This document shows, in pieces, positions 1 to 62,451 of a stretch of DNA of 62,451 bases; positions within the stretch are counted from its first letter, which is position 1; every line of letters begins with the position of its first letter. The notes under the pieces are model-generated. The model searched no databases, was not told the origin of the DNA, and worked only from the letters and a program-made list of their open reading frames with translations. The DNA lies in IMG/VR virus record IMGVR_UViG_3300046452_000226, positions 1 through 62,451 of that record. One strand, 5' to 3'. This DNA is from a virus. The translations under genes and the position numbers were made by a program.

Positions 1-261
1 TTAATCACCCCGATATACCGCCTCGCGCCGAATGCGCCAGATGCGGCCGATTTTCTCCGGCTGAGGCTGAATACGTCCTTCATTGACCCAGCGCAACAGC
101 GTGTTGTTATGAGGCACCTTGGAGAAGTTGATTTTGGCCCACTCCTGCAAAGTGACGTAGCGCGCCTGCACCGCTTGGGCTGGCCGCTGGGCCGTCGGCT
201 GTCGTTCCAGTTCGAGCATCAACTCGGCAATCCGGCGGCGTTCTTCTTGGCTGTACATCAT
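1..261 (-). CDS. xis: Excisionase, lambda Xis-like
   Basis: An 86-residue basic protein. Residues 34-82 carry the winged-helix excisionase pattern: a tyrosine-valine-threonine start, WAKINF, a loop with 'PHNNTLLRWV', then 'IGRIWRIRREAVY'. Lambda-family Xis proteins bend DNA at attR and steer the integrase to excision. The gene is the last of the leftward operon and overlaps the preceding gene by 4 bases (ATGA). Its stop is at the window edge, so an integrase gene is expected immediately to the left, outside the window. The N-terminal 33 residues are a helix-rich extension not needed for the family call. Confidence 0.85.
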   Translation of the reverse strand: MMYSQEERRRIAELMLELERQPTAQRPAQAVQARYVTLQEWAKINFSKVPHNNTLLRWVNEGRIQPQPEKIGRIWRIRREAVYRGD

Positions 262-521
262 GGAGGGGTCTCCTTTTTGGGTTGTACGGGGCGTGCGCTC
301 CGCAGCATGGCCATCGTGCGGGCGATGTCATCCGGATCTAGCGCAAGCGGCGAGCGGCGCGGCGCAATGACCGCTTCCAGTCGCTCGACTTTATCGGCCA
401 GCACCTGGATGCCATACAGCACGTCGTCGAGCGTGACCGGCCGCGTGACAACGCTGCGCAGCTGTTCGCGCTGCGCTTCAGTCATTGGCACCTTCGGTGT
501 GTAGTCCGGCGCCGGCATCAC
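258..521 (-). CDS. Hypothetical phage protein, 87 aa
   Basis: Not recognised. The sequence has a predicted helical middle (residues 28-53, 'DDVLYGIQVLADKVERLEAV') that looks like a short coiled coil. It overlaps xis and the upstream gene by 4 bases each (ATGA style), so it is translated as part of the leftward operon. Its place next to xis is the only hint of function. Confidence 0.7.
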   Translation of the reverse strand: MMPAPDYTPKVPMTEAQREQLRSVVTRPVTLDDVLYGIQVLADKVERLEAVIAPRRSPLALDPDDIARTMAMLRSARPVQPKKETPP

Positions 522-1216
522 GCACCACCTTCCGCCGCGCGGCGGGCGCGCTCAGCCCAAACGCGCCGGCCGAACTCGATCTGGTCGACCGTGAGATTGC
601 CGTCCAGGCCGGCGAGCCAGTCTTTGTACCAGGCGCGCTCTTGCTGCGCGGTAGGCGCCGATTCCTGGTTCAGCACATAACCTTGCGCCACGGCAGCGGC
701 TACTGGCGCGGGCTGGTAGGTGGCGATGATGGCCCGGGCACGCCGGATACTTTCCTGTTCGCCGTATCCCTCCATCGCATAGCGGATTTTTAACGGCAGA
801 TCATCGCTCAGCGCCGCTTGCGCATGCTGCTGTGGGGCGGATAGAGCACGAACGGCGCGGAATAGGGCCGCCAGCAGCATTGCGCTGACCTCGGCGTTTT
901 CATCATCCTCTGCCATCTCCACCAGCGCGAACATCGGGTCCGTGAGGCAATCTTCCTCATGTTCGGTCAAGAGTGCCTGGGCAGCCTTTAATAGATCTTC
1001 GCTCGCCGCTACTGGCACTTGTGCTTGCGCGGCCAGCGCCTTGGCCACGGCTTTTGCGGTGACGTCGCGCTGCCAGGCGTCGATGTGGGCGATGAGGCCC
1101 GTTACTTCGTCGTCTCGCTCGCCGTCCGGAGCGATGATTGCACAGGTCAGCCGGCCAATAAACCCTGGCGTACTCACGGTCGCTATAGGAGCGGCCTGTC
1201 CGATTGATTTGTTCAT
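518..1216 (-). CDS. Hypothetical phage protein, 232 aa
   Basis: Soluble, alanine- and glutamate-rich protein without signal peptide or membrane segment and without a motif I can name. The C-terminal part (residues 190-225) has 'WYKDWLAGLDGN' and 'VWAERARR', the style of a phage accessory protein. It overlaps the next gene by 4 bases, and only one base separates it from the upstream gene, so it belongs to the leftward operon. Confidence 0.7.
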   Translation of the reverse strand: MNKSIGQAAPIATVSTPGFIGRLTCAIIAPDGERDDEVTGLIAHIDAWQRDVTAKAVAKALAAQAQVPVAASEDLLKAAQALLTEHEEDCLTDPMFALVEMAEDDENAEVSAMLLAALFRAVRALSAPQQHAQAALSDDLPLKIRYAMEGYGEQESIRRARAIIATYQPAPVAAAVAQGYVLNQESAPTAQQERAWYKDWLAGLDGNLTVDQIEFGRRVWAERARRAAEGGA

Positions 1217-1217
1217 A

Positions 1218-1655
1218 CTATTCCTTTACCAGTGTTTTAATAAGGGAGCGCGAGCGCAGAGCCAGACCGCGCACAACGTCCTCGGGTAGCAAGGCGGCCG
1301 AGCAGTGCGGACACAGCGGTACGGTGCTGCGCTTGCGCCACTGTTCGTCCATCACGCGGGCGGCCCGGCTGACCAGCGTCGCTTCTTCCGCTGCCTGCAC
1401 TTTGTCCTCGCGATCCTTCATCCGCTGCTCTTGCCGGTTGAAGTTTTCCACTAGCACGACAAACGCATCGAAGCCATCCACGTCAGACTCGCAGTCAGCG
1501 CACCAGATCCGACGCTCCGTCGGGTCGTAGTGCAAGTTTTTGTGCGGGCAGGTGCCGATTGGGCGGCGCGACTTGCCGCGCTTCACCCGCGCATCGCCGA
1601 TATCGACAACCTTCACGCCGTACAGATAGTCTTGAGGTTCAATCCGGGCGCTCAC
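1218..1655 (-). CDS. Zinc-ribbon-like phage protein, 145 aa
   Basis: Two probable metal-binding clusters are visible: C36-P-H-x-x-x-H with C52-x-x-C55 ('TCPHKNLHY', 'WCADC'), and C114-P-H-C117 near the C-terminus. A charged helical stretch (residues 66-108) joins them. This suggests a small zinc-binding protein, but no family name is certain. It overlaps the upstream gene by 4 bases (ATGA) in the leftward operon. Confidence 0.7.
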   Translation of the reverse strand: MSARIEPQDYLYGVKVVDIGDARVKRGKSRRPIGTCPHKNLHYDPTERRIWCADCESDVDGFDAFVVLVENFNRQEQRMKDREDKVQAAEEATLVSRAARVMDEQWRKRSTVPLCPHCSAALLPEDVVRGLALRSRSLIKTLVKE

Positions 1656-1885
1656 GTTGCCTCCTCAATAATCGTTATGTCACAGGGCCGCACCGGCTCG
1701 GCGCTGCCTTCCAGGTAGACCACCATCTCCGCATCGCCCTTGTGGTGGCAGAAGCCGGCGATGAACTTCTTGACGCCGGCGTGGCGGATCGGGCGGCACA
1801 GCTGCTTGCAGCGCACGATCAGGCGGTCGTGCTTGTCAGCCCGGTCCTGCGCCGTTTCGACCGGTGCTGCGTCACGGGCGCTCAT
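1652..1885 (-). CDS. Hypothetical phage protein, 77 aa
   Basis: Small soluble protein with several Cys and His residues (C26, C30, C46, H47, H48, C68) that could bind metal; no family recognised. The stop overlaps the downstream start (ATGA), and the start shares one base with the stop of the upstream membrane peptide (TAATG). Confidence 0.65.
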   Translation of the reverse strand: MSARDAAPVETAQDRADKHDRLIVRCKQLCRPIRHAGVKKFIAGFCHHKGDAEMVVYLEGSAEPVRPCDITIIEEAT

Positions 1886-2004
1886 TACAGCAGCCAGTAC
1901 ACGTTAGCCAGTCCGGCCGCCAGGTAGAGCAGGGCGATGATCTGGAATGCGCGGCGCCGGCAGTGCGGGTCGCTGGCGATTGGGGCTTGCAGGTCTTCAT
2001 TCAT
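1885..2004 (-). CDS. Small single-pass membrane peptide, 39 aa
   Basis: A hydrophobic C-terminal segment ('IIALLYLAAGLANVYWLL') follows a basic stretch ('CRRR'), the layout of an inner-membrane anchor. The start was chosen by the ATGA overlap with the upstream 49-aa gene; a longer reading frame upstream is spurious because it runs antiparallel through real genes. Function unknown. Confidence 0.55.
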   Translation of the reverse strand: MNEDLQAPIASDPHCRRRAFQIIALLYLAAGLANVYWLL

Positions 2005-2150
2005 CGCAGAATCTCCAGGCTCTTGACGCAAACTGGTTTGAAAGCGCCGCGTACCAGCACGCCGCCGGCCGCTTCGCACTCGCTGTTGAGATGCCACAGC
2101 CAGGCGGCTATGATCACCACCACCACGGTGGCACCGAGGTAGCGAATCAT
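2001..2150 (-). CDS. Small membrane-anchored phage protein, 49 aa
   Basis: Begins MIRYLGATVV and continues with a hydrophobic stretch up to residue 19, then a soluble tail containing 'CEAAGGVLVRGAFKPVCV' (residues 25-42) with two cysteines. The tail looks conserved rather than random, and both ends overlap neighbours by 4 bases (ATGA), so I judge it real. It may be a periplasmic peptide with a disulphide; the function is unknown. Confidence 0.6.
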   Translation of the reverse strand: MIRYLGATVVVVIIAAWLWHLNSECEAAGGVLVRGAFKPVCVKSLEILR

Positions 2151-2383
2151 GGATTGCCTCCCGTGTAGACGCGGTGCGCGGCGCCATTCAGGATCGCCTC
2201 ACGGCCACGCTCAGCGTAGCCCATAGCGGTGATCTTGGCCGCCAGCGGCATCATGCATGCATGCCAATACGCTTGCGGGCGCTCGCCATCTGCACACGGA
2301 AGGTTACGCATCCGGCTGCGCGTGTCGTCCATGCGCACCAGCAGCTTGATCTTCCGCTTGATGCGACGTTTAGCGGCGCTCAT
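2147..2383 (-). CDS. Hypothetical basic phage protein, 78 aa
   Basis: The start MSAAKRRIKRKIKLL gives a very basic N-terminus, consistent with nucleic-acid binding. It overlaps the downstream 49-aa gene and the upstream HD gene by 4 bases each. A much longer frame to 2956 exists but is antiparallel noise over the HD gene. No family recognised. Confidence 0.65.
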   Translation of the reverse strand: MSAAKRRIKRKIKLLVRMDDTRSRMRNLPCADGERPQAYWHACMMPLAAKITAMGYAERGREAILNGAAHRVYTGGNP

Positions 2384-2925
2384 GATGTAACTCCATTTTT
2401 GTAGGCGGCCAGTTGGTGGTATCGGGTCATGAAAGCCGCATATGCTTCGACAGGCTGCATCGGCACAATGGACTGTGCAAGCGGATCGACGCCAGGCCAT
2501 TCGATGTGATCGTGCGGCGGCATAAGGTCGCGCTTTTCTGTGGCCAGCATGATCAGGTCGGCTTGTTTGATCGACGGGTGCAGTGGCAGCTCGATCCCGA
2601 ACTTCGCCAGAATCGCTGCTTCGATCTTCTGCTCCAGCACCTGGTAGTCGGGCAGCAGCCGCTTCAACGGCTTCGGCATGTCCTTCATCACCGCTTCGGA
2701 GCAGTCGTGCAGCAGGCCGACCATGGCCAGCTCGGGCGGCACGATCATGCTGACCATCACCGAGTGCTGTGCGACGCTGTAGAAGCTGCGTGTCTGGCCG
2801 TTGAAGCGCGCCTCGTTCGCCAAGCCGCTGGCGATGTCCTCGATGGTGATGATCGAGGTCTCCGGCGACAGAAAATTGAAGAAAGTCCCGGAGCGCAGCA
2901 GGATGTCTGGACGGTGGGCGCTCAT
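2380..2925 (-). CDS. HD-domain phosphohydrolase (YfbR-like)
   Basis: 181 residues with the HD signature: H54 in 'VAQHSVMV', H73-D74 in 'LLHDCSEAV', and a later aspartate in 'KQADLIMLATEKRDL'. HD proteins of this size in phages resemble YfbR-type 5'-deoxynucleotidases, so a role in nucleotide pool control is likely, but the substrate is inferred. The fold appears complete. It sits in the leftward operon with ATGA overlaps on both sides. Confidence 0.8.
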   Translation of the reverse strand: MSAHRPDILLRSGTFFNFLSPETSIITIEDIASGLANEARFNGQTRSFYSVAQHSVMVSMIVPPELAMVGLLHDCSEAVMKDMPKPLKRLLPDYQVLEQKIEAAILAKFGIELPLHPSIKQADLIMLATEKRDLMPPHDHIEWPGVDPLAQSIVPMQPVEAYAAFMTRYHQLAAYKNGVTS

Positions 2926-3371
2926 GCATCACCGCCTTCAATCTGCACCAGGCCAACCGCAGCTGCGTGGTCCAGCACCGACTTGCCGTTCGCCAGCATC
3001 AGCTGGCCAAGGAACGCGCCTTCGAACGACAGCACGCCGATTTCGATCATCGTGACCTGCGACTTCACCCAGTCGCGCAGGATCGAGCACACGCTGACCT
3101 TGGCCTGTTCCAGCGCGTTCTTCTCGTGCTGCGTGCGGTTCGCCTTCATACGGTTCGAGTGGGGGTGCTCTTTCAGCCAGGCCGCCGCGTAGCCGCGGTA
3201 GCTGGCCTTCACCGACACGTCGGCGCCGCGATGGGTGAACTGCACCAGCAGGTGGCCGTTCTCGTTGTCGGTCATGTTGCCGAACCGGGCGCAGCCGAAA
3301 CGCGTCAGGATCTTGCCGATCTCTTCCAGTGCGCCGGCGCCGCTGGTCGAATTTTCGTAGGGTAGGGGCAT
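2922..3371 (-). CDS. Hypothetical phage protein, 149 aa
   Basis: Soluble alpha/beta protein with no recognised motif; residues 30-60 ('NMTDNENGHLLVQF', 'SVKASYRGYAAAWL') look like a beta-rich domain and residues 62-95 are helical. Similar proteins occur in temperate phages of Proteobacteria in my memory, with no assigned role. Its start codon at 3369-3371 abuts the divergent cassette promoter at 3371-3379. Confidence 0.7.
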   Translation of the reverse strand: MPLPYENSTSGAGALEEIGKILTRFGCARFGNMTDNENGHLLVQFTHRGADVSVKASYRGYAAAWLKEHPHSNRMKANRTQHEKNALEQAKVSVCSILRDWVKSQVTMIEIGVLSFEGAFLGQLMLANGKSVLDHAAAVGLVQIEGGDA

Positions 3372-3379
3372 GCTACAAT
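3371..3379 (+). promoter_or_regulatory. Extended -10 box of cassette gene 3386-4024
   Basis: TGCTACAAT fits an extended -10 (TGn plus a TATAAT-like hexamer). It lies 6 bases before the ATG at 3386, so transcription would begin at or next to the start codon and give a leaderless message. Its first base is the last base of the minus gene's start codon (CAT at 3369-3371). Confidence 0.5.
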
Positions 3380-3385
3380 TTCCTT

Positions 3386-4024
3386 ATGAAAACGTTAATT
3401 GAATTTTTTGAGCCGTGGATCATGCGTCTTTGCCTCGTGATCTTCCTTGGCATGTCGGCTTTGGCTGGATATAACTGGATCTCATGGTCGTGCTTAACAC
3501 CATCTGATTGGGCTACGTGGACGGGCGCAATCGGCACCGTCGGCGCCATCATCGGAGCCATCTACATCGCAAGCTTCCAAGAGCGCTATCGAGAGCGGGA
3601 AAACTTGGCTGCGGCCAGAATTACTGCGGCGGCAATGCTTCTTCGCCTAACTCAGACGCGAGCGGAAATAAAAGTGTCCGCCGAATGGTTTAAGACGTTT
3701 TCGTGCGATGGCGGTGAGATACGAATTTTTCTCCAATTCAAAGATGTGCTTGATGGGTTACCAAGATGGGCACCAGAGGAAATAATTCGTCTAGGACCAT
3801 TCCGAAATAACTGCGCCTACAAGCTCGCTGCTGCTCAAGACCGGTTAAATACCGTTGTGTATTCGATAGAGGTTGCCATTGCAGATCCGCTCTTTACCAG
3901 CGACGAAGCGCTGAGGAAGACTTGCGCGGGATTTGCAAGCCAAGGTCTGCGCGAAGCTAATCTTTTACTCGAGAGCGCGCTTACTGAAATGCGATTACAG
4001 ACAATTGCGCTCACGGATTCCTAA
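3386..4024 (+). CDS. Membrane-anchored cassette protein, 212 aa
   Basis: Plus-strand singleton inside the leftward operon. Two N-terminal hydrophobic segments (about residues 10-30 and 42-62) flank a short loop; the second begins 'DWATWTGAIGTVGAIIGAI'. A long cytoplasmic helical domain follows, starting 'RYRERENLAAARITAAAM'. It is paralogous to the protein at 25748-26392, which has 'DWPTWIGAIGTV' and 'RLAAAGM' at the same places. Base composition is more AT-rich than the flanks, as expected for acquired cargo. The start at 3386 was chosen because an upstream frame only exists by overlapping the neighbouring gene. Function unknown; superinfection exclusion or another lysogen trait is conceivable. 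Confidence 0.75.
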   Translation: MKTLIEFFEPWIMRLCLVIFLGMSALAGYNWISWSCLTPSDWATWTGAIGTVGAIIGAIYIASFQERYRERENLAAARITAAAMLLRLTQTRAEIKVSAEWFKTFSCDGGEIRIFLQFKDVLDGLPRWAPEEIIRLGPFRNNCAYKLAAAQDRLNTVVYSIEVAIADPLFTSDEALRKTCAGFASQGLREANLLLESALTEMRLQTIALTDS

Positions 4025-4033
4025 GAAAAAAAT

Positions 4034-5242
4034 CTAGGAAAGTAGTGTTCGATACCCATTCGACTGCATCGGCCCAGCCACCAGTCCCTCCATCGCCTCC
4101 AGCAGACGCGCCGCGCGGTTGTAGCCGATGCGCAGGTGGCGCTGGATCAGCGATATTGACGCGCGCTGGTTGGTGCGCACCAGGTTGACGGCCTGTTCGT
4201 ACAGCGGATCGCTGGCGCTGCCGTCGCCGGCGGGCACTTCGCCTTTGCCGTGGCCGTTCACCGGCCGCTGTTCACGCACTGGCTCGTCGCCCTTGGCTGG
4301 CGCCGCAACGGTCGCATTCGGTGCTGCCTTCTGTTCGCCCGGGGCATCCATCGTCGCCTCGCCGCCCAGCGCCCCAACCAGGTCATTCATCAGCTTCGCC
4401 AGCTCGCCGGCCATCAGCATGAAGTCGCCGTCGAAGCGCTCGTCGTCGTTGCGGCTGGTGATCTCGCGCTCGGTCAGCACGTCCAGCGGTTTGACCGACT
4501 TGACGGCCAAGCTCTCGTCCAGCACGAAGCTGATCTTACCGTCCCAGGTCATGGCCAGACGGGTGCACTGTTTGCCGGCCTTGATGTGGCGACGGACCTC
4601 TTCGGGATCGAGGGAGTGGTGCTTATAGCCCACCTGTGCCTTGCTCTCGCCGGTGGCGCGCAGCGTGGCGTCCTGGTCGACCGTGAAGCCGACCGGTGCT
4701 TCGTCGGTGGCCAGCCAGTCGGTCATCACGCCTACCGGCGAGCGCTGCACGCGCAGGCTTTCCAGCGGCATGCGGTCCACCGCCTTCAACAGCAGCTTGA
4801 TCACCTCGTCCGCCTTGCTCGGGCTGGCCGCGTCGACCACCAGCCAGCCATGCACCGGATCGATCCAGCAGAAGGTCTGCGCCTTGATGCTGAACGCGCG
4901 CGGCAGCAGTTCGTCCGCGACGCGCTCCTTCAGTTCCTTCATGGCCTTCTTGCCGGGCGCGAAGCCTTGGGCCTCTTCCATTTCCAGCGCGCGGGCGGCG
5001 GCCACCTGGTTGATGACGGTCGATGGCAGCAGCTTCTTCTCGGTCTCGAGCTTCAACAGCATCTGCTTGTTCACGGTATGCACCAGCCCGCCACCCGGGC
5101 GCGGCGCGGACCAGCCTTGGCGCAGCAACTCGTTGCTGCTGGCCGGCGCGAAGGCCTGCGAGGCAAGGGCTTCAGCCAGCGCGTCGGCGGTCATCTCCCA
5201 TGGGGCGGGTAAGCGGTAGATCTGTAGATTTCGGAAAAACAT
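4034..5242 (-). CDS. rdgC: RdgC-like protein fused to FtsK-gamma domain
   Basis: 402 residues. The first ~300 match RdgC: 'MFFRNLQIYRLP', 'FCWIDPVHGWLVVDA', 'VGFTVDQDATLRA', 'RLAMTWDGKISFVLDE'. RdgC forms a ring dimer on double-stranded DNA and restrains RecA. After a Pro/Ala-rich linker (~300-344), residues 345-402 match the FtsK gamma winged helix almost throughout: 'QRASISLIQRHLRIGYNRAA' then a helix and 'NGYRTLL'. In FtsK this domain recognises KOPS and contacts XerD. Host RdgC stops near residue 300, so the gamma domain is an added DNA-reading module. Lies with the ERF and exonuclease genes on the same operon. Confidence 0.85.
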   Translation of the reverse strand: MFFRNLQIYRLPAPWEMTADALAEALASQAFAPASSNELLRQGWSAPRPGGGLVHTVNKQMLLKLETEKKLLPSTVINQVAAARALEMEEAQGFAPGKKAMKELKERVADELLPRAFSIKAQTFCWIDPVHGWLVVDAASPSKADEVIKLLLKAVDRMPLESLRVQRSPVGVMTDWLATDEAPVGFTVDQDATLRATGESKAQVGYKHHSLDPEEVRRHIKAGKQCTRLAMTWDGKISFVLDESLAVKSVKPLDVLTEREITSRNDDERFDGDFMLMAGELAKLMNDLVGALGGEATMDAPGEQKAAPNATVAAPAKGDEPVREQRPVNGHGKGEVPAGDGSASDPLYEQAVNLVRTNQRASISLIQRHLRIGYNRAARLLEAMEGLVAGPMQSNGYRTLLS

Positions 5243-5260
5243 TTTATGTCCTTGTATTGG

Positions 5261-5530
5261 TCAGCCAATCAACAGACGGCCCATCTCCGCTGCCTTGGGG
5301 ATGTTGCCGCCGGCGTCGCGCATGTCGGAATGCAAGCGAGCCATCTTTATTTCGGTGTTGATGGAATTGCTGATCGAGTCGAGGCCCTTTGCCATGGCCT
5401 CCACATCCGTCGCACTAATTTCCTTTCGCGCCAGCGCGAGGAGGGCGTTACTAACGACGCGGCGCAAGTCGCCGGTGGTGGAAACTTCGACCAGCCCGTC
5501 CAGGGCTTCCATAGTCGCTGCCTTCTTCAT
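5261..5530 (-). CDS. Hypothetical phage protein, 89 aa
   Basis: Helical soluble protein; no motif recognised. It overlaps the upstream gene by 4 bases and lies 18 bases before rdgC, so it is co-transcribed. The region 'ISATDVEAMAKGLDSISNSI' looks like a helical bundle. Confidence 0.65.
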   Translation of the reverse strand: MKKAATMEALDGLVEVSTTGDLRRVVSNALLALARKEISATDVEAMAKGLDSISNSINTEIKMARLHSDMRDAGGNIPKAAEMGRLLIG

Positions 5531-5790
5531 TCGTGTCCTTTCGCAGACCTTGCTGCACGTTTCAATTCAAGTGACATTCTTTTAACTAGCAACTGCTGCC
5601 GTTTCGATTCAATAAGCTCCGGCGTAGCGGCGGTACCGCTGGCGGCAAGAACTTCACTAACATAGGTGTCTGCAAGATTGGCCGTATAAGACCTACCTCT
5701 CTCGCGCGCCTTCTCCGCGCGAACAATTTTTTTGAGGTGAGAGGCAAACTGCCGGCTCACTACGAAGCGCACCTCCACACGATCTTTCAC
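5527..5790 (-). CDS. Hypothetical basic phage protein, 87 aa
   Basis: The N-terminal 'MKDRVEVRFVVSRQFASHLK' followed by helices resembles a small DNA-binding (ribbon-helix-helix-like) layout, but the match is weak. Rich in Arg and Lys. ATGA overlaps on both sides tie it into the operon. Confidence 0.6.
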   Translation of the reverse strand: MKDRVEVRFVVSRQFASHLKKIVRAEKARERGRSYTANLADTYVSEVLAASGTAATPELIESKRQQLLVKRMSLELKRAARSAKGHE

Positions 5791-6248
5791 GTAAATGCCA
5801 ATAGTTGGTTAATCACGTTGTCCAGGTCTTCCCGGGTGTATCGCGTCAAAATTCGCCGCAGCACCACGTCCACGGTCGCGCTGTACAGCTGCTCAAACTC
5901 AACTTCGTCCATCTGCGCGAAGCTGATGCTCTTCGCTTCAAGCCGTACCTCGCTGCGGATGTTCACCGTAGACTCGTAGAAGCCGGCCAAGATGATCATG
6001 TCCTTGCGGAATCGCTCTTTGTTCTTCGCCACCGGCACGCCCTTGTAGGTGAGCTCGCCGCTGGGCTCCCACTGCTCAAAAGCGAAGTCGAGCAGTGCAA
6101 AATATTTCTTATGAAAACGATAATTCCTTACGCGCTTAAAATCTGCGTGAGTCAGTTCACCGGCTCTCATTTTCTGGATGAAGGCCGCCGCAGCCTCGTC
6201 GTGGGGCACGAGGATGTTGGAGACCTTCATCAGCACGATGTCGGTCAA
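5787..6248 (-). CDS. DUF1367-family phage protein
   Basis: 153 residues. The pattern 'KRVRNYRFHKKYFALLDFAF' followed by 'EQWEP' and, later, 'RFRKDMIILAGFYE' is typical of DUF1367, a family in P22- and Gifsy-like phages next to nin or recombination genes. The biochemical role is not established. It overlaps both neighbours by 4 bases. Confidence 0.8.
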   Translation of the reverse strand: MTDIVLMKVSNILVPHDEAAAAFIQKMRAGELTHADFKRVRNYRFHKKYFALLDFAFEQWEPSGELTYKGVPVAKNKERFRKDMIILAGFYESTVNIRSEVRLEAKSISFAQMDEVEFEQLYSATVDVVLRRILTRYTREDLDNVINQLLAFT

Positions 6249-6433
6249 GGCGGCGCTCCCGCCACGATCGAAACCGTCACCTTGGCGAACAGCAGCGGCG
6301 CCACCGCGCGCGTCTCGCCCTGCGTCAGACCCTTGATCGTGATCAGCTCACCGCTCGGGCGCTGCACCACCGCGCCGAGCGTGCCTCCGTCGTCCAACTG
6401 ACCGACTTCAACCAGCGTGCCGACGGCAATCAT
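6245..6433 (-). CDS. Small beta-rich phage protein, 62 aa
   Basis: Starts MIAVGTLVEVGQ and reads like a small SH3-like barrel ('GTLVEV', 'GAVVQRPSGELITI', 'KVTVSIV'). A longer frame begins upstream but runs through the neighbouring gene. The start was chosen by the ATGA overlap at 6430-6433. Function unknown. Confidence 0.6.
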   Translation of the reverse strand: MIAVGTLVEVGQLDDGGTLGAVVQRPSGELITIKGLTQGETRAVAPLLFAKVTVSIVAGAPP

Positions 6434-7503
6434 GCTGGCACCGCCTCGGAGCTGAGCGCGATGACCTTGTTCGGAGCCCGGTCCCAGCCACGCACTTCGT
6501 CGGCCGTGAACTTGCCGGCTTCCGACATGTCGTTGGTGTAACCACACGCGCCGGCGCGGTGGTATAGGCTGTGCTGCTCGTTCCATATGGCGAACAGTGC
6601 AGGTGCCCCAGGGAAGAGGATGTCGCGCAACTGGGCGGCGCGTTCGAAATTCATTGCCTTAATGGCTTTCGCCATCTGGCCTTCGAGGCGATTGCGGCGC
6701 TGGCGCGAGTTGCGCTTAACGCGCGGATCGCCTGGGCACGCAGCGTACAATTCCTTGTGATATGCCCATTCGATGCCATGCTTCCCGGTCACCACCATCC
6801 ACCGACCATTCAGGCTGTAGTACGCGGCACCGAACACAACCCGCCCGTCGCTGGTGATGGCGTAGACCTTGGCGCCATCCTCGATCGCCACCCCGTCTCC
6901 GGTGAATCCATTGTCCGGGCTGTTGAAGTTCGCTCGGCCGAGACGTTCAACGTAGTGGACCGAGGTGCGCTGACTGTGCTTCGCATACTCAAGCGCGGTA
7001 GCGCCATCCGCGCCGATCTTCGGGTCCGGCGGATTGAAGGCGTAGCCGGTGAAGACATTGAGCAGGTAATCGCGGATGCGGCGGCGGGTGCGCTCCATTT
7101 CGAGACGCAGCGTGTACGGCATTCTCGCCTCCTTGCCGAAATCATATCTACCGCCATTTCTGTTTTCGGCCGGCGTTACGTCCTGCCACATCTCAAACTT
7201 GATGCAGCGACCGCTGATGTCCAGCTCGCCGTGCAAATCGCCCTTGCGGCAGGTGCGGTGATTAATGGCGAGTACCTTGAACTGCTCGGCCTTGTCCCAC
7301 GGCCCGACCGTCCAACCTATGCGATTCAGAGTCTGGACAATGCGCGCGAATACCTCTCGCTTGAACCGCTGATTCCACGCCTTCTCGGCCGGCCAGCCGC
7401 CGGCGGCGCGCGCGGCCGATATGCCTTCCTCCCAGATCGCGATGCCCGCGTCGAGGAAGTTGATGGTGGCGGCGCGGCTAATCCGCCCTATGGTCATGCT
7501 CAC
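6430..7503 (-). CDS. Phage protein with UVR motif, 357 aa
   Basis: Most of the protein is not recognised. Residues ~275-300 ('RRNRLEGQMAKAIKAMNFER' then 'AAQLRD') match the UVR motif, the helical hairpin by which UvrB contacts UvrC and which also occurs in other DNA-repair and stress proteins. Residues 100-125 hold 'ISGRCIKFEMWQDVTP'. A DNA-repair or scaffolding role is plausible but unproven. ATGA overlaps on both sides. Confidence 0.7.
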   Translation of the reverse strand: MSMTIGRISRAATINFLDAGIAIWEEGISAARAAGGWPAEKAWNQRFKREVFARIVQTLNRIGWTVGPWDKAEQFKVLAINHRTCRKGDLHGELDISGRCIKFEMWQDVTPAENRNGGRYDFGKEARMPYTLRLEMERTRRRIRDYLLNVFTGYAFNPPDPKIGADGATALEYAKHSQRTSVHYVERLGRANFNSPDNGFTGDGVAIEDGAKVYAITSDGRVVFGAAYYSLNGRWMVVTGKHGIEWAYHKELYAACPGDPRVKRNSRQRRNRLEGQMAKAIKAMNFERAAQLRDILFPGAPALFAIWNEQHSLYHRAGACGYTNDMSEAGKFTADEVRGWDRAPNKVIALSSEAVPA

Positions 7504-8033
7504 GATACATTCTCCTCGTCACCGCACAGGTCGCAGAAGATGCTGCGTACGCCATTGCTGCGCAGCAGGATCGGCTCGCCGTTGGTCTTGAACTGCGAAC
7601 CGCTGTAACGCTGGCCGCTCGGCAGCTGCGTCGTGTAAAAGCGCTCGTGGTATTCCAGCGCCTCCGCGTGGAGTTTCTCCATCAGCGCCTCGGCGCCGAC
7701 CCGGCGCGCCCATACCCACTGCGGCCCGTCTTCGCTGTCGTGGATCGATAGGGTGAACCAACCTTCGCCAGCGGGCGGCTCGCAAAACCAGTTGCGTACA
7801 TGACAGGCGTTCTGCTCGTAGTAGGCGTCGTACGCTGGATGCGTGTCGTCCTCGCTCTCCAGCGAGTCGAAGCGGGTTTCCAGGCCTTGGGCGATAAGCC
7901 AGGCTTTGTAGGCCTGGTGATCTTCGTCGAAGTCTGGAATGCTGTGGTGTCCATACCATCCGTCGTCGTCGCGCTGCGCTGCCAGCGCTTCAATCAGCGG
8001 CTGACCGGCGAACAGGCGGGCCAGCGTGCTCAC
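7500..8033 (-). CDS. Hypothetical phage protein with C-terminal CxxC
   Basis: 177 residues, acidic, with 'WYGHHSIPDFDEDHQAY' near the N-terminus and 'IFCDLCGDEENVS' at the C-terminus. The lone CxxC pair could be half of a metal site. No family recognised. ATGA overlaps with both neighbours. Confidence 0.65.
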   Translation of the reverse strand: MSTLARLFAGQPLIEALAAQRDDDGWYGHHSIPDFDEDHQAYKAWLIAQGLETRFDSLESEDDTHPAYDAYYEQNACHVRNWFCEPPAGEGWFTLSIHDSEDGPQWVWARRVGAEALMEKLHAEALEYHERFYTTQLPSGQRYSGSQFKTNGEPILLRSNGVRSIFCDLCGDEENVS

Positions 8034-8734
8034 GCTTCACCGCTCAGGTCGACCACGTCGATGACGATGCCACGGCAGTACACAATGCCGTCTTCCATGA
8101 TTTCGAAGGTGGCGTGCGGCACGTCGGTCTTATAGGTCCAGCTGGTGTCATCCTCGACGCACCACAGCGCCTCGACCTTCTTGGCGTCCGGCTGGCGGGC
8201 AAAGTAGTCCTTCAGCTCTTCGTCCTTCTCGATGTCGTCGCGCTCGGGCAGCGCGCCCTTGGCGTCAATCAGCACCGTGCCGCCGTCGTAGCAGTAAATC
8301 TCGTCACTTGCGGCACCGCGCAGCTGCATCAGGTCGTCGCTGGCGCCGTAGATCACCAGCAGGGCGGCCGCCTTGGCCTGCACCTGCTCGTCCTTCGTCA
8401 GCTCGAACGGGTATTCGCGGCCGGTCAGCGCCAGGGCCAGCATTTCCTTGCTCAGCTTGAGCGGCGCAGCCGGCGTCGCAGTCGGCAATCCCATATTCTG
8501 GTACGGGTGCTTGTCGCCGTACGGCTTGATGTGCTTGCCGAAGTGCGCGCCGGCCGACTCGGCGCTGGCGAAGGCGGAGTACTCGGCCGCCGTGAAGTTG
8601 CGGTAGTGGTACACGTTGCCCGGCTGGCCCTTGGTCAGGAACTGGATGGCCAGCGTTTCGGTGGCGGCGTCGTGGCCGATGGCGGCCAGCTGCGACGACT
8701 TGATCGGGGTGAGGGCGATGCTGTTTGCGTTCAT
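8030..8734 (-). CDS. KTSC-domain phage protein, 234 aa
   Basis: Residues 15-70 match the KTSC domain: 'AAIGHDAATETLAIQF', then 'VYHYRNFTAAEYSAF' and 'AGAHFGKHIKP'. KTSC domains occur alone or attached to phage and lysyl-tRNA-synthetase-related proteins and are thought to bind nucleic acid. The C-terminal two thirds, from 'LKLSKEMLALALTGREY', are not recognised. The gene follows the exonuclease gene with a 24-base gap. Confidence 0.7.
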   Translation of the reverse strand: MNANSIALTPIKSSQLAAIGHDAATETLAIQFLTKGQPGNVYHYRNFTAAEYSAFASAESAGAHFGKHIKPYGDKHPYQNMGLPTATPAAPLKLSKEMLALALTGREYPFELTKDEQVQAKAAALLVIYGASDDLMQLRGAASDEIYCYDGGTVLIDAKGALPERDDIEKDEELKDYFARQPDAKKVEALWCVEDDTSWTYKTDVPHATFEIMEDGIVYCRGIVIDVVDLSGEA

Positions 8735-8758
8735 GGTCTTCTCCGGATGGTTGGTGGA

Positions 8759-10669
8759 TTACGTGGCGAATTTCGCCTGGACGGTGCTGAGGTGACGCTG
8801 GATAGCGGCGCAGATGCGCGGGAAGTCGCCCTCGTGGTACAGCTTCGCCGCCTTCTCGGTCGCCGCCGGCGCGAAGCCGAGCGACAGCAGGCCGTCGGCG
8901 CTGATTGCCAGCGGTGCGATGCGCTCGTTGATCTGACCGAGGCGAAGCGTGGGCGGCGTGTGTGCGCGCTCGAAGTTCGCCGCTCCCTCCTGCTCGAACA
9001 GGTCTTGTGCGGCCGGCGAGAGGTAAGCGCCCTCAGGCAGCGTCTTGGCGAATGCGAGCTCAGCGGCTGCCGGGTTCTGGTCCTGCTGGTCGGCGAGGTC
9101 AGCCAAGCGCGCTTGATCCGCGAGTGCGTTGGCTTGGGCAACGGCGGCGCCGGCCGTGGTCGGGCGATCCTGCTGAGCGGCGGATTGCTGCGCGCGCTGC
9201 TGTGCGGCTGCGCGATCGCGCTCAGCCTGGTCTGCGGCGGCTTGGCGCTCAACTGCGGCGCGGTCCGCGTCAGCTTTGCGCTCGACGGCCAGCTTCTCGG
9301 CGGCTGCCGCTTGGGCTTTGGCCTGCTCCTGGGCGGCGATCTGCGCGCGCATGGCATCTTCCTTGGCCTTCTCGTCGGCCTTGTGCTTGTCGATGCGGGT
9401 GGTCACCAAGAGCTGGAAGTCGTCCATCGCCTTGCCGATGATCTGCGCCATATCCATGAACAGGTGGCCGTAGCCGGCGGCATGCTCTTTGCACCAGGCC
9501 TGCTTTGCGCGGTAGTCGGCGGCCTGCTGGTTGGCGGCGACTTTGGCGTTCGCCAATGTCGTGTTGACGGCGTTGTGCAGGGCTTTCAACGTGCGCAAGC
9601 TCTTCATGGCGCCAGCGAAATCCGGCTGCGGTAGCGACAGGCGCAACGGGGCGATTTCCTTCTCCAGGGCAGCGACGTGGTCTGCGTAGTCGCGCTTGCC
9701 TTCGTTCAGGATCGTTTCCTTGATCTGCTCTTTACGGGTTTTGACCAGCTTTTCCAGTTCCAGGCGCTTGGCGCGGAACTGCGCCTTGATGTGGTCGACC
9801 GTGCGCAGCACTTCATCGATGGTCGAGGTCTGCGCCAGCGCGGCGGCCTTGGCCAGTTCCAGTTTCTGCTCGGCCTCGCCGCAGAATTTCACGTTGTACT
9901 CGGCGTCAGCGAAGTCTTGGTCATCCTGCAGGTCGGTCTTGATCGTAGACAGGAACTTGTCCGCCGCCTTCTGGTAGACCATTAGGTTGCTGCTGACGAC
10001 CTTGCCTTCGGTCTGGACGAGCAGCGCGGGCAGGGCGGCGGCCGGCGCTGCTTCTGGCTTCAGCGCGTGGTCGACCTGCGTGTAGTTCGCCACGTCGATG
10101 TCGAACTGCTCCCAGCCGGCGACGATGCGCGCGAACCAGGCCGTGTCCGGATAGACCCACATCCAGACCATGTTGTCCTCGGTGCCGTCGGACGTCATGA
10201 ACATCCACTTCTCGGCGCCGGTGACCAGCAGCTGCTGCTGCACCTGCGGCATATGGGTGTCGGGCAGCACGCCGGCGGAGATGGCGGCCGCCAGCTCAGC
10301 ATTCCACTGTTTATGCTCCCAGCCGATGGTTTCGGCCATATTCAGGCCGTCGCAGGATGCGCTCATGCGGCCGAGCGACAAGGTGACGGGGTAGAGGTCG
10401 TCGCCGATGATCTTCTCAGCCAGAGGGCGCGCCAGCGCTTCTACTTCGTGGCCGTAGTCCAGGATGTTTTCCTGCACCCAGTCGGAGAATTCTTTGGCCA
10501 AGCCGGTCGCCTTCATGCGGACCAGTTCGGTGCGGGTCACTTTGTCCGAGAAGCCCAGCATGGCAGCCGCCTCGCTGGCGCCGTCATGATTGAAGCGGAA
10601 GCCCTGCCAGTCGTCGCTGCCCTGCAGCAGATTATGGATTTCGCGGGTGAGTGCGGTTTCGCGTTGCAT
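8759..10669 (-). CDS. YqaJ/lambda-exonuclease-type recombinase nuclease
   Basis: 636 residues. The N-terminal ~200 carry the YqaJ alkaline-exonuclease pattern: 'GSDDWQGFRFNHDGASEAA', E75/E77 in 'DYGHEVEAL', D107 in 'SASCDGL' and E118-x-K120 in 'GWEHKQW'. These fit a metal-dependent PD-(D/E)XK nuclease that resects double-stranded ends. The remaining ~430 residues are mostly long helices, with an Ala/Gln/Glu-rich coiled coil around 475-560; this is two to three times the usual length of the family. It pairs with the ERF gene just upstream. The start (cat at 10667-10669) leaves 2 bases after that gene's stop. Confidence 0.85.
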   Translation of the reverse strand: MQRETALTREIHNLLQGSDDWQGFRFNHDGASEAAAMLGFSDKVTRTELVRMKATGLAKEFSDWVQENILDYGHEVEALARPLAEKIIGDDLYPVTLSLGRMSASCDGLNMAETIGWEHKQWNAELAAAISAGVLPDTHMPQVQQQLLVTGAEKWMFMTSDGTEDNMVWMWVYPDTAWFARIVAGWEQFDIDVANYTQVDHALKPEAAPAAALPALLVQTEGKVVSSNLMVYQKAADKFLSTIKTDLQDDQDFADAEYNVKFCGEAEQKLELAKAAALAQTSTIDEVLRTVDHIKAQFRAKRLELEKLVKTRKEQIKETILNEGKRDYADHVAALEKEIAPLRLSLPQPDFAGAMKSLRTLKALHNAVNTTLANAKVAANQQAADYRAKQAWCKEHAAGYGHLFMDMAQIIGKAMDDFQLLVTTRIDKHKADEKAKEDAMRAQIAAQEQAKAQAAAAEKLAVERKADADRAAVERQAAADQAERDRAAAQQRAQQSAAQQDRPTTAGAAVAQANALADQARLADLADQQDQNPAAAELAFAKTLPEGAYLSPAAQDLFEQEGAANFERAHTPPTLRLGQINERIAPLAISADGLLSLGFAPAATEKAAKLYHEGDFPRICAAIQRHLSTVQAKFAT

Positions 10670-10671
10670 GA

Positions 10672-11538
10672 TTATTCCTCGTTGGTGGCCGAAGCCGGTT
10701 TTTGTTTCCAGGACAGGATTGCTTTTTTCTGGGCTTCGGTGAACGTGGCGCGCGTACTCACCATCGCGAGCAGCTGTTCTGGCGTTTTCTTGCCGCTCTC
10801 GACGGTCTTGCGCCATTTCGGAGCTTCGACTTCGAATTGTTGGTCGCTACATGGTGGTGGGCCTTCCGGTTGCGGCTGACGGCCGCCGTCAGCACCGGCC
10901 TGCGGCCCAGCAGCCCGCGGGTCATCACCGCCGCCGCGCCCGTCATCGTCCAGCTGCTCGTTTGTGGCGAGGCCGCAGGCCGCCAGCAGCGTGTAGCGCT
11001 GCAGGTAGGTGAGGGTCGATGCGACCTGCTGAATGGCGTTCTTCTTGCCCGAGTTGTCTGGCGGCGCGACCATGCGCGTTACTTCCGAGTGACCCATGGC
11101 GTGGGTGATCGCGCAGGTCACCTCGATTAGGCCGCTGTCCGGCTGCTCGGTATCCCAGCGGTGCGAGAATCCGTGCGTACCCAGCGCCTCGACCACGGCG
11201 CCACACACCGCACCCAGCGTCGAATGCTTGTAACCGGTGAAGGAGCCATCCTTGTTGTAGTAGCCAACGGCTTTATCTTTCATGATCTGCGGCGGATTGC
11301 GCTTGAACTCAGCCATGGCGGCGACGTAGGCTTTGCGAGCCTGATTCGCCTCGAGGCGCTCTTGCAATTCGATGAAGGTGCGCAGCTCGTCCATGGATGC
11401 GCCGCGCGCCGCCGCGTGGGCGACCAACTCGAAAGGTGTGGTCGGAATTACTGAGACCGCGTGCGACGCTGCCTTGGCGACGGCGCGCTGGTCGCTGGCA
11501 GGCTGCTCCATATCCAGTACTTCGTTCATGCTTCCCAT
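10672..11538 (-). CDS. erf: ERF-family single-strand annealing protein
   Basis: 288 residues. The ERF core is clear: 'YVAAMAEFKRNPPQIMKDKA', 'YKHSTLGAVCGAVVEALGTH', 'DNSGKKNAIQQVASTLTYLQ' and 'RYTLLAACGLAT'. ERF proteins such as P22 Erf form rings on single-stranded DNA and anneal homologous ends. With the exonuclease gene it makes a phage recombination pair. The C-terminal part after a Gly/Pro-rich linker is a helical tail. GGAG six bases before the ATG at 11538 supports that start; an ATG at 11529, overlapping the stop of the upstream 36-aa gene (ATGA), is an alternative. Confidence 0.9.
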   Translation of the reverse strand: MGSMNEVLDMEQPASDQRAVAKAASHAVSVIPTTPFELVAHAAARGASMDELRTFIELQERLEANQARKAYVAAMAEFKRNPPQIMKDKAVGYYNKDGSFTGYKHSTLGAVCGAVVEALGTHGFSHRWDTEQPDSGLIEVTCAITHAMGHSEVTRMVAPPDNSGKKNAIQQVASTLTYLQRYTLLAACGLATNEQLDDDGRGGGDDPRAAGPQAGADGGRQPQPEGPPPCSDQQFEVEAPKWRKTVESGKKTPEQLLAMVSTRATFTEAQKKAILSWKQKPASATNEE

Positions 11539-11636
11539 TTCATTCTCCGGTCTAACTTCGTTAAAGCTGCATTGAGCAGGGCAAGGCGTATGGCGTGTTG
11601 CGGGCGGTGGCCGGCGACGTGGGCGAGGGCGGTCAT
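11526..11636 (-). CDS. Putative 36-aa phage peptide
   Basis: Begins MTALAHVAGHRPQHAIRLAL. AAGG lies 7 bases before the ATG and the start overlaps the stop of the 44-aa membrane gene (ATGA). Its stop overlaps the alternative erf start in the same way. The overlap chain is the main argument that it is translated, perhaps to couple translation into erf. Confidence 0.4.
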   Translation of the reverse strand: MTALAHVAGHRPQHAIRLALLNAALTKLDRRMKWEA

Positions 11637-11767
11637 TTATCAACCTTGCCGGCCCAGGCCGCCTGGTCGCGCTGCGCCGCCTCTTCGTAGGCTTGCTGCA
11701 TGAAGGCGTAGGCGCTGCCGATCAGCATTCCCAGCAGAGCGATGGTCAGGGCGTCACGCAGCTTCAC
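11633..11767 (-). CDS. Small membrane peptide with GTG start, 44 aa
   Basis: The GTG at 11767 has a perfect GGAGG five bases upstream. The product has one hydrophobic helix (residues 7-22, 'LTIALLGMLIGSAYAF') and a short charged tail ending 'WAGKVDK'. It overlaps the upstream gene by 14 bases and the downstream peptide by 4. Probably inner membrane; role unknown. Confidence 0.55.
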   Translation of the reverse strand: MKLRDALTIALLGMLIGSAYAFMQQAYEEAAQRDQAAWAGKVDK

Positions 11768-11978
11768 TGTCGCCTCCGATCTGGCGCGCGGCGACGTGCT
11801 GCAGTGCCACCTCGCGGCGCTCCTGAAGAACCTTCTGGATTTCCGCGTTCCGAGCGTTGGTAGGCACGCCCAGGCCTTCCAGCGCCAATTCCATCAACCG
11901 GATCTGGCGGCTTATTCGATGATTCGGGCGGCGGCACAGCTTGACGATGCGCACCAATGCTCTCTGTTCACGCGTCAT
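11754..11978 (-). CDS. Hypothetical basic phage protein, 74 aa
   Basis: Starts MTREQRALVRIVKLCRR; mostly helical and basic, which would suit nucleic-acid binding. The frame is open upstream to 12179, but that part is antiparallel noise. The ATG at 11978 overlaps the previous stop by 4 bases. Confidence 0.6.
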   Translation of the reverse strand: MTREQRALVRIVKLCRRPNHRISRQIRLMELALEGLGVPTNARNAEIQKVLQERREVALQHVAARQIGGDSEAA

Positions 11979-12115
11979 GGCATCACCACCGGCGGAAGCA
12001 CCAGGTCGACCAGCCATTGCGACAGCACGGTCAGCAGCAGCACGGCGCCGATCATGACGCGAGGGTGGCGGCTGCACCAGTCGCCTGGCGTGCCGAAGAG
12101 AATGCGCGCCATCAT
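11975..12115 (-). CDS. Small membrane peptide, 46 aa
   Basis: An N-terminal soluble part ('ILFGTPGDWCSRHPRV') precedes one hydrophobic helix ('MIGAVLLLTVLSQWLVDLVL'). Start and stop both lie in ATGA overlaps. Function unknown. Confidence 0.5.
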   Translation of the reverse strand: MMARILFGTPGDWCSRHPRVMIGAVLLLTVLSQWLVDLVLPPVVMP

Positions 12116-12264
12116 TCAAACACCTGCGTTTGCGAGAGGCTTGCAGCGCGTGGAGGGCGCACCTTGAAGCCGCAGGCAATCAGGTTTTGCACGAGGACCG
12201 CCGGCACGTTGGTCCAGAAGAGCCCGCCCGGGTATTTCGCTTGCCAGTGATTCGTGCTGTTCAT
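12112..12264 (-). CDS. Hypothetical phage protein, 50 aa
   Basis: Starts MNSTNHWQAKYPGGLFW; compact with one cysteine. A GGGAG-type ribosome site lies upstream and the stop overlaps the next start (ATGA). No family recognised. Confidence 0.5.
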   Translation of the reverse strand: MNSTNHWQAKYPGGLFWTNVPAVLVQNLIACGFKVRPPRAASLSQTQVFE

Positions 12265-12274
12265 CCTGCGCTCC

Positions 12275-12382
12275 CTATTGACGTTGTTGTTTGGGGAGCG
12301 CGTTCGCCGCTCTCTGCGTGTGGTGCTTCGGTACTGGCGCGGTCGGCTGCCGGCACTCCGCGAGGCGTGCGTACTGGCGCAT
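12275..12382 (-). CDS. Putative 35-aa phage peptide
   Basis: MRQYARLAECRQPTAPVPKH, then a Gln/Arg-rich tail. It begins 3 bases after the stop of the upstream gene, with no clear ribosome site, so it would depend on translational coupling. It fills the only gap in this part of the operon. Could be non-coding spacer. Confidence 0.3.
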   Translation of the reverse strand: MRQYARLAECRQPTAPVPKHHTQRAANALPKQQRQ

Positions 12383-12385
12383 TCC

Positions 12386-12652
12386 CTACTGGTTCACCAC
12401 AAGTGATCCGGCTGCGTTGCCCACGTATTCGGGCGACGCCGGCAGGTCGGCGCGGATGACCAGTTCATCTGCAGATAAACCGTTCGCCTTTATTGCAACC
12501 GGATCAGTTGTGGTTCCCGCGCTTACCCGGGCGCGGGACGGGGACCATGCTGATGTCGCAGGGCGCTGTTCTATCGCCTGGCCAACGGCTATCGCTGCGT
12601 TGTGCTCCAGGGCAGCGCGCTCCGGATTCGGATCAAGGTGGCTCGGCGCCAC
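12386..12652 (-). CDS. Hypothetical phage protein with GTG start, 88 aa
   Basis: GGGAG lies 7 bases before a GTG at 12652. The product contains 'ALEHNAAIAVGQAIEQRP', a helical stretch, and a C-terminal beta-like part. It overlaps the upstream gene by 20 bases. No family recognised. Confidence 0.5.
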   Translation of the reverse strand: MAPSHLDPNPERAALEHNAAIAVGQAIEQRPATSAWSPSRARVSAGTTTDPVAIKANGLSADELVIRADLPASPEYVGNAAGSLVVNQ

Positions 12653-13034
12653 AGCTGCGCTCCCACATGCGGCGCTCGGCGCGGGCCTCCTGCTGCGAGA
12701 CCAGCAACAGCGCGTGGGCGCTCGGCAGGTGGCGGTCGCACCAGTCGCTCATCTGGCGCATTTGCTCCCGCGTCAGCCAGACGCCGATATCGATCTGGTC
12801 CAGCGCGCCGGTCAGCGCCGCGTGTTCAACTTCGTAGCCGGCCGCGTCGAGCGTGCCGTACAGGTCGATCCGCAGGCCGTCATGCTCGTAGCCGGCGCGC
12901 AGCAGGCGGGCAGTGGTCGGTACCAGTGGCTGCTGGACCACGTACACGGTGCGCAGCTGCTCTTCGCCGATGACTGCTGGCGCGGCGGCGCCGGCGCGCA
13001 ACTGGAGCAGGGCGGCGGAGACTGGTGCGTTCAT
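12633..13034 (-). CDS. Hypothetical phage protein, 133 aa
   Basis: Starts MNAPVSAALLQL; an alpha/beta soluble protein with 'YEHDGLRIDLYGTLDAAGY' and 'WLTREQMRQMSDWCDRHL'. No domain recognised. It follows the first gene of the leftward operon with a 4-base gap. The frame is open to 13091 but the ATG at 13034 is the best start. Confidence 0.6.
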   Translation of the reverse strand: MNAPVSAALLQLRAGAAAPAVIGEEQLRTVYVVQQPLVPTTARLLRAGYEHDGLRIDLYGTLDAAGYEVEHAALTGALDQIDIGVWLTREQMRQMSDWCDRHLPSAHALLLVSQQEARAERRMWERSCGAEPP

Positions 13035-13038
13035 GGGA

Positions 13039-13137
13039 TCAGCCTTGCTTGGAAGCGGCTGCCGCCTGCTGAGCAGCGAAGGCGGCATCACCGCGGCGGG
13101 CGGCTTCTGCGATTGCGGCGTATTCGGCTTTGGACAT
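13039..13137 (-). CDS. First small gene of the leftward operon, 32 aa
   Basis: MSKAEYAAIAEAARRGDAAF, then an Ala/Gln-rich tail. GGAG six bases before the ATG at 13137 decides the start; an in-frame ATG at 13149 has no such site. It is the first open frame after the predicted leftward promoter (start near 13165), so it resembles leader peptides of early operons. Function unknown. Confidence 0.55.
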   Translation of the reverse strand: MSKAEYAAIAEAARRGDAAFAAQQAAAASKQG

Positions 13138-13171
13138 TTCGTTCTCCATCGGTTGGTGTGTCGATGGAGTG

Positions 13172-13200
13172 ATTATCGGCATTCCGATATTTATTGTCAA
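13172..13200 (-). promoter_or_regulatory. Leftward early promoter (pL-like)
   Basis: On the minus strand TTGACA (13195-13200) is followed after exactly 17 bases by GATAAT (13172-13177). This is the same -35, spacing and -10 as the rightward promoter at 19308-19336. Transcription should begin near 13165, about 28 bases before the first start codon. Two palindromic operators overlap its two boxes, so it is probably repressed in the lysogen. Confidence 0.8.
13174..13189. promoter_or_regulatory. Operator over the pL -10 box
   Basis: TATCGGCATTCCGATA, perfect 6-bp half sites around a 4-bp centre. It covers the -10 hexamer of the leftward promoter. The centre is 25 bp from that of the neighbouring operator. 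Confidence 0.7.
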
Positions 13201-13214
13201 TCGATATTTCGATA
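13199..13214. promoter_or_regulatory. Operator over the pL -35 box
   Basis: AATCGATATTTCGATA. Its reverse complement shares 15 of 16 bases with the operator at 19294-19309 beside the CI/Cro promoter. It touches the -35 hexamer. A third, degenerate copy (AAAAGATTTTCCGATA) follows at 13214-13229. Confidence 0.75.
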
Positions 13215-13261
13215 AAAGATTTTCCGATATGGTGCTAACAATCCAAGAGTAGGATTCGACC

Positions 13262-13470
13262 GAAAAAATGCCCCGGCTTGCGGGGCGCTTGCGACGAAAG
13301 CGAGATGGGCGGAAACGGATGCACAGCCGGCCGCCAGTCAATCTTATCCGTATTGATGTGCTTGATGATGTTGGTGGCGTCGAAGTACGCGAAGCTGCGC
13401 TATGAGCCGCCGACGTGCGGAGGCACCAGGATGAGGGGAGGGTTAGCGAGTTGGCGCTGCTTGGACGATC
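13262..13470 (-). pseudogene. Decayed copy related to gene 14304-14498
   Basis: Read on the minus strand it encodes 'QRQLANPPLILVPPHVGGS', a TAG stop, then 'RSFAYFD' and a longer tail. The intact gene at 14304-14498 ends 'QRYFATLPILLVSPRVSGFS' then 'CSFVHFD', so the two are related, and DNA around 13380-13460 aligns visibly with 14307-14387. The internal stop and lack of a start mark it as a remnant. It occupies most of the 500-base stretch between the early promoter and the PEP-CTERM gene. Confidence 0.5.
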
Positions 13471-13573
13471 GGTCACATGATGGAGGGACCAGAGTTACGC
13501 TATTGCCCGATGACGTTGCCGTGACATTCTCACAACGCATATTTTCATAAATTAACTGGCAAGCCCGCTAGTA

Positions 13574-13582
13574 TGATATTAT
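13574..13582 (+). promoter_or_regulatory. Candidate extended -10 for PEP-CTERM gene
   Basis: TGATATTAT in an AT-rich stretch, 67 bases before the ATG at 13650. The same nine bases form the -10 of the cassette gene at 25748-26392. No convincing -35 box is seen. Other AT-rich hexamers downstream could serve instead. Confidence 0.35.
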
Positions 13583-13649
13583 CAATTTGAAATAATAAAA
13601 CGATAACTAATTGGTTTGTTTGATATCCCACTCCAACAAGGACGCCTCC

Positions 13650-14258
13650 ATGACAAAGTTCGCCAACACCACTCTTTCCTTAGTATTTGCAGCGATGACC
13701 TTCGTTGCGGGCGCAGCTTCAGCAGATACCATTACCTTCGATGACGTTCCGAGCGAGGCAAGTCTAAGCGGCAGCACATATCACGGCCTTTCCTGGACCA
13801 ACTTTTTTGCGCTTAATGGCAATCAGGCATGGCCCGGTTCTGGTTATGATCATGGCACGGTGTCGGTACCTAACGTGGCGTATAACGGATTTGCCGATCC
13901 AGCCTCGTTTGGAAGTGCCGCTGGCTTCAGCTTACACGACGCCTATTTTGCTGCTGCCTGGAACGACGGCTTGACCATCCACATCGTAGGCACATCCGGC
14001 GTCAACACTTATACCAAAGACATCGTCGTCAACACCGGCGCGGCGATCGACGTAGTATTTAATTGGACCAACCTGACCAATGTGTCTTTCAGCTCTTCCG
14101 GTGGCACTTGGAACTCGGGCCTGAATGGTTCCGGTGAACATTTTGTTATGGATAACGTGACAATCACCGCTGTCCCCGAGCCAGAAACCTACGGCATGCT
14201 GCTCGTCGGCCTAGGGCTGGTGGGCGTTGTAGCTCGCCGGCGCCAGAAGCAAGCATAA
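13650..14258 (+). CDS. Secreted PEP-CTERM sorting-signal protein
   Basis: 202 residues. A Sec signal peptide (KFANTTLSLVFAAMTFVAGA, cut near ASA-DT) leads a beta-rich, Gly/Asn/Ser-rich body. The C-terminus is a textbook PEP-CTERM tail: 'VPEPETYGMLLVGLGLVGV' followed by 'ARRRQKQA'. Exosortase recognises this tail in hosts that export extracellular polysaccharide. AAGGA 7 bases before the ATG at 13650 sets the start. It is on the opposite strand to the neighbouring cargo, ends in a strong terminator, and so looks like an independent lysogenic-conversion gene. Surface or biofilm alteration of the lysogen is a reasonable guess. Confidence 0.85.
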   Translation: MTKFANTTLSLVFAAMTFVAGAASADTITFDDVPSEASLSGSTYHGLSWTNFFALNGNQAWPGSGYDHGTVSVPNVAYNGFADPASFGSAAGFSLHDAYFAAAWNDGLTIHIVGTSGVNTYTKDIVVNTGAAIDVVFNWTNLTNVSFSSSGGTWNSGLNGSGEHFVMDNVTITAVPEPETYGMLLVGLGLVGVVARRRQKQA

Positions 14259-14276
14259 GTTCACGCACACCGAGAG

Positions 14277-14300
14277 GCCGCCTGAGGGCGGCTTTTTTTT
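14277..14300 (+). terminator. Rho-independent terminator
   Basis: GCCGCC / GGCGGC stem with a 4-base loop followed by eight T. It lies 18 bases after the PEP-CTERM gene stop. Confidence 0.85.
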
Positions 14301-14303
14301 CGG

Positions 14304-14498
14304 TCAGTCGAAGTGCACGAAGCTGCACGAGAAGCCGCTGACGCGCGGCGATACCAGAAGGATCGGAAGGGTGGCGAAGTAGCGCTGGGCCTCGGCTATC
14401 AGGCGCGCGCCGGGCGATGGGTAGGTGTGGTCCGCATCAACAAGGATCGCTGCTAGGGTAATGCGGTTGATAGTGATGACGGCGGACTTGTATTGCAT
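14304..14498 (-). CDS. Small conserved-looking protein, 64 aa
   Basis: Starts MQYKSAVITINRITLAA and ends 'SCSFVHFD'. The C-terminal half is shared with the decayed copy at 13262-13470, which argues that this is or was a real protein. The start is uncertain because no clear ribosome site precedes it; a GTG at 14531 is in frame. It is probably read from the infA promoter. No known family. Confidence 0.5.
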   Translation of the reverse strand: MQYKSAVITINRITLAAILVDADHTYPSPGARLIAEAQRYFATLPILLVSPRVSGFSCSFVHFD

Positions 14499-14550
14499 TC
14501 GAGCATTATGCCGCATACATCGTTGCGGCACCTCGGATTTGACGAAGTTC

Positions 14551-14565
14551 GGCAGGAGGCCTGCC
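14551..14565. repeat. Short inverted repeat after infA
   Basis: GGCAGG-AGG-CCTGCC, a perfect 6-bp stem. There is no T tract on either side, so it is not a standard terminator. It could be a processing or pause hairpin between infA and the 64-aa gene. Confidence 0.35.
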
Positions 14566-14576
14566 TAAGATTGAAC

Positions 14577-14843
14577 TCAGCGCTTATTTCGGAAGGCCGG
14601 GCGGGAACTTGTCGCTCTCGGCGAGTCGATATGACGGAACGTAATTCGGCCCTTGCTTAAGTCGTATGCGGAAAGCTCTAGGGTTACGCGATCGCCGGCG
14701 AGGATACGGATGAAGTTTTTCTTCATTCGGCCAGCGGTGTAGGCAATAAGTTTGTGGCCGTTTTCTAATTCGACGCGGAAACGGGTATCTGGCAGGATGT
14801 CTTGGACAACGCCTTGCATCTCGATGAGTTCTTCTTTTGCCAT
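14577..14843 (-). CDS. infA: Translation initiation factor IF-1 homologue
   Basis: 88 residues. The whole IF-1 OB fold is present: '[20 protein letters not shown]', '[20 protein letters not shown]', '[20 protein letters not shown]', '[10 protein letters not shown]'. IF-1 sits in the ribosomal A site and, with IF-2 and IF-3, checks the start codon. This copy has a 16-residue basic C-terminal extension absent from E. coli IF-1. A phage-borne infA is unusual. It follows the cold-shock-domain gene by 3 bases, so the two form a translation/RNA operon. Confidence 0.9.
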
Positions 14844-14846
14844 GAC

Positions 14847-15065
14847 TTAGACCCCCTGTACGAGGTGGATCTGGCGAGCCTGTCCGCCGAAATCTGAGTT
14901 GGTGAGCTTGTACGAGACAAGCTTGTGTTCAAGCGAGCCTGCTGGCTGCGCATCAACGAAATCACTTATGTTGGCCATGACATCATAGCCGCCGGCATTC
15001 GGCCTGATCTGGCCAATACCTTTTAACCTGCTAAACCAATGGATAGTTCCCGTATGTGTACTGAT
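14847..15065 (-). CDS. Cold-shock-domain protein with apparent ATC start
   Basis: The 72-residue frame follows the CspA plan: 'STHTGTIHWFSRLKGIGQIR' then 'PNAGGYDVMANISDF', and a last strand with 'GQARQIHLVQ'. The expected initiator position holds ATC: AGGAG ends 6 bases before it and an in-frame TAG lies just upstream, so no ATG or GTG precedes the domain. The first ATG in frame (14978) would leave half a domain. The RNA-binding motifs are altered: KGFGFI is KGIGQI and VFVHF is VMANI, so most stacking aromatics are lost. Either it starts at ATC, or a start mutation has silenced it. Confidence 0.65.
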   Translation of the reverse strand: MSTHTGTIHWFSRLKGIGQIRPNAGGYDVMANISDFVDAQPAGSLEHKLVSYKLTNSDFGGQARQIHLVQGV

Positions 15066-15312
15066 ATGTTGCTCCTAACTGTTGACGAATTTACCCAACT
15101 CTTTGGTAGAGCCAAAGGTCAAGATTCGGACAGGAATGGGCTAGGCCTAAACAGGAAGGAAAAAAGACGGTGGCACGATGCAGAGATGGGAGTCGAGAGT
15201 GTACAGCAAATGGGTATATTAACCTATTAAACCGGTAAATTAGGGCTCTTATCAGCATAAATGGCTAATTTGCTGAGCCGGGGCTCGAGTGGGCGCGACC
15301 GGTGCCCTGCGT

Positions 15313-15336
15313 AAAAAAGCCCGCGTGCGGCGGGCT
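15313..15336 (-). terminator. Terminator of the kinase/DUF3037 operon
   Basis: On the minus strand AGCCCGC / GCGGGCT is followed by a run of T (plus-strand A run at 15313-15318). It lies 23 bases after the DUF3037-type gene. The rest of 15066-15312 holds no gene I can support; it would contain the promoter and leader of the cold-shock-domain gene. Confidence 0.8.
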
Positions 15337-15358
15337 CCTTACTTAGCATCGTAAGAGT

Positions 15359-16201
15359 TCAATGGGTGACGAAGCTGATGATCTCGACTTTCCGTTCGTA
15401 CGTCAGAACTTCGGCTCCGACTCCTTTTAACTCGTTCACAACATCACGAAATGCTTTGCCTGTGGCCGGCGTCGCCAATTCGCCAGGCCCCTCAACCGTG
15501 ACCAGTACCCTATCCGGCAGTGTTTTTTTTCGTTTTAGCTGTGCGAGCTTCCATATCCAAGCGCCGCCGTGATCAAGAATTTTACTTGGTTGATCTTGCC
15601 CAAGATTTAATGGCTTAATTGCAGTGATAACAGCGCCATTTCGCTCTTCCGCAAATGGGAAAGTCGCGTGATACTCATCATTCCCCACCTCCAGCCTTTC
15701 GAAACGGCCACTGACGCCCGCCTCCTGAAACCATTTGCGGAGCGTCCGTTCTAATACCTGCTCTCTGTACAGCGGCGTCACAAAGTCACGCTCGACGTAA
15801 TAACCGTACAGCTCTTCCAGTTTTGTTTTTGCATCAGTTAAAAGGACGCCGCGAATATCGCTGAATTTGATTACGGCCTCACGTGGTCGTACAATTTCGT
15901 TGAACAGGGTGCGCGCAAAATCGGCATCATTGTGTTTCAGGCGTTTATCAAAACCGTGCTGCTGTAAAAGCCGATGAATTCGATCAAACTCCTCTTTGAG
16001 GTTTTGCATGGCGGCTTTAAACACTGGCGCATCAAGTTGCTCAAAAAAGTCGGTCACACGAGCGTGCTTCTTCGTCATCAACTTGAAGTGAAAAATGCGA
16101 TGTTCCGGCGAAATGATCACTATGCCAACATTGGCGAATTCTTCCGTCTCCACAAAGGGACAGAAGCGAACTATCGCATACAGGCAGGGAATCTTTTTCA
16201 T
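15359..16201 (-). CDS. DUF3037-type partner of HipA-like kinase
   Basis: 280 residues. The start 'KIPCLYAIVRFCPFVETEEF' and 'ANVGIVIISPEHR' is characteristic of DUF3037 proteins, which occur beside HipA-like kinases. The function of the family is not established. The ATG at 16201 overlaps the kinase stop by 4 bases (ATGA), so the two are translated together; an in-frame ATG at 16213 is an alternative. A terminator follows. Possible roles are antitoxin, kinase substrate or co-effector; I cannot tell from sequence. Confidence 0.75.
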   Translation of the reverse strand: MKKIPCLYAIVRFCPFVETEEFANVGIVIISPEHRIFHFKLMTKKHARVTDFFEQLDAPVFKAAMQNLKEEFDRIHRLLQQHGFDKRLKHNDADFARTLFNEIVRPREAVIKFSDIRGVLLTDAKTKLEELYGYYVERDFVTPLYREQVLERTLRKWFQEAGVSGRFERLEVGNDEYHATFPFAEERNGAVITAIKPLNLGQDQPSKILDHGGAWIWKLAQLKRKKTLPDRVLVTVEGPGELATPATGKAFRDVVNELKGVGAEVLTYERKVEIISFVTH

Positions 16202-16932
16202 GTTACGGTCCAAAAAGCGTTGCTTCGACAGTCTAGCAAGGATTGCTTGAGTCCGTCTCTATCGAACGCGACGGGTATTGTGCACTCCGGGTCGACAAAC
16301 CACCACTCAGGAGGAACAGTATCGCAGATCGCATCCCATGTTGCCATAGCTGATTCGAACCTGCGCGCATACTGATCCCTATCAACTAGGTCAGAAAATA
16401 CAGTCCTTAAGTGATCTCGAAACGGGTGCAATTCTTCAAACAGACCGGAGTCGAACTCCTCGTCAAATGCCTGATTGTGATCGAGCACGAGAAGACTATC
16501 GCTGTCGACATCCCAAAATAAGTTGGGATTTCCTCCGAGCTCGGTTTGCGTTCTATCCCCATTTTTTATCCACCAGTCAAACAAAAGTACATCTCGCTGG
16601 AGAGTATTAGGAATCTGGAGTAAATGTGACACCGTCAGCTCAACAATTGTCCGTCGACACGAACCGAACGCGAACCCCGCGCCCAGTTGTGCCAAGTCGC
16701 TTCGCGACGCAAGATCTATCAAATCCTGTGGAACGAAGACCAACTCAAAATTGGCGATCGGCAGCCCAAGCTCACGTGCGAGCGAGCCAGCGATCCATTC
16801 GCAAATGAGACTACGCCTTGCGGCACCGTACCCCTTTACGAAGTATACTTTCTCATCATCGCCACGGCAGATGAACGGCAAGGTCATGCCTTGCTCTGAC
16901 CGCCCGATGATTTCAACTATTTCTACCGCCAT
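16198..16932 (-). CDS. HipA-like protein kinase
   Basis: 244 residues, shorter than E. coli HipA (~440), so it is a minimal kinase of the HipA_2 type. Seen: a lysine in 'KVYFVKGYGAARRSL' (K33), then 'CEWIAGSLARELGLP'; a catalytic segment 'DWWIKNGDRTQ' with D119/D126 and N135 in 'GGNPNLFWD'; and a DFG-like 'LLVLDHNQAFD' (D151). HipA proteins phosphorylate host targets such as glutamyl-tRNA synthetase and cause growth arrest; whether this one does is unknown. No HipB-like HTH gene is adjacent; instead the partner is DUF3037-like. A perfect inverted repeat lies just upstream. Confidence 0.8.
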   Translation of the reverse strand: MAVEIVEIIGRSEQGMTLPFICRGDDEKVYFVKGYGAARRSLICEWIAGSLARELGLPIANFELVFVPQDLIDLASRSDLAQLGAGFAFGSCRRTIVELTVSHLLQIPNTLQRDVLLFDWWIKNGDRTQTELGGNPNLFWDVDSDSLLVLDHNQAFDEEFDSGLFEELHPFRDHLRTVFSDLVDRDQYARRFESAMATWDAICDTVPPEWWFVDPECTIPVAFDRDGLKQSLLDCRSNAFWTVT

Positions 16933-16960
16933 GTAACCCCGCGATTCTCTTCCTCTGCAT

Positions 16961-16979
16961 GCGCATCAAGATGATGCGC
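16961..16979. repeat. Perfect inverted repeat upstream of the kinase
   Basis: GCGCATCA-AGA-TGATGCGC, 8-bp arms, 29 bases before the kinase start and 10 bases after the lipoprotein stop. With no T tract it may be an operator for the kinase operon, or a hairpin at the 3' end of the lipoprotein message. Confidence 0.45.
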
Positions 16980-16988
16980 GGCTAATCT

Positions 16989-17150
16989 TTACGCAACGCC
17001 GCCGTGCGACGAGCAAGCGCCTTGCTTGTCTTTCGAGTGCGAAATCCAGCCATCCTTGCACTGGACTGTGTCGTCGCTACCGTTTCCTCCACCGCAGCCG
17101 GCGAGTGTGATTAACGAAACGACGGCCAGGCAGATAGCGATGAACTTCAT
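16989..17150 (-). CDS. Small DUF3761-like lipoprotein, 53 aa
   Basis: A signal sequence ends in the lipobox LAGC (C19). The mature part has 'CKDGWISHSKDKQGACSSHG' then GV, the Cys-Asp-Gly ... Cys-Ser-x-His-Gly-Gly-Val pattern of DUF3761. It would be attached to a membrane by lipid. The frame was checked by hand from the ATG at 17150. It shares its motif with the next gene. Confidence 0.65.
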   Translation of the reverse strand: MKFIAICLAVVSLITLAGCGGGNGSDDTVQCKDGWISHSKDKQGACSSHGGVA

Positions 17151-17283
17151 ATAATTCCTCATGACGGCAAGGACGTGCCGTTTCGTAGTTGAATTATATG
17201 GTTTGTTGACGCTTGGAAAACTATCTAATTGTCACGATGATATCGCATATGGCTCGCAAATAGTCTTCCAATGATCTTCGAGC

Positions 17284-17595
17284 TCACAACCAGGCTGATA
17301 CACCGCCATGGCCTGAACACGTCCCGCGCCGGCTCTTGCTGAAGCTGTAGCTCCCATCTCGGCACTTCGCGCTGGCGCCGGCCGGCACCTTGCCGTCGAC
17401 GGACTTCGCCGGCGAGTGCACTTCCTGGCCAGCTTTGTTCACGTAGTGGTTGTGCGTCTGCAGGTCAGCTTCGTTTGGATCGGCTTTCTTCGGCGCGGCG
17501 GGTGCAGCAGGCGCGCTGGCCGACGGCGCCAGTTGGGCGAAGGTTGGGGCGACCAAGGAGGCCGCCAGGAGCAGGGTGGTGAGCAAAGTTCTCAT
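17284..17595 (-). CDS. Secreted DUF3761-like protein, 103 aa
   Basis: A clear signal peptide (cleavage near PTFA-QL) and an Ala/Pro-rich spacer precede 'HNHYVNKAGQEVHSPAKSVD' and the C-terminal 'CRDGSYSFSKSRRGTCSGHG' motif. This is the same motif as in the upstream lipoprotein, so the two are paralogues with different anchoring. Function of the family is not established. Likely periplasmic. Confidence 0.75.
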   Translation of the reverse strand: MRTLLTTLLLAASLVAPTFAQLAPSASAPAAPAAPKKADPNEADLQTHNHYVNKAGQEVHSPAKSVDGKVPAGASAKCRDGSYSFSKSRRGTCSGHGGVSAWL

Positions 17596-17661
17596 GGCCG
17601 TCCTTCCCGGAGGTGGGATATCGTTGCGTATCGGATGGTGCCGGGGGCTATTCTTCGAAAG

Positions 17662-18222
17662 TCAAGGCTTTGCCTCAGCTGGAGTTCCCTCTTGCAGCGT
17701 CGAATCAGCACTCTTTTTTTGCAGAAGTTTCGAGCAATCTGTCTTCATTTCTGGATATTTCCGTCGGAATACATCTCCCGCCTTTGTCATTCCGCGCCCA
17801 CATCGTTCCAATTCGGCGACATGCCTTTCCATAAGCGCAACCTGAACGCGAGGGTTACCTTCATTCTTCTCTTGGAACTGCTTATTCAATTTATCTGATG
17901 TCTTGATGCCTAAATCGTAACTACAATAAAGGCCTTCCAGCTCATCAGCCGGCATCGAGTCTAATTCAGGAAATTCAATATTCTCGCACTGCATTCCCCG
18001 CAGCGAAAACTTAAGTTTCCGGTCGGGCGACTGTGTCGGTTTCATAGGTACTTGTGCAGCTGGAATTGCTGGCGCAGAAATGCGATCGAGGGCATCAAAG
18101 CACGCAGACTTCTTTGTGGCTGGCTTCAATGTACTGCACGCATCCCTGAGAACATCTTTATCGGATGCGGTCGCGTCAAGGGAGAGAAAAATTGCGATGA
18201 TTGAGAAATAGAATTTTTTCAC
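17662..18222 (-). CDS. Secreted hypothetical protein, 186 aa
   Basis: Signal peptide MKKFYFSIIAIFLSLDATAS. The mature part begins 'DACSTLKPATKKSACFDALD', a cysteine pair spaced like small disulphide-linked helical hairpins in secreted proteins, with more cysteines later (C78, C99, C141, C162). The DNA is AT-rich compared with the rest of the window. Probably periplasmic lysogen cargo; no function assigned. Confidence 0.65.
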   Translation of the reverse strand: MKKFYFSIIAIFLSLDATASDKDVLRDACSTLKPATKKSACFDALDRISAPAIPAAQVPMKPTQSPDRKLKFSLRGMQCENIEFPELDSMPADELEGLYCSYDLGIKTSDKLNKQFQEKNEGNPRVQVALMERHVAELERCGRGMTKAGDVFRRKYPEMKTDCSKLLQKKSADSTLQEGTPAEAKP

Positions 18223-18287
18223 GAAAAGGCCTCTAGATAGATGGCCTAATTGTATGAAAGATTGACAACTGGAAATCTCTCCAATTA

Positions 18288-18515
18288 TTACATTTGGTCA
18301 AGTACCTTGCGAAGCATGGATTTGAGTTCGGCTATTTCGGACAGGATCTGCTCGGAAGGGGACGCTTGAAGTCTAGCAATGATCTCAGCGTTAAAGCTGC
18401 GGCCATTTGCCTTCGCCTCTTCATGCAGGCGGTCCCTAAGCGCGGGGGGAAACCTTACTGCAGATTGAACGTAGTCCTTCTGCAACACTTTTTTTATGGG
18501 TGATTTCGTCATCAC
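18288..18515 (-). CDS. Arc-like ribbon-helix-helix repressor
   Basis: 75 residues. 'YVQSAVRFPPALRDRLHEEA' then 'KANGRSFNAEIIARLQ' is the Arc/MetJ fold: a beta strand, helix A, then the conserved Gly-Arg-Ser-x-Asn-x-Glu helix B. Arc of P22 controls an antirepressor; here the target is unknown. An inverted repeat with TGTTTCC arms lies 38 bases upstream and may be its operator. Confidence 0.85.
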   Translation of the reverse strand: MMTKSPIKKVLQKDYVQSAVRFPPALRDRLHEEAKANGRSFNAEIIARLQASPSEQILSEIAELKSMLRKVLDQM

Positions 18516-18552
18516 CCGATTTTTTCACGCCTCTCGGCGCTTCTGTTTCATG

Positions 18553-18572
18553 TGTTTCCATCAGCGGAAACA
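18553..18572. promoter_or_regulatory. Candidate Arc operator (inverted repeat)
   Basis: TGTTTCC-ATCAGC-GGAAACA, perfect 7-bp arms. A further half site (TGTTTCA) precedes it at 18544-18550. It lies just upstream of the Arc-like gene, as expected for autoregulation. Confidence 0.5.
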
Positions 18573-18697
18573 AAATAGTGAGATTCTGTTACATTTCAAA
18601 TCATAAGTAGCGGTTAAAAACCCTTCTGCTTTTGATATGCAAGTAGTGCAAACCTGTAATATAGTTAACACTCTGTAAACAATGTTGAAACTGGGAA

Positions 18698-18943
18698 ATG
18701 AAGCGAAGAGAAAGATGGATCGCGGCATGGGATGCTATGGATGAGCGCCGCCAAAATGAGAATCTAGAGTTGGCCGAATCCGACGCGCTGGACTACCCGG
18801 CCAAACGAGTGCCCAAACTACGCCTTCTTACTGTGGGCGATGGCGATCTGCGCGACCATCGGGACTCGCTCCGCAACCTTCATGATGCGAGTCCTGCCTT
18901 CGTCGTCCGTTCCATTGAAAAACGAAAGAAGCCTGATCGCTGA
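18698..18943 (+). CDS. Doubtful 81-aa reading frame opposite repressor end
   Basis: The first 40 codons ([20 protein letters not shown]) cover an otherwise empty stretch, but the rest runs antisense through the end of the repressor gene. No strong ribosome site. It may be a real small basic protein or chance; I lean to chance. Confidence 0.25.
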
Positions 18944-19270
18944 CGTAAGGCGGTCATTTGCCGCTGAGTCAAGCTCATCCGTCGTCACCGGCACTGACTC
19001 GTCCGCGTCTGGCGATGGTGGCAACTCATGAGAGGCGGCGGGTGCGAACCCGTGAGCGCCGACAACGTCGGGCAGCCCCTTCCCAGTCTCCAGCCAAAGC
19101 GCGCTTACACCAAGCTCCTTCGCGAACGACGCGATAAGCGTGGTGCCCTTGGATTTGCCGCCTTCTAGGTCAGCAATAGTGCCCTGGGCAAGACCCACTC
19201 TGGCAGCGAGAGCTGCCTGAGTAAGTTTCGCTTGCTTTCTGGCTTGTTTAATTCGAGTTCCTATAGACAT
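18818..19270 (-). CDS. CI-like phage repressor
   Basis: 150 residues. An XRE-type helix-turn-helix fills residues 3-60: '[20 protein letters not shown]', '[19 protein letters not shown]', then '[12 protein letters not shown]'. The C-terminus lacks the Ser/Lys protease pair of LexA-type repressors, so it is a short repressor that is not self-cleaved in the usual way. It is divergent from the Cro-like gene across 73 bp holding two strong 16-bp operators. The upstream frame extension to 19594 is spurious. The ATG at 19270 may start a leaderless or very short-leader message (CAATAT lies a few bases upstream). Confidence 0.85.
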
Positions 19271-19293
19271 ACCTATATTGTCCGTCACATTTA

Positions 19294-19309
19294 AATCGAA
19301 ATATCGATT
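19294..19309. promoter_or_regulatory. Operator over the pR -35 box
   Basis: AATCGAAATATCGATT. The core ATCGAAATATCGAT is the exact reverse complement of the core of the operator at 13199-13214. Its last two bases start the -35 hexamer. Confidence 0.8.
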
Positions 19310-19336
19310 GACACCGATAATCGAAATACCGATAAT
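19308..19336 (+). promoter_or_regulatory. Rightward early promoter (pR-like)
   Basis: TTGACA (19308-19313), 17 bases, GATAAT (19331-19336). Transcription should begin at about 19342-19344, on or beside the ATG of the Cro-like gene, so the message would be leaderless. The design is the same as that of the leftward promoter at 13172-13200. Confidence 0.85.
19319..19334. promoter_or_regulatory. Operator over the pR -10 box
   Basis: AATCGAAATACCGATA, centred 25 bp from the first operator, as at the leftward promoter. It overlaps the -10 hexamer. Weaker half sites flank it on both sides. Confidence 0.75.
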
Positions 19337-19343
19337 CGGCGAT

Positions 19344-19610
19344 ATGAACATTCCCTTCACTATCTCAGGTCTTCGGAAGATCGGGCTTACCCAAACCCAG
19401 ATCGGCTTAGAAATCGGCCTCAAGCAGCCCTCAATCAGCGACATGGAGTCGGGTAAGGCGGGCATCACAAATCCTTCCAGCCGAGTGGAGAAGGGGCTGG
19501 CTGCGCTTGCTGCTAAGCACAACGTGCCTACCGAGCCGGGACCTTCATCTAACTTCAATTCCCTGTCCACCGCAGTGACCCAGGTCAACACCACCGGAGA
19601 AACCGCATGA
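19344..19610 (+). CDS. Cro-like regulator
   Basis: 88 residues with a compact helix-turn-helix: '[20 protein letters not shown]' then '[19 protein letters not shown]'. Divergent from the CI-like gene and first on the rightward early transcript, the position of cro in lambdoid phages. No ribosome site precedes the ATG at 19344, which fits a leaderless start. The C-terminal 30 residues are a flexible tail. The stop overlaps the next gene by 4 bases. Confidence 0.8.
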
Positions 19611-20038
19611 AGCGCTACATCAACCGCCTGATGGCGCGCTTCGGCTACGTGCCGGTCGAGCAGGTGGACAACTTACGCGCCGCCATCGACGGACTCACCA
19701 AGTCGATCGATATCCAAGCGGCCAGCGTCCCGCTGAAGATCGAAGTCGACGACAGCCAGGTGCGTGAGAGCTTGGCGTTGCTGGAGCAACTGACGCCGGC
19801 GGCGCTGGCGGCCGAAGCGCGACTTGCGAAGCTCTGGAGCATCCAGGAGGCGATGCAGTGCCGCCAGGCGAGTAATGGCTCGGGAGGGGTTTGCGGCCCA
19901 AGCGGCTCAGCATCTGAATCCGCAAGTCGCACCGCAGCCCTCAATGAGTTGGGCGAGCAAAGTGGCGCAATTGGCATTCGTGTAATCAATGAAGCGAGCG
20001 CGGCGGCAGGCCAGACAGAATCTCGACAAACGGATTGA
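19607..20038 (+). CDS. Hypothetical phage protein, 143 aa
   Basis: Starts [20 protein letters not shown]. The first half is helical; the last ~50 residues are a low-complexity Ser/Ala/Gly tail. No family recognised. Start in ATGA overlap with the Cro-like gene. The last ~50 bases overlap the convergent gene at 19986-20246. Confidence 0.6.
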
Positions 20039-20246
20039 TGCGCACCATTACGCGCTTCCATGCGTCCCGTGTTCCATCTTTCTCGCTTGCGGGGTCGGCG
20101 AAGTGCTCCTGGAGTCGAGCGAGATGAATTAGGACTTTGTCTGCTTGCTCCTTCGGGAGCGCGGAGCAAATTCCTTGCAGCACGAATTCCATTGCGAGAG
20201 CTTTTTCGCAGTAGGCCTCGATATCGAAGTCGGAGTCCTGTTCCAT
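19986..20246 (-). CDS. Antisense cassette protein, 86 aa
   Basis: Minus-strand singleton in the rightward operon. Starts MEQDSDFDIEAYCEKALAM with AAGGGA six bases upstream; a helical acidic protein. The frame can be extended to 20294 but only through the promoter region. It carries its own extended -10 (20285-20293). The plus gene before it ends in TGATGCG and the gene after it starts ATGCG, as if the cassette sits at a start-codon junction. Function unknown. Confidence 0.6.
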   Translation of the reverse strand: MEQDSDFDIEAYCEKALAMEFVLQGICSALPKEQADKVLIHLARLQEHFADPASEKDGTRDAWKRVMVRINPFVEILSGLPPRSLH

Positions 20247-20284
20247 GGGAGATCCCTTTGCAAGTTGTTGTGTGAGAACAAAGA

Positions 20285-20293
20285 AAGGTAGCA
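20285..20293 (-). promoter_or_regulatory. Extended -10 of antisense cassette 19986-20246
   Basis: Minus strand TGCTACCTT, just upstream of the plus gene's ATG at 20295 and 38 bases before the cassette start codon. Same TGCTA core as the other cassette promoters. Confidence 0.4.
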
Positions 20294-20294
20294 C

Positions 20295-20786
20295 ATGCGG
20301 TCGAGTGAGCCAGTAAATCTAGAAATGTACGGATGCACGCTTGAGCAATGGAAGATTGTTCGTGGTGATCCCCTGGTGCGATTCGGGCAGTCGCCAATTC
20401 AGCAATGGAAGATGCAGCGCCTGAATGCGCTGAAGCGTGGAATCGAATGGCAGTTTTCGCTTTGGGACTGGTGGTGCTGCTGGCAAGCGTCCGGACATTG
20501 GGCAGCGCGTGGGGTCCATGGCGATGAGTACGTGATGTGCCGGCACGGCGACATTGGTCCGTACTCACGCTCAAACGTGTATTTCGCAACAGCGCGGCAA
20601 AACCTTCAGGATGCCCGCACTTCGGGCAAGACAAGGGCGCCAGCGAAAGCGGGACATGGTCGTGGTTACTGGCGTAGGCCGAACTGCAAGTCCAAGCCTT
20701 ACGCTGCAAGCGCGCGAGGCAAGTTGTTGGGTTACTTCGCCACTGAAGATGAAGCGAGAGCAGCGTATCTCGCAGCGTTTGAATAA
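20295..20786 (+). CDS. AP2/homing-endonuclease-like phage protein
   Basis: 163 residues. The middle 'DEYVMCRHGDIGPYSRSNVY' plus 'FATARQN' is a pattern I associate with phage proteins related to HNH/AP2 endonucleases. The C-terminus 'GKLLGYFATEDEARAAYLAA' resembles the third strand and helix of an AP2 DNA-binding domain. No complete HNH catalytic set is visible, so it may be a DNA-binding remnant or regulator. GGT-type ribosome site (AAAGG) upstream. Confidence 0.6.
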   Translation: MRSSEPVNLEMYGCTLEQWKIVRGDPLVRFGQSPIQQWKMQRLNALKRGIEWQFSLWDWWCCWQASGHWAARGVHGDEYVMCRHGDIGPYSRSNVYFATARQNLQDARTSGKTRAPAKAGHGRGYWRRPNCKSKPYAASARGKLLGYFATEDEARAAYLAAFE

Positions 20787-20831
20787 CTTTTATCACCAGA
20801 ATCTCCCGCCCGAATATTTAGAAAGGTAGTC

Positions 20832-21146
20832 ATGAGCAACCACCAAAACCTCACCGCTGCACTACTGGCCGTGTTCAACCTGAACACCAATAACGCTGAT
20901 CCTGCTGTCGTTGCTGGCGCTGCCGCGACCGTGCTGCCGGCCTTCGCCGACGCGGTGCGCGGCTCGGTCCCTGTGGTCGGCGAGGTGGCCGGCGTCGAGT
21001 TGGTCGCTGACGACACGCCGGCCTTGATCCTCGCCGAACTCCGCAAGCACACCACGCTGCTGGAAGTGCTGGCGAAGCAGGGCGATCACGCCGCGCTGCG
21101 CACCGCGCCTGCCACCGGCGCTGCCGCATCCGGCCTGCCTGGCTGA
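20832..21146 (+). CDS. Hypothetical phage protein, 104 aa
   Basis: Starts MSNHQNLTAALLAVFNLN; Ala/Val-rich and probably a helical bundle with 'ALILAELRKHTTLLEVLAKQ'. No family recognised. A GAAAGG site precedes the start. Confidence 0.6.
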   Translation: MSNHQNLTAALLAVFNLNTNNADPAVVAGAAATVLPAFADAVRGSVPVVGEVAGVELVADDTPALILAELRKHTTLLEVLAKQGDHAALRTAPATGAAASGLPG

Positions 21147-21225
21147 CGGCGCCAGCCCAACGAATCGCACTACCAGAATCATCCGCATCACCTGAAAGCC
21201 TGAATCACTTTTATAGGAAAACACC

Positions 21226-21495
21226 ATGAAAACCAAGATGCCGAAACCCCGCGTCCTCGTTGCGAAAGCATTGTTTAACGAGGATGAGTACCGCGACTTC
21301 AGCCAGGCCTGCACCGACGCCGGCGAGTCGCAGAGTCGAACGCTGCGCCAGCTGGCGAACGACTGGTCAGAGCGTTTTCGTAATGATAAGCAGCGCCGGG
21401 CGCAACAGGAATGGCCTAAAGCTGGCCAGAACATGGCCATGTTGCTGCCGGGCCGCGCGAACTACGCGCAGCCGCGCCACCACATGCGCATGTGA
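21226..21495 (+). CDS. Small basic DNA-binding-like protein, 89 aa
   Basis: 'RVLVAKALFNEDEYRDFSQA' followed by 'CTDAGESQSRTLRQLANDW' has the strand-helix-helix order of ribbon-helix-helix proteins, such as MobC-like or small phage regulators. The rest is basic. Moderate confidence in the fold, none in function. Confidence 0.6.
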   Translation: MKTKMPKPRVLVAKALFNEDEYRDFSQACTDAGESQSRTLRQLANDWSERFRNDKQRRAQQEWPKAGQNMAMLLPGRANYAQPRHHMRM

Positions 21496-21542
21496 ATCCT
21501 CGGCCAGCCAGTCGCCTACGCCACCAACGCAAAGGAGCCACC

Positions 21543-22253
21543 GTGAATTTGATCAGCACCAGCATCACCACCATGAACAGCCGCGATATCGCCGAACTGG
21601 TCGAATCGCGGCACGACGACGTCAAGCGCAGCATCGAGCGGCTCGCGCAGCGTGGTGTCATCACACTCCCGCCACTGGCGGAAGTATCAAATCACGGCGC
21701 CGGCCCCAAAGTGATCACTGTGTACGAGATCGCGAAACGCGACACCTACGTGATCGTCGCTCAGTTGTCGCCTGAGTTCACGGCGCGCCTGGTAGACCGC
21801 TGGCAAGAGCTGGAAGCAACAGCTGTGATCCCTGCGATTGCTTTGCCGGACTTCACCAACCCAGCGGCGGCCGCGCGCGCCTGGGCTGATGAAGTCGAGG
21901 CCAAGCAGGCGCTGCAGGTCGAGTTGGCCGCCGCCGCTCCGGCGGTGGAATTCGTTGATCGCTACGTTGATGCCACCGGCCTGGTTGGCTTCCGCCAGGC
22001 CTGCAAGGTGCTGAAGATCAAAGAAAACGTGTTCCGTGAATTCTTGCTGACCAAGGAGATTGCATATCGGCTTGGCCGTGAGCTGGCTCCGCGCGCTGAG
22101 CACCTCAACGCGGGTCGCTTCGAGGTGAAAGCTGGCGTATCGGCGAAGAACGAGCACGCCTTCAACAGCATGCGCTTCACTACCAAGGGTCTGCACTGGG
22201 TCGCTGGCGAATTCGCCAAGCACCAGCTGGCAAGCCAGGCGCACCACCACTGA
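21543..22253 (+). CDS. Phage antirepressor, Rha plus ANT domains
   Basis: 236 residues from a GTG at 21543 with AAAGGAG upstream. The N-terminal domain is Rha-like: 'MNSRDIAELVESRHDDVKRS', 'VYEIAKRDTYVIVAQLSPEF', 'ARLVDRWQELE'. The C-terminal domain resembles the ANT/KilAC type: 'VGFRQACKVLKIKENVFREF' and 'HAFNSMRFTTKGLHWVAGEF'. Antirepressors of this build bind and neutralise prophage repressors. Third in line after the Cro-like gene, in the right place to control induction. Confidence 0.85.
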   Translation: MNLISTSITTMNSRDIAELVESRHDDVKRSIERLAQRGVITLPPLAEVSNHGAGPKVITVYEIAKRDTYVIVAQLSPEFTARLVDRWQELEATAVIPAIALPDFTNPAAAARAWADEVEAKQALQVELAAAAPAVEFVDRYVDATGLVGFRQACKVLKIKENVFREFLLTKEIAYRLGRELAPRAEHLNAGRFEVKAGVSAKNEHAFNSMRFTTKGLHWVAGEFAKHQLASQAHHH

Positions 22254-22303
22254 ATTCGGGATGCCGCGCCCCGTTGTGCGCGGCGAAGAAGATGGAGAAC
22301 CGC

Positions 22304-22546
22304 ATGCCTCAAGCATCGCAAATTCAACCCGGCGCCGGCGCGGCGCTGCTCGACCACTTTATCGAGAAACTCTGCCTGAAGAACGACGCCGCTCTGGCGC
22401 GCGCCTTTGAGGTGGCGCCGCCGGTGATCAGCAAGATCCGCCACGACAAGCTGCCATTCGGCGACAGCATGATCCTCAAGGCGCACGAGAAGTACAACTT
22501 CACCGTGCAGTCGATCCGCCAGTTGCTGGCCAGCGAGGGCGCGTAA
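22304..22546 (+). CDS. HTH regulator, 80 aa
   Basis: 'LCLKNDAALARAFEVAPPVI' and 'SKIRHDKLPFGDSMILKAHE' form a Cro/XRE-like helix-turn-helix. GGAG six bases before the ATG at 22304 sets the start; ATG at 22292 is weaker. It sits downstream of the antirepressor and could play the role of a CII-type or second early regulator; this is inference. Confidence 0.65.
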   Translation: MPQASQIQPGAGAALLDHFIEKLCLKNDAALARAFEVAPPVISKIRHDKLPFGDSMILKAHEKYNFTVQSIRQLLASEGA

Positions 22547-22548
22547 CG

Positions 22549-22695
22549 ATGACGCAGCAGCACCAGCAGCAGGCGGCCGAGGAAGCGCGGCCGATGGATG
22601 TCGAACCGGCGCACGTCATGACACGCGAGAAGCACAAGCAGCGCGAACACTACGAGCGTTTGCTGCGCGAACTGGAAAACGAGCAGCGGAAATAA
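22549..22695 (+). CDS. Small helical phage protein, 48 aa
   Basis: Starts MTQQHQQQAAEEARPMDV and ends in a charged helix 'REHYERLLRELENEQRK'. It begins 2 bases after the HTH gene stop. Translated by hand; likely real because of tight packing, function unknown. Confidence 0.5.
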   Translation: MTQQHQQQAAEEARPMDVEPAHVMTREKHKQREHYERLLRELENEQRK

Positions 22696-22742
22696 AAAGG
22701 GCCGCGTTGCAGCGCGACCCGATCACCCACCAGAGGAATTAC

Positions 22743-22949
22743 ATGTCCACAATTTTACAGCAAGGACCGGCGCCAGCACAGACTGGCACGCCGGAGGAGA
22801 AAGTCACGCTCGCGGCCCGCGAATGGCGCGAAAAGGACCGTGAGCATATCGCGGAGAAGAACGCCACCACTGGGGCTGCGGAGTACCGCGCGCGCCGCAA
22901 GCTGCGCATGACGGTCGACCTGACCGATGGGAAGGCTGGCCAGCCATGA
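22743..22949 (+). CDS. Hypothetical phage protein, 68 aa
   Basis: Starts MSTILQQGPAPAQTGTPEEK; charged and helical in the second half ('AAREWREKDREHIAEKN'). The ATG at 22743 has GAGGAA upstream. The stop TGA overlaps an ATG (22946-22949) that no longer leads into a gene: the antisense cassette follows. Confidence 0.55.
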   Translation: MSTILQQGPAPAQTGTPEEKVTLAAREWREKDREHIAEKNATTGAAEYRARRKLRMTVDLTDGKAGQP

Positions 22950-22960
22950 GGAACCTCCTA

Positions 22961-23188
22961 TTACTTGTACTTCCGGCTCACCCAGTAATAAGCGGCCACG
23001 AACGCTTCGTCAGCGGTCGTAAAGGTCCTATCCCCAACGCTGTCGTGACGGGCCAGACCGCTCGGCTGCTCTGTGTTGGTAATGGAAGAAATGTAGTACA
23101 CGAATCCGGGGCTATCGGGCGAGACTCGCTCAACTTCAATCCTCATTCGCCACTTACCTATTTGTACAACTTCGTTGATGCTATCCAT
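22961..23188 (-). CDS. Antisense cassette protein, small family A, 75 aa
   Basis: Starts MDSINEVVQIGKWRMRIEVE; AAGGA 7 bases upstream decides between this ATG and the one at 23206. The order of elements (strand pair, a 'YYISS' centre, C-terminal 'TADEAFVAAYYWVSRKY' helix) resembles the proteins at 28315-28557 and 28641-28901. Small proteins of this kind are frequent in Burkholderiales genomes, without known function. Own promoter at 23213-23221. Confidence 0.65.
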   Translation of the reverse strand: MDSINEVVQIGKWRMRIEVERVSPDSPGFVYYISSITNTEQPSGLARHDSVGDRTFTTADEAFVAAYYWVSRKYK

Positions 23189-23212
23189 GCTCGAATCCTT
23201 GGTCATGGCACC

Positions 23213-23221
23213 AGCTTAGCA
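23213..23221 (-). promoter_or_regulatory. Extended -10 of antisense cassette 22961-23188
   Basis: Minus strand TGCTAAGCT, 24 bases before the cassette ATG. Preceded by CA, so the motif reads CATGCTAAGCT, with an ATG on the plus strand at 23221. Confidence 0.5.
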
Positions 23222-23307
23222 TGGCGTGACAGAACTGCCGGTTCGGCATGCTGCACGCCGCATCCGATGCCAGTCACCATTGCGCGCCGCGCAGCGGGAG
23301 CACGGCC

Positions 23308-25203
23308 ATGAAGCGCGATCTGGTAGTCCACACAAAGGAATTCACCCACTTCCACTTCTGCTGCGGCCTCGGTGGCGGCAAGCAGGGCTTCAACGCTGCG
23401 CAGCCCCAGGTCGGCAATATGGCCGCCACATTGCGCTGCATCGGCGGTATTGACGTCGATCCCGCCGCCATCCGCGACTTCGATCGTGCTGGACCTGGCC
23501 GGCCGGGTACGGTCATGGACCTCTTCACTCGCGCCCAGTACACCGCGTTCCACGGCAAGGAACCGCCGTCCGACTGGCGCGAAGTTACGGCCGTCGATAT
23601 CCGCCGGGCTGCCGGCAACGAGTCGCCCAACATCGTTTTCATCAGCTCGCCGTGCAAAGGCGCGTCCGGTCTGCTGAGCGAGTCGCTGAGTAAAACCGCG
23701 AAGTACCAGGCGCTCAACGAGCTGACGCTGCGCTGCATCTGGCTGATGGCCGAAGCGTGGGCGGACAATCCGGTCGACCTGATCGTGTTCGAGAACGTGC
23801 CGCGCCTGGCCACGCGCGGCCGGCATCTACTGGACCAGATCAACCAGCTACTCCAGCAGTTCGGCTACGCCGTCGCCGAGACGACGCACGATTGCGGCGA
23901 GATCGGCGGCCTGGCGCAGAGCCGCAAGCGCTTCCTGCTAGTAGCGCGCCACATGGAGAAGGTGCCGCCGTTTCTGTACGAACCGGAGAAGAAGCGGCTG
24001 CGCGCGGTCGGCGACGTCCTGGGGCGCATGCCCTTCCCGGGCGATGACGCCGGCGGGCCGATGCACCGCATTCCGCGCTTGCAGTGGAAAACGTGGGTAC
24101 GCCTCGCGTTCGTTGAAGCAGGCAGCGATTGGCGCAGCCTGAATCGCCTGGCCGTGGAAGACGGCCACCTGAGCGAATACTTGATTCTTCCCGAGCGCAG
24201 CCACGACTACCTCGGTGTCAACGCGTGGGAGCACCACATCGGCGCCGTATCTGGACGCGGCACGCCCACCACTGGCGCCTATTCGGTTGCGGACCCGCGC
24301 ATGGACACCCAGGCCGAATACAGCCAATACGGGGTTATGCCATGGGCGGACACGAGCGGCGTTATCAGCGCGCAATCCGCGCCTGGTGGAGGCAAGTATT
24401 CCGTTGCCGATCCGCGCCCACCGGCCGGGCCGCTATTCAGTAAATACGCGGTCACTCGCTGGGATAAGCGCACCGGCACGGTCATCGGCGGCGACGACCA
24501 GGGCGCATACGCCGTGGCCGATCCACGGTCGAGCACGGGCTTCGAAGGTGCTGGTAAATATCTCGTCACTTCGTTCGATGAGGCCTCCGGAACGGTCATC
24601 GCCGGTAGCACGACGGGGCAGGGCGCGTTCGCCGTTGCGGACCCGCGCAGCGGCATAAATAGCCGGGTGAAGGGCGATGCCTACCTGACTGGTGGGCACT
24701 ATGGTGTCCTTCCTTGGGATGGACAAAGCGGTGCGGTGAGTGCATCTGCTGGCTACGACAACGGCCGCTGGTCAGTCGCGGACCCGCGCATCGATGCGGC
24801 GCCGGCGTTGCCCGCGCAGAACCAGAAGACGGTGGCGATCATCCGCGCGCTGGACGGCACCTGGCATCGCCCGTTCACAACGCTGGAGCTGGCCGCCCTG
24901 CAATCGCTGATTGATCCGAGCGAGCACTGGTCGACGGATGCGCAGACGCAGCGCGAAATCGACGAACACAAGCGCCGGACCGGCGCCAGCGCATTTCCGA
25001 TGCTGGACGGCACCAATGACAGCGCTCACCGTGAGCGCATCGGCAACGCCGTGCCGAAGTTGGCCGCCCAGGCGATCGGCGAAGTGATGGGCACGACGCT
25101 GCTGCTGGCCGCCGCCGGCGAGACGTTCATGCTCAGCGCGATGCCGATCTGGGTGCAGCCGGTAGCCATCGCGATCGCATCCTCGCAGGGATCGACGTTA
25201 TGA
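23308..25203 (+). CDS. Cytosine C5 DNA methyltransferase with internal repeats
   Basis: 631 residues. Motif I 'FHFCCGLGGGKQGF' (AdoMet), motif IV 'SSPCKGAS' with C116 (canonical PPC is SPC here), motif VI ENV at 162-164, motif VIII 'QSRKRFLLVA', and C-terminal motif IX/X 'RIGNAVPKLAAQAIGEVM'. The enzyme would methylate C5 of cytosine. Between motif VIII and the end, where the target-recognition domain is expected, about five ~35-40-residue repeats end in VADPR. GGGAG 7 bases before the ATG at 23308 sets the start. It probably protects phage DNA from host restriction; no restriction enzyme is adjacent. Confidence 0.85.
   Translation: MKRDLVVHTKEFTHFHFCCGLGGGKQGFNAAQPQVGNMAATLRCIGGIDVDPAAIRDFDRAGPGRPGTVMDLFTRAQYTAFHGKEPPSDWREVTAVDIRRAAGNESPNIVFISSPCKGASGLLSESLSKTAKYQALNELTLRCIWLMAEAWADNPVDLIVFENVPRLATRGRHLLDQINQLLQQFGYAVAETTHDCGEIGGLAQSRKRFLLVARHMEKVPPFLYEPEKKRLRAVGDVLGRMPFPGDDAGGPMHRIPRLQWKTWVRLAFVEAGSDWRSLNRLAVEDGHLSEYLILPERSHDYLGVNAWEHHIGAVSGRGTPTTGAYSVADPRMDTQAEYSQYGVMPWADTSGVISAQSAPGGGKYSVADPRPPAGPLFSKYAVTRWDKRTGTVIGGDDQGAYAVADPRSSTGFEGAGKYLVTSFDEASGTVIAGSTTGQGAFAVADPRSGINSRVKGDAYLTGGHYGVLPWDGQSGAVSASAGYDNGRWSVADPRIDAAPALPAQNQKTVAIIRALDGTWHRPFTTLELAALQSLIDPSEHWSTDAQTQREIDEHKRRTGASAFPMLDGTNDSAHRERIGNAVPKLAAQAIGEVMGTTLLLAAAGETFMLSAMPIWVQPVAIAIASSQGSTL
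24200..24789 (+). repeat. Five protein-level repeats in the methyltransferase
   Basis: Each unit reads Y-x-V-x-x-W-(D/E) ... (S/T)-G-(T/A/V)-V ... G-x-(Y/F/W)-(S/A)-V-A-D-P-R. The VADPR ends fall near 24300, 24418, 24530, 24650 and 24789. DNA identity between units is low, so the repeats are old or under selection at protein level. They lie at the target-recognition position. Confidence 0.8.
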
Positions 25204-25730
25204 GCGCCGCGCAACTCGTATTCGACTTCGACGCGCCGATGGCCGTTGCGCCGAAGCGCCGGAAGCGCTCGGTTTCTCCTGCCACCGCCCAGCAGGCTGA
25301 AGATCGCCGTCTTAAAGCGTATTGGGACGCGCGCGACGTGGAAGAGGCGGCAGAGGCGCGTGCCTACTGGCAGGTTGGCATGGTCACGAGCATGCCGCTG
25401 TGGGCAGAAGTTCAGGATAGCAACCAAAAGTACACCCAGATGCTGCCGGGCGTAGTCGAGTCGATCGACGGCGACCGCGCGGCGGTGCGCATCTACGCGG
25501 CGCCGGAATACGGTTGCTGGCTGGAAGACTACCCGATCCACAAGAAGTTGGCCGTGAACGTGCCGCTGCGTGACCTCGGCCGCCACGCTCTGAATGAAGG
25601 ATTAGAGCGCGTGGTTGCCGCCGGCCTGCTTGCGACAGGCGATGCAGGGCTGGCGGCACGAGTGCGGGCACACCACCGGAACGCGATGTCGAACTTCGCG
25701 CACGAGCGTGAGATGGGGATAGTGGCATGA
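25200..25730 (+). CDS. Hypothetical phage protein, 176 aa
   Basis: Starts MSAAQLVFDFDAPMAVAPKR. The middle ('GVVESIDGDRAAVRIYA', 'CWLEDYPIHKKLAVNVPLRD') looks like a small beta-barrel. It overlaps the methyltransferase by 4 bases, so a helper role is possible but not shown. The stop TGA lies in an ATGA (25727-25730) that abuts the next cassette. Confidence 0.6.
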   Translation: MSAAQLVFDFDAPMAVAPKRRKRSVSPATAQQAEDRRLKAYWDARDVEEAAEARAYWQVGMVTSMPLWAEVQDSNQKYTQMLPGVVESIDGDRAAVRIYAAPEYGCWLEDYPIHKKLAVNVPLRDLGRHALNEGLERVVAAGLLATGDAGLAARVRAHHRNAMSNFAHEREMGIVA

Positions 25731-25747
25731 GTAATGCGAGCCACCGT

Positions 25748-26392
25748 TCACGGCGCGTCGAAGTTGACCGCATTCTCGAAAATCTGTGCTGCGCGGCTCA
25801 TCATGATGGAAGCGTTTTGCAGTATGCCCCTATTCAATTTCAGGTGGCCTTCAATGAGCGCGAGATCGGTGTCAGCTTGGAGTGCTCGAAGAAATTTCAA
25901 TGTCGATTTTATGCGACCTTGCGCGCCAGAGACGTGTACCGCACAGTCCTCTGGAAGGGGAACGATCATCAGCAACTCAGCCGTGGTCCACGGTTCCACA
26001 GTATCCAGGTGTCGGATCGCATTTTTGATCATCGTTTGCGTGAACTCGATGCCAACAGAAATTCTCATCTGGGAATTCAATGCTTGATCTATGGTACCGA
26101 TCGCGAGGTTAATACTCCCGACGTTGTGAAGCTGTTGAAAGTGCATGCCGGCAGCGGCCAACCGTGCAGTAGCGACCGCATCTCGCTTCCTACGTCTACT
26201 TTCGGACGTGGCCAAAACAATGGTGCCAACCAAAGTCAGCACCGTGCCAATGGCGCCAATCCAAGTCGGCCAATCACCGGCGTCAATGCCTTTCCAATCG
26301 TGCGCAGTCACGAGAAATGTGACGTATTGATGTGTCGCAAACAGCATCGCAACGCCCATGACTGTGATTACGACGTACTTTTCGAGTCGCAT
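25748..26392 (-). CDS. Antisense membrane cassette protein, 214 aa
   Basis: Two N-terminal hydrophobic segments (about residues 7-27 and 42-62) and a long helical cytoplasmic domain. 'DWPTWIGAIGTVLTLVGTIV' and 'RLAAAGMHFQQL' align with 'DWATWTGAIGTVGAIIGAI' and 'RITAAAMLLRL' of the protein at 3386-4024, so the two are paralogues of near-equal length. It is AT-richer than its neighbours and runs against the operon. Function unknown; likely inner membrane. Confidence 0.75.
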   Translation of the reverse strand: MRLEKYVVITVMGVAMLFATHQYVTFLVTAHDWKGIDAGDWPTWIGAIGTVLTLVGTIVLATSESRRRKRDAVATARLAAAGMHFQQLHNVGSINLAIGTIDQALNSQMRISVGIEFTQTMIKNAIRHLDTVEPWTTAELLMIVPLPEDCAVHVSGAQGRIKSTLKFLRALQADTDLALIEGHLKLNRGILQNASIMMSRAAQIFENAVNFDAP

Positions 26393-26413
26393 AGAAAATT
26401 GTCAAAAAGGAAA

Positions 26414-26422
26414 ATAATATCA
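26414..26422 (-). promoter_or_regulatory. Extended -10 of antisense cassette 25748-26392
   Basis: Minus strand TGATATTAT, an almost ideal extended -10, 21 bases before the cassette ATG. Its first base is the complement of the A in the plus gene's ATG at 26422. Confidence 0.55.
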
Positions 26423-26853
26423 TGATTTACGACCTCTCCCGGGCCGAGCGCCAGCACCGCGCCATCGCCAACGAAAAGCCGGGCCCGGTGCTTCAGTCGA
26501 AGCGCTGCGCCTGCGGTAAAGCTGCGCCGGCCAAGGTGCTGGTGCAGCACAAGAAGTGCCACGGCTGCCAGCTGGCCGACCGCGTCGCCACTCTGCACGA
26601 GGGCGACCTCGACATCCTGCGGCACATGCTCGGTGCCACGCCGCACCACGCGCAAGTGCGCTGGGGCTTCCGCAACGAATACCTGGTGAACCGCCGCGAT
26701 GCTGCAGCGCTGGCGCGCTTGGTCGCCGCCGGGTTCGCGCGCGCCGGCCGGCAGCTGCTGCAGCTGCAGTACTACCACGCTACCGACCTGGGCTGCCGGA
26801 CGGTCGGCCTAACTGCGGTGCGTGCACGCGTGGCGCTGGGAGTGCAGCCATGA
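26422..26853 (+). CDS. Hypothetical phage protein with Cys cluster, 143 aa
   Basis: Starts MIYDLSRAERQHRAIANEKP. Residues 29-49 hold C-x-C ... C-x-x-C ('KRCACGKAAPAKVL', 'KKCHGCQLA'), a likely zinc finger; the rest is helical. No family recognised. The stop overlaps an orphan ATG (26850-26853) at the border of the next cassette. Confidence 0.6.
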   Translation: MIYDLSRAERQHRAIANEKPGPVLQSKRCACGKAAPAKVLVQHKKCHGCQLADRVATLHEGDLDILRHMLGATPHHAQVRWGFRNEYLVNRRDAAALARLVAAGFARAGRQLLQLQYYHATDLGCRTVGLTAVRARVALGVQP

Positions 26854-26867
26854 CGCGCGGGTTGAAT

Positions 26868-27035
26868 TTAGTCGCCGATTTGCGCCAGTTCGGTTTGACC
26901 GCCGGCCTTTGCCACGTTAGCCAGCTTGTTACGGTAGCCGCATCGCGGGCAAAGAAAGTAGATGCCGAAGTGGTCGATTGCCGGTTCGCACTCGGAGAAC
27001 TTCAGGTTGATCGTGCAGCGTTTGCAAGTCCACAT
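26868..27035 (-). CDS. Antisense zinc-ribbon cassette protein, 55 aa
   Basis: Starts MWTCKRCTINLKFSECEPAI. Two knuckles, C4-x-x-C7 and C29-x-x-C32 ('YFLCPRCGYRNK'), make a rubredoxin-like zinc ribbon. A perfect AGGAGGTG ribosome site precedes the ATG at 27035. Found by hand; too short for usual cut-offs. Runs against the operon on its own extended -10. Confidence 0.75.
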   Translation of the reverse strand: MWTCKRCTINLKFSECEPAIDHFGIYFLCPRCGYRNKLANVAKAGGQTELAQIGD

Positions 27036-27062
27036 GGCCACCTCCTGAGAGTAGAGGAGGCA

Positions 27063-27071
27063 ATCGTAGCA
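27063..27071 (-). promoter_or_regulatory. Extended -10 of antisense cassette 26868-27035
   Basis: Minus strand TGCTACGAT, 27 bases before the cassette ATG. Its first base is the complement of the A in the plus gene's ATG at 27071. Confidence 0.5.
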
Positions 27072-28300
27072 TGAACCAAGTCGACATTTTCGCTGCCGGA
27101 GCCACGCGTCTGCAAATGACCGATTCCATCGAGATGACGATTCAGTCGCTGCTGGCCTACGGCGCGTCGCATGAGCACTGGGGTATCGCTTGGTCCGGTG
27201 GGAAGGACAGTAGCGCCACGCTCACCCTGATCATCTGGCTGCTCGACACCGGCCGCGTGCCACACCCTAAGACCCTGACGGTCTTCTACGCCGATACCCG
27301 CCAGGAATTGCTGCCGCTGGCCCACGCTGCCCAGCAGATCATCGACGAACTTCGCGAGCGCGGCATCCAGGTTGAAGTCGTGACCGCGCCCCTGGACAAG
27401 CGCTTCATGGTCTACATCCTGGGGCGCGGCGTGCCGCCGCCGAACAACAATACGCTGCGCTGGTGCACGCGTCAGATCAAGATCGATCCGATGCAGCACG
27501 CGCTTGAGCAGCGCCTCGCGGAGCTCGACGGCCAGGTGCTGATGATTACAGGCGTGCGCCAAGGCGAGAGCGCAATCCGCGACCAGCGCATCGAAATGAG
27601 TTGCAGCAAGGACGGCGCCGAGTGTGGTCAGGGCTGGTATCAGAAGGTGCTGCCGGAGGCTAAGGGCCTTCGCGGCCGGCTGGCCACGCTGGCGCCGCTG
27701 CTGCACTGGCGTGTCTGCCATGTGTGGGAATGGTTGCGCCACTGGGCGCCTGGCGCCGAGTTCGGCGATTGGAGCACGGCCGCGATCGCGGAGGCCTACG
27801 GCGGCGACGAGGCGGAGGAGATCAACGCGCGCACCGGCTGCACCGGCTGCCCGCTGGTTGACACCGATATGGCGCTGGACAACATCCTGCTGAATCCGCA
27901 GTGGTCCTACCTAGCGCCGCTGAAGCGCATTAAGCCTCTTTGGCGCGAACTGCGACTGCCACAGTACCGCCTGCGCAAGGCGGGGCTGGAGATCTTGAAA
28001 AGCGGAAAGACCGCGGCGAATCCGCAGCGTATGGGCCCTTTGACGTTCGAAGCGCGCCTGATGGGCCTAGCGACGATCCTTGGCATTCAGGCTGATGTGA
28101 ACGCGGCAGCGCGGGCCGCCGGACGGCCACTGGTCGACCTGATCAACGCTGAGGAGGAGGCGCGCATCCGCGAACTGATCGACTTGGAAACCTGGCCCCA
28201 CGGATGGGGCGGTGACGAGCCTATCGGCACTACCATCATGGACACGGTCTACGTGAACGGTGCGGTTCAGCCACGCTTGTTTTCGGAGTCCGAGCAGTGA
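27071..28300 (+). CDS. PP-loop ATPase, PAPS-reductase/DndC-like
   Basis: 409 residues. PP-loop 'WSGGKDSSATLTLI' (residues 41-54) binds ATP; 'RWCTRQIKIDP' and 'GVRQGESAIRDQRI' are typical of the PAPS reductase/DndC group. Cysteines in 'MSCSKDGAECGQGW' and 'TGCTGCPLVD' could hold an iron-sulfur cluster. DndC makes DNA phosphorothioates together with DndA/D/E; none of those is here. Possible roles are DNA or tRNA sulfur modification, or nucleotide chemistry. It sits between two DNA methyltransferases. The ATG at 27071 shares bases with the antisense promoter. Confidence 0.75.
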   Translation: MNQVDIFAAGATRLQMTDSIEMTIQSLLAYGASHEHWGIAWSGGKDSSATLTLIIWLLDTGRVPHPKTLTVFYADTRQELLPLAHAAQQIIDELRERGIQVEVVTAPLDKRFMVYILGRGVPPPNNNTLRWCTRQIKIDPMQHALEQRLAELDGQVLMITGVRQGESAIRDQRIEMSCSKDGAECGQGWYQKVLPEAKGLRGRLATLAPLLHWRVCHVWEWLRHWAPGAEFGDWSTAAIAEAYGGDEAEEINARTGCTGCPLVDTDMALDNILLNPQWSYLAPLKRIKPLWRELRLPQYRLRKAGLEILKSGKTAANPQRMGPLTFEARLMGLATILGIQADVNAAARAAGRPLVDLINAEEEARIRELIDLETWPHGWGGDEPIGTTIMDTVYVNGAVQPRLFSESEQ

Positions 28301-28314
28301 AGGGCCGCACAGGT

Positions 28315-28557
28315 TTAGGTGAGGCCGGTTTCATGGTGTGCCGCACGTTCCTCAGCGTAGGCGGTCGCGGTTGCGATCGCAGAATCGCGGGTCGAGAAAT
28401 CATCCGGAAGATTGTGTCTCATAGCGTGGACTCGGGGCTTCTCAAAATCCACCTTTCTCTCAAAAAGCACGGACGCCTGCCACTTTTCGGGGCGAACTTC
28501 GAGTGCCGAGCAGTAGGCCAAATAATCGCCCGCTTCTATAAAAACTTCATAGGCCAT
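28315..28557 (-). CDS. Antisense cassette protein, small family A, 80 aa
   Basis: Starts MAYEVFIEAGDYLAYCSALE with GGAG six bases before the ATG. The layout (opening strands, 'YCSALEV' centre, closing 'STRDSAIATATAYAEERA' helix) matches the cassette proteins at 22961-23188 and 28641-28901. Soluble, function unknown. Confidence 0.65.
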   Translation of the reverse strand: MAYEVFIEAGDYLAYCSALEVRPEKWQASVLFERKVDFEKPRVHAMRHNLPDDFSTRDSAIATATAYAEERAAHHETGLT

Positions 28558-28584
28558 GGCGCACTCCAAATGATTGCAAGGATG

Positions 28585-28593
28585 ATATTAGCA
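28585..28593 (-). promoter_or_regulatory. Extended -10 of antisense cassette 28315-28557
   Basis: Minus strand TGCTAATAT, 27 bases before the cassette ATG. Its first base is the complement of the A of a plus-strand ATG at 28593. Confidence 0.5.
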
Positions 28594-28640
28594 TGAGGCG
28601 CCGCCCACCCATAAAGCCTGGGCCTGCACTTCTGCTTCGG
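28593..28640 (+). pseudogene. Truncated 5' end related to the DUF1364 gene
   Basis: The frame MRRRPPIKPGPA recalls the start of the gene at 28991 (MKRSPMKPGTAP). After ~12 codons the similarity ends and the antisense cassette 28641-28901 begins. This would fit a partial duplication of the gene start when the cassette arrived. The evidence is short, so confidence is low. Confidence 0.3.
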
Positions 28641-28901
28641 CTAACGTCGCAGCGCGTCAATCAGTTGCTTGGCCTCCGACAGCAGAAGGCCAATGCATTC
28701 CGCCCCGCCGGGAAAGCTGCGGTTGCCTGTGTTCAGCTCTTGGATTCTTGGATCAACCCAATCGTCCGGATTTTCTCCATGCATCAGTTCAGCCTCGGCG
28801 ATGGCCGTGTACCTCTTTGGGTGGCTAACCTTACTCGCGATGTAGCTGCAGCGAATGGTGATTTCCCAACCTCGATACGTTTCTTGAACGACGTGGGACA
28901 T
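28641..28901 (-). CDS. Antisense cassette protein, small family A, 86 aa
   Basis: Starts MSHVVQETYRGWEITIRCSY. 'YRGWEITIR', 'KRYTAIAEAEL' and the closing 'LLSEAKQLIDALRR' helix match the small-protein layout seen at 22961-23188 and 28315-28557. A weak GAGG site lies upstream. Soluble, function unknown. Confidence 0.65.
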   Translation of the reverse strand: MSHVVQETYRGWEITIRCSYIASKVSHPKRYTAIAEAELMHGENPDDWVDPRIQELNTGNRSFPGGAECIGLLLSEAKQLIDALRR

Positions 28902-28928
28902 GGTCGACCTCGGTTTAGAGTTGCAAGT

Positions 28929-28934
28929 AGCTTA
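28929..28934 (-). promoter_or_regulatory. -10 box of antisense cassette 28641-28901
   Basis: Minus strand TAAGCT, 27 bases before the cassette ATG. It equals the hexamer of the 22961-23188 cassette but lacks the TGC extension. Weakest of the set. Confidence 0.35.
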
Positions 28935-28990
28935 ACCCATCCGCGCTCATCGGATGATTGCTTTTTGCTATCGATAGTGGAGCTTCGGCT

Positions 28991-29434
28991 ATGAAGCGTT
29001 CACCAATGAAGCCCGGCACCGCGCCGATGAAGCGCACCGCGTTCGCGCGCGGCGAGCGCATCGAGGCGCGTGAGGTGACGAAGACGCACAAGGGGCTGAC
29101 ACGCAGTAGTCGCATCAAGGCGGCCGGCCCGAAGATGACGCCGATCCGGAAGGCCGCGCGCGGTCGCGACTGCACGATCCTGCTGCCCGGGGTTTGCAAC
29201 AGCGATCCGGCCACGACCTGCCTCTGCCACAGCAACGAACTGGCGGACGGGAAGGGCATGGGCCTGAAGGCTCCGGACACGGCTGCGGCGTTTGGCTGCA
29301 GCGCCTGCCACGACGTGCTGGACGGCCGCCGGCCACGCCCCGCCTGGTTGAGCAAAGACGAGGTGCTGGCGGCATTCCGCGCCGGCATCGTACTCACGCA
29401 CCAATTTTTACGCACGAAGGGATTGATCGAATGA
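28991..29434 (+). CDS. DUF1364 nuclease (YbcO-like)
   Basis: 147 residues. 'ARGRDCTILLPGVCNSDPAT', 'CLCHSNELADGKGMGLKAPD' and 'AFGCSACHDVLDGR' match the DUF1364 family, whose member YbcO from a lambdoid prophage has an HNH-like zinc fold. The cysteines and histidines of the zinc site are present. Phages carry it near replication/recombination genes. The start at 28991 has no strong ribosome site; an ATG at 28958 is in frame. Overlaps the next gene by ATGA. Confidence 0.85.
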   Translation: MKRSPMKPGTAPMKRTAFARGERIEAREVTKTHKGLTRSSRIKAAGPKMTPIRKAARGRDCTILLPGVCNSDPATTCLCHSNELADGKGMGLKAPDTAAAFGCSACHDVLDGRRPRPAWLSKDEVLAAFRAGIVLTHQFLRTKGLIE

Positions 29435-29778
29435 TGCAGCGACACGTGCAGGCGCTCGGACGCCTGAAGACCGGCGCCATGAACAAGACGGAGGCGGCCT
29501 ATGCCGCTACGCTGGGGCAGCGCCAGGCAGCCGGCGAGGTGCTGTGGTTCAAGTTCGAGGGCCTGAATTTCCGGCTGGCGGACAACACGTTCTACACGCC
29601 CGACTTTGCGGTGATGTTGGCCGGTGGCGCGATGGAGGCGCACGAGGTGAAGGGCCACTGGCAAGACGACGCCAAAGCAAAGATCAAGATCGCGGCCGAC
29701 ATGTACCCGTTCCGCTTCGTGGCCGTGAAGGTGCGGCCGAAGCGCGAGGGCGGCGGCTGGGCGATTGAAGAATTTTAA
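29431..29778 (+). CDS. DUF1064 nuclease-like protein
   Basis: 115 residues. 'NKTEAAYAATLGQRQAAGEV', then 'FYTPDFAVML', 'AHEVKGHWQDDAKAKIKIAA' and 'FRFVAV' show a PD-(D/E)XK core (E of the first helix, D in PDF, E-x-K). DUF1064 proteins in phages are thought to act as Holliday-junction or structure-specific nucleases. Start in ATGA overlap with the DUF1364 gene. Confidence 0.8.
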   Translation: MMQRHVQALGRLKTGAMNKTEAAYAATLGQRQAAGEVLWFKFEGLNFRLADNTFYTPDFAVMLAGGAMEAHEVKGHWQDDAKAKIKIAADMYPFRFVAVKVRPKREGGGWAIEEF

Positions 29779-29802
29779 TAAGACAACTTTTACGGAAAAG
29801 AC

Positions 29803-31254
29803 ATGAGCGCATTTAGCCCTGAAGAACAGGAGCAGATCGCCGCAGCGGCATACACGCTGCACGTTGGCGACTGCATCGAAGTCATGAAAACCCTGCCCGA
29901 CAATAGCGTCGACTCGGTCGTTACCGACCCGCCATACGGCATTCGGTTCATGGGGAAGGCCTGGGATGGTGCGGACATCGAGGCACGTGCCGACCGCCGC
30001 CGCAGTTTCGCCAGCCATGCGCCACATGCCGGGCCGAATGGCGGCCATAAGTCGATCGCAGCCGAGGCCGGAAAGTACGACTTGGCGCCAGCAGCGATGC
30101 GAGCGTTCCAAGAATTTAGTGAGGAATGGGCGCGCGAGGCCTTCCGGGTGCTGAAGCCAGGCGGTCACCTGCTTTCATTTTCGTCGCCGCGCACGTTTCA
30201 TCGCATGGCCTGCGGCATCGAGGACGCCGGCTTCGAGATCCGCGACCAGATCATGTGGGTTTTCGGCTCCGGGTTCCCGAAGTCGATGAATGTGGCCAAG
30301 GCCATTGAATCCGGCACCGGCCGGCCGAAGGACATTCGTCGCATGCAGATGGGTGAAGACTACACCCCATCCGGGCGTGGGCCGGAGAATTACGACTACC
30401 CGGGCCAGGAGACGATGAACGGCACGACTGCGCCATGGGTTCCATTCACCGAGGCTGCCAAGGAGTGGGAAGGCTGGGGCACCGCATTGAAGCCGGCACA
30501 CGAGCCGATCTGCGTCGCACGCAAACCACTTTCAGGAACCGTAGTTGCCAATATTCTGCTGTTCAGCACTGGGGCGCTGAATATTGATGGCTGCCGTGTC
30601 GAGCCAACGGGCGAGAGCCGCGAGCGTGCTGGCGAGCCATCGCAGGACCAGCGCTACACCAGTGCCGGCAGTACAAACTTCGCCGCGAAGCCCGGTGTGC
30701 GTGGCGGCGCGCCAGAGGGGCGGTGGCCGGCAAATTTGATACACGACGGCAGTGGAGAGGTTTTAGCTCTGTTCCCATCGCAAGCTGGCGCCGGTGCTCT
30801 CGCACGCCACGCCGATGCCAGCGCGTCACGCTTTTTCTACTGCGCCAAGGCCAGCCGCCAGGATCGCAATGAAGGTTTGCCAAGCAGTGCAGAGCCAGCG
30901 GTGACCACTGATGCAACCATGCGCGCCTGCGAAGACGCCGACTGGGCGAAGCGCAATGGCAACCATCATCCGACGGTTAAACCCACGGAGCTCATGGCCT
31001 ATCTCGTGCGCTTGGTCACAGTAATTGGCGGCACGGTGCTCGATCCCTTCATGGGTAGCGGAAGCACCGGAAAAGCATGCATGCGAGAGGGTATGCAGTT
31101 CATCGGTATAGAAATGGATCCCGACTATTTGGCGATCGCCGAGGCCCGGGTGAGATATGAGATCGGTGCGGTGGCCCGCCGCGCGGAAGAGGCAGCGTTG
31201 GCGGCGAAAGCCGCGTCGCAGCAGAAAACGATTTTTGAATTGGACGGAATATGA
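29803..31254 (+). CDS. DNA amino-methyltransferase (N6-A or N4-C)
   Basis: 483 residues. 'DSVVTDPPYGIRFMGKAWDG' holds the catalytic DPPY (42-45), and 'GGTVLDPFMGSGSTGKA' with 'GMQFIGIEMDPDYLAIAEAR' is the AdoMet site near the C-terminus. The order catalytic motif first, AdoMet motif last is the beta class. DPPY favours N6-adenine. A long middle part (~70-380) would read the target. No restriction gene adjoins, so it is an orphan, probably anti-restriction enzyme. Its stop overlaps the HNH gene start (ATGA). Confidence 0.85.
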   Translation: MSAFSPEEQEQIAAAAYTLHVGDCIEVMKTLPDNSVDSVVTDPPYGIRFMGKAWDGADIEARADRRRSFASHAPHAGPNGGHKSIAAEAGKYDLAPAAMRAFQEFSEEWAREAFRVLKPGGHLLSFSSPRTFHRMACGIEDAGFEIRDQIMWVFGSGFPKSMNVAKAIESGTGRPKDIRRMQMGEDYTPSGRGPENYDYPGQETMNGTTAPWVPFTEAAKEWEGWGTALKPAHEPICVARKPLSGTVVANILLFSTGALNIDGCRVEPTGESRERAGEPSQDQRYTSAGSTNFAAKPGVRGGAPEGRWPANLIHDGSGEVLALFPSQAGAGALARHADASASRFFYCAKASRQDRNEGLPSSAEPAVTTDATMRACEDADWAKRNGNHHPTVKPTELMAYLVRLVTVIGGTVLDPFMGSGSTGKACMREGMQFIGIEMDPDYLAIAEARVRYEIGAVARRAEEAALAAKAASQQKTIFELDGI

Positions 31255-31928
31255 GCGCTACAAAATCTACTATCCCACGGCCAACTAATGAGCAACTGGT
31301 TGCGCTCTACGTCGAGCAAAAGCTGGGTTGCGGCGAACTTGGCAAAATGTTTGAGCGCGACCCCAAGACCGTGTACTACTGGCTAAAACAGGCGGGCATC
31401 CAGACCCGCGCGCGTGGCACTGACCCAGCGCAATGGTTTGCGACGGGTGGTCAAGACCCGCGCAGCTTCTCCGGGACAAAGCACTCAGCCGAGTCGAAGG
31501 CGAAGATCGGCGCAGCGTCTCGCGGACGCACGCCCTGGTTGAGAGGCGGCGCGCACTGGTTGCACACCGTTCCGGCCGATCGAAACCCGAAGTGGAAAGG
31601 CGGCATTACGCCGGAGCGCCAAGAATTCTATCGCTCAGCGGAGTGGAAGCGGGTGGTCAAAGCAGTCTGGTACCGCGCGGACGCCTGTTGCGAATGCTGC
31701 GGCTTAAATTGGCGCACCATCGATCGTAAAACAACGCCAACTTTCCCGATTCATCACATCGTTACCTTCGCGGTTCGCGAACTGCGCGCTGCGATCAACA
31801 ATCTTGCGCTGCTGTGCCGGCCTTGCCACCTGTGGGTACACAGCAATAAGAACGCTGACCTGTTCTTCCTGGCATCACCGTGGCCGCGTCGTGAGTTCAC
31901 TGCGCTGGACCAGGAGAATGCATCGTGA
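31251..31928 (+). CDS. HNH homing-type endonuclease with NUMOD
   Basis: 225 residues. N-terminal helix-turn-helix ('QKLGCGELGKMFERDPKTVY'), a NUMOD3-like motif ('KHSAESKAKIGAASRGRTPW'), then an HNH/zinc core: 'ADACCECCGLNWRTID', 'FPIHHIVTFA' and 'LALLCRPCHLWVHSNKN'. These modules together are typical of free-standing homing endonucleases. It is translationally coupled to the methyltransferase. It may spread itself between phages or, with the methyltransferase, act like a restriction partner. Confidence 0.8.
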   Translation: MSATKSTIPRPTNEQLVALYVEQKLGCGELGKMFERDPKTVYYWLKQAGIQTRARGTDPAQWFATGGQDPRSFSGTKHSAESKAKIGAASRGRTPWLRGGAHWLHTVPADRNPKWKGGITPERQEFYRSAEWKRVVKAVWYRADACCECCGLNWRTIDRKTTPTFPIHHIVTFAVRELRAAINNLALLCRPCHLWVHSNKNADLFFLASPWPRREFTALDQENAS

Positions 31929-32218
31929 GGGGGCGGATGAATCGTGACGAATGGCAGCAACGCGCGCGCGAGCTGGCGCCGCGCGGCGAGGCGCTGCCGC
32001 AATCCAAACTCACGGACGACGATGTCTTGGCGATCCGTGCCGCACAGAAGGAGCGCGACGCTCAGCGGCAGCGCATCGCAACCGAGCTGAGCAATGCGGC
32101 GCTGGCGCGCCGCTTCGGTGTGCATGTCCGCACGGTGGAGAAGGTGCTGCAGCGCGATACGTGGGCCCACCTCCTGCGCGCTGACGTCTCACTTCCACGG
32201 TCTAAGGGAGGCGTGTAA
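31925..32218 (+). CDS. HTH DNA-binding protein, 97 aa
   Basis: 'NAALARRFGVHVRTVEKVLQ' is a helix-turn-helix like those of phage regulators, preceded by 'LTDDDVLAIRAAQKERD'. GTG at 31925 overlaps the HNH stop (GTGA) with AGGAG 8 bases upstream; ATG at 31937 is an alternative. The stop shares a base with the next start (TAATG). Confidence 0.65.
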   Translation: MRGRMNRDEWQQRARELAPRGEALPQSKLTDDDVLAIRAAQKERDAQRQRIATELSNAALARRFGVHVRTVEKVLQRDTWAHLLRADVSLPRSKGGV

Positions 32219-33120
32219 TGGCTCGAATTCGCAGCATCAAGCCGGAACTGCCGCAGTCCGAAAGTATGGGCAAGGTAAGCCGCGAGGCCCGGCTGCTTTT
32301 CATCCTGATGTGGACCTTGGCGGACGATGAGGGGAGGCTTCGCGGAAATTCGCGAATGCTCGCGAGCCTTCTTTTTCCCTATGATGACGACGCGCCGAGC
32401 CAAATCGATCGTTGGATTTTTGAGTTGATCGAAGAGCAATGCATTGTGGTCTACGAAGTTGGCGCGGCGACTTACGTCCAAATCTGTAACTGGTTGATTC
32501 ATCAGAAGATTGACAAGCCGAGCAAGTCAAAAATACCTGAATTCGGCGAGTCCTCGCGAATCCTCGCGAATCGTCGTGGTGGGATCAAGGATCAAGGATC
32601 TAAGGATCAAGGATCAGAGGAGGGGAAAAAAGCTTCTTGCACCGAGCCGCAAAGCGTCTCCGCGCAGCAGGTATCCGGCCTGGTCGATCTGGCCGACATG
32701 GCTGCGCTGAGCGAGGCACTTGCCGACGGCACGCTGACCGCTCCCCCGGTGCCAACGCCGCCGCCCGGCGCTGCGCCAGCGCCTGCTGCTGAGCCGGCTG
32801 TTCTGCTGATGCCGCTGGCTGGCCAAGGCGAGTTTGGCATCACGCAGACGCACATCGACGGCTGGGTGGAGGCCTATCCCGGCGTCGACGTGTACCGGCA
32901 GTTGGCAGCCATGCGGCAGTGGTGCATCGCCAACCCGCGCAAGCGAAAGACCAAGCGCGGCGTCCTGGGCTTCTGCAATTCGTGGTTGATGAAAGAACAA
33001 GACAAAGCTGGCGCGCGGTTGCCGTCAGCAGCTAGCGGTGCGCCGCAGAAAGGAACGAGACATGGGAGCTTCGCCACGCAGGATTACCGGGCCGGGGTTG
33101 GCAAAAATGGCGAGTTCTGA
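32218..33120 (+). CDS. Phage replication initiator (O-like)
   Basis: 300 residues. 'ARIRSIKPELPQSESMGKVS' plus 'REARLLFILMWTLADDEGRL', 'ICNWLIHQKIDKPSKSKIPE' is the standard opening of phage replisome organisers, a winged helix that binds the origin. The middle is a Pro/Ala-rich linker; the C-terminus 'RHGSFATQDYRAGVGKNGEF' is typical of these proteins and may contact the helicase loader. The coding DNA of the linker holds tandem repeats (32551-32617) that could be the origin. Confidence 0.8.
   Translation: MARIRSIKPELPQSESMGKVSREARLLFILMWTLADDEGRLRGNSRMLASLLFPYDDDAPSQIDRWIFELIEEQCIVVYEVGAATYVQICNWLIHQKIDKPSKSKIPEFGESSRILANRRGGIKDQGSKDQGSEEGKKASCTEPQSVSAQQVSGLVDLADMAALSEALADGTLTAPPVPTPPPGAAPAPAAEPAVLLMPLAGQGEFGITQTHIDGWVEAYPGVDVYRQLAAMRQWCIANPRKRKTKRGVLGFCNSWLMKEQDKAGARLPSAASGAPQKGTRHGSFATQDYRAGVGKNGEF
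32551..32617. repeat. Iteron-like repeats, candidate replication origin
   Basis: Two copies of TCCTCGCGAA (32551-32570), then five copies of a GGATCAA-type 7-8-mer (32582-32617). They lie inside the initiator gene, where lambda keeps its ori iterons. An A run (32626-32631) follows. The repeats encode only a low-complexity linker (KDQGSKDQGS), so pressure is likely on the DNA. Confidence 0.5.
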
Positions 33121-33889
33121 TCGGCGCCCGCGCCACATGAGCGCCATCCTCGAAACCTGCGTCCAGCACGGCGAATACACCTCGCTGTTGCTGGCTGGCG
33201 GCTGGTCTGGCTGCGTGGAATGCGAGCACGCTGCCGAGAATGCCGCTGCTGCGTCAGCACAGGCATCCTGGCAGGCCGAACTGCGCTCCCGGGCCTGGGA
33301 TGCTCGGCTGGGCCGCGCGGCGATTCCTGGGCGCTTTGCTGACCGCCGGCTCGAAACCTACGTGCCGACCTGCGATGAGGCCGAGAAGGCGCTGCGCGTC
33401 GCTACCCGCTACGCCTTGAACTTCGCCGCGGTGCGCAAGGCCGGCGCCTGCCTGATCTTCTGCGGCGACGTCGGCACCGGCAAGACGCACCTGGCGATCG
33501 GCATCGCGCACGTGGTGCTGGAGAACGGCGGACAGCCGGTGTTCACGTCGGTGATGCGGGCGGTGCGGTCGGTCAAGGAAACCTACGCCAAGGGCAACAG
33601 CCGTACCGAGGCGCAGGCCATCGCCGACCTGGTCGATCCGGATCTGTTGATCCTCGACGAGGTCGGCGTCCAGCACGGCACCGACACCGAGAAACTCGTG
33701 CTGTTCGAGATCATCAACGGGCGTTACGAAGCCGGCCGGCCGACGATCGTGATCAGCAACCTCGCCATCAAGGCGCTCGAGGAATACCTCGGCGCCCGGG
33801 CCTTCGACCGGTTGCGAGAGGGCGGCGGCCAGCTGGTGGTGTGCGATTGGGAGTCGTACCGCAGCCGGCGCGAAGGTGTCGCGGCATGA
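33062..33889 (+). CDS. DnaC-like helicase loader
   Basis: 275 residues. Walker A 'FCGDVGTGKTHLA' (about 133-145), Walker B 'LLILDEVG' and sensor 'TIVISNLAIK' fit the DnaC/IstB AAA+ group that loads DnaB at the origin. N-terminal 'ETCVQHGEYTS' and 'GCVECEH' form a probable zinc finger. AAAGGA 7 bases before the ATG at 33062 sets the start, which makes a 59-base overlap with the initiator gene; ATG at 33107 or 33137 are alternatives. Confidence 0.85.
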   Translation: MGASPRRITGPGLAKMASSDRRPRHMSAILETCVQHGEYTSLLLAGGWSGCVECEHAAENAAAASAQASWQAELRSRAWDARLGRAAIPGRFADRRLETYVPTCDEAEKALRVATRYALNFAAVRKAGACLIFCGDVGTGKTHLAIGIAHVVLENGGQPVFTSVMRAVRSVKETYAKGNSRTEAQAIADLVDPDLLILDEVGVQHGTDTEKLVLFEIINGRYEAGRPTIVISNLAIKALEEYLGARAFDRLREGGGQLVVCDWESYRSRREGVAA

Positions 33890-34296
33890 GCGGGCGCGAC
33901 CGCTTTTTGCTGAACCCGCTGGATCTCCTGGTCGGCAAGCAGCTGGTCGGCCAAGAGGAGGCTGACAAGACCGCACTGCTGGTGCTGATCGCGCTGGACG
34001 CGGCGAAGCGCGGTGCCGCGACGGGCACGCTAGCCAACACACTCACGGAGCACCTGCTGACCAGCGCTGCGATCTGGTCGCAGCAAGGTAACCGCCGGCT
34101 CTACGACAAGACGGTGCTGGCATGGGGCCATCTGCGCAAGGCCTGCGCGCGTCCGACTGCGCTGCTCGACTTGACCACCGGCGAGTACGCGGCGATTCGG
34201 CTGGCGATCGGCTACTACGTCTGCGCGCTGCCGAAGCTTGAAGTCGGCGTGCTGGCTGCCGGCTACGAGAAAGCGTTGCGGCAACTGCGCGTTTGA
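33886..34296 (+). CDS. Hypothetical phage protein, 136 aa
   Basis: Starts MSGRDRFLLNPLDLLVGKQL; helical throughout, with 'TALLVLIALDAAKRGAATGT' and 'EYAAIRLAIGYYVCALPKLE'. It overlaps the loader gene by ATGA, so a replication accessory role is possible. No family recognised. Confidence 0.6.
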   Translation: MSGRDRFLLNPLDLLVGKQLVGQEEADKTALLVLIALDAAKRGAATGTLANTLTEHLLTSAAIWSQQGNRRLYDKTVLAWGHLRKACARPTALLDLTTGEYAAIRLAIGYYVCALPKLEVGVLAAGYEKALRQLRV

Positions 34297-34373
34297 ACGA
34301 GTTGCTACATCGACAGTCTAGCGCAACGGCAATACCTGTGTTAACGTCCAGCCACACCTCTTGGAGTAGCGAA

Positions 34374-34907
34374 ATGGGCTTTGCCGACCGATACCTGCAC
34401 GCCGTCAACTCGTCCGACCTGCGCGACGATGAGCATCACCACGCCACGGATGCGCTGTGCGCGGCGGCGCTGGCCGACACCGCCGGCGCAGGCATCGGCT
34501 CGCTGCTCTCGCGCGTGAAGTACGCCGACGGCACGCAGCACAAGTTGTTCGAATCGGGCAGCGCCAACCTGGCGCAGTTGCTGCGCATTTGGACCGCACG
34601 CGTGATCGAGAAGGGCCGCGAGCGCAAATGGGTTCGCGAGGGCACCGCGTGGGATGCACAGGCCGCGCAGGCGCTGTACCGCCGCGTTGCGGAGCGATCG
34701 CTGGCGCATTGGCTGGACGGCAAATGCGAGGGCTGCTCGGGCAGCGGCAACACGGCGGATCGACGTATCTGCGTTCCGTGCAAGGGCACCGGGAAAGCCG
34801 ATGTAGGGGGTGCCGGCTTTGAGCGCGAGCGCGTGTTGGATATGGTCAGCGAGCTTGAAGGTCTGCTTCAGGCTCACAATGCACGCGCCGCTGCAACACT
34901 GAAGTGA
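34374..34907 (+). CDS. Q-like late regulator with DnaJ-type zinc finger
   Basis: 177 residues. 'GKCEGCSGSGNT' and 'CVPCKGTGKAD' make one DnaJ-like CxxCxGxG zinc module, as in late antiterminators of the phage 82/21 Q type. The helical part before it ('LAQLLRIWTARVIEKGRERK') is compatible. It is the last early gene before the late block, the classic place of Q. GGAG 7 bases before the ATG at 34374 sets the start. The assignment as antiterminator is inference from motif plus position. Confidence 0.55.
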   Translation: MGFADRYLHAVNSSDLRDDEHHHATDALCAAALADTAGAGIGSLLSRVKYADGTQHKLFESGSANLAQLLRIWTARVIEKGRERKWVREGTAWDAQAAQALYRRVAERSLAHWLDGKCEGCSGSGNTADRRICVPCKGTGKADVGGAGFERERVLDMVSELEGLLQAHNARAAATLK

Positions 34908-34911
34908 TTCG

Positions 34912-35253
34912 CTACTTTCCTTTTCCGAAGGCATATCCCAGCGCCAAAGTGATGATCGGGAAGAAAATAGCCCATGCGGATTTAATATCCTCCAACAGGT
35001 TCCCTTGGAGCTCGGCTTGGCAATACGTTGGGCGCAGATAAATTGCCAGGGTCGTCAGGCCGCCTAACGCGAAGCTCCAACAGATTGTTACCCAAACAAA
35101 TGAGTTGCGCGCGTGCTCGCCAGTGCCAATTGTCTCCGCAATCCTTCCGGGTGCTTCTATTGGTTTGCCAGCTATGGATCTCCGAGTGGTGTTGGCTTGC
35201 GACGGAGGATTTGCGTTTGATTGGATACTCTCTTCGAATGCAGTTTTTGTCAT
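34912..35253 (-). CDS. Two-TM membrane protein of a two-gene unit
   Basis: 113 residues. A soluble N-terminus ('RRSIAGKPIEAPGRIAETIG') precedes two hydrophobic helices (about 52-72 and 92-108, 'FVWVTICWSFALGGLTTLAI' and 'SAWAIFFPIITLALGYAFGK'). It overlaps the upstream gene by 4 bases. A small membrane effector behind a soluble protein is a layout common in anti-phage modules; that is only analogy. AT-rich relative to the flanks. Confidence 0.65.
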   Translation of the reverse strand: MTKTAFEESIQSNANPPSQANTTRRSIAGKPIEAPGRIAETIGTGEHARNSFVWVTICWSFALGGLTTLAIYLRPTYCQAELQGNLLEDIKSAWAIFFPIITLALGYAFGKGK

Positions 35254-35609
35254 GCTGAACCATCCTTGGAGTAGATCGCCAGCTCGAGCTTTCGACCAGT
35301 CGAAGTGAAGGCTAGGCTAAAGTAAGTGAAGTAGTAACTTAGGTTGTCGACGCTCCCTAACCGTATTGGCGTGAAAATTCCTTCGCCATTTGGATTGTTA
35401 TGGTTGAAGAAGTTAAGGAAGAACTTTTCTCCCTCGGCTCCGCCCTCGTATCGAGTGCCTTTTTCGTCTTCTTTGAATTGGACTAACATCGGGCCCATTG
35501 GAAGGGCGACTTCGACGATACTGTCTAGGCGATGATGCAGGACCACACTTCCCAGTACAGTGAAGTCATCAACTTTGACCTGGAGGGTGTTTGCGACTTG
35601 AATTGTCAT
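35250..35609 (-). CDS. Beta-rich soluble protein of a two-gene unit
   Basis: 119 residues. Alternating strands ('TLQVKVDDFTVLGSVVLHHR', 'VEVALPMGPMLVQFKEDE', 'KFFLNFFNHNNPNGEG', 'LSYYFTYFSLAFTSTGRKLE') suggest a beta sandwich. It is first in the pair with the two-TM protein and follows a TATAAT box. I do not recognise the family with certainty. It could sense a ligand or hold the membrane partner in check. Confidence 0.65.
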   Translation of the reverse strand: MTIQVANTLQVKVDDFTVLGSVVLHHRLDSIVEVALPMGPMLVQFKEDEKGTRYEGGAEGEKFFLNFFNHNNPNGEGIFTPIRLGSVDNLSYYFTYFSLAFTSTGRKLELAIYSKDGSA

Positions 35610-35644
35610 GCTTAGCCTTTATGAAAACACTTAAACAATTTTGG

Positions 35645-35650
35645 ATTATA
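35645..35650 (-). promoter_or_regulatory. -10 box of the two-gene membrane unit
   Basis: Minus strand TATAAT, a perfect -10, 35 bases before the ATG at 35609. The -35 region is not clear. Confidence 0.5.
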
Positions 35651-35857
35651 TTTGATCAATAAGCTTCTGAGTGGTTCTTGTTTTTATTGACCTTCCGAAA
35701 AAAGAATGTTAACGTCAACTTTACACACTCACTGCGTGTCGTAATGCAGGCTTCGAGCCTCACCGCTAGCAGTGATTCGAGGATAGCACCCAGCCCATTT
35801 GATGCTTTCGCTCGCGTGTACCGCTCACTTCGCAGATAGCGTTGGAGCACCAAACCG

Positions 35858-35885
35858 AACCGCCCTCGTGGCGGTTTTTCTTTTT
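35858..35885 (+). terminator. Rho-independent terminator ahead of late genes
   Basis: AACCGCC / GGCGGTT, 7-bp stem, 5-base loop, then a T-rich tract. No plus-strand gene ends just before it, so it may terminate a short leader RNA, as tR' does before Q acts. The stretch 35660-35857 holds no gene I can support. Confidence 0.75.
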
Positions 35886-35907
35886 CCGCATCCGAAGTGA
35901 GGCGGCC

Positions 35908-36073
35908 ATGACGCAGACGACAAAGCCCTCCAAGGAAGACGTCCGCGAGTGGTTCGAACGCCGCACGCACGCCGCTAGACCCGCCGCCAAACCCTGACGA
36001 GATCCGCCGCATCCTGGGCTGGTATCTGCTGTCGGAGAGCCGTCAGCCGGATCGAGCAGATATTGGAGAATAG
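35908..36073 (+). pseudogene. Small phage gene broken by a frameshift
   Basis: GAGG precedes an ATG that opens MTQTTKPSKEDVREWFERR, then ends early at a TGA. A shifted frame continues with 'PPPNPDEIRRILGWYLLSES' and ends at TAG 36071-36073. Together they look like one ~55-residue protein of a type common in phages (basic start, Pro-rich hinge, 'EIRRxLGW'). The break is near the codons for THAARP. Confidence 0.55.
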
Positions 36074-36088
36074 CTCTGGGCTCCTCTG

Positions 36089-36460
36089 CTATCGGCGCTC
36101 GATTTCGGCGAGCAAAATATTGAGGTCTGAAGGTTTGACCACATGCGCATCAAAGCCGGCTTCTTTGGTCTTCGCCCTAGTGTATTCATCGCCCCAAGCG
36201 CTAAATGCTACCAATCTTGGCTGTTGAATGCTCGTTAGCCTACGGATCTGCCGTGCCGTCTCGAACCCATCAAGTTCAGGCATGCCTAAGTCAAGAAAAA
36301 CAATGTTCGGTGCGAAGGCGAGCACAGCCGACAGACCCGCGAAGCCGTCATACTCGATTTCAGTCATGTAGCCGTGCAGTAAGAAAAAATCCGACAAAAG
36401 GTCTGCTGCGTCTCTGTTATCGTCGACGATAAGCACTCGGACTTGTCGAGCTTCAACCAT
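36089..36460 (-). CDS. Single-domain response regulator (CheY-like)
   Basis: 123 residues, a receiver domain with no output domain. D13-D14 in 'VLIVDDNRDAAD', phospho-acceptor D57 in 'IVFLDLGMPELDGFETA', S88 in 'LVAFSAWGDEY' and K109 in 'AHVVKPSDLN' are all present, so it should be phosphorylated. GGAGGG 8 bases before the ATG at 36460 sets the start. No histidine kinase is nearby; it would use or compete with a host kinase. A receiver domain is rare in phage genomes. Confidence 0.85.
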   Translation of the reverse strand: MVEARQVRVLIVDDNRDAADLLSDFFLLHGYMTEIEYDGFAGLSAVLAFAPNIVFLDLGMPELDGFETARQIRRLTSIQQPRLVAFSAWGDEYTRAKTKEAGFDAHVVKPSDLNILLAEIERR

Positions 36461-36607
36461 AGGTAAATCCCTCCGTAACATGGAAGGATTTTATTTGCAC
36501 CGAATTCGCCTACCCGTAAGCGCGCTTCTCGCCACCTGGTAGGATAAAGCCGGGTCGTCACTCATGAATAGACAACAAGAGGTGGGCGGAGAAGACGTCT
36601 GGGCCAG

Positions 36608-36862
36608 TCAGCCTGGAGCTTGCGCTCTTTCAGCTGGTCCGAGAAGCGCCGCGCTGCGTGCTGCTAAGTGTTTGTGCTTCAGTTGATAGTACAGAACTGT
36701 TTCGCCTGTGGCGTGAGTCTCTACCGGGTGCTCCTCAAACGTTAGAAAAAAGTGCGACTCGGCGAGAGTAAGGCCTAGCAGGACCTCATCGCCGTCTTCG
36801 TCGACCGTTAGCGCTCCACGCAGAAGAAGTTCGCTGCGTTGCCCGTCGTTTAGGTTAAGCAT
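36608..36862 (-). CDS. Small paralogue pair member 1, 84 aa
   Basis: Starts MLNLNDGQRSELLLRGALTV with GAGG upstream. It shares 'MLNL', 'ALT-D--G-E-L-GLT', '-ES-F-L--E' and 'Y-QL---H-AAR' with the gene at 36996-37256. Soluble and helical. Unknown function; similar small proteins are, to my memory, widespread in Oxalobacteraceae. Confidence 0.6.
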   Translation of the reverse strand: MLNLNDGQRSELLLRGALTVDEDGDEVLLGLTLAESHFFLTFEEHPVETHATGETVLYYQLKHKHLAARSAALLGPAERAQAPG

Positions 36863-36995
36863 TTCCGCCTCGCTTGCCGTTGCCGTATCGCGAATTTTAA
36901 GCCCGGTGGTAGGCGTGTGCAGCACACTACGGCTGAGCAACCATGGTTGTGGCCGATCAAGACAGTGTCGCAAAGCGAGAATACGTCAACAGAAG

Positions 36996-37256
36996 TTATT
37001 TGTCGGTGAGTTTGGGTCGTCGAGCGCGAAGCTGGATTGCGTTCATTTGGCGCGACGCCGCATGTAGGTTTCGCAACTGTCGGTAAGCCATCGATTCTGC
37101 CGCGCCGACATTTTGGTCCGCCGTTCTCTCCACGGCTAGGACAAACTGCGATTCATCTACAGTCAGGCCGCGCAGTGTTTCTGCACCCTGGGGATCGGTC
37201 GTTAGCGCATCGTTTGCCTGCAGCATTTTGCGCTCGATTTCCGCGAGATTCAGCAT
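36996..37256 (-). CDS. Small paralogue pair member 2, 86 aa
   Basis: Starts MLNLAEIERKMLQANDALTT and continues with 'GLTVDESQFVLAVERTADQN' and 'MAYRQLRNLHAASRQMN'. Clearly related to the gene at 36608-36862, in the same orientation. GAGA lies upstream. Helical, unknown function. The following 37257-37523 holds no gene I can support; it should contain the late promoter region or remnants. Confidence 0.65.
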   Translation of the reverse strand: MLNLAEIERKMLQANDALTTDPQGAETLRGLTVDESQFVLAVERTADQNVGAAESMAYRQLRNLHAASRQMNAIQLRARRPKLTDK

Positions 37257-37523
37257 TTCGCTCTCCCGAAATAAATGTAAATTTGCAATTAAATGTTAGC
37301 GCAAAAAATAGTGCTTGTCAGCGTGCAGTATTAAGTGTGCGACGGGCATGAACCGATATTGACTCGGTGTTAAACGTCGCCGTCCATCGCGCTCCAGCGG
37401 GCGGGCTTGAAAAGCGGGCGCAGTCGCTGACGAAGCATGACCGGGTGGGTCCGGCCGCCGTGTGCAGATCATCGCGCCGGCGGTTCCAGCCTGGAGCGGG
37501 CAGCGACAACCAGAAAGAACGCT

Positions 37524-37769
37524 ATGAACAAGCACCAGCACCACACGAACAATGCAGTGCTGGGCGCACCCAAGGATTGGGACCAGGCGCAGTTGCCGTG
37601 CGACGCCCTGCCGATCACCCGCATCGAGGTGGAGGGCATGCCCGCCGTGGTCAGCTACTGGAAGCCGTCCGAGAACGAGCTGGTCATGCTTGCCGCCGGC
37701 GGATCGATCGCGCTGACCGTGCTGGGCGTGACGATGCCGCCGGTGATGCTCGCGGTCGACCCGCTGTAA
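37524..37769 (+). CDS. Hypothetical late-operon protein, 81 aa
   Basis: Starts MNKHQHHTNNAVLGAPKDWD; a beta-rich centre 'ITRIEVEGMPAVVSYWKPSE' and a hydrophobic C-terminal part. AAAGAA precedes the ATG. The stop shares a base with the next start (TAATG). First gene of the packaging block; function unknown. Confidence 0.65.
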   Translation: MNKHQHHTNNAVLGAPKDWDQAQLPCDALPITRIEVEGMPAVVSYWKPSENELVMLAAGGSIALTVLGVTMPPVMLAVDPL

Positions 37770-38413
37770 TGGCGAAGAAGCCAGCCGCGCCCGGGCATTC
37801 CCGCCCACTGCCGCCGCAGAGCTTCACCGACTTGCTGTCGGCGCGATACGCACCTGCACCCGAGGTACTCACCTGGGCCCGGTCCACGATCCTCACCGAG
37901 GGCGGTCAACTGCACAACCCTGACCACGCCCACCTGGAATATGCCGACGTGCAGTTCCTGTGGGCGCCTGGCGGCTTCAACAAGCAAGGCCGCACCGTTA
38001 TCGGCCAGTGTGAAGAGATGCTGTTTCGCTGTGGGCCGTGGCAGAAAGGCCGCCAGCAACAGCAGATGTCCGACTGGTTCGGCGCCGTGCCGGATTACCT
38101 GATCACCCTAGACGCCAGCTACTGCCTGACCTGCACCGACGCCGAGTTCTGCGCGCTGGTGGAGCATGAGCTTTACCACATCGGCCAGGAGCAAGATGCG
38201 TTCGGCAGCCCGGCCTTCACCAAGGACGGCTTGCCGAAGCTGTTCATTCTCGGCCACGACGTGGAAGAGTTTGTCGGCGTCGTCCGCCGCTACGGTGTGG
38301 GCCATCCAGACGGCACGCTGGCCCAACTGGTTGCTGCTGCAAACGCTGCCCCAGAGGTGGCAAAGATCAATATAGCGAGGGCGTGCGGTACCTGTCTGCT
38401 GAAGGCGGCTTGA
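37769..38413 (+). CDS. Putative phage metallopeptidase
   Basis: 214 residues. 'CALVEHELYHIGQEQDAFG' contains the HExxH zinc-protease motif (H133-E134-x-x-H137), and 'LFILGHDVEEFVGVVRRYG' may provide further ligands. This 'putative metallopeptidase' family is often placed just before terminase genes in Burkholderiales and Rhizobiales phages. Substrate unknown; head maturation or a host target are options. Confidence 0.8.
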   Translation: MAKKPAAPGHSRPLPPQSFTDLLSARYAPAPEVLTWARSTILTEGGQLHNPDHAHLEYADVQFLWAPGGFNKQGRTVIGQCEEMLFRCGPWQKGRQQQQMSDWFGAVPDYLITLDASYCLTCTDAEFCALVEHELYHIGQEQDAFGSPAFTKDGLPKLFILGHDVEEFVGVVRRYGVGHPDGTLAQLVAAANAAPEVAKINIARACGTCLLKAA

Positions 38414-38445
38414 CATTGACGGCCCCTTGACGGAAGGCAATCCCC

Positions 38446-38925
38446 ATGGCGGCACTCAAGGATGACGTAAAAGCCTTCATCGTGCAGGCCCTGGCGTGCT
38501 TCGACAAGCCGACGCAGGTGGTTGCGCAGGTCAAGGAAACCTTCAAGCTCGACGTGACGCGCCAGCAGGTGGAAACCTACGACCCGACGAAGTACGCCGG
38601 CCGAACGCTGAACATCAAGTGGCGCACGCTGTTCGAGGACACCCGCAAGCGCTTTCGCGAGGAGACCGCCGAGATCGGCATCGCCAACCGCGCCTACCGG
38701 CTGCGCATGATGGATCGCATGGCCGACAAGGCTGAATCGAAGGGCAACCTGCCGCTGGCCATGCAGATCATTGAGCAGGCCGCCAAGGAAGTGGGCGATG
38801 TCTACGTGAACCGCCGACTGGACGCACCGAAAGCGCCCGTCGGTACCCAAGAGGGCGGCATTCCTGCTGCGCCCGAGTATGTGCTGAAGCCTGACGAAGA
38901 TGTCCCAGACCAGCCCGTACTCTGA
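38446..38925 (+). CDS. Terminase small subunit (DUF2280-like)
   Basis: 159 residues. 'DVKAFIVQALACFDKPTQVV' and 'AQVKETFKLDVTRQQVETYD', then 'NRAYRLRMMDRMADKAE' are typical of DUF2280 small terminases. The N-terminal helix-turn-helix would bind the packaging site. It overlaps the large subunit by 26 bases. Confidence 0.8.
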   Translation: MAALKDDVKAFIVQALACFDKPTQVVAQVKETFKLDVTRQQVETYDPTKYAGRTLNIKWRTLFEDTRKRFREETAEIGIANRAYRLRMMDRMADKAESKGNLPLAMQIIEQAAKEVGDVYVNRRLDAPKAPVGTQEGGIPAAPEYVLKPDEDVPDQPVL

Positions 38926-40219
38926 CCCGCCGGTGAAGCTGACGCCGAAGCAGGCGAACATCTACTGCTGGGGATATCAGAAAAAGGCCCGCTTCCGCGA
39001 CGCCGTTTGCGGCCGTCGCTTCGGTAAGACGTTCCTGGGCAAAGCTGAGATTCGCCGCGCGGTGCGTCTGGCGGCCAAGTGGAATGTCAGCGTCGAGGAC
39101 GAGATCTGGTACGGCGCGCCGACGTTCAAGCAGGCGAAGCGCGTATTCTGGCGCCGGCTGAAGCAGGCGATCCCGGCCAGCTGGCGAGCAAGCAAGCCGA
39201 ACGAGACGGAATGTTCGATCACGACGAAGGCCGGCCACGTGGTCCGCATCGTTGGTCTGGATTCGTACGACAACCTGCGCGGCTCGGGCCTGTTCTTCGT
39301 GTTGGTGGACGAGTGGGCGGATTGCCCATACGAGGCCTGGGAAGAAGTACTGCGCCCGATGCTGTCGACCTGCAAGTATGAGATCGACGGCGAGCAGCGC
39401 GTCGGCGGTCACGCGCTGCGGATCGGCACGCCGAAGGGCTTCAACCACTGCTACGACAGTTATCTAGACGGCCAGGGCCGTGAACCGGACCACAAGAGCT
39501 GGCTCTACACCTCAGTGGACGGCGGAAACGTGCCGGCGGAAGAGATCGAGGCGGCGCGGCGCAAGATGGATCCGCGCACGTTCCGGCAGGAATACCTGGC
39601 CAGCTTCGAGAACTACCAGGGCGTCGTCTATTACTGCTTCGACCGGCGCAAGAGCCACACCGACGACACGGTCAAGCCTGGCGACGCGCTGCACATCGGC
39701 ATGGACTTTAACGTCGCGCACATGGCAGCTGTGGTCTTCGTGATCCGCGACGACATGCCGCGCGCGGTGGACGAATTCATGGAGGTGTTTGACACGCCGG
39801 CAATGATCAAGAAGATCAAGGAGCGGTACGAGCAGGCCGGCCAGCAGCACGCCATTGCGGTGTACCCGGATGCCTCCGGCCAGAACCGAAAGTCCAGCGG
39901 CGCCAGCGAGTCGGACCTCACGCTGCTGCGCGCCGCGAAGTTCTCGGTGGTGGTCGATACCACCAATCCGGCAGTCAAGGACCGCATCAACAGCGTGAAC
40001 GCGATGCTGTGCAACACCTACGACCAGCGCCGAATGCTGGTGAACACCACGAAGTGCCCGAAATACACGATTGGCCTCGAGCGCCAGATCTACAACGACA
40101 AGGGCGAACCCGATAAAAAGGGTGGATTCGACCACGGTAACGACGCTGGCGGCTACTTCATCACGAAGCGCTGGCCGGTCACGAAACGGTCGGCATCGTC
40201 CGCGCCGCTCAGAATTTAA
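38900..40219 (+). CDS. Terminase large subunit
   Basis: 439 residues. Walker A 'CGRRFGKTFLG' (about 37-47), Walker B 'FFVLVDEWADCPY', and the RNase-H-type nuclease acidic residues in 'IGMDFNVAH', 'VYPDASGQN' and 'DHGNDAGGYF'. The enzyme pumps DNA into the prohead and cuts it. Length and motif spacing are normal. This is the best phylogenetic marker in the window. Confidence 0.95.
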   Translation: MSQTSPYSDPPVKLTPKQANIYCWGYQKKARFRDAVCGRRFGKTFLGKAEIRRAVRLAAKWNVSVEDEIWYGAPTFKQAKRVFWRRLKQAIPASWRASKPNETECSITTKAGHVVRIVGLDSYDNLRGSGLFFVLVDEWADCPYEAWEEVLRPMLSTCKYEIDGEQRVGGHALRIGTPKGFNHCYDSYLDGQGREPDHKSWLYTSVDGGNVPAEEIEAARRKMDPRTFRQEYLASFENYQGVVYYCFDRRKSHTDDTVKPGDALHIGMDFNVAHMAAVVFVIRDDMPRAVDEFMEVFDTPAMIKKIKERYEQAGQQHAIAVYPDASGQNRKSSGASESDLTLLRAAKFSVVVDTTNPAVKDRINSVNAMLCNTYDQRRMLVNTTKCPKYTIGLERQIYNDKGEPDKKGGFDHGNDAGGYFITKRWPVTKRSASSAPLRI

Positions 40220-40231
40220 AGCAAGGAAGCC

Positions 40232-41674
40232 ATGGCCAAGGTCAACGATATTTCAGCTGCGGTCGCGGCAATGCAGGAAGACTGGGCGAAGATCGATGCG
40301 CTGGTCGGCGGCACCAAGGCGATGCGCGCGGCCGGCGTCAAGTACCTGCCGAAGTTTCCGGCGGAAGACCAGGAGAGCTACGACTACCGTCTGGCGACGT
40401 CGACCCTGTTCAACGGCCTGGGCCGCACGCTGGAGAACATGGCCGCCAAGCCGTTCGCCGAGGCGATCACCTCCACGGACATCGATCCGGCCGCCGAGGA
40501 GTGGCTGGAGAATATCGACCTGAGCGGCAACAACCTGACGGTGTTCGCGCACAGCGTGTTCACCGAGGGCATGGCAAAGGGGCTGACCCACATCCTGGTG
40601 GATATGCCGTCGACGGTGGACAAGGAAGGCCGCCAGAAGTACATCACCAAGGCCGACGAGAAGGCTGCCGGCCTGCGCCCTTACATGATCCACGTCAAGC
40701 CCGGCCAGGTGCTGGGCTGGCGGAGCCAGAAGGGCGCGGACGGCGTCGAGCGGCTGACCATGCTGCGCATGATGGAGTGCATCGAGGAGGATGACGGTCC
40801 ATTCGGCGTCAAATCGGTGCCGCAGGTGCGCGTGTTGATCCCTGGCGCATGGGCGACCTACCGCGAGGACAAGCAACGGAAAGGCGAATGGGCGCTGTTC
40901 GAGGAAGGCGGCACGTCGATCGACTTCATCCCGCTGGTCACGTTCTACGCGAAGCGCACCGGCTTTATGACCGCCGTGCCGCCGCTGCTGGATCTGGCTG
41001 ACTTGAACATCAAGCACTGGCAGTCGTCCAGTGACCAGGACAGCATCTTGCACACCGCGCGCGTGCCGCTGCTGTCGATCAGCGGCCTGCAAGACGACGA
41101 CAAGGTCGAGATCGGCGCCAAGTCGTTCCTGCGGCTGCCCATGGGCGCCGAGGCGAAGTATGTCGAGCACACCGGCGCCGCGATATCTGCTGGACGCGAA
41201 TCGCTGCAGGATCTGGAAAACCAGATGCGCGCCATGGGCGCAGAGCTGCTGGTCGAAACGCAGGTGGCCAGCACCGCCACGCAAAACAACATCGAGGACG
41301 GCGAGGCAAAGTGCCAGCTGTCGCGCATGGTGCAGTCGGAAGAGGATACGCTCGACAACGCGCTCGATATGATGCACCGCTGGATGAACCTCGAGTACAA
41401 CGGCGCGGTCGATATCTACGACGACTTCTCGTCCGACGCGATCCTGGCCACGGCCGGGCCATTCGTGCTGGCGCTGATCCAGTTGGTGAGCAACGGCCTG
41501 CTCGACAAGGAGTCCGCCTTCGAAGAGATGCAGCGCTACGGCATCATCAATCCGGACAAGGTGTGGAAGGACGTGCAAGCGAAACTGGAACTGGAAGTCC
41601 CGACGTTCGATGTGCCGATGCCTGGCGCTCAGCCGCCGGCACCTGCGCCGACGCCAGCGCCTGCTGCTGAATAA
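40232..41674 (+). CDS. Portal protein (DUF4055-like)
   Basis: 480 residues. 'YDYRLATSTLFNGLGRTLEN' and 'MAAKPF', 'PYMIHVKPGQVLGWR', 'DLADLNIKHWQSSSDQDSIL' match the DUF4055 portal family. A dodecameric ring at the capsid vertex through which DNA passes. Follows the terminase by 12 bases and overlaps the head morphogenesis gene by 1 base. Confidence 0.9.
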   Translation: MAKVNDISAAVAAMQEDWAKIDALVGGTKAMRAAGVKYLPKFPAEDQESYDYRLATSTLFNGLGRTLENMAAKPFAEAITSTDIDPAAEEWLENIDLSGNNLTVFAHSVFTEGMAKGLTHILVDMPSTVDKEGRQKYITKADEKAAGLRPYMIHVKPGQVLGWRSQKGADGVERLTMLRMMECIEEDDGPFGVKSVPQVRVLIPGAWATYREDKQRKGEWALFEEGGTSIDFIPLVTFYAKRTGFMTAVPPLLDLADLNIKHWQSSSDQDSILHTARVPLLSISGLQDDDKVEIGAKSFLRLPMGAEAKYVEHTGAAISAGRESLQDLENQMRAMGAELLVETQVASTATQNNIEDGEAKCQLSRMVQSEEDTLDNALDMMHRWMNLEYNGAVDIYDDFSSDAILATAGPFVLALIQLVSNGLLDKESAFEEMQRYGIINPDKVWKDVQAKLELEVPTFDVPMPGAQPPAPAPTPAPAAE

Positions 41675-42822
41675 TGAGCGCACTCGAACAATGGCTGCTT
41701 GAGGTTTTGCTCGGCAACGGAATCAAGATGCTTCGCGCCGAAGCAGAGATCAAGGCGAAGGTGCTGGCCCTGCTGGTGCTGATGCAGAAGGACCTGGTCA
41801 GCGTGCTGGCCAACGCCGGCGAACTGGCGGTGATGGGGAAGCAGGCGAAGGCCGCACTCCTTCGCGAGTCGAACGACCTGATCGCCAGCTACTACGGCAA
41901 GGCGCTGGTGCAAATGGACCTGTTCGGCGTGGCGGAGGTCGAATCGCTGGGCGTGCGCAAGGCGCTGGCGACCGTGATCGAGCGCGCGGCTCCCGGCCAG
42001 ATCAGCGCCGAGATCCGTCTGGGCCTGAGCCTGCCGTCCGAGACGTACCTGAATAAGCTGGCCAGCGACGTGCTGATCCAAGGCTCGCCGGCGAAGAGCT
42101 GGTGGCTACGGCAGCAGCAGGATACGCAGTTCAAGGTGGCGACGCAGATCCGCATCGGGGCCGCCCAGGGCGAGACTAACGCACAGATCATCAAGCGCAT
42201 CGTCGGCGAAGAGGCCAAGGTTGTGCCGGCCGTGGCCGCACCGACCGCGAAGGCGCCGGCACCGGAGATTCGGCCGGGCGCCCCAGGCGTCATGCCGCTG
42301 GCGAAGAAAAACGCCGCGGCGATCGTGCAGACGAGCATGGCGACAGTCTCGGCCGCCGCGCGCCGCGCCACGCTGGAACTGAACAAGGACGTGACCAACG
42401 GCTTCATGCAGGTCAGCACGCTCGACAGTCACACCAGTTTGACGTGCATCGCGTACAGCGGCGCCTGCTGGAACTGGGAATACGAGCCGATCAACGGCAA
42501 TGACCTGCCTTGGAACGGCGGCGTGCCGCGCCACTGGAACTGCCGCAGCGCCGAGATCGCGCTCATGAAGACCCTGCGCGAGATGGGCATCGACATGGAC
42601 GAGCCAGAGCCTGGCCAGCGCGCTTCGGGTGCCGGCCCGGTCAGCGCCAAGACCAGCTTTGCCGACTTCCTCAAGATGATGGGGCCGGAATACCAGGATG
42701 AGACGCTGGGCAAGGGCAGGGCGGAGCTGTTCCGCGCCGGCAAGCTGACGCCGCGTGAGATGGTCGACGTGTCCGGCCGGCCGCTGAAGCTATCGCAGCT
42801 CAAGGCGGAGTACGCGAACTGA
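41674..42822 (+). CDS. Head morphogenesis protein, Mu gpF-like
   Basis: 382 residues. The C-terminal domain 'VQTSMATVSAAARRATLELN', 'DSHTSLTCIAYSGACWNWEY' and 'WNGGVPRHWNCRSAEIAL' is the phage Mu F domain, with the paired cysteines typical of it. The N-terminal half is helical. MuF proteins sit inside the head and are ejected or support assembly. Shares the TAATG junction with the portal gene. Confidence 0.85.
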   Translation: MSALEQWLLEVLLGNGIKMLRAEAEIKAKVLALLVLMQKDLVSVLANAGELAVMGKQAKAALLRESNDLIASYYGKALVQMDLFGVAEVESLGVRKALATVIERAAPGQISAEIRLGLSLPSETYLNKLASDVLIQGSPAKSWWLRQQQDTQFKVATQIRIGAAQGETNAQIIKRIVGEEAKVVPAVAAPTAKAPAPEIRPGAPGVMPLAKKNAAAIVQTSMATVSAAARRATLELNKDVTNGFMQVSTLDSHTSLTCIAYSGACWNWEYEPINGNDLPWNGGVPRHWNCRSAEIALMKTLREMGIDMDEPEPGQRASGAGPVSAKTSFADFLKMMGPEYQDETLGKGRAELFRAGKLTPREMVDVSGRPLKLSQLKAEYAN

Positions 42823-42837
42823 TGTAGAATTTGGCGC

Positions 42838-43071
42838 ATGACATTCGATGCCAAATCCCTTCTGACCGCGCCGCTGCCGACAGACCTCACGGTCGACGGC
42901 CTGGCCGCCGCGCTCGCGCAGCTTCAGGCTGCTGGCATGGGCGGCGCCGGCGTCAAGCTTCCCGGTGGTGCGCCGATCCGGAAGATCAACCTGGTGGCGC
43001 ACGGTGAGCAGGCAGCGCACTTCATCCTTACTGATGGCGCGCCTAAGGGCGAACGAGTGGTAGTGGGATGA
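42838..43071 (+). CDS. Hypothetical phage protein, 77 aa
   Basis: Starts MTFDAKSLLTAPLPTDLTVD, with an Ala-rich helix and a C-terminal beta part ending 'GERVVVG'. It overlaps the next gene by 4 bases. No family recognised. Confidence 0.6.
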   Translation: MTFDAKSLLTAPLPTDLTVDGLAAALAQLQAAGMGGAGVKLPGGAPIRKINLVAHGEQAAHFILTDGAPKGERVVVG

Positions 43072-43340
43072 TGAGCTTTGCGCTCACCGTCGACTGGCCT
43101 AGTCCGTTATTGAAACCCTACGATGGACGAGCTTTACTTACTAGTGCGGGATTTTTGTTCGAAGTCAATAAGGTTACCGGAGCAACCGTCGCCGCAATGC
43201 GGTGTTTGGCTGACGACACCCCTTTCACAGTGCCGATCACAATCGACGGGCGCAGCCTCGATGCCGTAGTAGCAGCATCGGCTCGGGGTGATTCGGAAGA
43301 CTTGTGGAACATCACGGTCGCGCTCCCAACAGATTATTAA
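43068..43340 (+). CDS. Hypothetical phage protein, 90 aa
   Basis: Starts MMSFALTVDWPSPLLKPYDG; alternating strands ('AGFLFEVNKVTGATVAAM', 'FTVPITIDGRSLDAVVAAS', 'LWNITVALPTDY') suggest a small beta-barrel. Two terminator-like hairpins follow. No family recognised. Confidence 0.6.
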   Translation: MMSFALTVDWPSPLLKPYDGRALLTSAGFLFEVNKVTGATVAAMRCLADDTPFTVPITIDGRSLDAVVAASARGDSEDLWNITVALPTDY

Positions 43341-43346
43341 TTTAGC

Positions 43347-43365
43347 CCGCTGCGCGGTTTTTTTT
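43347..43365 (+). terminator. Short terminator-like hairpin 1
   Basis: CCGC-TGC-GCGG then eight T. The stem is only 4 bp, so termination is probably partial. Confidence 0.5.
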
Positions 43366-43386
43366 ACGCCCACATATTTACCAGAC

Positions 43387-43408
43387 TGCCCTCGAGGCGG
43401 TTTTTTTT
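43387..43408 (+). terminator. Terminator-like hairpin 2
   Basis: TGCC/GGCG-type stem around CTCGAG followed by eight T. With hairpin 1 it separates portal-side genes from the abundant scaffold and coat genes. Confidence 0.5.
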
Positions 43409-43481
43409 ATGCCGCAAGCGGACGCGACGCGGTGCACGGCCGGAAGGCCATCGATAGGGCGGATGCCCGGAAAGTCAGACC

Positions 43482-44291
43482 ATGCCATTCAAATTCAACG
43501 CCGACGGCACCATCGCTATGGACGCCAATGCGAAACTGACCATCTTTATCCACCCGAACGGCACCGAAGCGCCTTTCGACGCGGACAATACGTTGGGCAC
43601 GATCACGCGCCTGAACGGGGAGGCCAAAACTCACCGCGAGGCCAAGGAAGCCGCTGAGCTGAAGCTGAAGACCTTCGACGGCATCGAAGACGGCGTGGCC
43701 GCGCTGGCCGCCCTGAATACCGTGAAGAGCCTCAGTGTCGGGGACCTGAAGACTGCGGCCCAGGTCAAGGAAATCCAGGACGCAGCAGCCAAGACTGCTC
43801 AAGAGCAGGTCGCTGCCCAGGCCAAGGCAAACGCGACCCAGATTCAAGAGCTGAGCGCTCAGCTGGAAAAGCGCACCAACGAACTGAACACCCATATGAT
43901 CGGCGGCGGTTTCTCCAGCTCGAAGCTGTTCACCGATGACAAGCATCCAGCACGTCTGCAAATCCATCCCGAGATGGCAAAGGCATATTTCGGTGCCAAC
44001 TTCAAGGTCGAAGACGGCAAGATGGTCCCGTACGATGCCGCTGGCAACAAGATCTTTTCGCCGACCCGCCCCGGCGAGATCGCCGATTTCGACGAGGGCC
44101 TGACGCACCTGGTGCAAGCTTGCCCATTCAAAGACCAGATCCTGAAAGCAAGTGGGGCATCCGGCGGCGGCGCCCAAGGCGGAAAGGGCGGTGCCGGTGC
44201 GGCGAAGCAAGTAACGCGCGCTCAGTACGAAGCCGCAGACCCATCCGCGCGCCCAGGGCTGTTGGCCGGCGGCGCTGTGCTGGTCGACTAA
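43482..44291 (+). CDS. Scaffold-like protein
   Basis: 269 residues. N-terminal beta part ('LTIFIHPNGTEAPFDAD'), a long Ala/Glu/Gln coiled coil (about 45-150), then 'HPARLQIHPEMAKAYFGANF' and a Gly-rich tail. The coiled coil plus its position just before the coat gene fits a head scaffold or minor capsid protein. GGAAAGTC-type site upstream. Confidence 0.7.
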   Translation: MPFKFNADGTIAMDANAKLTIFIHPNGTEAPFDADNTLGTITRLNGEAKTHREAKEAAELKLKTFDGIEDGVAALAALNTVKSLSVGDLKTAAQVKEIQDAAAKTAQEQVAAQAKANATQIQELSAQLEKRTNELNTHMIGGGFSSSKLFTDDKHPARLQIHPEMAKAYFGANFKVEDGKMVPYDAAGNKIFSPTRPGEIADFDEGLTHLVQACPFKDQILKASGASGGGAQGGKGGAGAAKQVTRAQYEAADPSARPGLLAGGAVLVD

Positions 44292-44453
44292 TTCACTAAT
44301 CCGCTTCACCGAGGGCCTGCCACAGAGCAGGTCCTTTTTGTATCCGTTGTACCTGCAACACATCGCCAACGCCTGGATGGGGGTTGGTGCTTTGGGCTGG
44401 ATGGCCTGTCTGCTTCGCAAATTCCAAATCACCAACTTCCAAAAGGCTACACC

Positions 44454-45818
44454 ATGAAGAAAACCATACTGTCGGTCATGGCGCTGTGCGCTCTGGCCTT
44501 CTCCTCGGCCGCCCAAGCGGTCACCACGTTCAGCCATAAGGCATACGATGCTGCGGCGGCCGTGCCAGCGAAAGCTGAATTCTACGCGCGCGTCGTCGCA
44601 GAACTGGGCTACCGCTACCTGTGGAACTACTCGGCGCGCACCGGCCTGATCCTGGGCGCCAACAACCTGACCGGCCTGATCACCTCGATCTACAACGCGA
44701 TGGACGTAGTGTCCCGCGAGCAGGTCGGCATGATCCCGGCTGTTACGGCGGATATGACGTTCGCCCGCGCCGCTGTCGGTCAGACCGTCACGTCGCCAGT
44801 CGCGCCAGCCGCCACCGCGACCGACATCACGCCGGCCGTAACGCCGCCAAATGATGGTGACCAGAACATGGGCAACAAATCGGTGACGCTGACCAAAGCC
44901 CGCCGCGTGCCAATCCGCTGGAACGGCGAAGAAAAGCTGGCCCTGGATAATAACGGCGCCAGCTACAACATCATCCTGCGCGATCAAATCGCCCAAGGCA
45001 TGCGCACGCTGTGCAACGAGGTCGAGAGCGACCTGGCTGCGCTGCATGTGAAGGCCTCGCGTGCCTACGGCACCCCGGGCACGGCACCGTTCGGCACTGC
45101 TGCTGACCTGAGTGATACCGCCGGCGCGCTGCGCATCTTGGAAGACAATGGCGCTCAAGGTCTGGACTTCCAGCTGGTGCTGGGCTCGGCCGCCATGCAA
45201 AACATGCGCGGTAAGCAGTCGGGTCTGTTCAAGGTGAACGAGGCCGGCCGTGAAGACATGCTGCGCAACGGCATCACCGACCGCCTGCAAAACTTCGCGC
45301 TGCGCCAGTCGGGCCAGATCAAGCGGCCGGCCGCCGGTACCGCTGCAGGCGCGACGACCAACGCGACTGGCTACGCAATCGGCGCCACGGTCATCACCTT
45401 GGCCGCCGCCGGCACTGGCTCCCAACTGGCTGGTGACGTAATTCAGTTCGCCGGTGATGCCAACAAGTATGTGGTGTCGAGCGGCGATGCGAGTTCGGCC
45501 GACGGCGGCACGATCACGCTGGCTGCACCTGGCCTGCAGCAGGCAATCCCGGCGGCAGCCACCGCCATCACGGTGGTGGCTCAGGGCTTCCGCAACATGT
45601 TCTTCGCGCGTTCGGCCATTGTGCTGGCGACCCGCGTGCCAGCGCTGCCTGCGCAGGGTGACTCGGCGGTCGACCGCACCATCGTGACGGACCCGATCTC
45701 GGGCCTGTCGTTCGAGATCAGCATGTACATGCAATACCGCCAAGTGCAGCTGGAAATCGCGCTGGTTTGGGGCGTGGGTTCGGCCAAGGATGAGCATATC
45801 GGCATCCTGCTGGGCTAA
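44454..45818 (+). CDS. Major capsid (coat) protein, P22-type
   Basis: 454 residues. 'VTLTKARRVPIRWNGEEKLA', 'DQIAQGMRTLCNEVESDLAA', 'LVLGSAAMQNMRGKQSGLFK' and 'IVTDPISGLSFEISMYMQYR' are typical of P22-like coat proteins with the HK97 fold. Oddly, the first 22 residues (MKKTILSVMALCALAFSSAA) read as a perfect Sec signal peptide with AQA-VT as cleavage site. AAAAGG precedes the ATG, and no later Met gives a plausible full coat, so the start looks right. The segment may act as a pro-region rather than an export signal. Confidence 0.9.
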   Translation: MKKTILSVMALCALAFSSAAQAVTTFSHKAYDAAAAVPAKAEFYARVVAELGYRYLWNYSARTGLILGANNLTGLITSIYNAMDVVSREQVGMIPAVTADMTFARAAVGQTVTSPVAPAATATDITPAVTPPNDGDQNMGNKSVTLTKARRVPIRWNGEEKLALDNNGASYNIILRDQIAQGMRTLCNEVESDLAALHVKASRAYGTPGTAPFGTAADLSDTAGALRILEDNGAQGLDFQLVLGSAAMQNMRGKQSGLFKVNEAGREDMLRNGITDRLQNFALRQSGQIKRPAAGTAAGATTNATGYAIGATVITLAAAGTGSQLAGDVIQFAGDANKYVVSSGDASSADGGTITLAAPGLQQAIPAAATAITVVAQGFRNMFFARSAIVLATRVPALPAQGDSAVDRTIVTDPISGLSFEISMYMQYRQVQLEIALVWGVGSAKDEHIGILLG

Positions 45819-45868
45819 TCGATCACCACCGGCGGCCAGCACGGCGCCGGGCAACCTGCGAGAACAAC

Positions 45869-46339
45869 ATGACTACCATCAAAATCAAATCGAGCCATCC
45901 GAGCCAGGGTGATTTCGTCATTATCAACGCCGCCGACTTCGACGCCGAGAAGCACGACCCGTTCGATCAGGAGTCGCATGACGCGCTGCGTGGTGCGGTT
46001 CAGTCCGGCGGCCTGCTGCCGTCGGCGCGCGAGGTTCTGGCCGCGCGCGACCAACTGCTGACCCGCTCCGACGAACTCGATGACCGCGAACTGCAGCTCA
46101 ACCAACGCGCGCTGTCGCTGGATGGCCGCGAGCAACAGCTGCTGGAGCGCGAACAGGCGAATGCCGCCGAAGCTCAGCGCCTTGCCGATATGGCCGCCGC
46201 ACAAGCTGCTGGCGCCGGCGCCACCGACTACGGCTCGATGACTAAAGAGCAGCTGCAAGGCGCGCTGAAGGACCAGGGCAAGGACTACCTGTCCACGGCC
46301 ACCAAGGCCGACCTGATCGCGCTGCTGACCACCGCGTAA
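45869..46339 (+). CDS. Coiled-coil protein with C-terminal HeH-like domain
   Basis: 156 residues. 'LLTRSDELDDRELQLNQRAL' to 'EREQANAAEAQRLADMAAAQ' is a coiled coil; the end 'MTKEQLQGALKDQGKDYLST' plus 'ATKADLIALL' is a helix-extended-helix (SAP/LEM-like) motif seen at the end of phage head proteins. Probably a head-tail joining or accessory head protein. Confidence 0.65.
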   Translation: MTTIKIKSSHPSQGDFVIINAADFDAEKHDPFDQESHDALRGAVQSGGLLPSAREVLAARDQLLTRSDELDDRELQLNQRALSLDGREQQLLEREQANAAEAQRLADMAAAQAAGAGATDYGSMTKEQLQGALKDQGKDYLSTATKADLIALLTTA

Positions 46340-46360
46340 TCCCGCCTCGCTCCACCTCCA

Positions 46361-46382
46361 GCCCGCCGCGTGCGGGCTTTTT
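46361..46382 (+). terminator. Rho-independent terminator
   Basis: GCCCGC-CGCGT-GCGGGC followed by TTTTT. Ends the coat/accessory head transcript, 21 bases after the stop. Confidence 0.8.
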
Positions 46383-46405
46383 CAATTCCACCGCCGAGAT
46401 AGCCA

Positions 46406-47968
46406 ATGTCCCAGACCACCACGATCAAAGTAGGCGAGTCCGCCAAGACCATCACGCTGCCTGAGGGTAAGGCGCTGATCCTGAATGGCGCGGCTGGCGC
46501 GGTAGGCATGGCCTACCTGCTGGACCCGGTGCTGGGCGGCACTAATTCGGCGAAGACGTGGGTAGTTGGTACCGGCGCGCTGGCGCCCATCGGACCATAC
46601 GCGAACTCGCAGAAAATAATGTTGACATGCTCTGCCGTCTCTATCGACGCCACCATGCAGGATGCGGTGCTGAACGTACCGACGAGTGCCGCTGCTGCGA
46701 CGCCGGCCTCAACACCGCCACCGTTGAGCACCATCGCCCGTCAGCGCATCTACGGCGTGGTCAGCAACGCGACCGTCAACGCGTGCATGCATGAGCTTCG
46801 GCAAGCGCCAGAGCACTACGACGCCGTCAAAATTGTCCTGACTGGCGCGGCGTCGGTGCCGGAGAATGCTTTCAAAGTAGGTGTATCGCCGTCGGCCGCA
46901 TATAACGACGGCTTCCACCCTGTCGACGCGACGGGCGCGGTCATTGCGCCGATTGTCGGCACGTTCGGCAGCACCAATCTGACCGACTTCCGCAATACCG
47001 GTGGCGGCGCGCCCACTGGCGTTGTTACCGGCACCTCCGGCCAAAACGCGGACTTTACGCTGATCGAGGGCATGCTCCAGACCGATTGGATCCCCTGCAA
47101 ATCGCTGCCGCGTACGGACTTCCCACTCCGGCGCCCGCTGATCATGACTCGCATCTGGGGCACCAATCCTCCCGCAGTTATCGGCGTTGCGCAATCCAAC
47201 AACGGCAATGCCAATCCTTGGACGCAAATCGACCCTGACTATATGTCGGGCTACTGGGCTGCTGACTACACCGGCAGCACTCCGAGCACGCCGCCGGTGC
47301 AAAGTAGCATCCCATCGTATGACATGCTGTTCCAGCTGCGTGGGAAGCTCTGCCAGTCCATCGCTGGTGCTGGCGACTCGATCATGCAGGGCTGGGTTCA
47401 GACCACGGCAGTGCCTCAATGGGGCGGGACTATCAATGGCTGGGCGCGCCGCCTGGTGCAGAAGATCATCGACGGTGGCGGCATTGCCTCGTACACGGCT
47501 CTTTGCCAATACGGTAACAAGTCGCTGCTCTTCCACAATCGCGCCTATAACTGCCTGCTGACCGGCGGTATCACGCACCTGCTGGTGATGCCGTGGTCCG
47601 TGAATGAGGCGCCAGACGGTGTTGCTTCGGTTCCGCCAGCGCTGGCGCGGACGTCTCAACTGATTGCCATGGCGGCCGCACGGAACGTGAAGATTATCAT
47701 CGTGCGCCCGTGGGCTGGACAAGGTCAGGACCTGGCCTGTTTTAATCTGGTTCAGGCTTACTGCGACAAACTGTCCGCTTCTGGTGTCGCCGTGCTCGAC
47801 GCGCGCGCCATTGTCGCGGCAGACATCACTACCAACGCCATGCGCCCTGAATTCCTCACCAAAAAAGTAGACGGCACCACGGTTGATGTCATCCACATGA
47901 ATGAGCCTGGTCACGAAGCTGTCGCGCAGTATGCCTACGACAATCGCGCCAAATTCGGATTGGCTTGA
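46406..47968 (+). CDS. Virion-region SGNH/GDSL hydrolase
   Basis: 520 residues. The N-terminal ~300 residues are beta-rich and unrecognised. The C-terminal part carries SGNH blocks: 'CQSIAGAGDSIMQGW' (block I, S of GDS), 'LLVMPWSVNEAP' (block III Asn) and 'DVIHMNEPGHEAVAQYA' (block V, D-x-x-H). SGNH enzymes remove acetyl or other acyl groups from sugars or lipids. Located among the head genes, so it may decorate the capsid or be a surface enzyme that trims host polysaccharide. Confidence 0.7.
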   Translation: MSQTTTIKVGESAKTITLPEGKALILNGAAGAVGMAYLLDPVLGGTNSAKTWVVGTGALAPIGPYANSQKIMLTCSAVSIDATMQDAVLNVPTSAAAATPASTPPPLSTIARQRIYGVVSNATVNACMHELRQAPEHYDAVKIVLTGAASVPENAFKVGVSPSAAYNDGFHPVDATGAVIAPIVGTFGSTNLTDFRNTGGGAPTGVVTGTSGQNADFTLIEGMLQTDWIPCKSLPRTDFPLRRPLIMTRIWGTNPPAVIGVAQSNNGNANPWTQIDPDYMSGYWAADYTGSTPSTPPVQSSIPSYDMLFQLRGKLCQSIAGAGDSIMQGWVQTTAVPQWGGTINGWARRLVQKIIDGGGIASYTALCQYGNKSLLFHNRAYNCLLTGGITHLLVMPWSVNEAPDGVASVPPALARTSQLIAMAAARNVKIIIVRPWAGQGQDLACFNLVQAYCDKLSASGVAVLDARAIVAADITTNAMRPEFLTKKVDGTTVDVIHMNEPGHEAVAQYAYDNRAKFGLA

Positions 47969-47970
47969 TC

Positions 47971-48024
47971 ATGCTGACTATCAAAACCTCTGCAGGCCTA
48001 GTGTTGCTTGAGACGAAAAAATAG
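47971..48024 (+). CDS. 17-codon frame, probable truncated gene start
   Basis: MLTIKTSAGLVLLETKK, starting 3 bases after the SGNH gene stop. The frame ends inside the terminator of the antisense PEP-CTERM gene. It may be the stump of a late gene cut when that cargo arrived. Confidence 0.25.
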   Translation: MLTIKTSAGLVLLETKK

Positions 48025-48039
48025 CCCCGAAGGGCTATT
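48016..48039 (-). terminator. Terminator of the antisense PEP-CTERM gene
   Basis: AATAGCCC / GGGCTATT, perfect 8-bp stem with a CGAA loop; on the minus strand it is followed by a T run. 13 bases after the gene stop. Confidence 0.8.
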
Positions 48040-48051
48040 CAAGTAGAGCGT

Positions 48052-48558
48052 TTAGGACTGCTTGCGGCGCCGAGCGATGGCGCCGAGTAAGCCTAGGCCG
48101 CCGAGCAGCATGGCATAGGTTTCTGGTTCAGGGACGGCGCGGACTAGAAACGACTCGCCATAATAAGCCGTAGGATCAGTGCTGATGGTCGATGGCGCGC
48201 CCCAAACAATGCCGTCTTTCAAATTGAGCAAGTCGCAATGGTCCCACTTTGAATTAAACCAAGGCGATCCGCAGATCATTTGGTTCGAAGGGGCGAACGC
48301 CGCTACGAGCGCCGAAGTGTCGGCAAAGCTTGATAGCCACTGAGCGGCTGTAGGAATTTTGAAGTCGTCGCGCAAAACCGAGGTGCCGCAGCTTGGTTCT
48401 AGTGTTGCGCACGGACCAGCCCAGACCCACTGGAAACCGCCCGCAAGGATGATAACGCTCGGGTCTATTGGCTTATCGAGAGACGAAGCAGCCCGAGCTG
48501 GGAGGCTGAGCGTAAGTCCTACCGCTAACAAAGCAAAAATTCGTAAAAAGTTATTCAT
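48052..48558 (-). CDS. Secreted PEP-CTERM protein inside head genes
   Basis: 168 residues. Signal peptide MNNFLRIFALLAVGLTLSLP (cut near ARA-AS), a body with four cysteines ('GPCATLEPSCGTS', 'MICGSP', 'HCDLL'), and the C-terminal tail 'VPEPETYAMLLGGLGLLGAI' plus 'ARRRKQS', a canonical PEP-CTERM signal. The sorting tail is near-identical to that of the 13650-14258 protein but the bodies differ. It runs against the late operon, with its own promoter (TATACT at 48660-48665, minus strand) and terminator. Classic moron placement. Confidence 0.85.
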   Translation of the reverse strand: MNNFLRIFALLAVGLTLSLPARAASSLDKPIDPSVIILAGGFQWVWAGPCATLEPSCGTSVLRDDFKIPTAAQWLSSFADTSALVAAFAPSNQMICGSPWFNSKWDHCDLLNLKDGIVWGAPSTISTDPTAYYGESFLVRAVPEPETYAMLLGGLGLLGAIARRRKQS

Positions 48559-48659
48559 ATTTTCCCCGTTTGGAAGGCCAGGATGGCCACTTATTAAATA
48601 TCAGGAGGATGCAAAAAAAGCATCTTTGTTGAGTGTACTTAAGAACGACTGAAAAGCAC

Positions 48660-48665
48660 AGTATA
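48660..48665 (-). promoter_or_regulatory. -10 box of the antisense PEP-CTERM gene
   Basis: Minus strand TATACT in an AT-rich stretch. It is ~100 bases before the ATG, so a long leader or a closer unseen promoter is possible. Confidence 0.35.
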
Positions 48666-48702
48666 ATTTTGATAATTAAAAAACAAACAACGGAGGACTA
48701 CG

Positions 48703-49197
48703 TTGATCACCGAAACCGGCACTGGCCTGCCTAACGCAGAGAGCTACGCTAGCGTGGCCGCCGCAGACGCGCGCTGCGGGGCTTTGGGCGTAACCGACTG
48801 GGCGCCGCGCGCCGCTGGCGAAAAGGAAATCGCCCTGCGCAACGCGACCCAGTTCATGCTGGCGACGTTCCGGAGCCGTTGGGCGGGCCGCCGCGTCTAC
48901 CAGACGCAGGCGCTGGACTGGCCGCGTTGGAATGTGGTTGTTGACGGCTTCCCGGTGCTGAGCACCGTTGTGCCGACCGATGTGGTGAATGCGTGTATCG
49001 ATCTGGCCGTGCGTGCCGCCGGCGGAACTGAACTGATGCCGGATCTCGAGCGCGCCATAAAGCAGGACACCGTCGGCCCGCTCACCACGATCTATGAAGA
49101 CGGCTCACCCGAGCGGCCTCGCTACACGGCCGTCGACGGCATGCTGGCGCCGTACCTGTGCGGCTCGGGCACTTCCGGACGATTGGTGCGTGGATGA
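48703..49197 (+). CDS. Head-tail connector, DnaT-like fold, TTG start
   Basis: 164 residues. The opening 'ITETGTGLPNAESYASVAAA' and the helical body with 'ALRNATQFMLATFRSRWAGR' match the phage 'DnaT-like' family found right after coat genes, probably a gp6-type connector. GGAGG six bases before a TTG at 48703 decides the start; no ATG lies in a useful position. Confidence 0.75.
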   Translation: MITETGTGLPNAESYASVAAADARCGALGVTDWAPRAAGEKEIALRNATQFMLATFRSRWAGRRVYQTQALDWPRWNVVVDGFPVLSTVVPTDVVNACIDLAVRAAGGTELMPDLERAIKQDTVGPLTTIYEDGSPERPRYTAVDGMLAPYLCGSGTSGRLVRG

Positions 49198-49568
49198 GCG
49201 GCTACCCCGTGGTGCAGATCGGCGGATGCGCCGTGCACGAAAACACTTACTCGGCCGACGGCAAGGTGTGGACTGTGACCAACCTGATCTCGCATGCCAA
49301 GGATCTGGTCCCGTTTGATCTGCCGCTGGCCGCAATTTACCTCGGCGCCGAGGTCTGGCCAGCTGAAGGTTCAGCGTTCGGGATGGCGTTTCACATGCGC
49401 CGCGCGCTGGATGTCGACACCAGCTACCCGATCATACTTTGCGAGAAGGGCTTCATCATGGATGGCTGGCACCGCGTGCTGCGCGCGCTGATCGATGGCA
49501 AGACCACCATCAGGGCAATGCGCTTCCAGAAGACGCCGCCGCATGATTACCTGGAAACGAAGTCATGA
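49194..49568 (+). CDS. ParB/sulfiredoxin-fold-like phage protein
   Basis: 124 residues. 'YPIILCEKGFIMDGWHRVLR' followed by 'ALIDGKTTIRAM' resembles the D-G-(R/W)-H-R helix of ParB/Srx-type nucleotide-binding folds; W replaces the usual R. Start in ATGA overlap. A phage family in head-tail regions; role unknown. Confidence 0.6.
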   Translation: MSGYPVVQIGGCAVHENTYSADGKVWTVTNLISHAKDLVPFDLPLAAIYLGAEVWPAEGSAFGMAFHMRRALDVDTSYPIILCEKGFIMDGWHRVLRALIDGKTTIRAMRFQKTPPHDYLETKS

Positions 49569-49948
49569 GCAACTACGCCGCCAAAGCAAAGAGCACCGAC
49601 AAGGCCTTGCGCCGGTCCGGCCAGCTGCTGACGCTAACTTTTAAGCAGCCGGGCACCTACGTCGGCGGCGCTCAGATCCCGGGCGTACCGATCATTAAGC
49701 AGGCATGGGGAATCGAAACCGGCGTCACTGCGCACGACCTGGGCGTCGGCACGATCAACGGCACGCTGATCAAGTCCGGCGACCGCAAGATCCTGATGTC
49801 CGCGCTGGACGATGCTGGGACGGCGCTGCCGACGATGAAGGAAGACGACCTGGTGCTTGCCGGCGGCGTCACCTACAAGGTAAAGAATATCGACAAGGTC
49901 GCGCCGGGTGGCGTGGTCGTGCTGTGGCAGCTGGTGGCGCGGATCTGA
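49565..49948 (+). CDS. Head-closure-like protein, 127 aa
   Basis: Beta-rich ('GQLLTLTFKQPGTYVGG', 'VTYKVKNIDKVAPGGVVVLW'), typical of the small stopper/head-closure proteins between connector and tail completion genes. Assignment by position and fold impression. Overlaps both neighbours. Confidence 0.65.
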   Translation: MSNYAAKAKSTDKALRRSGQLLTLTFKQPGTYVGGAQIPGVPIIKQAWGIETGVTAHDLGVGTINGTLIKSGDRKILMSALDDAGTALPTMKEDDLVLAGGVTYKVKNIDKVAPGGVVVLWQLVARI

Positions 49949-50538
49949 TGACGTCATTCGCGCTACAGATTCGTGCCTGGGTGGACAAGACCAAGGGCGA
50001 CCTCGACACGGCCGTGCGATATTGCGCGCTTGCCGTGGATGGCAAGCTGATGTACCGCTCGCCGGTCGGCGATCCCACGACGTGGAAGGTAAATCCGAAC
50101 AAGCCAAAAGTGTTCGGTAAGTTCAGCGCGGCTGGGCCGAAGGCAAACTGGCAACTGGGCTTCATGAGCAAGGGGGCGTCGACATACCGCACGTCTGGCG
50201 CGGGGTACGTTGGCGGCCGGTTCCGTGGCGCCTGGATGGTGTCGATCGGCTCGCCGGACAACTCCCTGGGTACCGTAGTGGACCCGAGCGGCAACATCAC
50301 GATCGAAGCGCATAAGGCGATCATCGCCGCGGCGAAGGCTGGCGACGTGATTCATTTTCGAAACAACATGCCCTACGCGGTGCGCCTGGAGCAGGGCTGG
50401 TCGAAGCAGGCGCCGCTGGGCATCGTGGCGCTGACCGTGGTCGAGTGGCAGGTGATCGTAGACAACGTGGTCAACGGGATCCGCGCCGGCACGAGCGCCG
50501 CCGACTTCGCACAGGGCTTCAAGACCTATTCACTATGA
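49948..50538 (+). CDS. Tail completion protein, HK97 gp10-like
   Basis: 196 residues. Starts MTSFALQIRAWVDKTKGDLD (TGATG overlap), with 'NNMPYAVRLEQGWSKQAPLG', the 'N-x-x-x-Y-A-x-x-x-E-x-G' pattern of gp10-like tail completion proteins. They join heads to siphovirus tails. Confidence 0.75.
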   Translation: MTSFALQIRAWVDKTKGDLDTAVRYCALAVDGKLMYRSPVGDPTTWKVNPNKPKVFGKFSAAGPKANWQLGFMSKGASTYRTSGAGYVGGRFRGAWMVSIGSPDNSLGTVVDPSGNITIEAHKAIIAAAKAGDVIHFRNNMPYAVRLEQGWSKQAPLGIVALTVVEWQVIVDNVVNGIRAGTSAADFAQGFKTYSL

Positions 50539-50948
50539 GCATTCCGAATATCCGAAACGCGCTGGAAGATGCGCTGGGCAGCCTCGCGCCAGCGATCGAC
50601 ATCGTGCATGAGAACGGCGAGCGCTATGAGCCGCAAGACGGTCTGCCGTATTGCGAGGCTTATCTGCTGGTGGCGGAGCCGAGCAACCCGGTGATTGGCC
50701 AGGCCTTCCACCGCGAGGCGGGCGTCTTCCAGATCAACCTGCAATACCCGCTGCTGGTCGGCACCTTGGACTGCGCAATGCGCGCCGAGCAAATCCGCGC
50801 CCTGTTCAAGCGCGGCGCCGTGTTCAGTGACGGCGGCGTCGAGGTCCAGATCGACAAGACACCTGAGATTGCCGCCGGTGCGCCGGAGGAGGGGCGCTGG
50901 CGGCAAACCTGCCGGGTGCGCTGGCACGCCGACATTTTCACCGAATAA
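50535..50948 (+). CDS. Tail terminator-like protein (DUF4128-like)
   Basis: 137 residues. 'FHREAGVFQINLQYPLLVGT' and 'VQIDKTPEIAAG' with 'RWRQTCRVRWHADIFTE' fit the small tail-terminator fold. Position directly before the tail tube supports this. ATGA overlap; a strong terminator follows. Confidence 0.75.
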   Translation: MSIPNIRNALEDALGSLAPAIDIVHENGERYEPQDGLPYCEAYLLVAEPSNPVIGQAFHREAGVFQINLQYPLLVGTLDCAMRAEQIRALFKRGAVFSDGGVEVQIDKTPEIAAGAPEEGRWRQTCRVRWHADIFTE

Positions 50949-50956
50949 CCACTGAA

Positions 50957-50977
50957 GCCGCCGCAGGGCGGCTTTTT
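50957..50977 (+). terminator. Rho-independent terminator before the tail tube gene
   Basis: GCCGCC-GCAG-GGCGGC followed by TTTTT. Confidence 0.85.
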
Positions 50978-51026
50978 CATTCCGGCCATCCATGTGATGG
51001 CCTTTTTCTTTTCCGAAAGGCTCCAC

Positions 51027-52232
51027 ATGTCCGCTACCGCAAATGGCATCAATACCCTGCTGGTGCTCGGCAAGCAAACCGCCGAAGGCACCAAGGCGCT
51101 GGTCGGCGCCGGCCAGCTCTATCCGCGCGTCACCGCGTCGTTCGATACCGACGCCGACAAGTACTCCTCTAACGAGATTGACCCGAGCCAGCAGCAGGGC
51201 GATACCCGCCTGGGCAACTTCCGCGTCAGCGGCGACATCAAGGGCGAGGCATCCTGCGCGACGTATTCGGTGCTGATGGCGGCGCTGATGCGCCGCGACT
51301 GGACCGCCGCCGGCACCACGGCCGCAGCTGTCACCATCGCCTCGGTCGCCGACGGCTTCACCCGGACCGCCGGCTCGTTCCTAGCTGACGGGCATCGCGC
51401 CGGCACGGTGGTGCGCGTAACCGGCTTCACGGCGCCGGCCGCAGCCAACAACGCCAGAAACTTCTTCGTCACCGCCGTAACCGCGTTGAAGATCACTGGC
51501 CAATACCTGGACGGCAGCGCGGTTGTTGTGAAAGCGGCCGGCGACAACGTCGCTCTCGCCGCCCCCGGCAAGCGCACCTATACGCCGCTGACCGGCCACA
51601 CCACGGACTGGTTCACCGCCGAGATTCAGCAGCCCGATGTGACCGTGTTCCGCACTTTCGTCGATCAACTGGTCAGCAAGATGGACATGGCGGTTCAACC
51701 GAACGGTCTGACCAGCTGCGACTTTACCTTCATGGGCAAGAAGGAAGACCCGACCCTGGCTGCGGCGTACTTCGCCGCTGCGGCCGCCACTCCGGTAGGC
51801 GGCAAGTTTTCGGGCGCCACGGCGCTGCTCTCTGTCAACGGTATCCCATCGCAGATCTGCACCGGGATGTCGATCTCGATGGATGGCCAGGTGAAGATCG
51901 ATCCGGTTATCGGCTCGAAGTTCGCCACCGCGGCGTCGCGCGGCAAGGTGATCGGCAGCGGCCAATTCACCGTGCTGATGCAGGATAGTACCTACCTCGA
52001 CTATTTCAAGAACGATCAGGAGATCTCTCTGGCGTACGCAATGGCGGCGAGCAATGCACCGCTGGCGGACGTCATGGCGCTGGCCATGGGCCGTGTCAAG
52101 ATCACATCCGCCAAGGTGGATGACGGCGAGAAGAACAAGATCATCACCTGCCAGTTCGATGTGCTGCGCTACAAGGGCACCGACGCCCAGCACGAGCAAA
52201 CCACGCTGTCGATCCAAGACAGTACTCTGTAA
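51027..52232 (+). CDS. Major tail tube protein
   Basis: 401 residues from ATG 51027 with AAAGG upstream. 'NTLLVLGKQTAEGTKALVG', 'GDTRLGNFRVSGDIKGEASC' and 'ISMDGQVKIDPVIGSKFATA' match long-type siphovirus tube proteins (tube domain repeated, Ala/Thr-rich). Forms the stacked rings of the tail. Followed by the chaperone gene as usual. Confidence 0.85.
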   Translation: MSATANGINTLLVLGKQTAEGTKALVGAGQLYPRVTASFDTDADKYSSNEIDPSQQQGDTRLGNFRVSGDIKGEASCATYSVLMAALMRRDWTAAGTTAAAVTIASVADGFTRTAGSFLADGHRAGTVVRVTGFTAPAAANNARNFFVTAVTALKITGQYLDGSAVVVKAAGDNVALAAPGKRTYTPLTGHTTDWFTAEIQQPDVTVFRTFVDQLVSKMDMAVQPNGLTSCDFTFMGKKEDPTLAAAYFAAAAATPVGGKFSGATALLSVNGIPSQICTGMSISMDGQVKIDPVIGSKFATAASRGKVIGSGQFTVLMQDSTYLDYFKNDQEISLAYAMAASNAPLADVMALAMGRVKITSAKVDDGEKNKIITCQFDVLRYKGTDAQHEQTTLSIQDSTL

Positions 52233-52358
52233 ACCACCGTCGGCGCCGCCGGCATTCCACTTTGGCGTAAGCCACCCCAGTACCGACCGGTCGCTGTCGC
52301 CTTCGCGGGCGCAGCGGCCGGCACGGGCACCTCTTTACCCGCGAAGAAAGGCAACACC

Positions 52359-52859
52359 ATGTCCCTGAACACCGCTCAAACCATCGCCGCCATCGGCTTC
52401 GACATCGCCAACCTGACCGCCGTCGATGCCTCGCCGGCGACCCACAAAGTGGACCTGCTGTTCGATGAAGACGGCAACGCTACGGCCGGCTTCATTATCG
52501 TCGGCAAGAACAGCCCCGAATACCAGGCCGAGAGCCACGCCGTGCGCGCCGAGGGTCACAAGCGCTCCGCGATCCGCAAAACTGCGATCGACACCAAGAC
52601 CGACGAGGGCGCCAGCAAACTGGTGGACGTCATCGACAGCAACGCCACCCGCTTGGCCCTGTCGGTGGTGGTGGACTGGTACGGCTTCACCAGCGCCGGC
52701 GCGCCGGTACCGTTCGACAAGAAGCTGGTCAAGGCCGCTTTCGCCAAGTACCCGACCTGGGAAGACAAGGTGAACGCTGCGCTGGAGGTTGACGCGAATT
52801 TTTTGAAAGTCTCGTCGCCAGCCTCGTCGCCTTCGCCGACCACCAGTTCGAACGTCTAA
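52359..52859 (+). CDS. Tail assembly chaperone (gpG analogue)
   Basis: 166 residues. Starts MSLNTAQTIAAIGFDIANLT. The position between tail tube and tape measure, and a slippery TTTTTTG in frame near its end, identify it as the short tail chaperone of the G/GT pair. It coats the tape measure during assembly and is absent from the virion. The last ~17 residues (Ser/Pro-rich) exist only in the unshifted form. Confidence 0.85.
   Translation: MSLNTAQTIAAIGFDIANLTAVDASPATHKVDLLFDEDGNATAGFIIVGKNSPEYQAESHAVRAEGHKRSAIRKTAIDTKTDEGASKLVDVIDSNATRLALSVVVDWYGFTSAGAPVPFDKKLVKAAFAKYPTWEDKVNAALEVDANFLKVSSPASSPSPTTSSNV
52799..52805 (+). promoter_or_regulatory. Programmed -1 frameshift site TTTTTTG
   Basis: Read T-TTT-TTG in the zero frame (codons 148-149 are TTT and TTG), a canonical X-XXY-YYZ heptamer. 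The -1 frame is open from here to 53164 and has no start codon of its own at a useful place. Confidence 0.8.
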
Positions 52860-53164
52860 GTAAGGCCGCCGACGGCAACTCGGTCGGCGACCACGTCGAC
52901 GCCGCGAAGCGCCACCCGCTCTATAAGGCGGAAGAGGCGCCGGCGGCGCCGGACCTGCCGTTCGAGCTGGCCTACATATGGGAATGGTTCCTGAAGCTCA
53001 GCCGGAAGCGGCAGGGTGGCATGGGGCCAAACCCCATCACCAGCGAGGAGGTTCTCTGCTGGTGTACCCGCCAGGGTATCTCCTTCACCCCGTTTGAAAA
53101 CAGTGTCATCGACCAGCTCGACGACCTGTACCTGTCGCACCAATACAAGAAGAAGGAAAAGTGA
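52805..53164 (+). CDS. gpT part of the chaperone fusion (by -1 frameshift)
   Basis: In the -1 frame the fusion continues 'ESLVASLVAFADHQFERLSK', 'LPFELAYIWEWFLKLSRKRQ' and 'ISFTPFENSVIDQLDDLYLS' to TGA at 53162-53164, giving a ~268-residue GT protein. The T domain carries the tail-tube-contacting part in lambda. The stop overlaps the tape measure start (TGATG). Confidence 0.8.
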   Translation, partial: ESLVASLVAFADHQFERLSKAADGNSVGDHVDAAKRHPLYKAEEAPAAPDLPFELAYIWEWFLKLSRKRQGGMGPNPITSEEVLCWCTRQGISFTPFENSVIDQLDDLYLSHQYKKKEK

Positions 53165-56100
53165 TGCCTGATATCGCCAGTCTTGGTCTCCAAATCGATT
53201 CGTCCCAGGTTGCAACGGGCGCGAAGGCCCTCGATGGCTTGGCGAACTCCGCTGCTGCTGCCGAGCCGAAAATCGACAAGGTCACCAAGTCTGCTGACGA
53301 CTTGAGCAAAGCCAGCGCGCAGGTGTGGCGATACGGCACCGATGCCGCCAAAGGGATGGATGCCCTGGGCGAGGCCACCGCGCGCACTACGCAGCGCGCG
53401 GCAAGCAATAACGGGCAGATGAATGACACCGTCAAGCTGATGCGCGCGCAGGCGGATGAGGCGAAGGCGCAAGCCGCTGCGAATGTAGCGATGGGTGCGG
53501 CTTCCACTCAGGCGAGCATCGGCGCACAGATCTTCATCGACAAGCTCAAGGACCAGGTCGCCGTTCTGGGTATGAGCCGATCGCAGCTGGTCGCCTATCA
53601 GGCCGCTCAGCTCGGCGTTGCGAAAGAGGCGGAGGCGTCGATCGCCAAGATCAAAGCCTACGAGGACGCGATCAAATCCGCAGCCGACGCCAAAGCCGCT
53701 GCGGCGAAGCAAACCAATGTGCTGACCGATGCGGTCAAGTTGCTGGCGGCCGGCTACGGTGCGCTGAAAGTGACGGAGTACATCAAGGATGCGGCGCTGA
53801 TGGCTGCGCGCTACGAGACGCTTGGCGTGGTAACCGAGGTGGTCGGCCGCAACGCCGGCTACACCAAGACACAGATGGATGCCGCGACGGACGCCATCGC
53901 GCGCCAGGGCATCACCATGATCGAATCGCGTGAATCCGCCACCAAGTTGGTCCAGGCGCACGTCGATCTGAAGAACGCCACGGTCCTGGCGCGCATCGCG
54001 CAGGATGCCGCAGTCATCGGCCACCTCAATTCTTCCGAGGCGTTCGACCGCCTTGTCAACGGGATCTCGCGCGGCAATGTGCTGATTCTGCGCAATATCG
54101 GCATCAACGTGAATCTGCAAAGCGCCTACCGCGACATGGCCGGAGAACTTGGCAAGGCGACCGCCGAGCTGACCGAAAACGAGCGCGTGCAAGCGCGCCT
54201 GAATGCGGTCATTGAGCGCGGTGCGGACATCGCTGGCACCTACGAAGCCGCAATGGATACGGCCGGCAAGCAGATTACGTCGATGCAGCGCTACACCCAA
54301 GACCTGAAAACCGTCATCGGTGAGACCTTCAACGAGACGCTGACCATCGCTGTGATGGCACTGACGGACGGGCTGAAAGACGCCAATAAGGAAGTGTCCG
54401 AGTTGTCGAAAAATCAGCAGTTGCACGAGTGGGGTCGCAGCCTGGCAGACGTGTTCATCTGGGTCGCAAACAAGGTGGGCAACGCCACCACTGTGCTGCA
54501 GCAGGCATGGTCTTGGGCTGATCACAAGTCGGCGCGGGACGATATCAACGCGAAATACGATGGGCAGGTCGAAGACGCGCTGAGTTCGGGTAGCGTGTTT
54601 GACGTCGCTGGACGTAATGGAGCACAACGTCGGATAAATTCCGAGCGCGCCGCCGCGCTGGCCGAAGAGGAAGTGGCTTACGTCACGCACCAGGCGAAGC
54701 TGAGTGCGCAGTATGACGCGTTCCAGAAATCCGCTCTGGAACGCGATGCGACTATCACCGCCAAGCACAAGGCCGAGGCAGATGCACGCCTCAAGGTCGA
54801 CCAGGACTACGCGACCAAAGCGACTGCACTAATGCTCGCCAATGCCGGCAAGTCCGTCGAGGCACAGCAGGCCGCTCAGGCGGCGCTCGCCAAGTCCGTC
54901 TACGTCGGCACGCCCACGTACCGCGACACCGAAGGCCGCGAGCCGAAGGCGAAGGTCGACAAGGTGGAAAGCACCGAGTTGGCTGACCGGCTCGCGCGCA
55001 TCCAAGACGTGGTCAACGCCGAAAAAGAGATGTACGACTCGATGTCCAAGCTGGACGACGCCTTTCATGCGGCTGGGAAGATGGGCGACGATGAGTTCTA
55101 CCGCAATAAGCGCGACTACGCCATCGCTGCCGGCAAAGATCAAATCGATGCCTACACCAAGCAGATCGCCGATCTAAAGGCATACCACAACTCGACCGAG
55201 GCTGAGGCCGCCAAACACGCAAAGCAGATCAACGACATCGAGGCCAAGCGCGCCGCTGCCGATGCGAAGTCTCAGAGCGAGGTCAATTTGCTGGATGCGA
55301 AAGAATTTCTTCGAAAGGACGCAATCGCATCCGCCTCGGAAGACGCGACGAACAAGTACTTGGCTGGGCTCGATCAGGAAGCGAAGAAGCTGGAAGAGTC
55401 CAATGCCGCTCACGAGACGTCGCGCGGTGCCGTAGAGCGGAAAACGGTCGACCTGTACGACCAGGCGATTGCATATCAAAAAGTATTCATGGCTCAACAG
55501 GCCGCCAACGGCGCCACCGCTGAAGAAATCGCCCAGGCGCCAGTCATTCTAAAAACTCTGGAAGATCAGCGCGCAGCGCATGCGCGCATCGCCGCAGGCC
55601 TCGACCAGCAGCAGTCACTCCAATACAAGGACAAGGCTGCTGACCAGGCAATCAAAGACTGGCAGCGTGCTGGGCAGAGCATCTCCGAAAGCCTGACCAC
55701 CGCTTTTGGCGAGGGTGGCAAGGCGCTGGGTGGCATGTTTCAGGCTTACGCCAAGGGAATGGAAGGGCAGTTGCGCGCGCAGAAGGAGCTAGCTACTGCA
55801 AAGAAACTGGCAGCGGACGATCCAGACAAGATCGCTGCGATCAACCGCGCCCAGCTGGCCGGCGCACAGTCGCAGATCCAAGGCTATGCTGGCATGACGG
55901 CCGCCGCGCAGGGCTTCTTCAGCGAAGGCTCGCGCGGCTACCAGGCGATGCACGCCGCGACCGTCGCATTGCAAGGCGCCGAAGTGGCGCTAAGTCTGAT
56001 CAAGGGCGTCAATGCCGTGCTGACCCAGGGCGAGGGTGATCCGTATTCTGCCTTCGTGCGCATGGCGGCCATGGCTGCCATCGTGACCGGATTGGGTGTC

Positions 56101-58575
56101 GCCATCAGTGGTGGCGGTGGTGGCGGTGGCGGCCAGTCCGCTGCTGACGTCCAGAAGGCGCAAGGCACGGGTTCCGTGTTCGGCGACAGCTCGGCGAAGT
56201 CGGATTCGGTCCGGCGCTCGATCGAGCAGCTGACCGCGAACTCGTCGGACATGCTGCCGATTAACCAGGGCATGCTGACGGCGCTGCAAAACATCGAGTC
56301 GTCGATGACGGGGTTGACGAACCTGGTGGTGCGCACGACTGGGCTGACCGATGGCGCGAACATGGGGATTCAGACGGGCACCATTGCGACCGGTGGCGCG
56401 GTTGCGCTCGCCGGCAGCGCCCAGGTGGGCAGCATGATTGGCGGCGCGTTGGCCGGCCCGCTCGGTGTTTGGATCGGCGGCGCGATCGGTGGTGCTGTTT
56501 CCAAGCTCTGGGGGAAAACGACCCAGAACATCGTCGATTCCGGCTTGCAGTACGGCGGAAGCGTGCGCAGCTTGCAGGCTGGTCAGGGCTTCGACCAATA
56601 CGCCAGCATCGACACGACCAAGTCCAGCTTCTTTGGCCTGTCGAAGAGCACGAGCAACCGCGTTGAGGTGCAAGGCCTGAACGACGAGCTGTCGAAGCAA
56701 TTCGGCCTGATCTTCACGAACCTGGACAAGTCGCTTCAGGCTGCTGCGACTGCCATGGGCGGTTCGGCAGCCGACGTGACCAAGGTACTGGACAGCCTGA
56801 CGCTGGAAAGCACGAAAGTATCGCTCAAGGGCCTGACTGGCACCGCGCTGACCGATGCGCTGAACTCGGTCATCTCGAAGTCGATGGACGAGATCGCGGA
56901 AGCGGCATTTCCGCAGCTGGACCAGTTCCGGACGGTGGGCGAGGGTTATGCCGAGACAGTGATGCGCCTGGCCGGCGATTACGCCAAGCTCGATTCGATC
57001 TTGGCTGCCAGCAGCACGACGTTCGGCGCCACCGGCATCGCCAGCATCGCCGCCCGTGAGCACTTGATTGAGCTGGCCGGCGGCATCGACCAGTTGGCCA
57101 GCCAAACTAACTCGTTCACGCAGAACTTTCTGAGCAAGGCAGAGCAGCTGGCACCGGTGCAAAAGTACGTCACCGATCAGCTTGCCGCAATGGGCCTGCA
57201 AAGCCTGGACACTCGGGACAAGTTCAAGGACTACCTGCTGGGCCTGGCCAACTCCGGTGCGCTGGCGACCGACGCCGGCGCGCAGCAGTACACCGCGCTG
57301 CTGGCCTTGGCCGATGCCTTCGCCAAGACCCACGCGGCAACGGTCGACCTGACGAAGTCGGAGCAGGAAATTGCGGATGAGCGCACCGACCTGCGGAACC
57401 AGCTGGACGAGCTCACCATGACGCAGGTGCAGCTGGCGGAGAAAGCGCGCGCCGCGATCTCCGGGGACAACCTGGCGCTATACGACCAAGTGATCGCCGC
57501 ACAAGCAGCGAAAGACGCGATTGCGGAGCACGCTACGATTCTTGATCTGCAAGCTCAGACTGCCTCCGCTACCGGTGACAAGGCCGCTGCGGCCGCCATC
57601 CTTGAGCAGCAACATGCCGCTGCGCTGAAAGACCTGACGCCGGCCGTAGCTGATGCGACAAAGGCGATGTGGGCGGCTCAAGCGGTGGAGAAGGCACGGC
57701 AGGACGCGCTGACCGAGTCGAATTCGCTGCTCAGTATTCAGGCCCAGATCTACGAGATTACGGGCAACAAGGCGGGCGCCGCCGCAGTTCTTCAGCAGCA
57801 GCACGCTGCCGCGCTGGCTCTGCTCAGCCCTGCCATGCAAGCTGCAACGAAAGACCTTTGGGCAGCGCAGGCGGCAGCAGATAAGCAGCAGGCCGCTACT
57901 GCAGCTTATTCCAGCTTCGCGGATTCCATGCAAAAAACGATCGATAAAATCACCGCAGCCACCCAGGCGCTCAAGGATTTCAGCGCCGAGATCAACACCG
58001 GGGATTTGTCCTCGCTTTCCACTGGTGATCAGTATGTGGCCACTAAGGCTGCTCTGTCCGGCGCTGATCAAGATAACGCCCAGAGCCTTGTGACGGCGTT
58101 CTTGAAATCGGCTCAAGCACACGACGCGAGCAAGCAGGATTATTCGCGCGACGTTGCCTACGCGCAGTCGATTTTGGCGGATATCATCGCCGGCGCTGGC
58201 CAGCGGACGACCGGTGTCGTCCAAGGCTACTCGAACATTTTCAGTTCGTTGCAGGCTGCCGGTATTGGCGCGCACGCTAACGGCGGCGTCGCTTCCGGCC
58301 TTTCTCTTGTTGGTGAGGAAGGGCCGGAGCTCGTCGATTTTGCAGAGCCGGCGCGCGTCTACACCGCGAGTCAGACTCGCCAGGCGATGACGTCAGGGAG
58401 TTCGGATGAACTGCGATCTGAAATCAGGCTGTTGCGCGAACAAGTAACCAGCCTGATGACCCAGGTTGTCGCTCATACCAAGCGAGGCGCGGATAACGGC
58501 AAGGTTTCGGCCGACGTCCTAGATGGTGCGCAAAACGGTCGCCCGCTCGCAATTCGAGAAAGGGCTAACACATGA
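53164..58575 (+). CDS. Tail tape measure protein
   Basis: 1803 residues; helical, Ala-rich, with hydrophobic stretches near 1040-1060 ('MAAIVTGLGVAISGGG') and 1130-1160 ('GSMIGGALAGPLGVWIGGAI'). The end 'ANGGVASGLSLVGEEGPELV' is the usual tape-measure C-terminal motif. Between about 1455 and 1580 two ~60-residue units repeat ('LQAQTASATGDKAAAAAILE' and 'IQAQIYEITGNKAGAAAVLQ', each followed by QQHAAAL). At about 0.15 nm per residue the tail would be near 270 nm. ATG at 53164 preferred over the GTG at 53161. Confidence 0.95.
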   Translation: MPDIASLGLQIDSSQVATGAKALDGLANSAAAAEPKIDKVTKSADDLSKASAQVWRYGTDAAKGMDALGEATARTTQRAASNNGQMNDTVKLMRAQADEAKAQAAANVAMGAASTQASIGAQIFIDKLKDQVAVLGMSRSQLVAYQAAQLGVAKEAEASIAKIKAYEDAIKSAADAKAAAAKQTNVLTDAVKLLAAGYGALKVTEYIKDAALMAARYETLGVVTEVVGRNAGYTKTQMDAATDAIARQGITMIESRESATKLVQAHVDLKNATVLARIAQDAAVIGHLNSSEAFDRLVNGISRGNVLILRNIGINVNLQSAYRDMAGELGKATAELTENERVQARLNAVIERGADIAGTYEAAMDTAGKQITSMQRYTQDLKTVIGETFNETLTIAVMALTDGLKDANKEVSELSKNQQLHEWGRSLADVFIWVANKVGNATTVLQQAWSWADHKSARDDINAKYDGQVEDALSSGSVFDVAGRNGAQRRINSERAAALAEEEVAYVTHQAKLSAQYDAFQKSALERDATITAKHKAEADARLKVDQDYATKATALMLANAGKSVEAQQAAQAALAKSVYVGTPTYRDTEGREPKAKVDKVESTELADRLARIQDVVNAEKEMYDSMSKLDDAFHAAGKMGDDEFYRNKRDYAIAAGKDQIDAYTKQIADLKAYHNSTEAEAAKHAKQINDIEAKRAAADAKSQSEVNLLDAKEFLRKDAIASASEDATNKYLAGLDQEAKKLEESNAAHETSRGAVERKTVDLYDQAIAYQKVFMAQQAANGATAEEIAQAPVILKTLEDQRAAHARIAAGLDQQQSLQYKDKAADQAIKDWQRAGQSISESLTTAFGEGGKALGGMFQAYAKGMEGQLRAQKELATAKKLAADDPDKIAAINRAQLAGAQSQIQGYAGMTAAAQGFFSEGSRGYQAMHAATVALQGAEVALSLIKGVNAVLTQGEGDPYSAFVRMAAMAAIVTGLGVAISGGGGGGGGQSAADVQKAQGTGSVFGDSSAKSDSVRRSIEQLTANSSDMLPINQGMLTALQNIESSMTGLTNLVVRTTGLTDGANMGIQTGTIATGGAVALAGSAQVGSMIGGALAGPLGVWIGGAIGGAVSKLWGKTTQNIVDSGLQYGGSVRSLQAGQGFDQYASIDTTKSSFFGLSKSTSNRVEVQGLNDELSKQFGLIFTNLDKSLQAAATAMGGSAADVTKVLDSLTLESTKVSLKGLTGTALTDALNSVISKSMDEIAEAAFPQLDQFRTVGEGYAETVMRLAGDYAKLDSILAASSTTFGATGIASIAAREHLIELAGGIDQLASQTNSFTQNFLSKAEQLAPVQKYVTDQLAAMGLQSLDTRDKFKDYLLGLANSGALATDAGAQQYTALLALADAFAKTHAATVDLTKSEQEIADERTDLRNQLDELTMTQVQLAEKARAAISGDNLALYDQVIAAQAAKDAIAEHATILDLQAQTASATGDKAAAAAILEQQHAAALKDLTPAVADATKAMWAAQAVEKARQDALTESNSLLSIQAQIYEITGNKAGAAAVLQQQHAAALALLSPAMQAATKDLWAAQAAADKQQAATAAYSSFADSMQKTIDKITAATQALKDFSAEINTGDLSSLSTGDQYVATKAALSGADQDNAQSLVTAFLKSAQAHDASKQDYSRDVAYAQSILADIIAGAGQRTTGVVQGYSNIFSSLQAAGIGAHANGGVASGLSLVGEEGPELVDFAEPARVYTASQTRQAMTSGSSDELRSEIRLLREQVTSLMTQVVAHTKRGADNGKVSADVLDGAQNGRPLAIRERANT

Positions 58576-59495
58576 GCGCCTCGCTAAGCGTACTGGCACC
58601 GGTTGCGATCACGACGTCAATGCTGATTGGCAGCACGGCGCCCGAGGCTGATGCTGGTGTCTATGACCCAGCACGCACGTATGCACTGAATGAGCGCTGC
58701 ATCAGCATCGCCACGCACCGGATTTACGAAAGCGCAGTCGCCGGAAATCATGGTAACGACCCGACGAACATCAATAATCGTGTTGGCAGCGTCATTTACT
58801 GGAACGACATCGGCCCGACTAATCGCTGGGCGATGTTTGACGGCGAGGGCAGCACCTTGACCACGGTTGCTACTCCACTGACCGTGGTGCTGAAACCAGG
58901 TGCACTGAATAGCATTTTCCTCGCCGGTATTGATGCAACCAGCTTGTCGATTTCCATCAAGGACAAGACGGGCGGGACCGTGATCTGGAGTGCCGCCAGC
59001 AATCTTGAGGGTTCTGCACCCGGCGATTACTACGAGTATTTCTTCGATCGCTTCAAGCAGCAGACGGATTACCTTGCGAGCGATATCCCGCCGTACAGCG
59101 GCTGCGAAGTGACGGTCACTCTGTCGAAGGTGTCCGGCACGGTGTCCTGCGGCGTTCTAGCGGTGGGTGATCTTCGTCCAATAGGTTTGACGCAGTACGG
59201 CGCGAAGGCCAAACCCAAAAGCTTCAGCTTCGTGGATGTCGACAAGTACGGCAACAACACGATCCAGCGTGGCAAAAAGGCCAAGGACATGACCGCGAGC
59301 GCATTTGTCGATCTAGCAGAAGCTAACACCGTTCTCGATACCGTCACGGAGCTGCTGGACGTCCCTTGCGTTTGGGTCGGGACTGACCTTGCCGAATACT
59401 CAGGCCTCCGCGTTTTCGGCCTCGGTAGCGGCGAAATGTCGTACGACTACACCGACGCCGCTATGTTTTCTCTCACTGTACAGGGGCTTATTTAA
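58572..59495 (+). CDS. Distal tail / tip protein
   Basis: 307 residues. N-terminal 'YDPARTYALNERCISIATHR' and 'IYESAVAGNHGNDPTN' look like a carbohydrate-binding motif; the C-terminal half ('SFSFVDVDKYGNNTIQRGKK') is like a tail-tip adaptor. It overlaps the tape measure by ATGA. No gpL, gpK or gpJ homologues follow, so this one protein may form most of the tip. Confidence 0.65.
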   Translation: MSASLSVLAPVAITTSMLIGSTAPEADAGVYDPARTYALNERCISIATHRIYESAVAGNHGNDPTNINNRVGSVIYWNDIGPTNRWAMFDGEGSTLTTVATPLTVVLKPGALNSIFLAGIDATSLSISIKDKTGGTVIWSAASNLEGSAPGDYYEYFFDRFKQQTDYLASDIPPYSGCEVTVTLSKVSGTVSCGVLAVGDLRPIGLTQYGAKAKPKSFSFVDVDKYGNNTIQRGKKAKDMTASAFVDLAEANTVLDTVTELLDVPCVWVGTDLAEYSGLRVFGLGSGEMSYDYTDAAMFSLTVQGLI

Positions 59496-60343
59496 TGTCC
59501 GTCACAACACCTCCTACAATTGACCCGGTACCAACGCCGGCCATCCAACGAAACGACCGGACGACCTTCAGTGACCGGCTCGACGCCTTTATTCTCTGGC
59601 TCATCAGTGCGGTCACGCAGTTTGCCGCGCTGGCGACGAACGTCTTCAACAACGCTACCGATGCCTACGTCTCGGCTGGTATTGCATCGGCCGGGGCGGC
59701 TGCTGCGGTGGCAGCCAGCGGAGTGCTGCCCTGGGTTAGCGGCACGATGTACTCCGCCGGTAGTCCGGGCGTAGGTGCGAGCGTCGTTTCTAGTTTGATC
59801 AACTTCAAGACGTACCGCCGCAAGACGAATGGCGCGGGGACCACCGACCCATCTGCCGATTCGACAAATTGGCAGCTGATTTCATGGGGAGCGTATCCGA
59901 TACTCCATGTGCGCGAGCAGCAGCCGGCGGGTACCGCAAGCGCTTCGCCGACCGCCCTCGGGAACAGCGACGTCACGCTCAACACCACACTGTCAAACAG
60001 CATCACCGGGGCTTCGCTTTCCTCTAGCACGATCATCCTGCCGGTCGGGACGTATGACGTCGATATCACCTCGGGACTGTACAACGCTGGCCGCCACAAA
60101 ATCAGCCTCTACAACATCACGGCCGGCGCTACTCAGTTGGTCGGCACCAACGAGCTGACTGCAAACACCGGCAGCGAATACACCAGATCGCGAATCCATG
60201 GGCGCTTCAAGATCACGTCCGCGACGACGTTCAAAGTCGTGCACTACATGGAGTATGCGGCTGGAGCAGGTCAGCCTATGGCTGCAAGCGGCTTGGCCGA
60301 AGTGTATGCCGACGCCGTATTTAAACAAGTAGAGCAGGGGTGA
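59495..60343 (+). CDS. Tail fibre / receptor-binding protein
   Basis: 282 residues. N-terminal helix ('FSDRLDAFILWLISAVTQFA'), a middle with 'LINFKTYRRKTNG', and a beta jelly-roll-like end ('IILPVGTYDVDITSGLYNAG', 'FKITSATTFKVVHYMEYAAG') like TNF/C1q-type fibre heads. Shares a TAATG junction with the gene before. Probably decides host range. Confidence 0.7.
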   Translation: MSVTTPPTIDPVPTPAIQRNDRTTFSDRLDAFILWLISAVTQFAALATNVFNNATDAYVSAGIASAGAAAAVAASGVLPWVSGTMYSAGSPGVGASVVSSLINFKTYRRKTNGAGTTDPSADSTNWQLISWGAYPILHVREQQPAGTASASPTALGNSDVTLNTTLSNSITGASLSSSTIILPVGTYDVDITSGLYNAGRHKISLYNITAGATQLVGTNELTANTGSEYTRSRIHGRFKITSATTFKVVHYMEYAAGAGQPMAASGLAEVYADAVFKQVEQG

Positions 60344-60345
60344 TC

Positions 60346-60783
60346 ATGCAATATGTCATTTATGAACCATCTTCGGGGGGGCTCCTTGGCGCTTACATCC
60401 AAGACTTGCAGCCAGAGCACGCCGATCATTACATCGAGGTGATTGACGACCTCATGTACCAGAACTGGACGTCGTATCGTGCCAATGCGGCCCGCGACGG
60501 CCTGGAGCCAGCGCCAATCGTTATTCCCCCAACGCCTGTCCCTCAAGAGGTCCGATCCGATCAAATTGCGATCGCGGCGCTGGAAGCTGGCCACTGGGAT
60601 GGCATCCTGTCCTATTTTGCAGGACTGCCTGATGATGCGGAGGGGAAGCGCGCGCGCATCAGGTTTGAGCGCCGGCCAACTGTGCGCCGCGACTGCGATC
60701 TTGTTGCGGCGGCGGCCGACGCGCTGGCCCTGTCTAGCACTGATGTGGACGACCTTTTCATCGCTGCCGCAAGCCTCAAGTAG
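60346..60783 (+). CDS. Tail fibre assembly-like protein
   Basis: 145 residues. Starts MQYVIYEPSSGGLLGAYIQD and has 'YQNWTSYRANAARDGLEPAP' and a C-terminal helical part. Small proteins after the fibre gene often help fibre folding. GGGG 5 bases before ATG 60346; GTG at 60340 is in frame. Confidence 0.55.
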   Translation: MQYVIYEPSSGGLLGAYIQDLQPEHADHYIEVIDDLMYQNWTSYRANAARDGLEPAPIVIPPTPVPQEVRSDQIAIAALEAGHWDGILSYFAGLPDDAEGKRARIRFERRPTVRRDCDLVAAAADALALSSTDVDDLFIAAASLK

Positions 60784-60820
60784 ACGGCGTTCCTCAATTC
60801 CCTTCCTCTCACCTTCACAA

Positions 60821-60841
60821 CCCGCTCCGGCGGGTTTTTTT
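60821..60841 (+). terminator. Terminator between tail and lysis genes
   Basis: CCCGC-TCCG-GCGGG followed by seven T. Confidence 0.8.
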
Positions 60842-60846
60842 ACGCC

Positions 60847-61293
60847 ATGAAAGAAACTATGCCCGCACTCGAAACAACTTCCGCCGCTGGCGGCGCGCTG
60901 ATCAAAATCTTCGGCGCCCCGGTGCTGGCCGGCGCTGCAGCGACCGCGCTGGTATTCCTGTTCATGTGGCCCAAGACGCTGCGCGAGGCGTTCCTACGCC
61001 TGACCAGCACGATCGCCACTAGCGCGCTCTTCGGCCCATTCCTGGTTATGGCCGTGCATAGCTGGTGGCCCTCGCTGTTCGATTCGGCCAAGGCGGTCAC
61101 CATCCTGTACGGCGGAGACCCAGCAATGGGCGTGCTGTTCGTGGCCGCGCCGGTGATGGTCGCTGCCGGTCTGCCGGCCTGGTGGTTGATCGGCGGCGTG
61201 ATTCGCTGGCTCGACCGCCGCCGCGACAAGGACATCGGTGAAATGGTCCACGACGCGGCTGAGGTAGTCAAGGATGCGCGGGGTGCGCTGTGA
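60847..61293 (+). CDS. Holin-like membrane protein
   Basis: 148 residues with three to four hydrophobic segments ('APVLAGAAATALVFLFMW', 'ATSALFGPFLVMAVHSWW', 'GVLFVAAPVMVAAGLPAWW') and a charged C-terminal tail ('RWLDRRRDKDIGEMVHDAAE'). Place directly before endolysin and spanins defines it as the holin candidate, which would permeabilise the inner membrane at lysis. Overlaps endolysin (GTGA). Confidence 0.75.
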   Translation: MKETMPALETTSAAGGALIKIFGAPVLAGAAATALVFLFMWPKTLREAFLRLTSTIATSALFGPFLVMAVHSWWPSLFDSAKAVTILYGGDPAMGVLFVAAPVMVAAGLPAWWLIGGVIRWLDRRRDKDIGEMVHDAAEVVKDARGAL

Positions 61294-61784
61294 TCGCCGG
61301 CAGCGCGAATCTTCGCGCATTTCTGGATATGATCGCTTGGGCTGAGGGAACGAGCACCAGCCCGGCCACGCGAAATAACGGCTACGACGTTATTGTCACC
61401 GGTGCCGACGGCCGTCCAGAGATCTTCAGCGACTACAGCGCGCACCCGTTCGCCAATGGGCGGCCTTCCAAGGTTATTAATCAGGCCGGACTCAAAAGTA
61501 ACGCCGCCGGCCGGTACCAGCACATGCTGCGTGACTGGGCGCACTATCGCGACCTGCTGCGCTTACCCGACTTTGGTCCGGCATCGCAGGATGCCTGGGC
61601 GGTGCAGCTGATCCGCGAGCGGCGCGCGTTGCCTTTGATCGAAGCGGGCCGGTTTTCCGATGCGGTGGCTGCGGTGAGTAACCTGTGGGCCAGTCTGCCC
61701 GGCGCCAACTATCCGGGCCAGCCGATGCGCAAGGTGGCGCAGCTGGCCAGCATCTACTCGGCCGCCGGCGGGAGACTGACATGA
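61290..61784 (+). CDS. Endolysin, lambda R-like transglycosylase
   Basis: 164 residues from a GTG. 'LRAFLDMIAWAEGT' (catalytic Glu 19), 'YDVIVTGADGRPEIFSDYSA', 'NAAGRYQHMLRDWAHYRD' match the lambda R family, which cuts peptidoglycan glycan without hydrolysis. No signal peptide, so holin is needed for release. Confidence 0.9.
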   Translation: MIAGSANLRAFLDMIAWAEGTSTSPATRNNGYDVIVTGADGRPEIFSDYSAHPFANGRPSKVINQAGLKSNAAGRYQHMLRDWAHYRDLLRLPDFGPASQDAWAVQLIRERRALPLIEAGRFSDAVAAVSNLWASLPGANYPGQPMRKVAQLASIYSAAGGRLT

Positions 61785-62185
61785 GCGCCTTGGGCGACAT
61801 GGCGGCCGGTGCCGGCGGCCTGCTGGCCGGGCAGGCTTGGAAGTTGGCGGCGCTGCTGCTGATCGTCTTGCTGGCCGGTGGTGGCGCCGGAGGCGCGCTG
61901 TGGTGGTCGGCGGCCACCGCGCGCGACCATGCGTTGGTGGATCTGAAGGCGGCGCAAGGCGAGAATGCGCAGCTGCGCGCCGGTGTGGACGATCAGAATC
62001 GCGCCATTCAGACCTGGTACCGGGCATCGGAGGATGCGAAGGCGCGAGGCCAAGCCGCCCAGCAGGAGGCGGTAGTCAATGGTCGGCGCTACGATGCGGC
62101 GCTGACGGCGCTGGCCGGCGCCAATGCGACCACCTGCGCCGACGCCATGCCCTACGTGAATCAGCTGCTGGAGAAGGTGCGATGA
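61781..62185 (+). CDS. Rz: Inner-membrane spanin, Rz-like
   Basis: 134 residues. One N-terminal transmembrane helix ('LAALLLIVLLAGGGAGGALW') and a long periplasmic helix ('HALVDLKAAQGENAQLRAGV' onward). Order holin, endolysin, Rz, Rz1 is standard. ATGA overlaps on both sides. Confidence 0.8.
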   Translation: MSALGDMAAGAGGLLAGQAWKLAALLLIVLLAGGGAGGALWWSAATARDHALVDLKAAQGENAQLRAGVDDQNRAIQTWYRASEDAKARGQAAQQEAVVNGRRYDAALTALAGANATTCADAMPYVNQLLEKVR

Positions 62186-62451
62186 AGCGATTGAAAACTA
62201 TGGCGGTGGTCGCGCTGCTGCTGCTGTCCGGTTGCGGCGGCACGCCAGCGCCGATTGTTCAGCGCGTCGAAGTGATGGTGCCGGTGCCGTGCTTGAAGGC
62301 TGCCGATGTGCCGCCGAAGCCAATCTACAAGTTCGACAAGCTGCCTGCGGCGCCCAGCGATGGTGAAAAGGTAATCGCGCTGGCCAGCGACTGGCCGGCA
62401 GGGCGGAAGTACGAGGGGCAGCTAGAAGCGGTTATTGCGGGCTGCAAGTAA
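62182..62451 (+). CDS. Rz1: Outer-membrane spanin lipoprotein, Rz1-like
   Basis: 89 residues. Signal peptide with lipobox LSGC (C18), then a Pro-rich mature part ('VPVPCLKAADVPPKPIYKFD'). It joins Rz to fuse the membranes at lysis. Here Rz1 follows Rz rather than being embedded in it. Its stop is the last codon of the window. Confidence 0.8.
   Translation: MKRLKTMAVVALLLLSGCGGTPAPIVQRVEVMVPVPCLKAADVPPKPIYKFDKLPAAPSDGEKVIALASDWPAGRKYEGQLEAVIAGCK

Follow-up and report, generated by a model that had tools for sequence, protein, structure and literature searches.

Gene pairs encoding a HipA-family kinase and a DUF3037 protein are listed by PADLOC as the candidate system PDC-M66, and their role in anti-phage defence, under the name HipAD, was validated no earlier than 2025-2026. 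In Retron-Sda1, defence against phage Bas51 was lost when the kinase was deleted, and deleting the DUF3037 gene was toxic, while the retron parts were dispensable (PMC12548924). In DS-6, since renamed HipAD, a predicted catalytic point mutant of the kinase lost defence, and AlphaFold3 predicted a complex of the kinase with its partner (PMC13092281). As far as the account in PMC13092281 goes, HipAD is credited to Brenes and Laub (2025), who studied prophage defence in E. coli. The lambdoid coliphage PhiR5_1 (PV340545.1) carries a pair annotated as HipA toxin and HipD antitoxin. Copies of this pair at a level of at least 95% are found in 284 of 5426 complete E. coli genomes. The gene order in PhiR5_1 is cI, HipA, HipD, kil, gam, and the place behind cI is the one that rexAB occupies in lambda.

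Here we describe a kinase/DUF3037 pair in a 62451-base virus record from IMG/VR, the whole of which was analysed and is referred to as the window. The record encodes a terminase, a portal protein, Erf, a YqaJ-type recombinase, RdgC, NinB and an antirepressor. Both PADLOC profiles for PDC-M66 matched the pair as judged by E-value (PDC-M66A, 2.6e-15; PDC-M66B, 9.3e-23). In our view the pair is most likely a toxin-antitoxin module of the HipAD type (PDC-M66, DS-6), carried as immunity-region cargo by a temperate phage whose host is Oxalobacteraceae-like, and would halt growth upon superinfection. The suggestion of the first-pass annotation that these genes form a growth-arrest or anti-phage module agrees with the tests of relatives (PMC12548924, PMC13092281) and with the PDC-M66 listing. 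This reading assigns the pair to an already-known kind of system: the anti-phage interpretation is already in print for relatives, and the window copy is a divergent member from a betaproteobacterial phage. The features of the locus are as follows.

15313-15336, minus strand: intrinsic terminator behind the pair, with a 7-bp GC stem, 5-nt loop and U6 (fold prediction)
15359-16201, minus strand: DUF3037 partner, 280 aa, antitoxin candidate (HipD of HipAD; PDC-M66B); PF11236, E=7e-25
16198-16201, minus strand: ATGA overlap of kinase stop and partner start, read in the sequence; the same overlap type occurs in nearly all relatives
16198-16932, minus strand: HipA-like kinase, 244 aa, toxin candidate (HipA of HipAD; PDC-M66A); PF20613, E=2.9e-88
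16961-16979, no strand: inverted repeat upstream of the kinase, probably incidental; 8-bp arms, 3-nt spacer
16989-18515, minus strand: four small ORFs between repressor and kinase, the rest of the cargo slot, comprising the next four entries
16989-17150, minus strand: 53-aa lipoprotein-like ORF
17284-17595, minus strand: DUF3761 protein
17662-18222, minus strand: ORF without an assigned family
18288-18515, minus strand: Arc-like small ORF (Arc/RHH-like)
18818-19270, minus strand: CI/C2-type HTH repressor, upstream of the pair; PF01381, E=3e-9; phrog_4 transcriptional repressor, E=1.4e-18
19344-19610, plus strand: divergent Cro-like regulator; phrog_6831 transcriptional regulator, E=4e-11

The kinase matches PF20613 (HipA_2) over the whole length of the model, as well as phrog_3162 (E=1.3e-50). 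PF20613 is its only Pfam match, with none to the HipA_C and Couple_hipA domains of classical HipA. Twelve residues are invariant across 64 kinases (K33, E45, D119, N124, D126, R127, N137, D151, N153, F156, H169 and W210), and among these we take K33 to be the ATP lysine, D126 and N137 to belong to the catalytic loop and D151 to be the metal aspartate. On this alignment the predicted catalytic residues are intact, and the earlier description of a 244-residue HipA-like kinase retaining them holds, with K33, E45, N124, D126, R127, N137 and D151 all preserved in the relatives. The kinase sequence itself found no match in the PDB. Its AlphaFold2 model (pLDDT 94.7) gave as top PDB fold matches in Foldseek PI4KIIalpha, CtkA of H. 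pylori, actin-fragmin kinase and Fam20C, while HipA structures matched more weakly (3tpv, E=4.9e-3, prob 0.90; 4pu3, E=1e-2, prob 0.92), such that the model lies nearer to PI4KII and CtkA than to HipA. Judged by this model, 'HipA-like' is a fair label for the predicted fold and 'classical HipA' is not.

The partner is predicted to comprise two domains: DUF3037 at residues 1-137, with the Pfam match covering residues 8-136, and a C-terminal domain at approximately 143-280. It also matches phrog_5137 (E=3.7e-55), and nine of its residues (P15, T19, E21, F22, N24, G26, R48, F52 and W215) do not vary across 57 sequences. In the AlphaFold2 model (pLDDT 93.7, pTM 0.68) both domains are confident, with their mutual orientation uncertain, and the C-terminal domain follows an alpha-beta-beta-beta-alpha-beta order. 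Pfam searches with the C-terminal half gave no match down to E=10, and a fold search with the partner gave no PDB match below 1e-3. Fold matches to the C-terminal domain were weak and PD-(D/E)XK-like only (Hef/XPF, EcoO109I and an Rpb5-like subunit). A nuclease role for this domain was considered and rejected, as the conserved pattern keeps the lysine K196 but lacks the acidic catalytic pair. The predicted fold of the partner thus has no significant match, and how it might inhibit the kinase is not readable from the model. Three loci (L016, L018 and L212) encode short partners with the DUF3037 domain only.

DUF3037 genes beside such kinases had been described in the first-pass annotation as having no defined role, with the protein proposed as either a partner or a substrate of the kinase. 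The former statement is superseded by the antitoxin-like behaviour of the tested relative in Retron-Sda1, where loss of the DUF3037 gene is toxic (PMC12548924). The same result favours a partner; we found no support for a substrate, and rejected that role since the tested relative points to an antitoxin.

The architecture of the operon largely follows its initial description. The partner ATG lies at 16201, giving the expected ATGA coupling to a DUF3037-like gene, and a single predicted terminator hairpin with a U-run lies directly behind the partner; the stretch containing it (15305-15352) has a folding energy of -18.9 kcal/mol (z -2.25). As had been noted, the pair has no HipB-like HTH gene beside it; the nearest HTH protein, encoded on the same strand 1.9 kb upstream, is the repressor of the phage. 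The repeat before the operon, described as a perfect 19-bp inverted repeat, is present but not perfect over 19 bp; it consists of two arms around a spacer, GCGCATCA-AGA-TGATGCGC. Hairpins with 8-bp arms and loops of 3-8 number eight in the window and 2-15 in shuffled sequences, and L011, the closest relative, lacks the repeat in front of its kinase. Because of this chance-level frequency and its absence from L011, we rejected the repeat as a notable operator and dropped it as evidence.

We then surveyed relatives of the pair. Single-sequence scans of viral contigs gave none, and queries built from alignments found kinase relatives on at least 176. DUF3037 partners adjoin the kinase in all 80 of the kinase-found viral loci with enough DNA (the best 80 of the 176). 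Amongst 295 genomes around Duganella, the kinase scored above cut-off in 18 and DUF3037 in 19; both were found in 17, adjacent in every case, where independence would predict about one genome with both. The two genes do not decay equally. The partner is kept beside a broken kinase in L214 (transposase insertion) and in L215, L004 and L151 (frameshifts), and without a kinase in L164 and L221, while no kinase lacking the DUF3037 domain was seen among the surveyed loci except at a contig edge. The cases are few and the evidence indirect, and on sequence grounds this tolerance of kinase loss, with DUF3037 loss unseen, is the pattern expected of a toxin and its antitoxin.

Decay of the kinase in other loci is also what would be expected if the pair were degenerate or inert and merely carried along without function, and the G+C content of the window pair (0.49-0.51, compared with 0.61 in the phage) identifies it as a recent arrival. 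However, neither reading frame is interrupted, every invariant residue is in place, and the divergence of the pair from its nearest relative, L011 of Duganella sp. 1411 (77% for the kinase, 81% for the partner), has been under strong purifying selection. Relative to L011, pN is 0.14 for the kinase and 0.11 for the partner with synonymous sites saturated, values that indicate that both genes are under purifying selection. We consider an inert pair extremely improbable.

The repressor and the divergent Cro-like gene mark the immunity region. The pair shares the strand of the repressor and lies downstream of it, at a separation (1.9 kb and four small ORFs) that is longer than usual and that makes co-transcription with the repressor uncertain. 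The related phages L224 and L225 match one flank (the IF-1 homologue at 93-94%, Erf and YqaJ) and, more weakly, the gene to the right of the immunity region; neither carries the kinase or DUF3037, and other genes occupy the slot. The pair is exchangeable cargo. The first-pass annotation had called the element a prophage. A temperate phage is supported by the phage genes, the repressor and Cro-like pair and the antirepressor, but no tyrosine integrase was found in the whole record, so integration is only inferred, from the repressor.

Several further features of the slot and the record were observed. The DUF3761 and lipoprotein-like ORFs stand in tandem and share a similar C-terminal motif, CxDGxxSxSKxxxGxCSxHGGV; the DUF3761 protein is 93% conserved in L225, a phage without the kinase pair. 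What looks like an ORF of the same kind as the Arc/RHH-like protein of the window lies 87 bp before the L011 kinase (L011:9670-9915). Beyond the terminator, the homologue of translation initiation factor IF-1 (14577-14843, minus strand; PF01176, E=4e-23; phrog_30201, E=1.5e-38) has relatives in 241 candidate stretches of viral contigs. Upstream of it, 15039-15230 is near-identical in L225, with about 80 bases unchanged, far above the surrounding similarity; this stretch has no Rfam match, and an exact 33-mer from it is found nowhere else among the viral contigs. Elsewhere, a gene of PAPS-reductase/DndC-like type lies between two DNA methyltransferase genes (27071-28300, 23248-25203 and 29803-31254 for the three genes, all plus strand); the DndC-like protein matches PADLOC DndC (E=4e-30), and the three genes are possibly a DNA-modification or counter-defence cluster. 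The RdgC homologue is fused to an FtsK gamma domain (4034-5242, minus strand; PF04381 and PF09397), and the phage record also encodes a secreted protein with a PEP-CTERM sorting signal (13611-14258, plus strand).

Across 56 non-redundant viral loci, the pair lies at most 400 bp behind a same-strand CI-type repressor in 32 and at most 2.5 kb behind one in 40. Among 290 other long ORFs at these viral loci, taken as a control, none held the position behind CI, nor was it seen in any of eight chromosomal loci. This recurrence directly behind CI would also suit a kinase acting on the cycle of its own phage, for example by modifying CI or a host factor for lysis-lysogeny, with the partner tuning it; RexA, which holds the same place in lambda, is reported to bias the lambda switch (PMC11077077). 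Against such a role, chromosomes and plasmids hold the pair without a CI neighbour, so the pair works without CI, and defence by the tested relatives needs no phage genes (PMC12548924). We regard a role in the phage's own switch as very unlikely.

The second setting concerns the clade to which the window kinase belongs (support 99/88). Five of its ten members are chromosomal copies in or beside type I restriction operons (L012, L013, L014, L015 and L206, with HsdR, HsdS and HsdM identified by Pfam); in L013 the kinase gene begins immediately after the hsdS stop, and in L015 and L206 its start overlaps that stop. The first-pass annotation had counted a distribution unrelated to prophages and defence islands against its proposal. 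The distribution is non-random, with at least 176 viral contigs carrying kinase relatives and half of the ten-member clade in the company of type I restriction. These operons also bear on whether the pair is a selfish addiction module, in which the same toxin and antitoxin would kill cells that lose the phage and play no role against other phages. The toxin-antitoxin anatomy, the asymmetric decay and the copies on plasmids are all consistent with addiction, yet type I restriction operons house close relatives, the relatives that were tested protect against phage (PMC12548924, PMC13092281), and the scheme would fail if the partner were stable. Addiction alone seems to us unlikely.

Under the preferred reading of a HipAD-type defence module, the kinase would be a minimal atypical kinase with a HipA/CtkA/PI4K-like fold that acts as the toxin, and the DUF3037 protein from the overlapping next gene would bind it and hold it inactive. 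The pair would be expressed in the lysogen from the repressor-side operon. Infection by another phage would lift the restraint, and the freed kinase would phosphorylate a target, such that growth would cease before the infecting phage could complete its development (abortive infection). A more speculative version, which we consider unlikely, has phage HipAD wired to lysogeny, policing superinfection and punishing loss of the prophage. Because the pair would lie in the transcription unit of the repressor, loss of repressor transcription on induction or superinfection would shift the toxin-antitoxin balance; the antitoxin C-terminal domain, which may be a degenerate PD-(D/E)XK-like fold, might sense invading DNA.

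Collectively, our survey places the module repeatedly in two contexts: in phages it follows CI repressors, and elsewhere it is embedded in type I restriction operons. Our analysis adds the near-inseparable pairing, decay that falls mostly on the kinase, the adjacency to CI (which may already have been described by Brenes and Laub 2025), the type I restriction setting and the related phages that do not carry the pair. The natural variants, including the short partners without the C-terminal domain, offer material for separating restraint of the kinase from sensing of phage.

With respect to known systems, the pair of Retron-Sda1 is the same as that of the window via the shared PDC-M66 assignment, a likeness drawn from description, and differs in having as its neighbour a type III-A1 retron, which is dispensable for it. 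DS-6, also likened by description, combines a HipA-family kinase with a DUF3037 protein. DS-6B is reported to have a DUF1829 domain (PMC13092281), whereas neither the window partner, despite its confidently predicted C-terminal domain, nor HipD of PhiR5_1 has a Pfam match to DUF1829. HipBA and HipBST share the broad fold and toxin logic of the window kinase, but the window pair has no HipB-type HTH antitoxin and its kinase is about half the size. Lambda RexAB and RexABpp of Pseudomonas putida (PMC12894663) are, like the window pair, two-gene cargo downstream of CI on the same strand, in their case for exclusion, and RexABpp is separated from CI by two extra genes (PMC12894663); their proteins are unrelated to the window pair, and the likeness is one of position only. 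HipAD of PhiR5_1 lies about 120 bp directly behind CI, compared with 1.9 kb and four small ORFs in the window, and identities are 32-36% for the kinase and 26-30% for the partner; the two pairs nonetheless share both protein families, their order and the overlap, and both lie within the immunity region on the strand that encodes the repressor.
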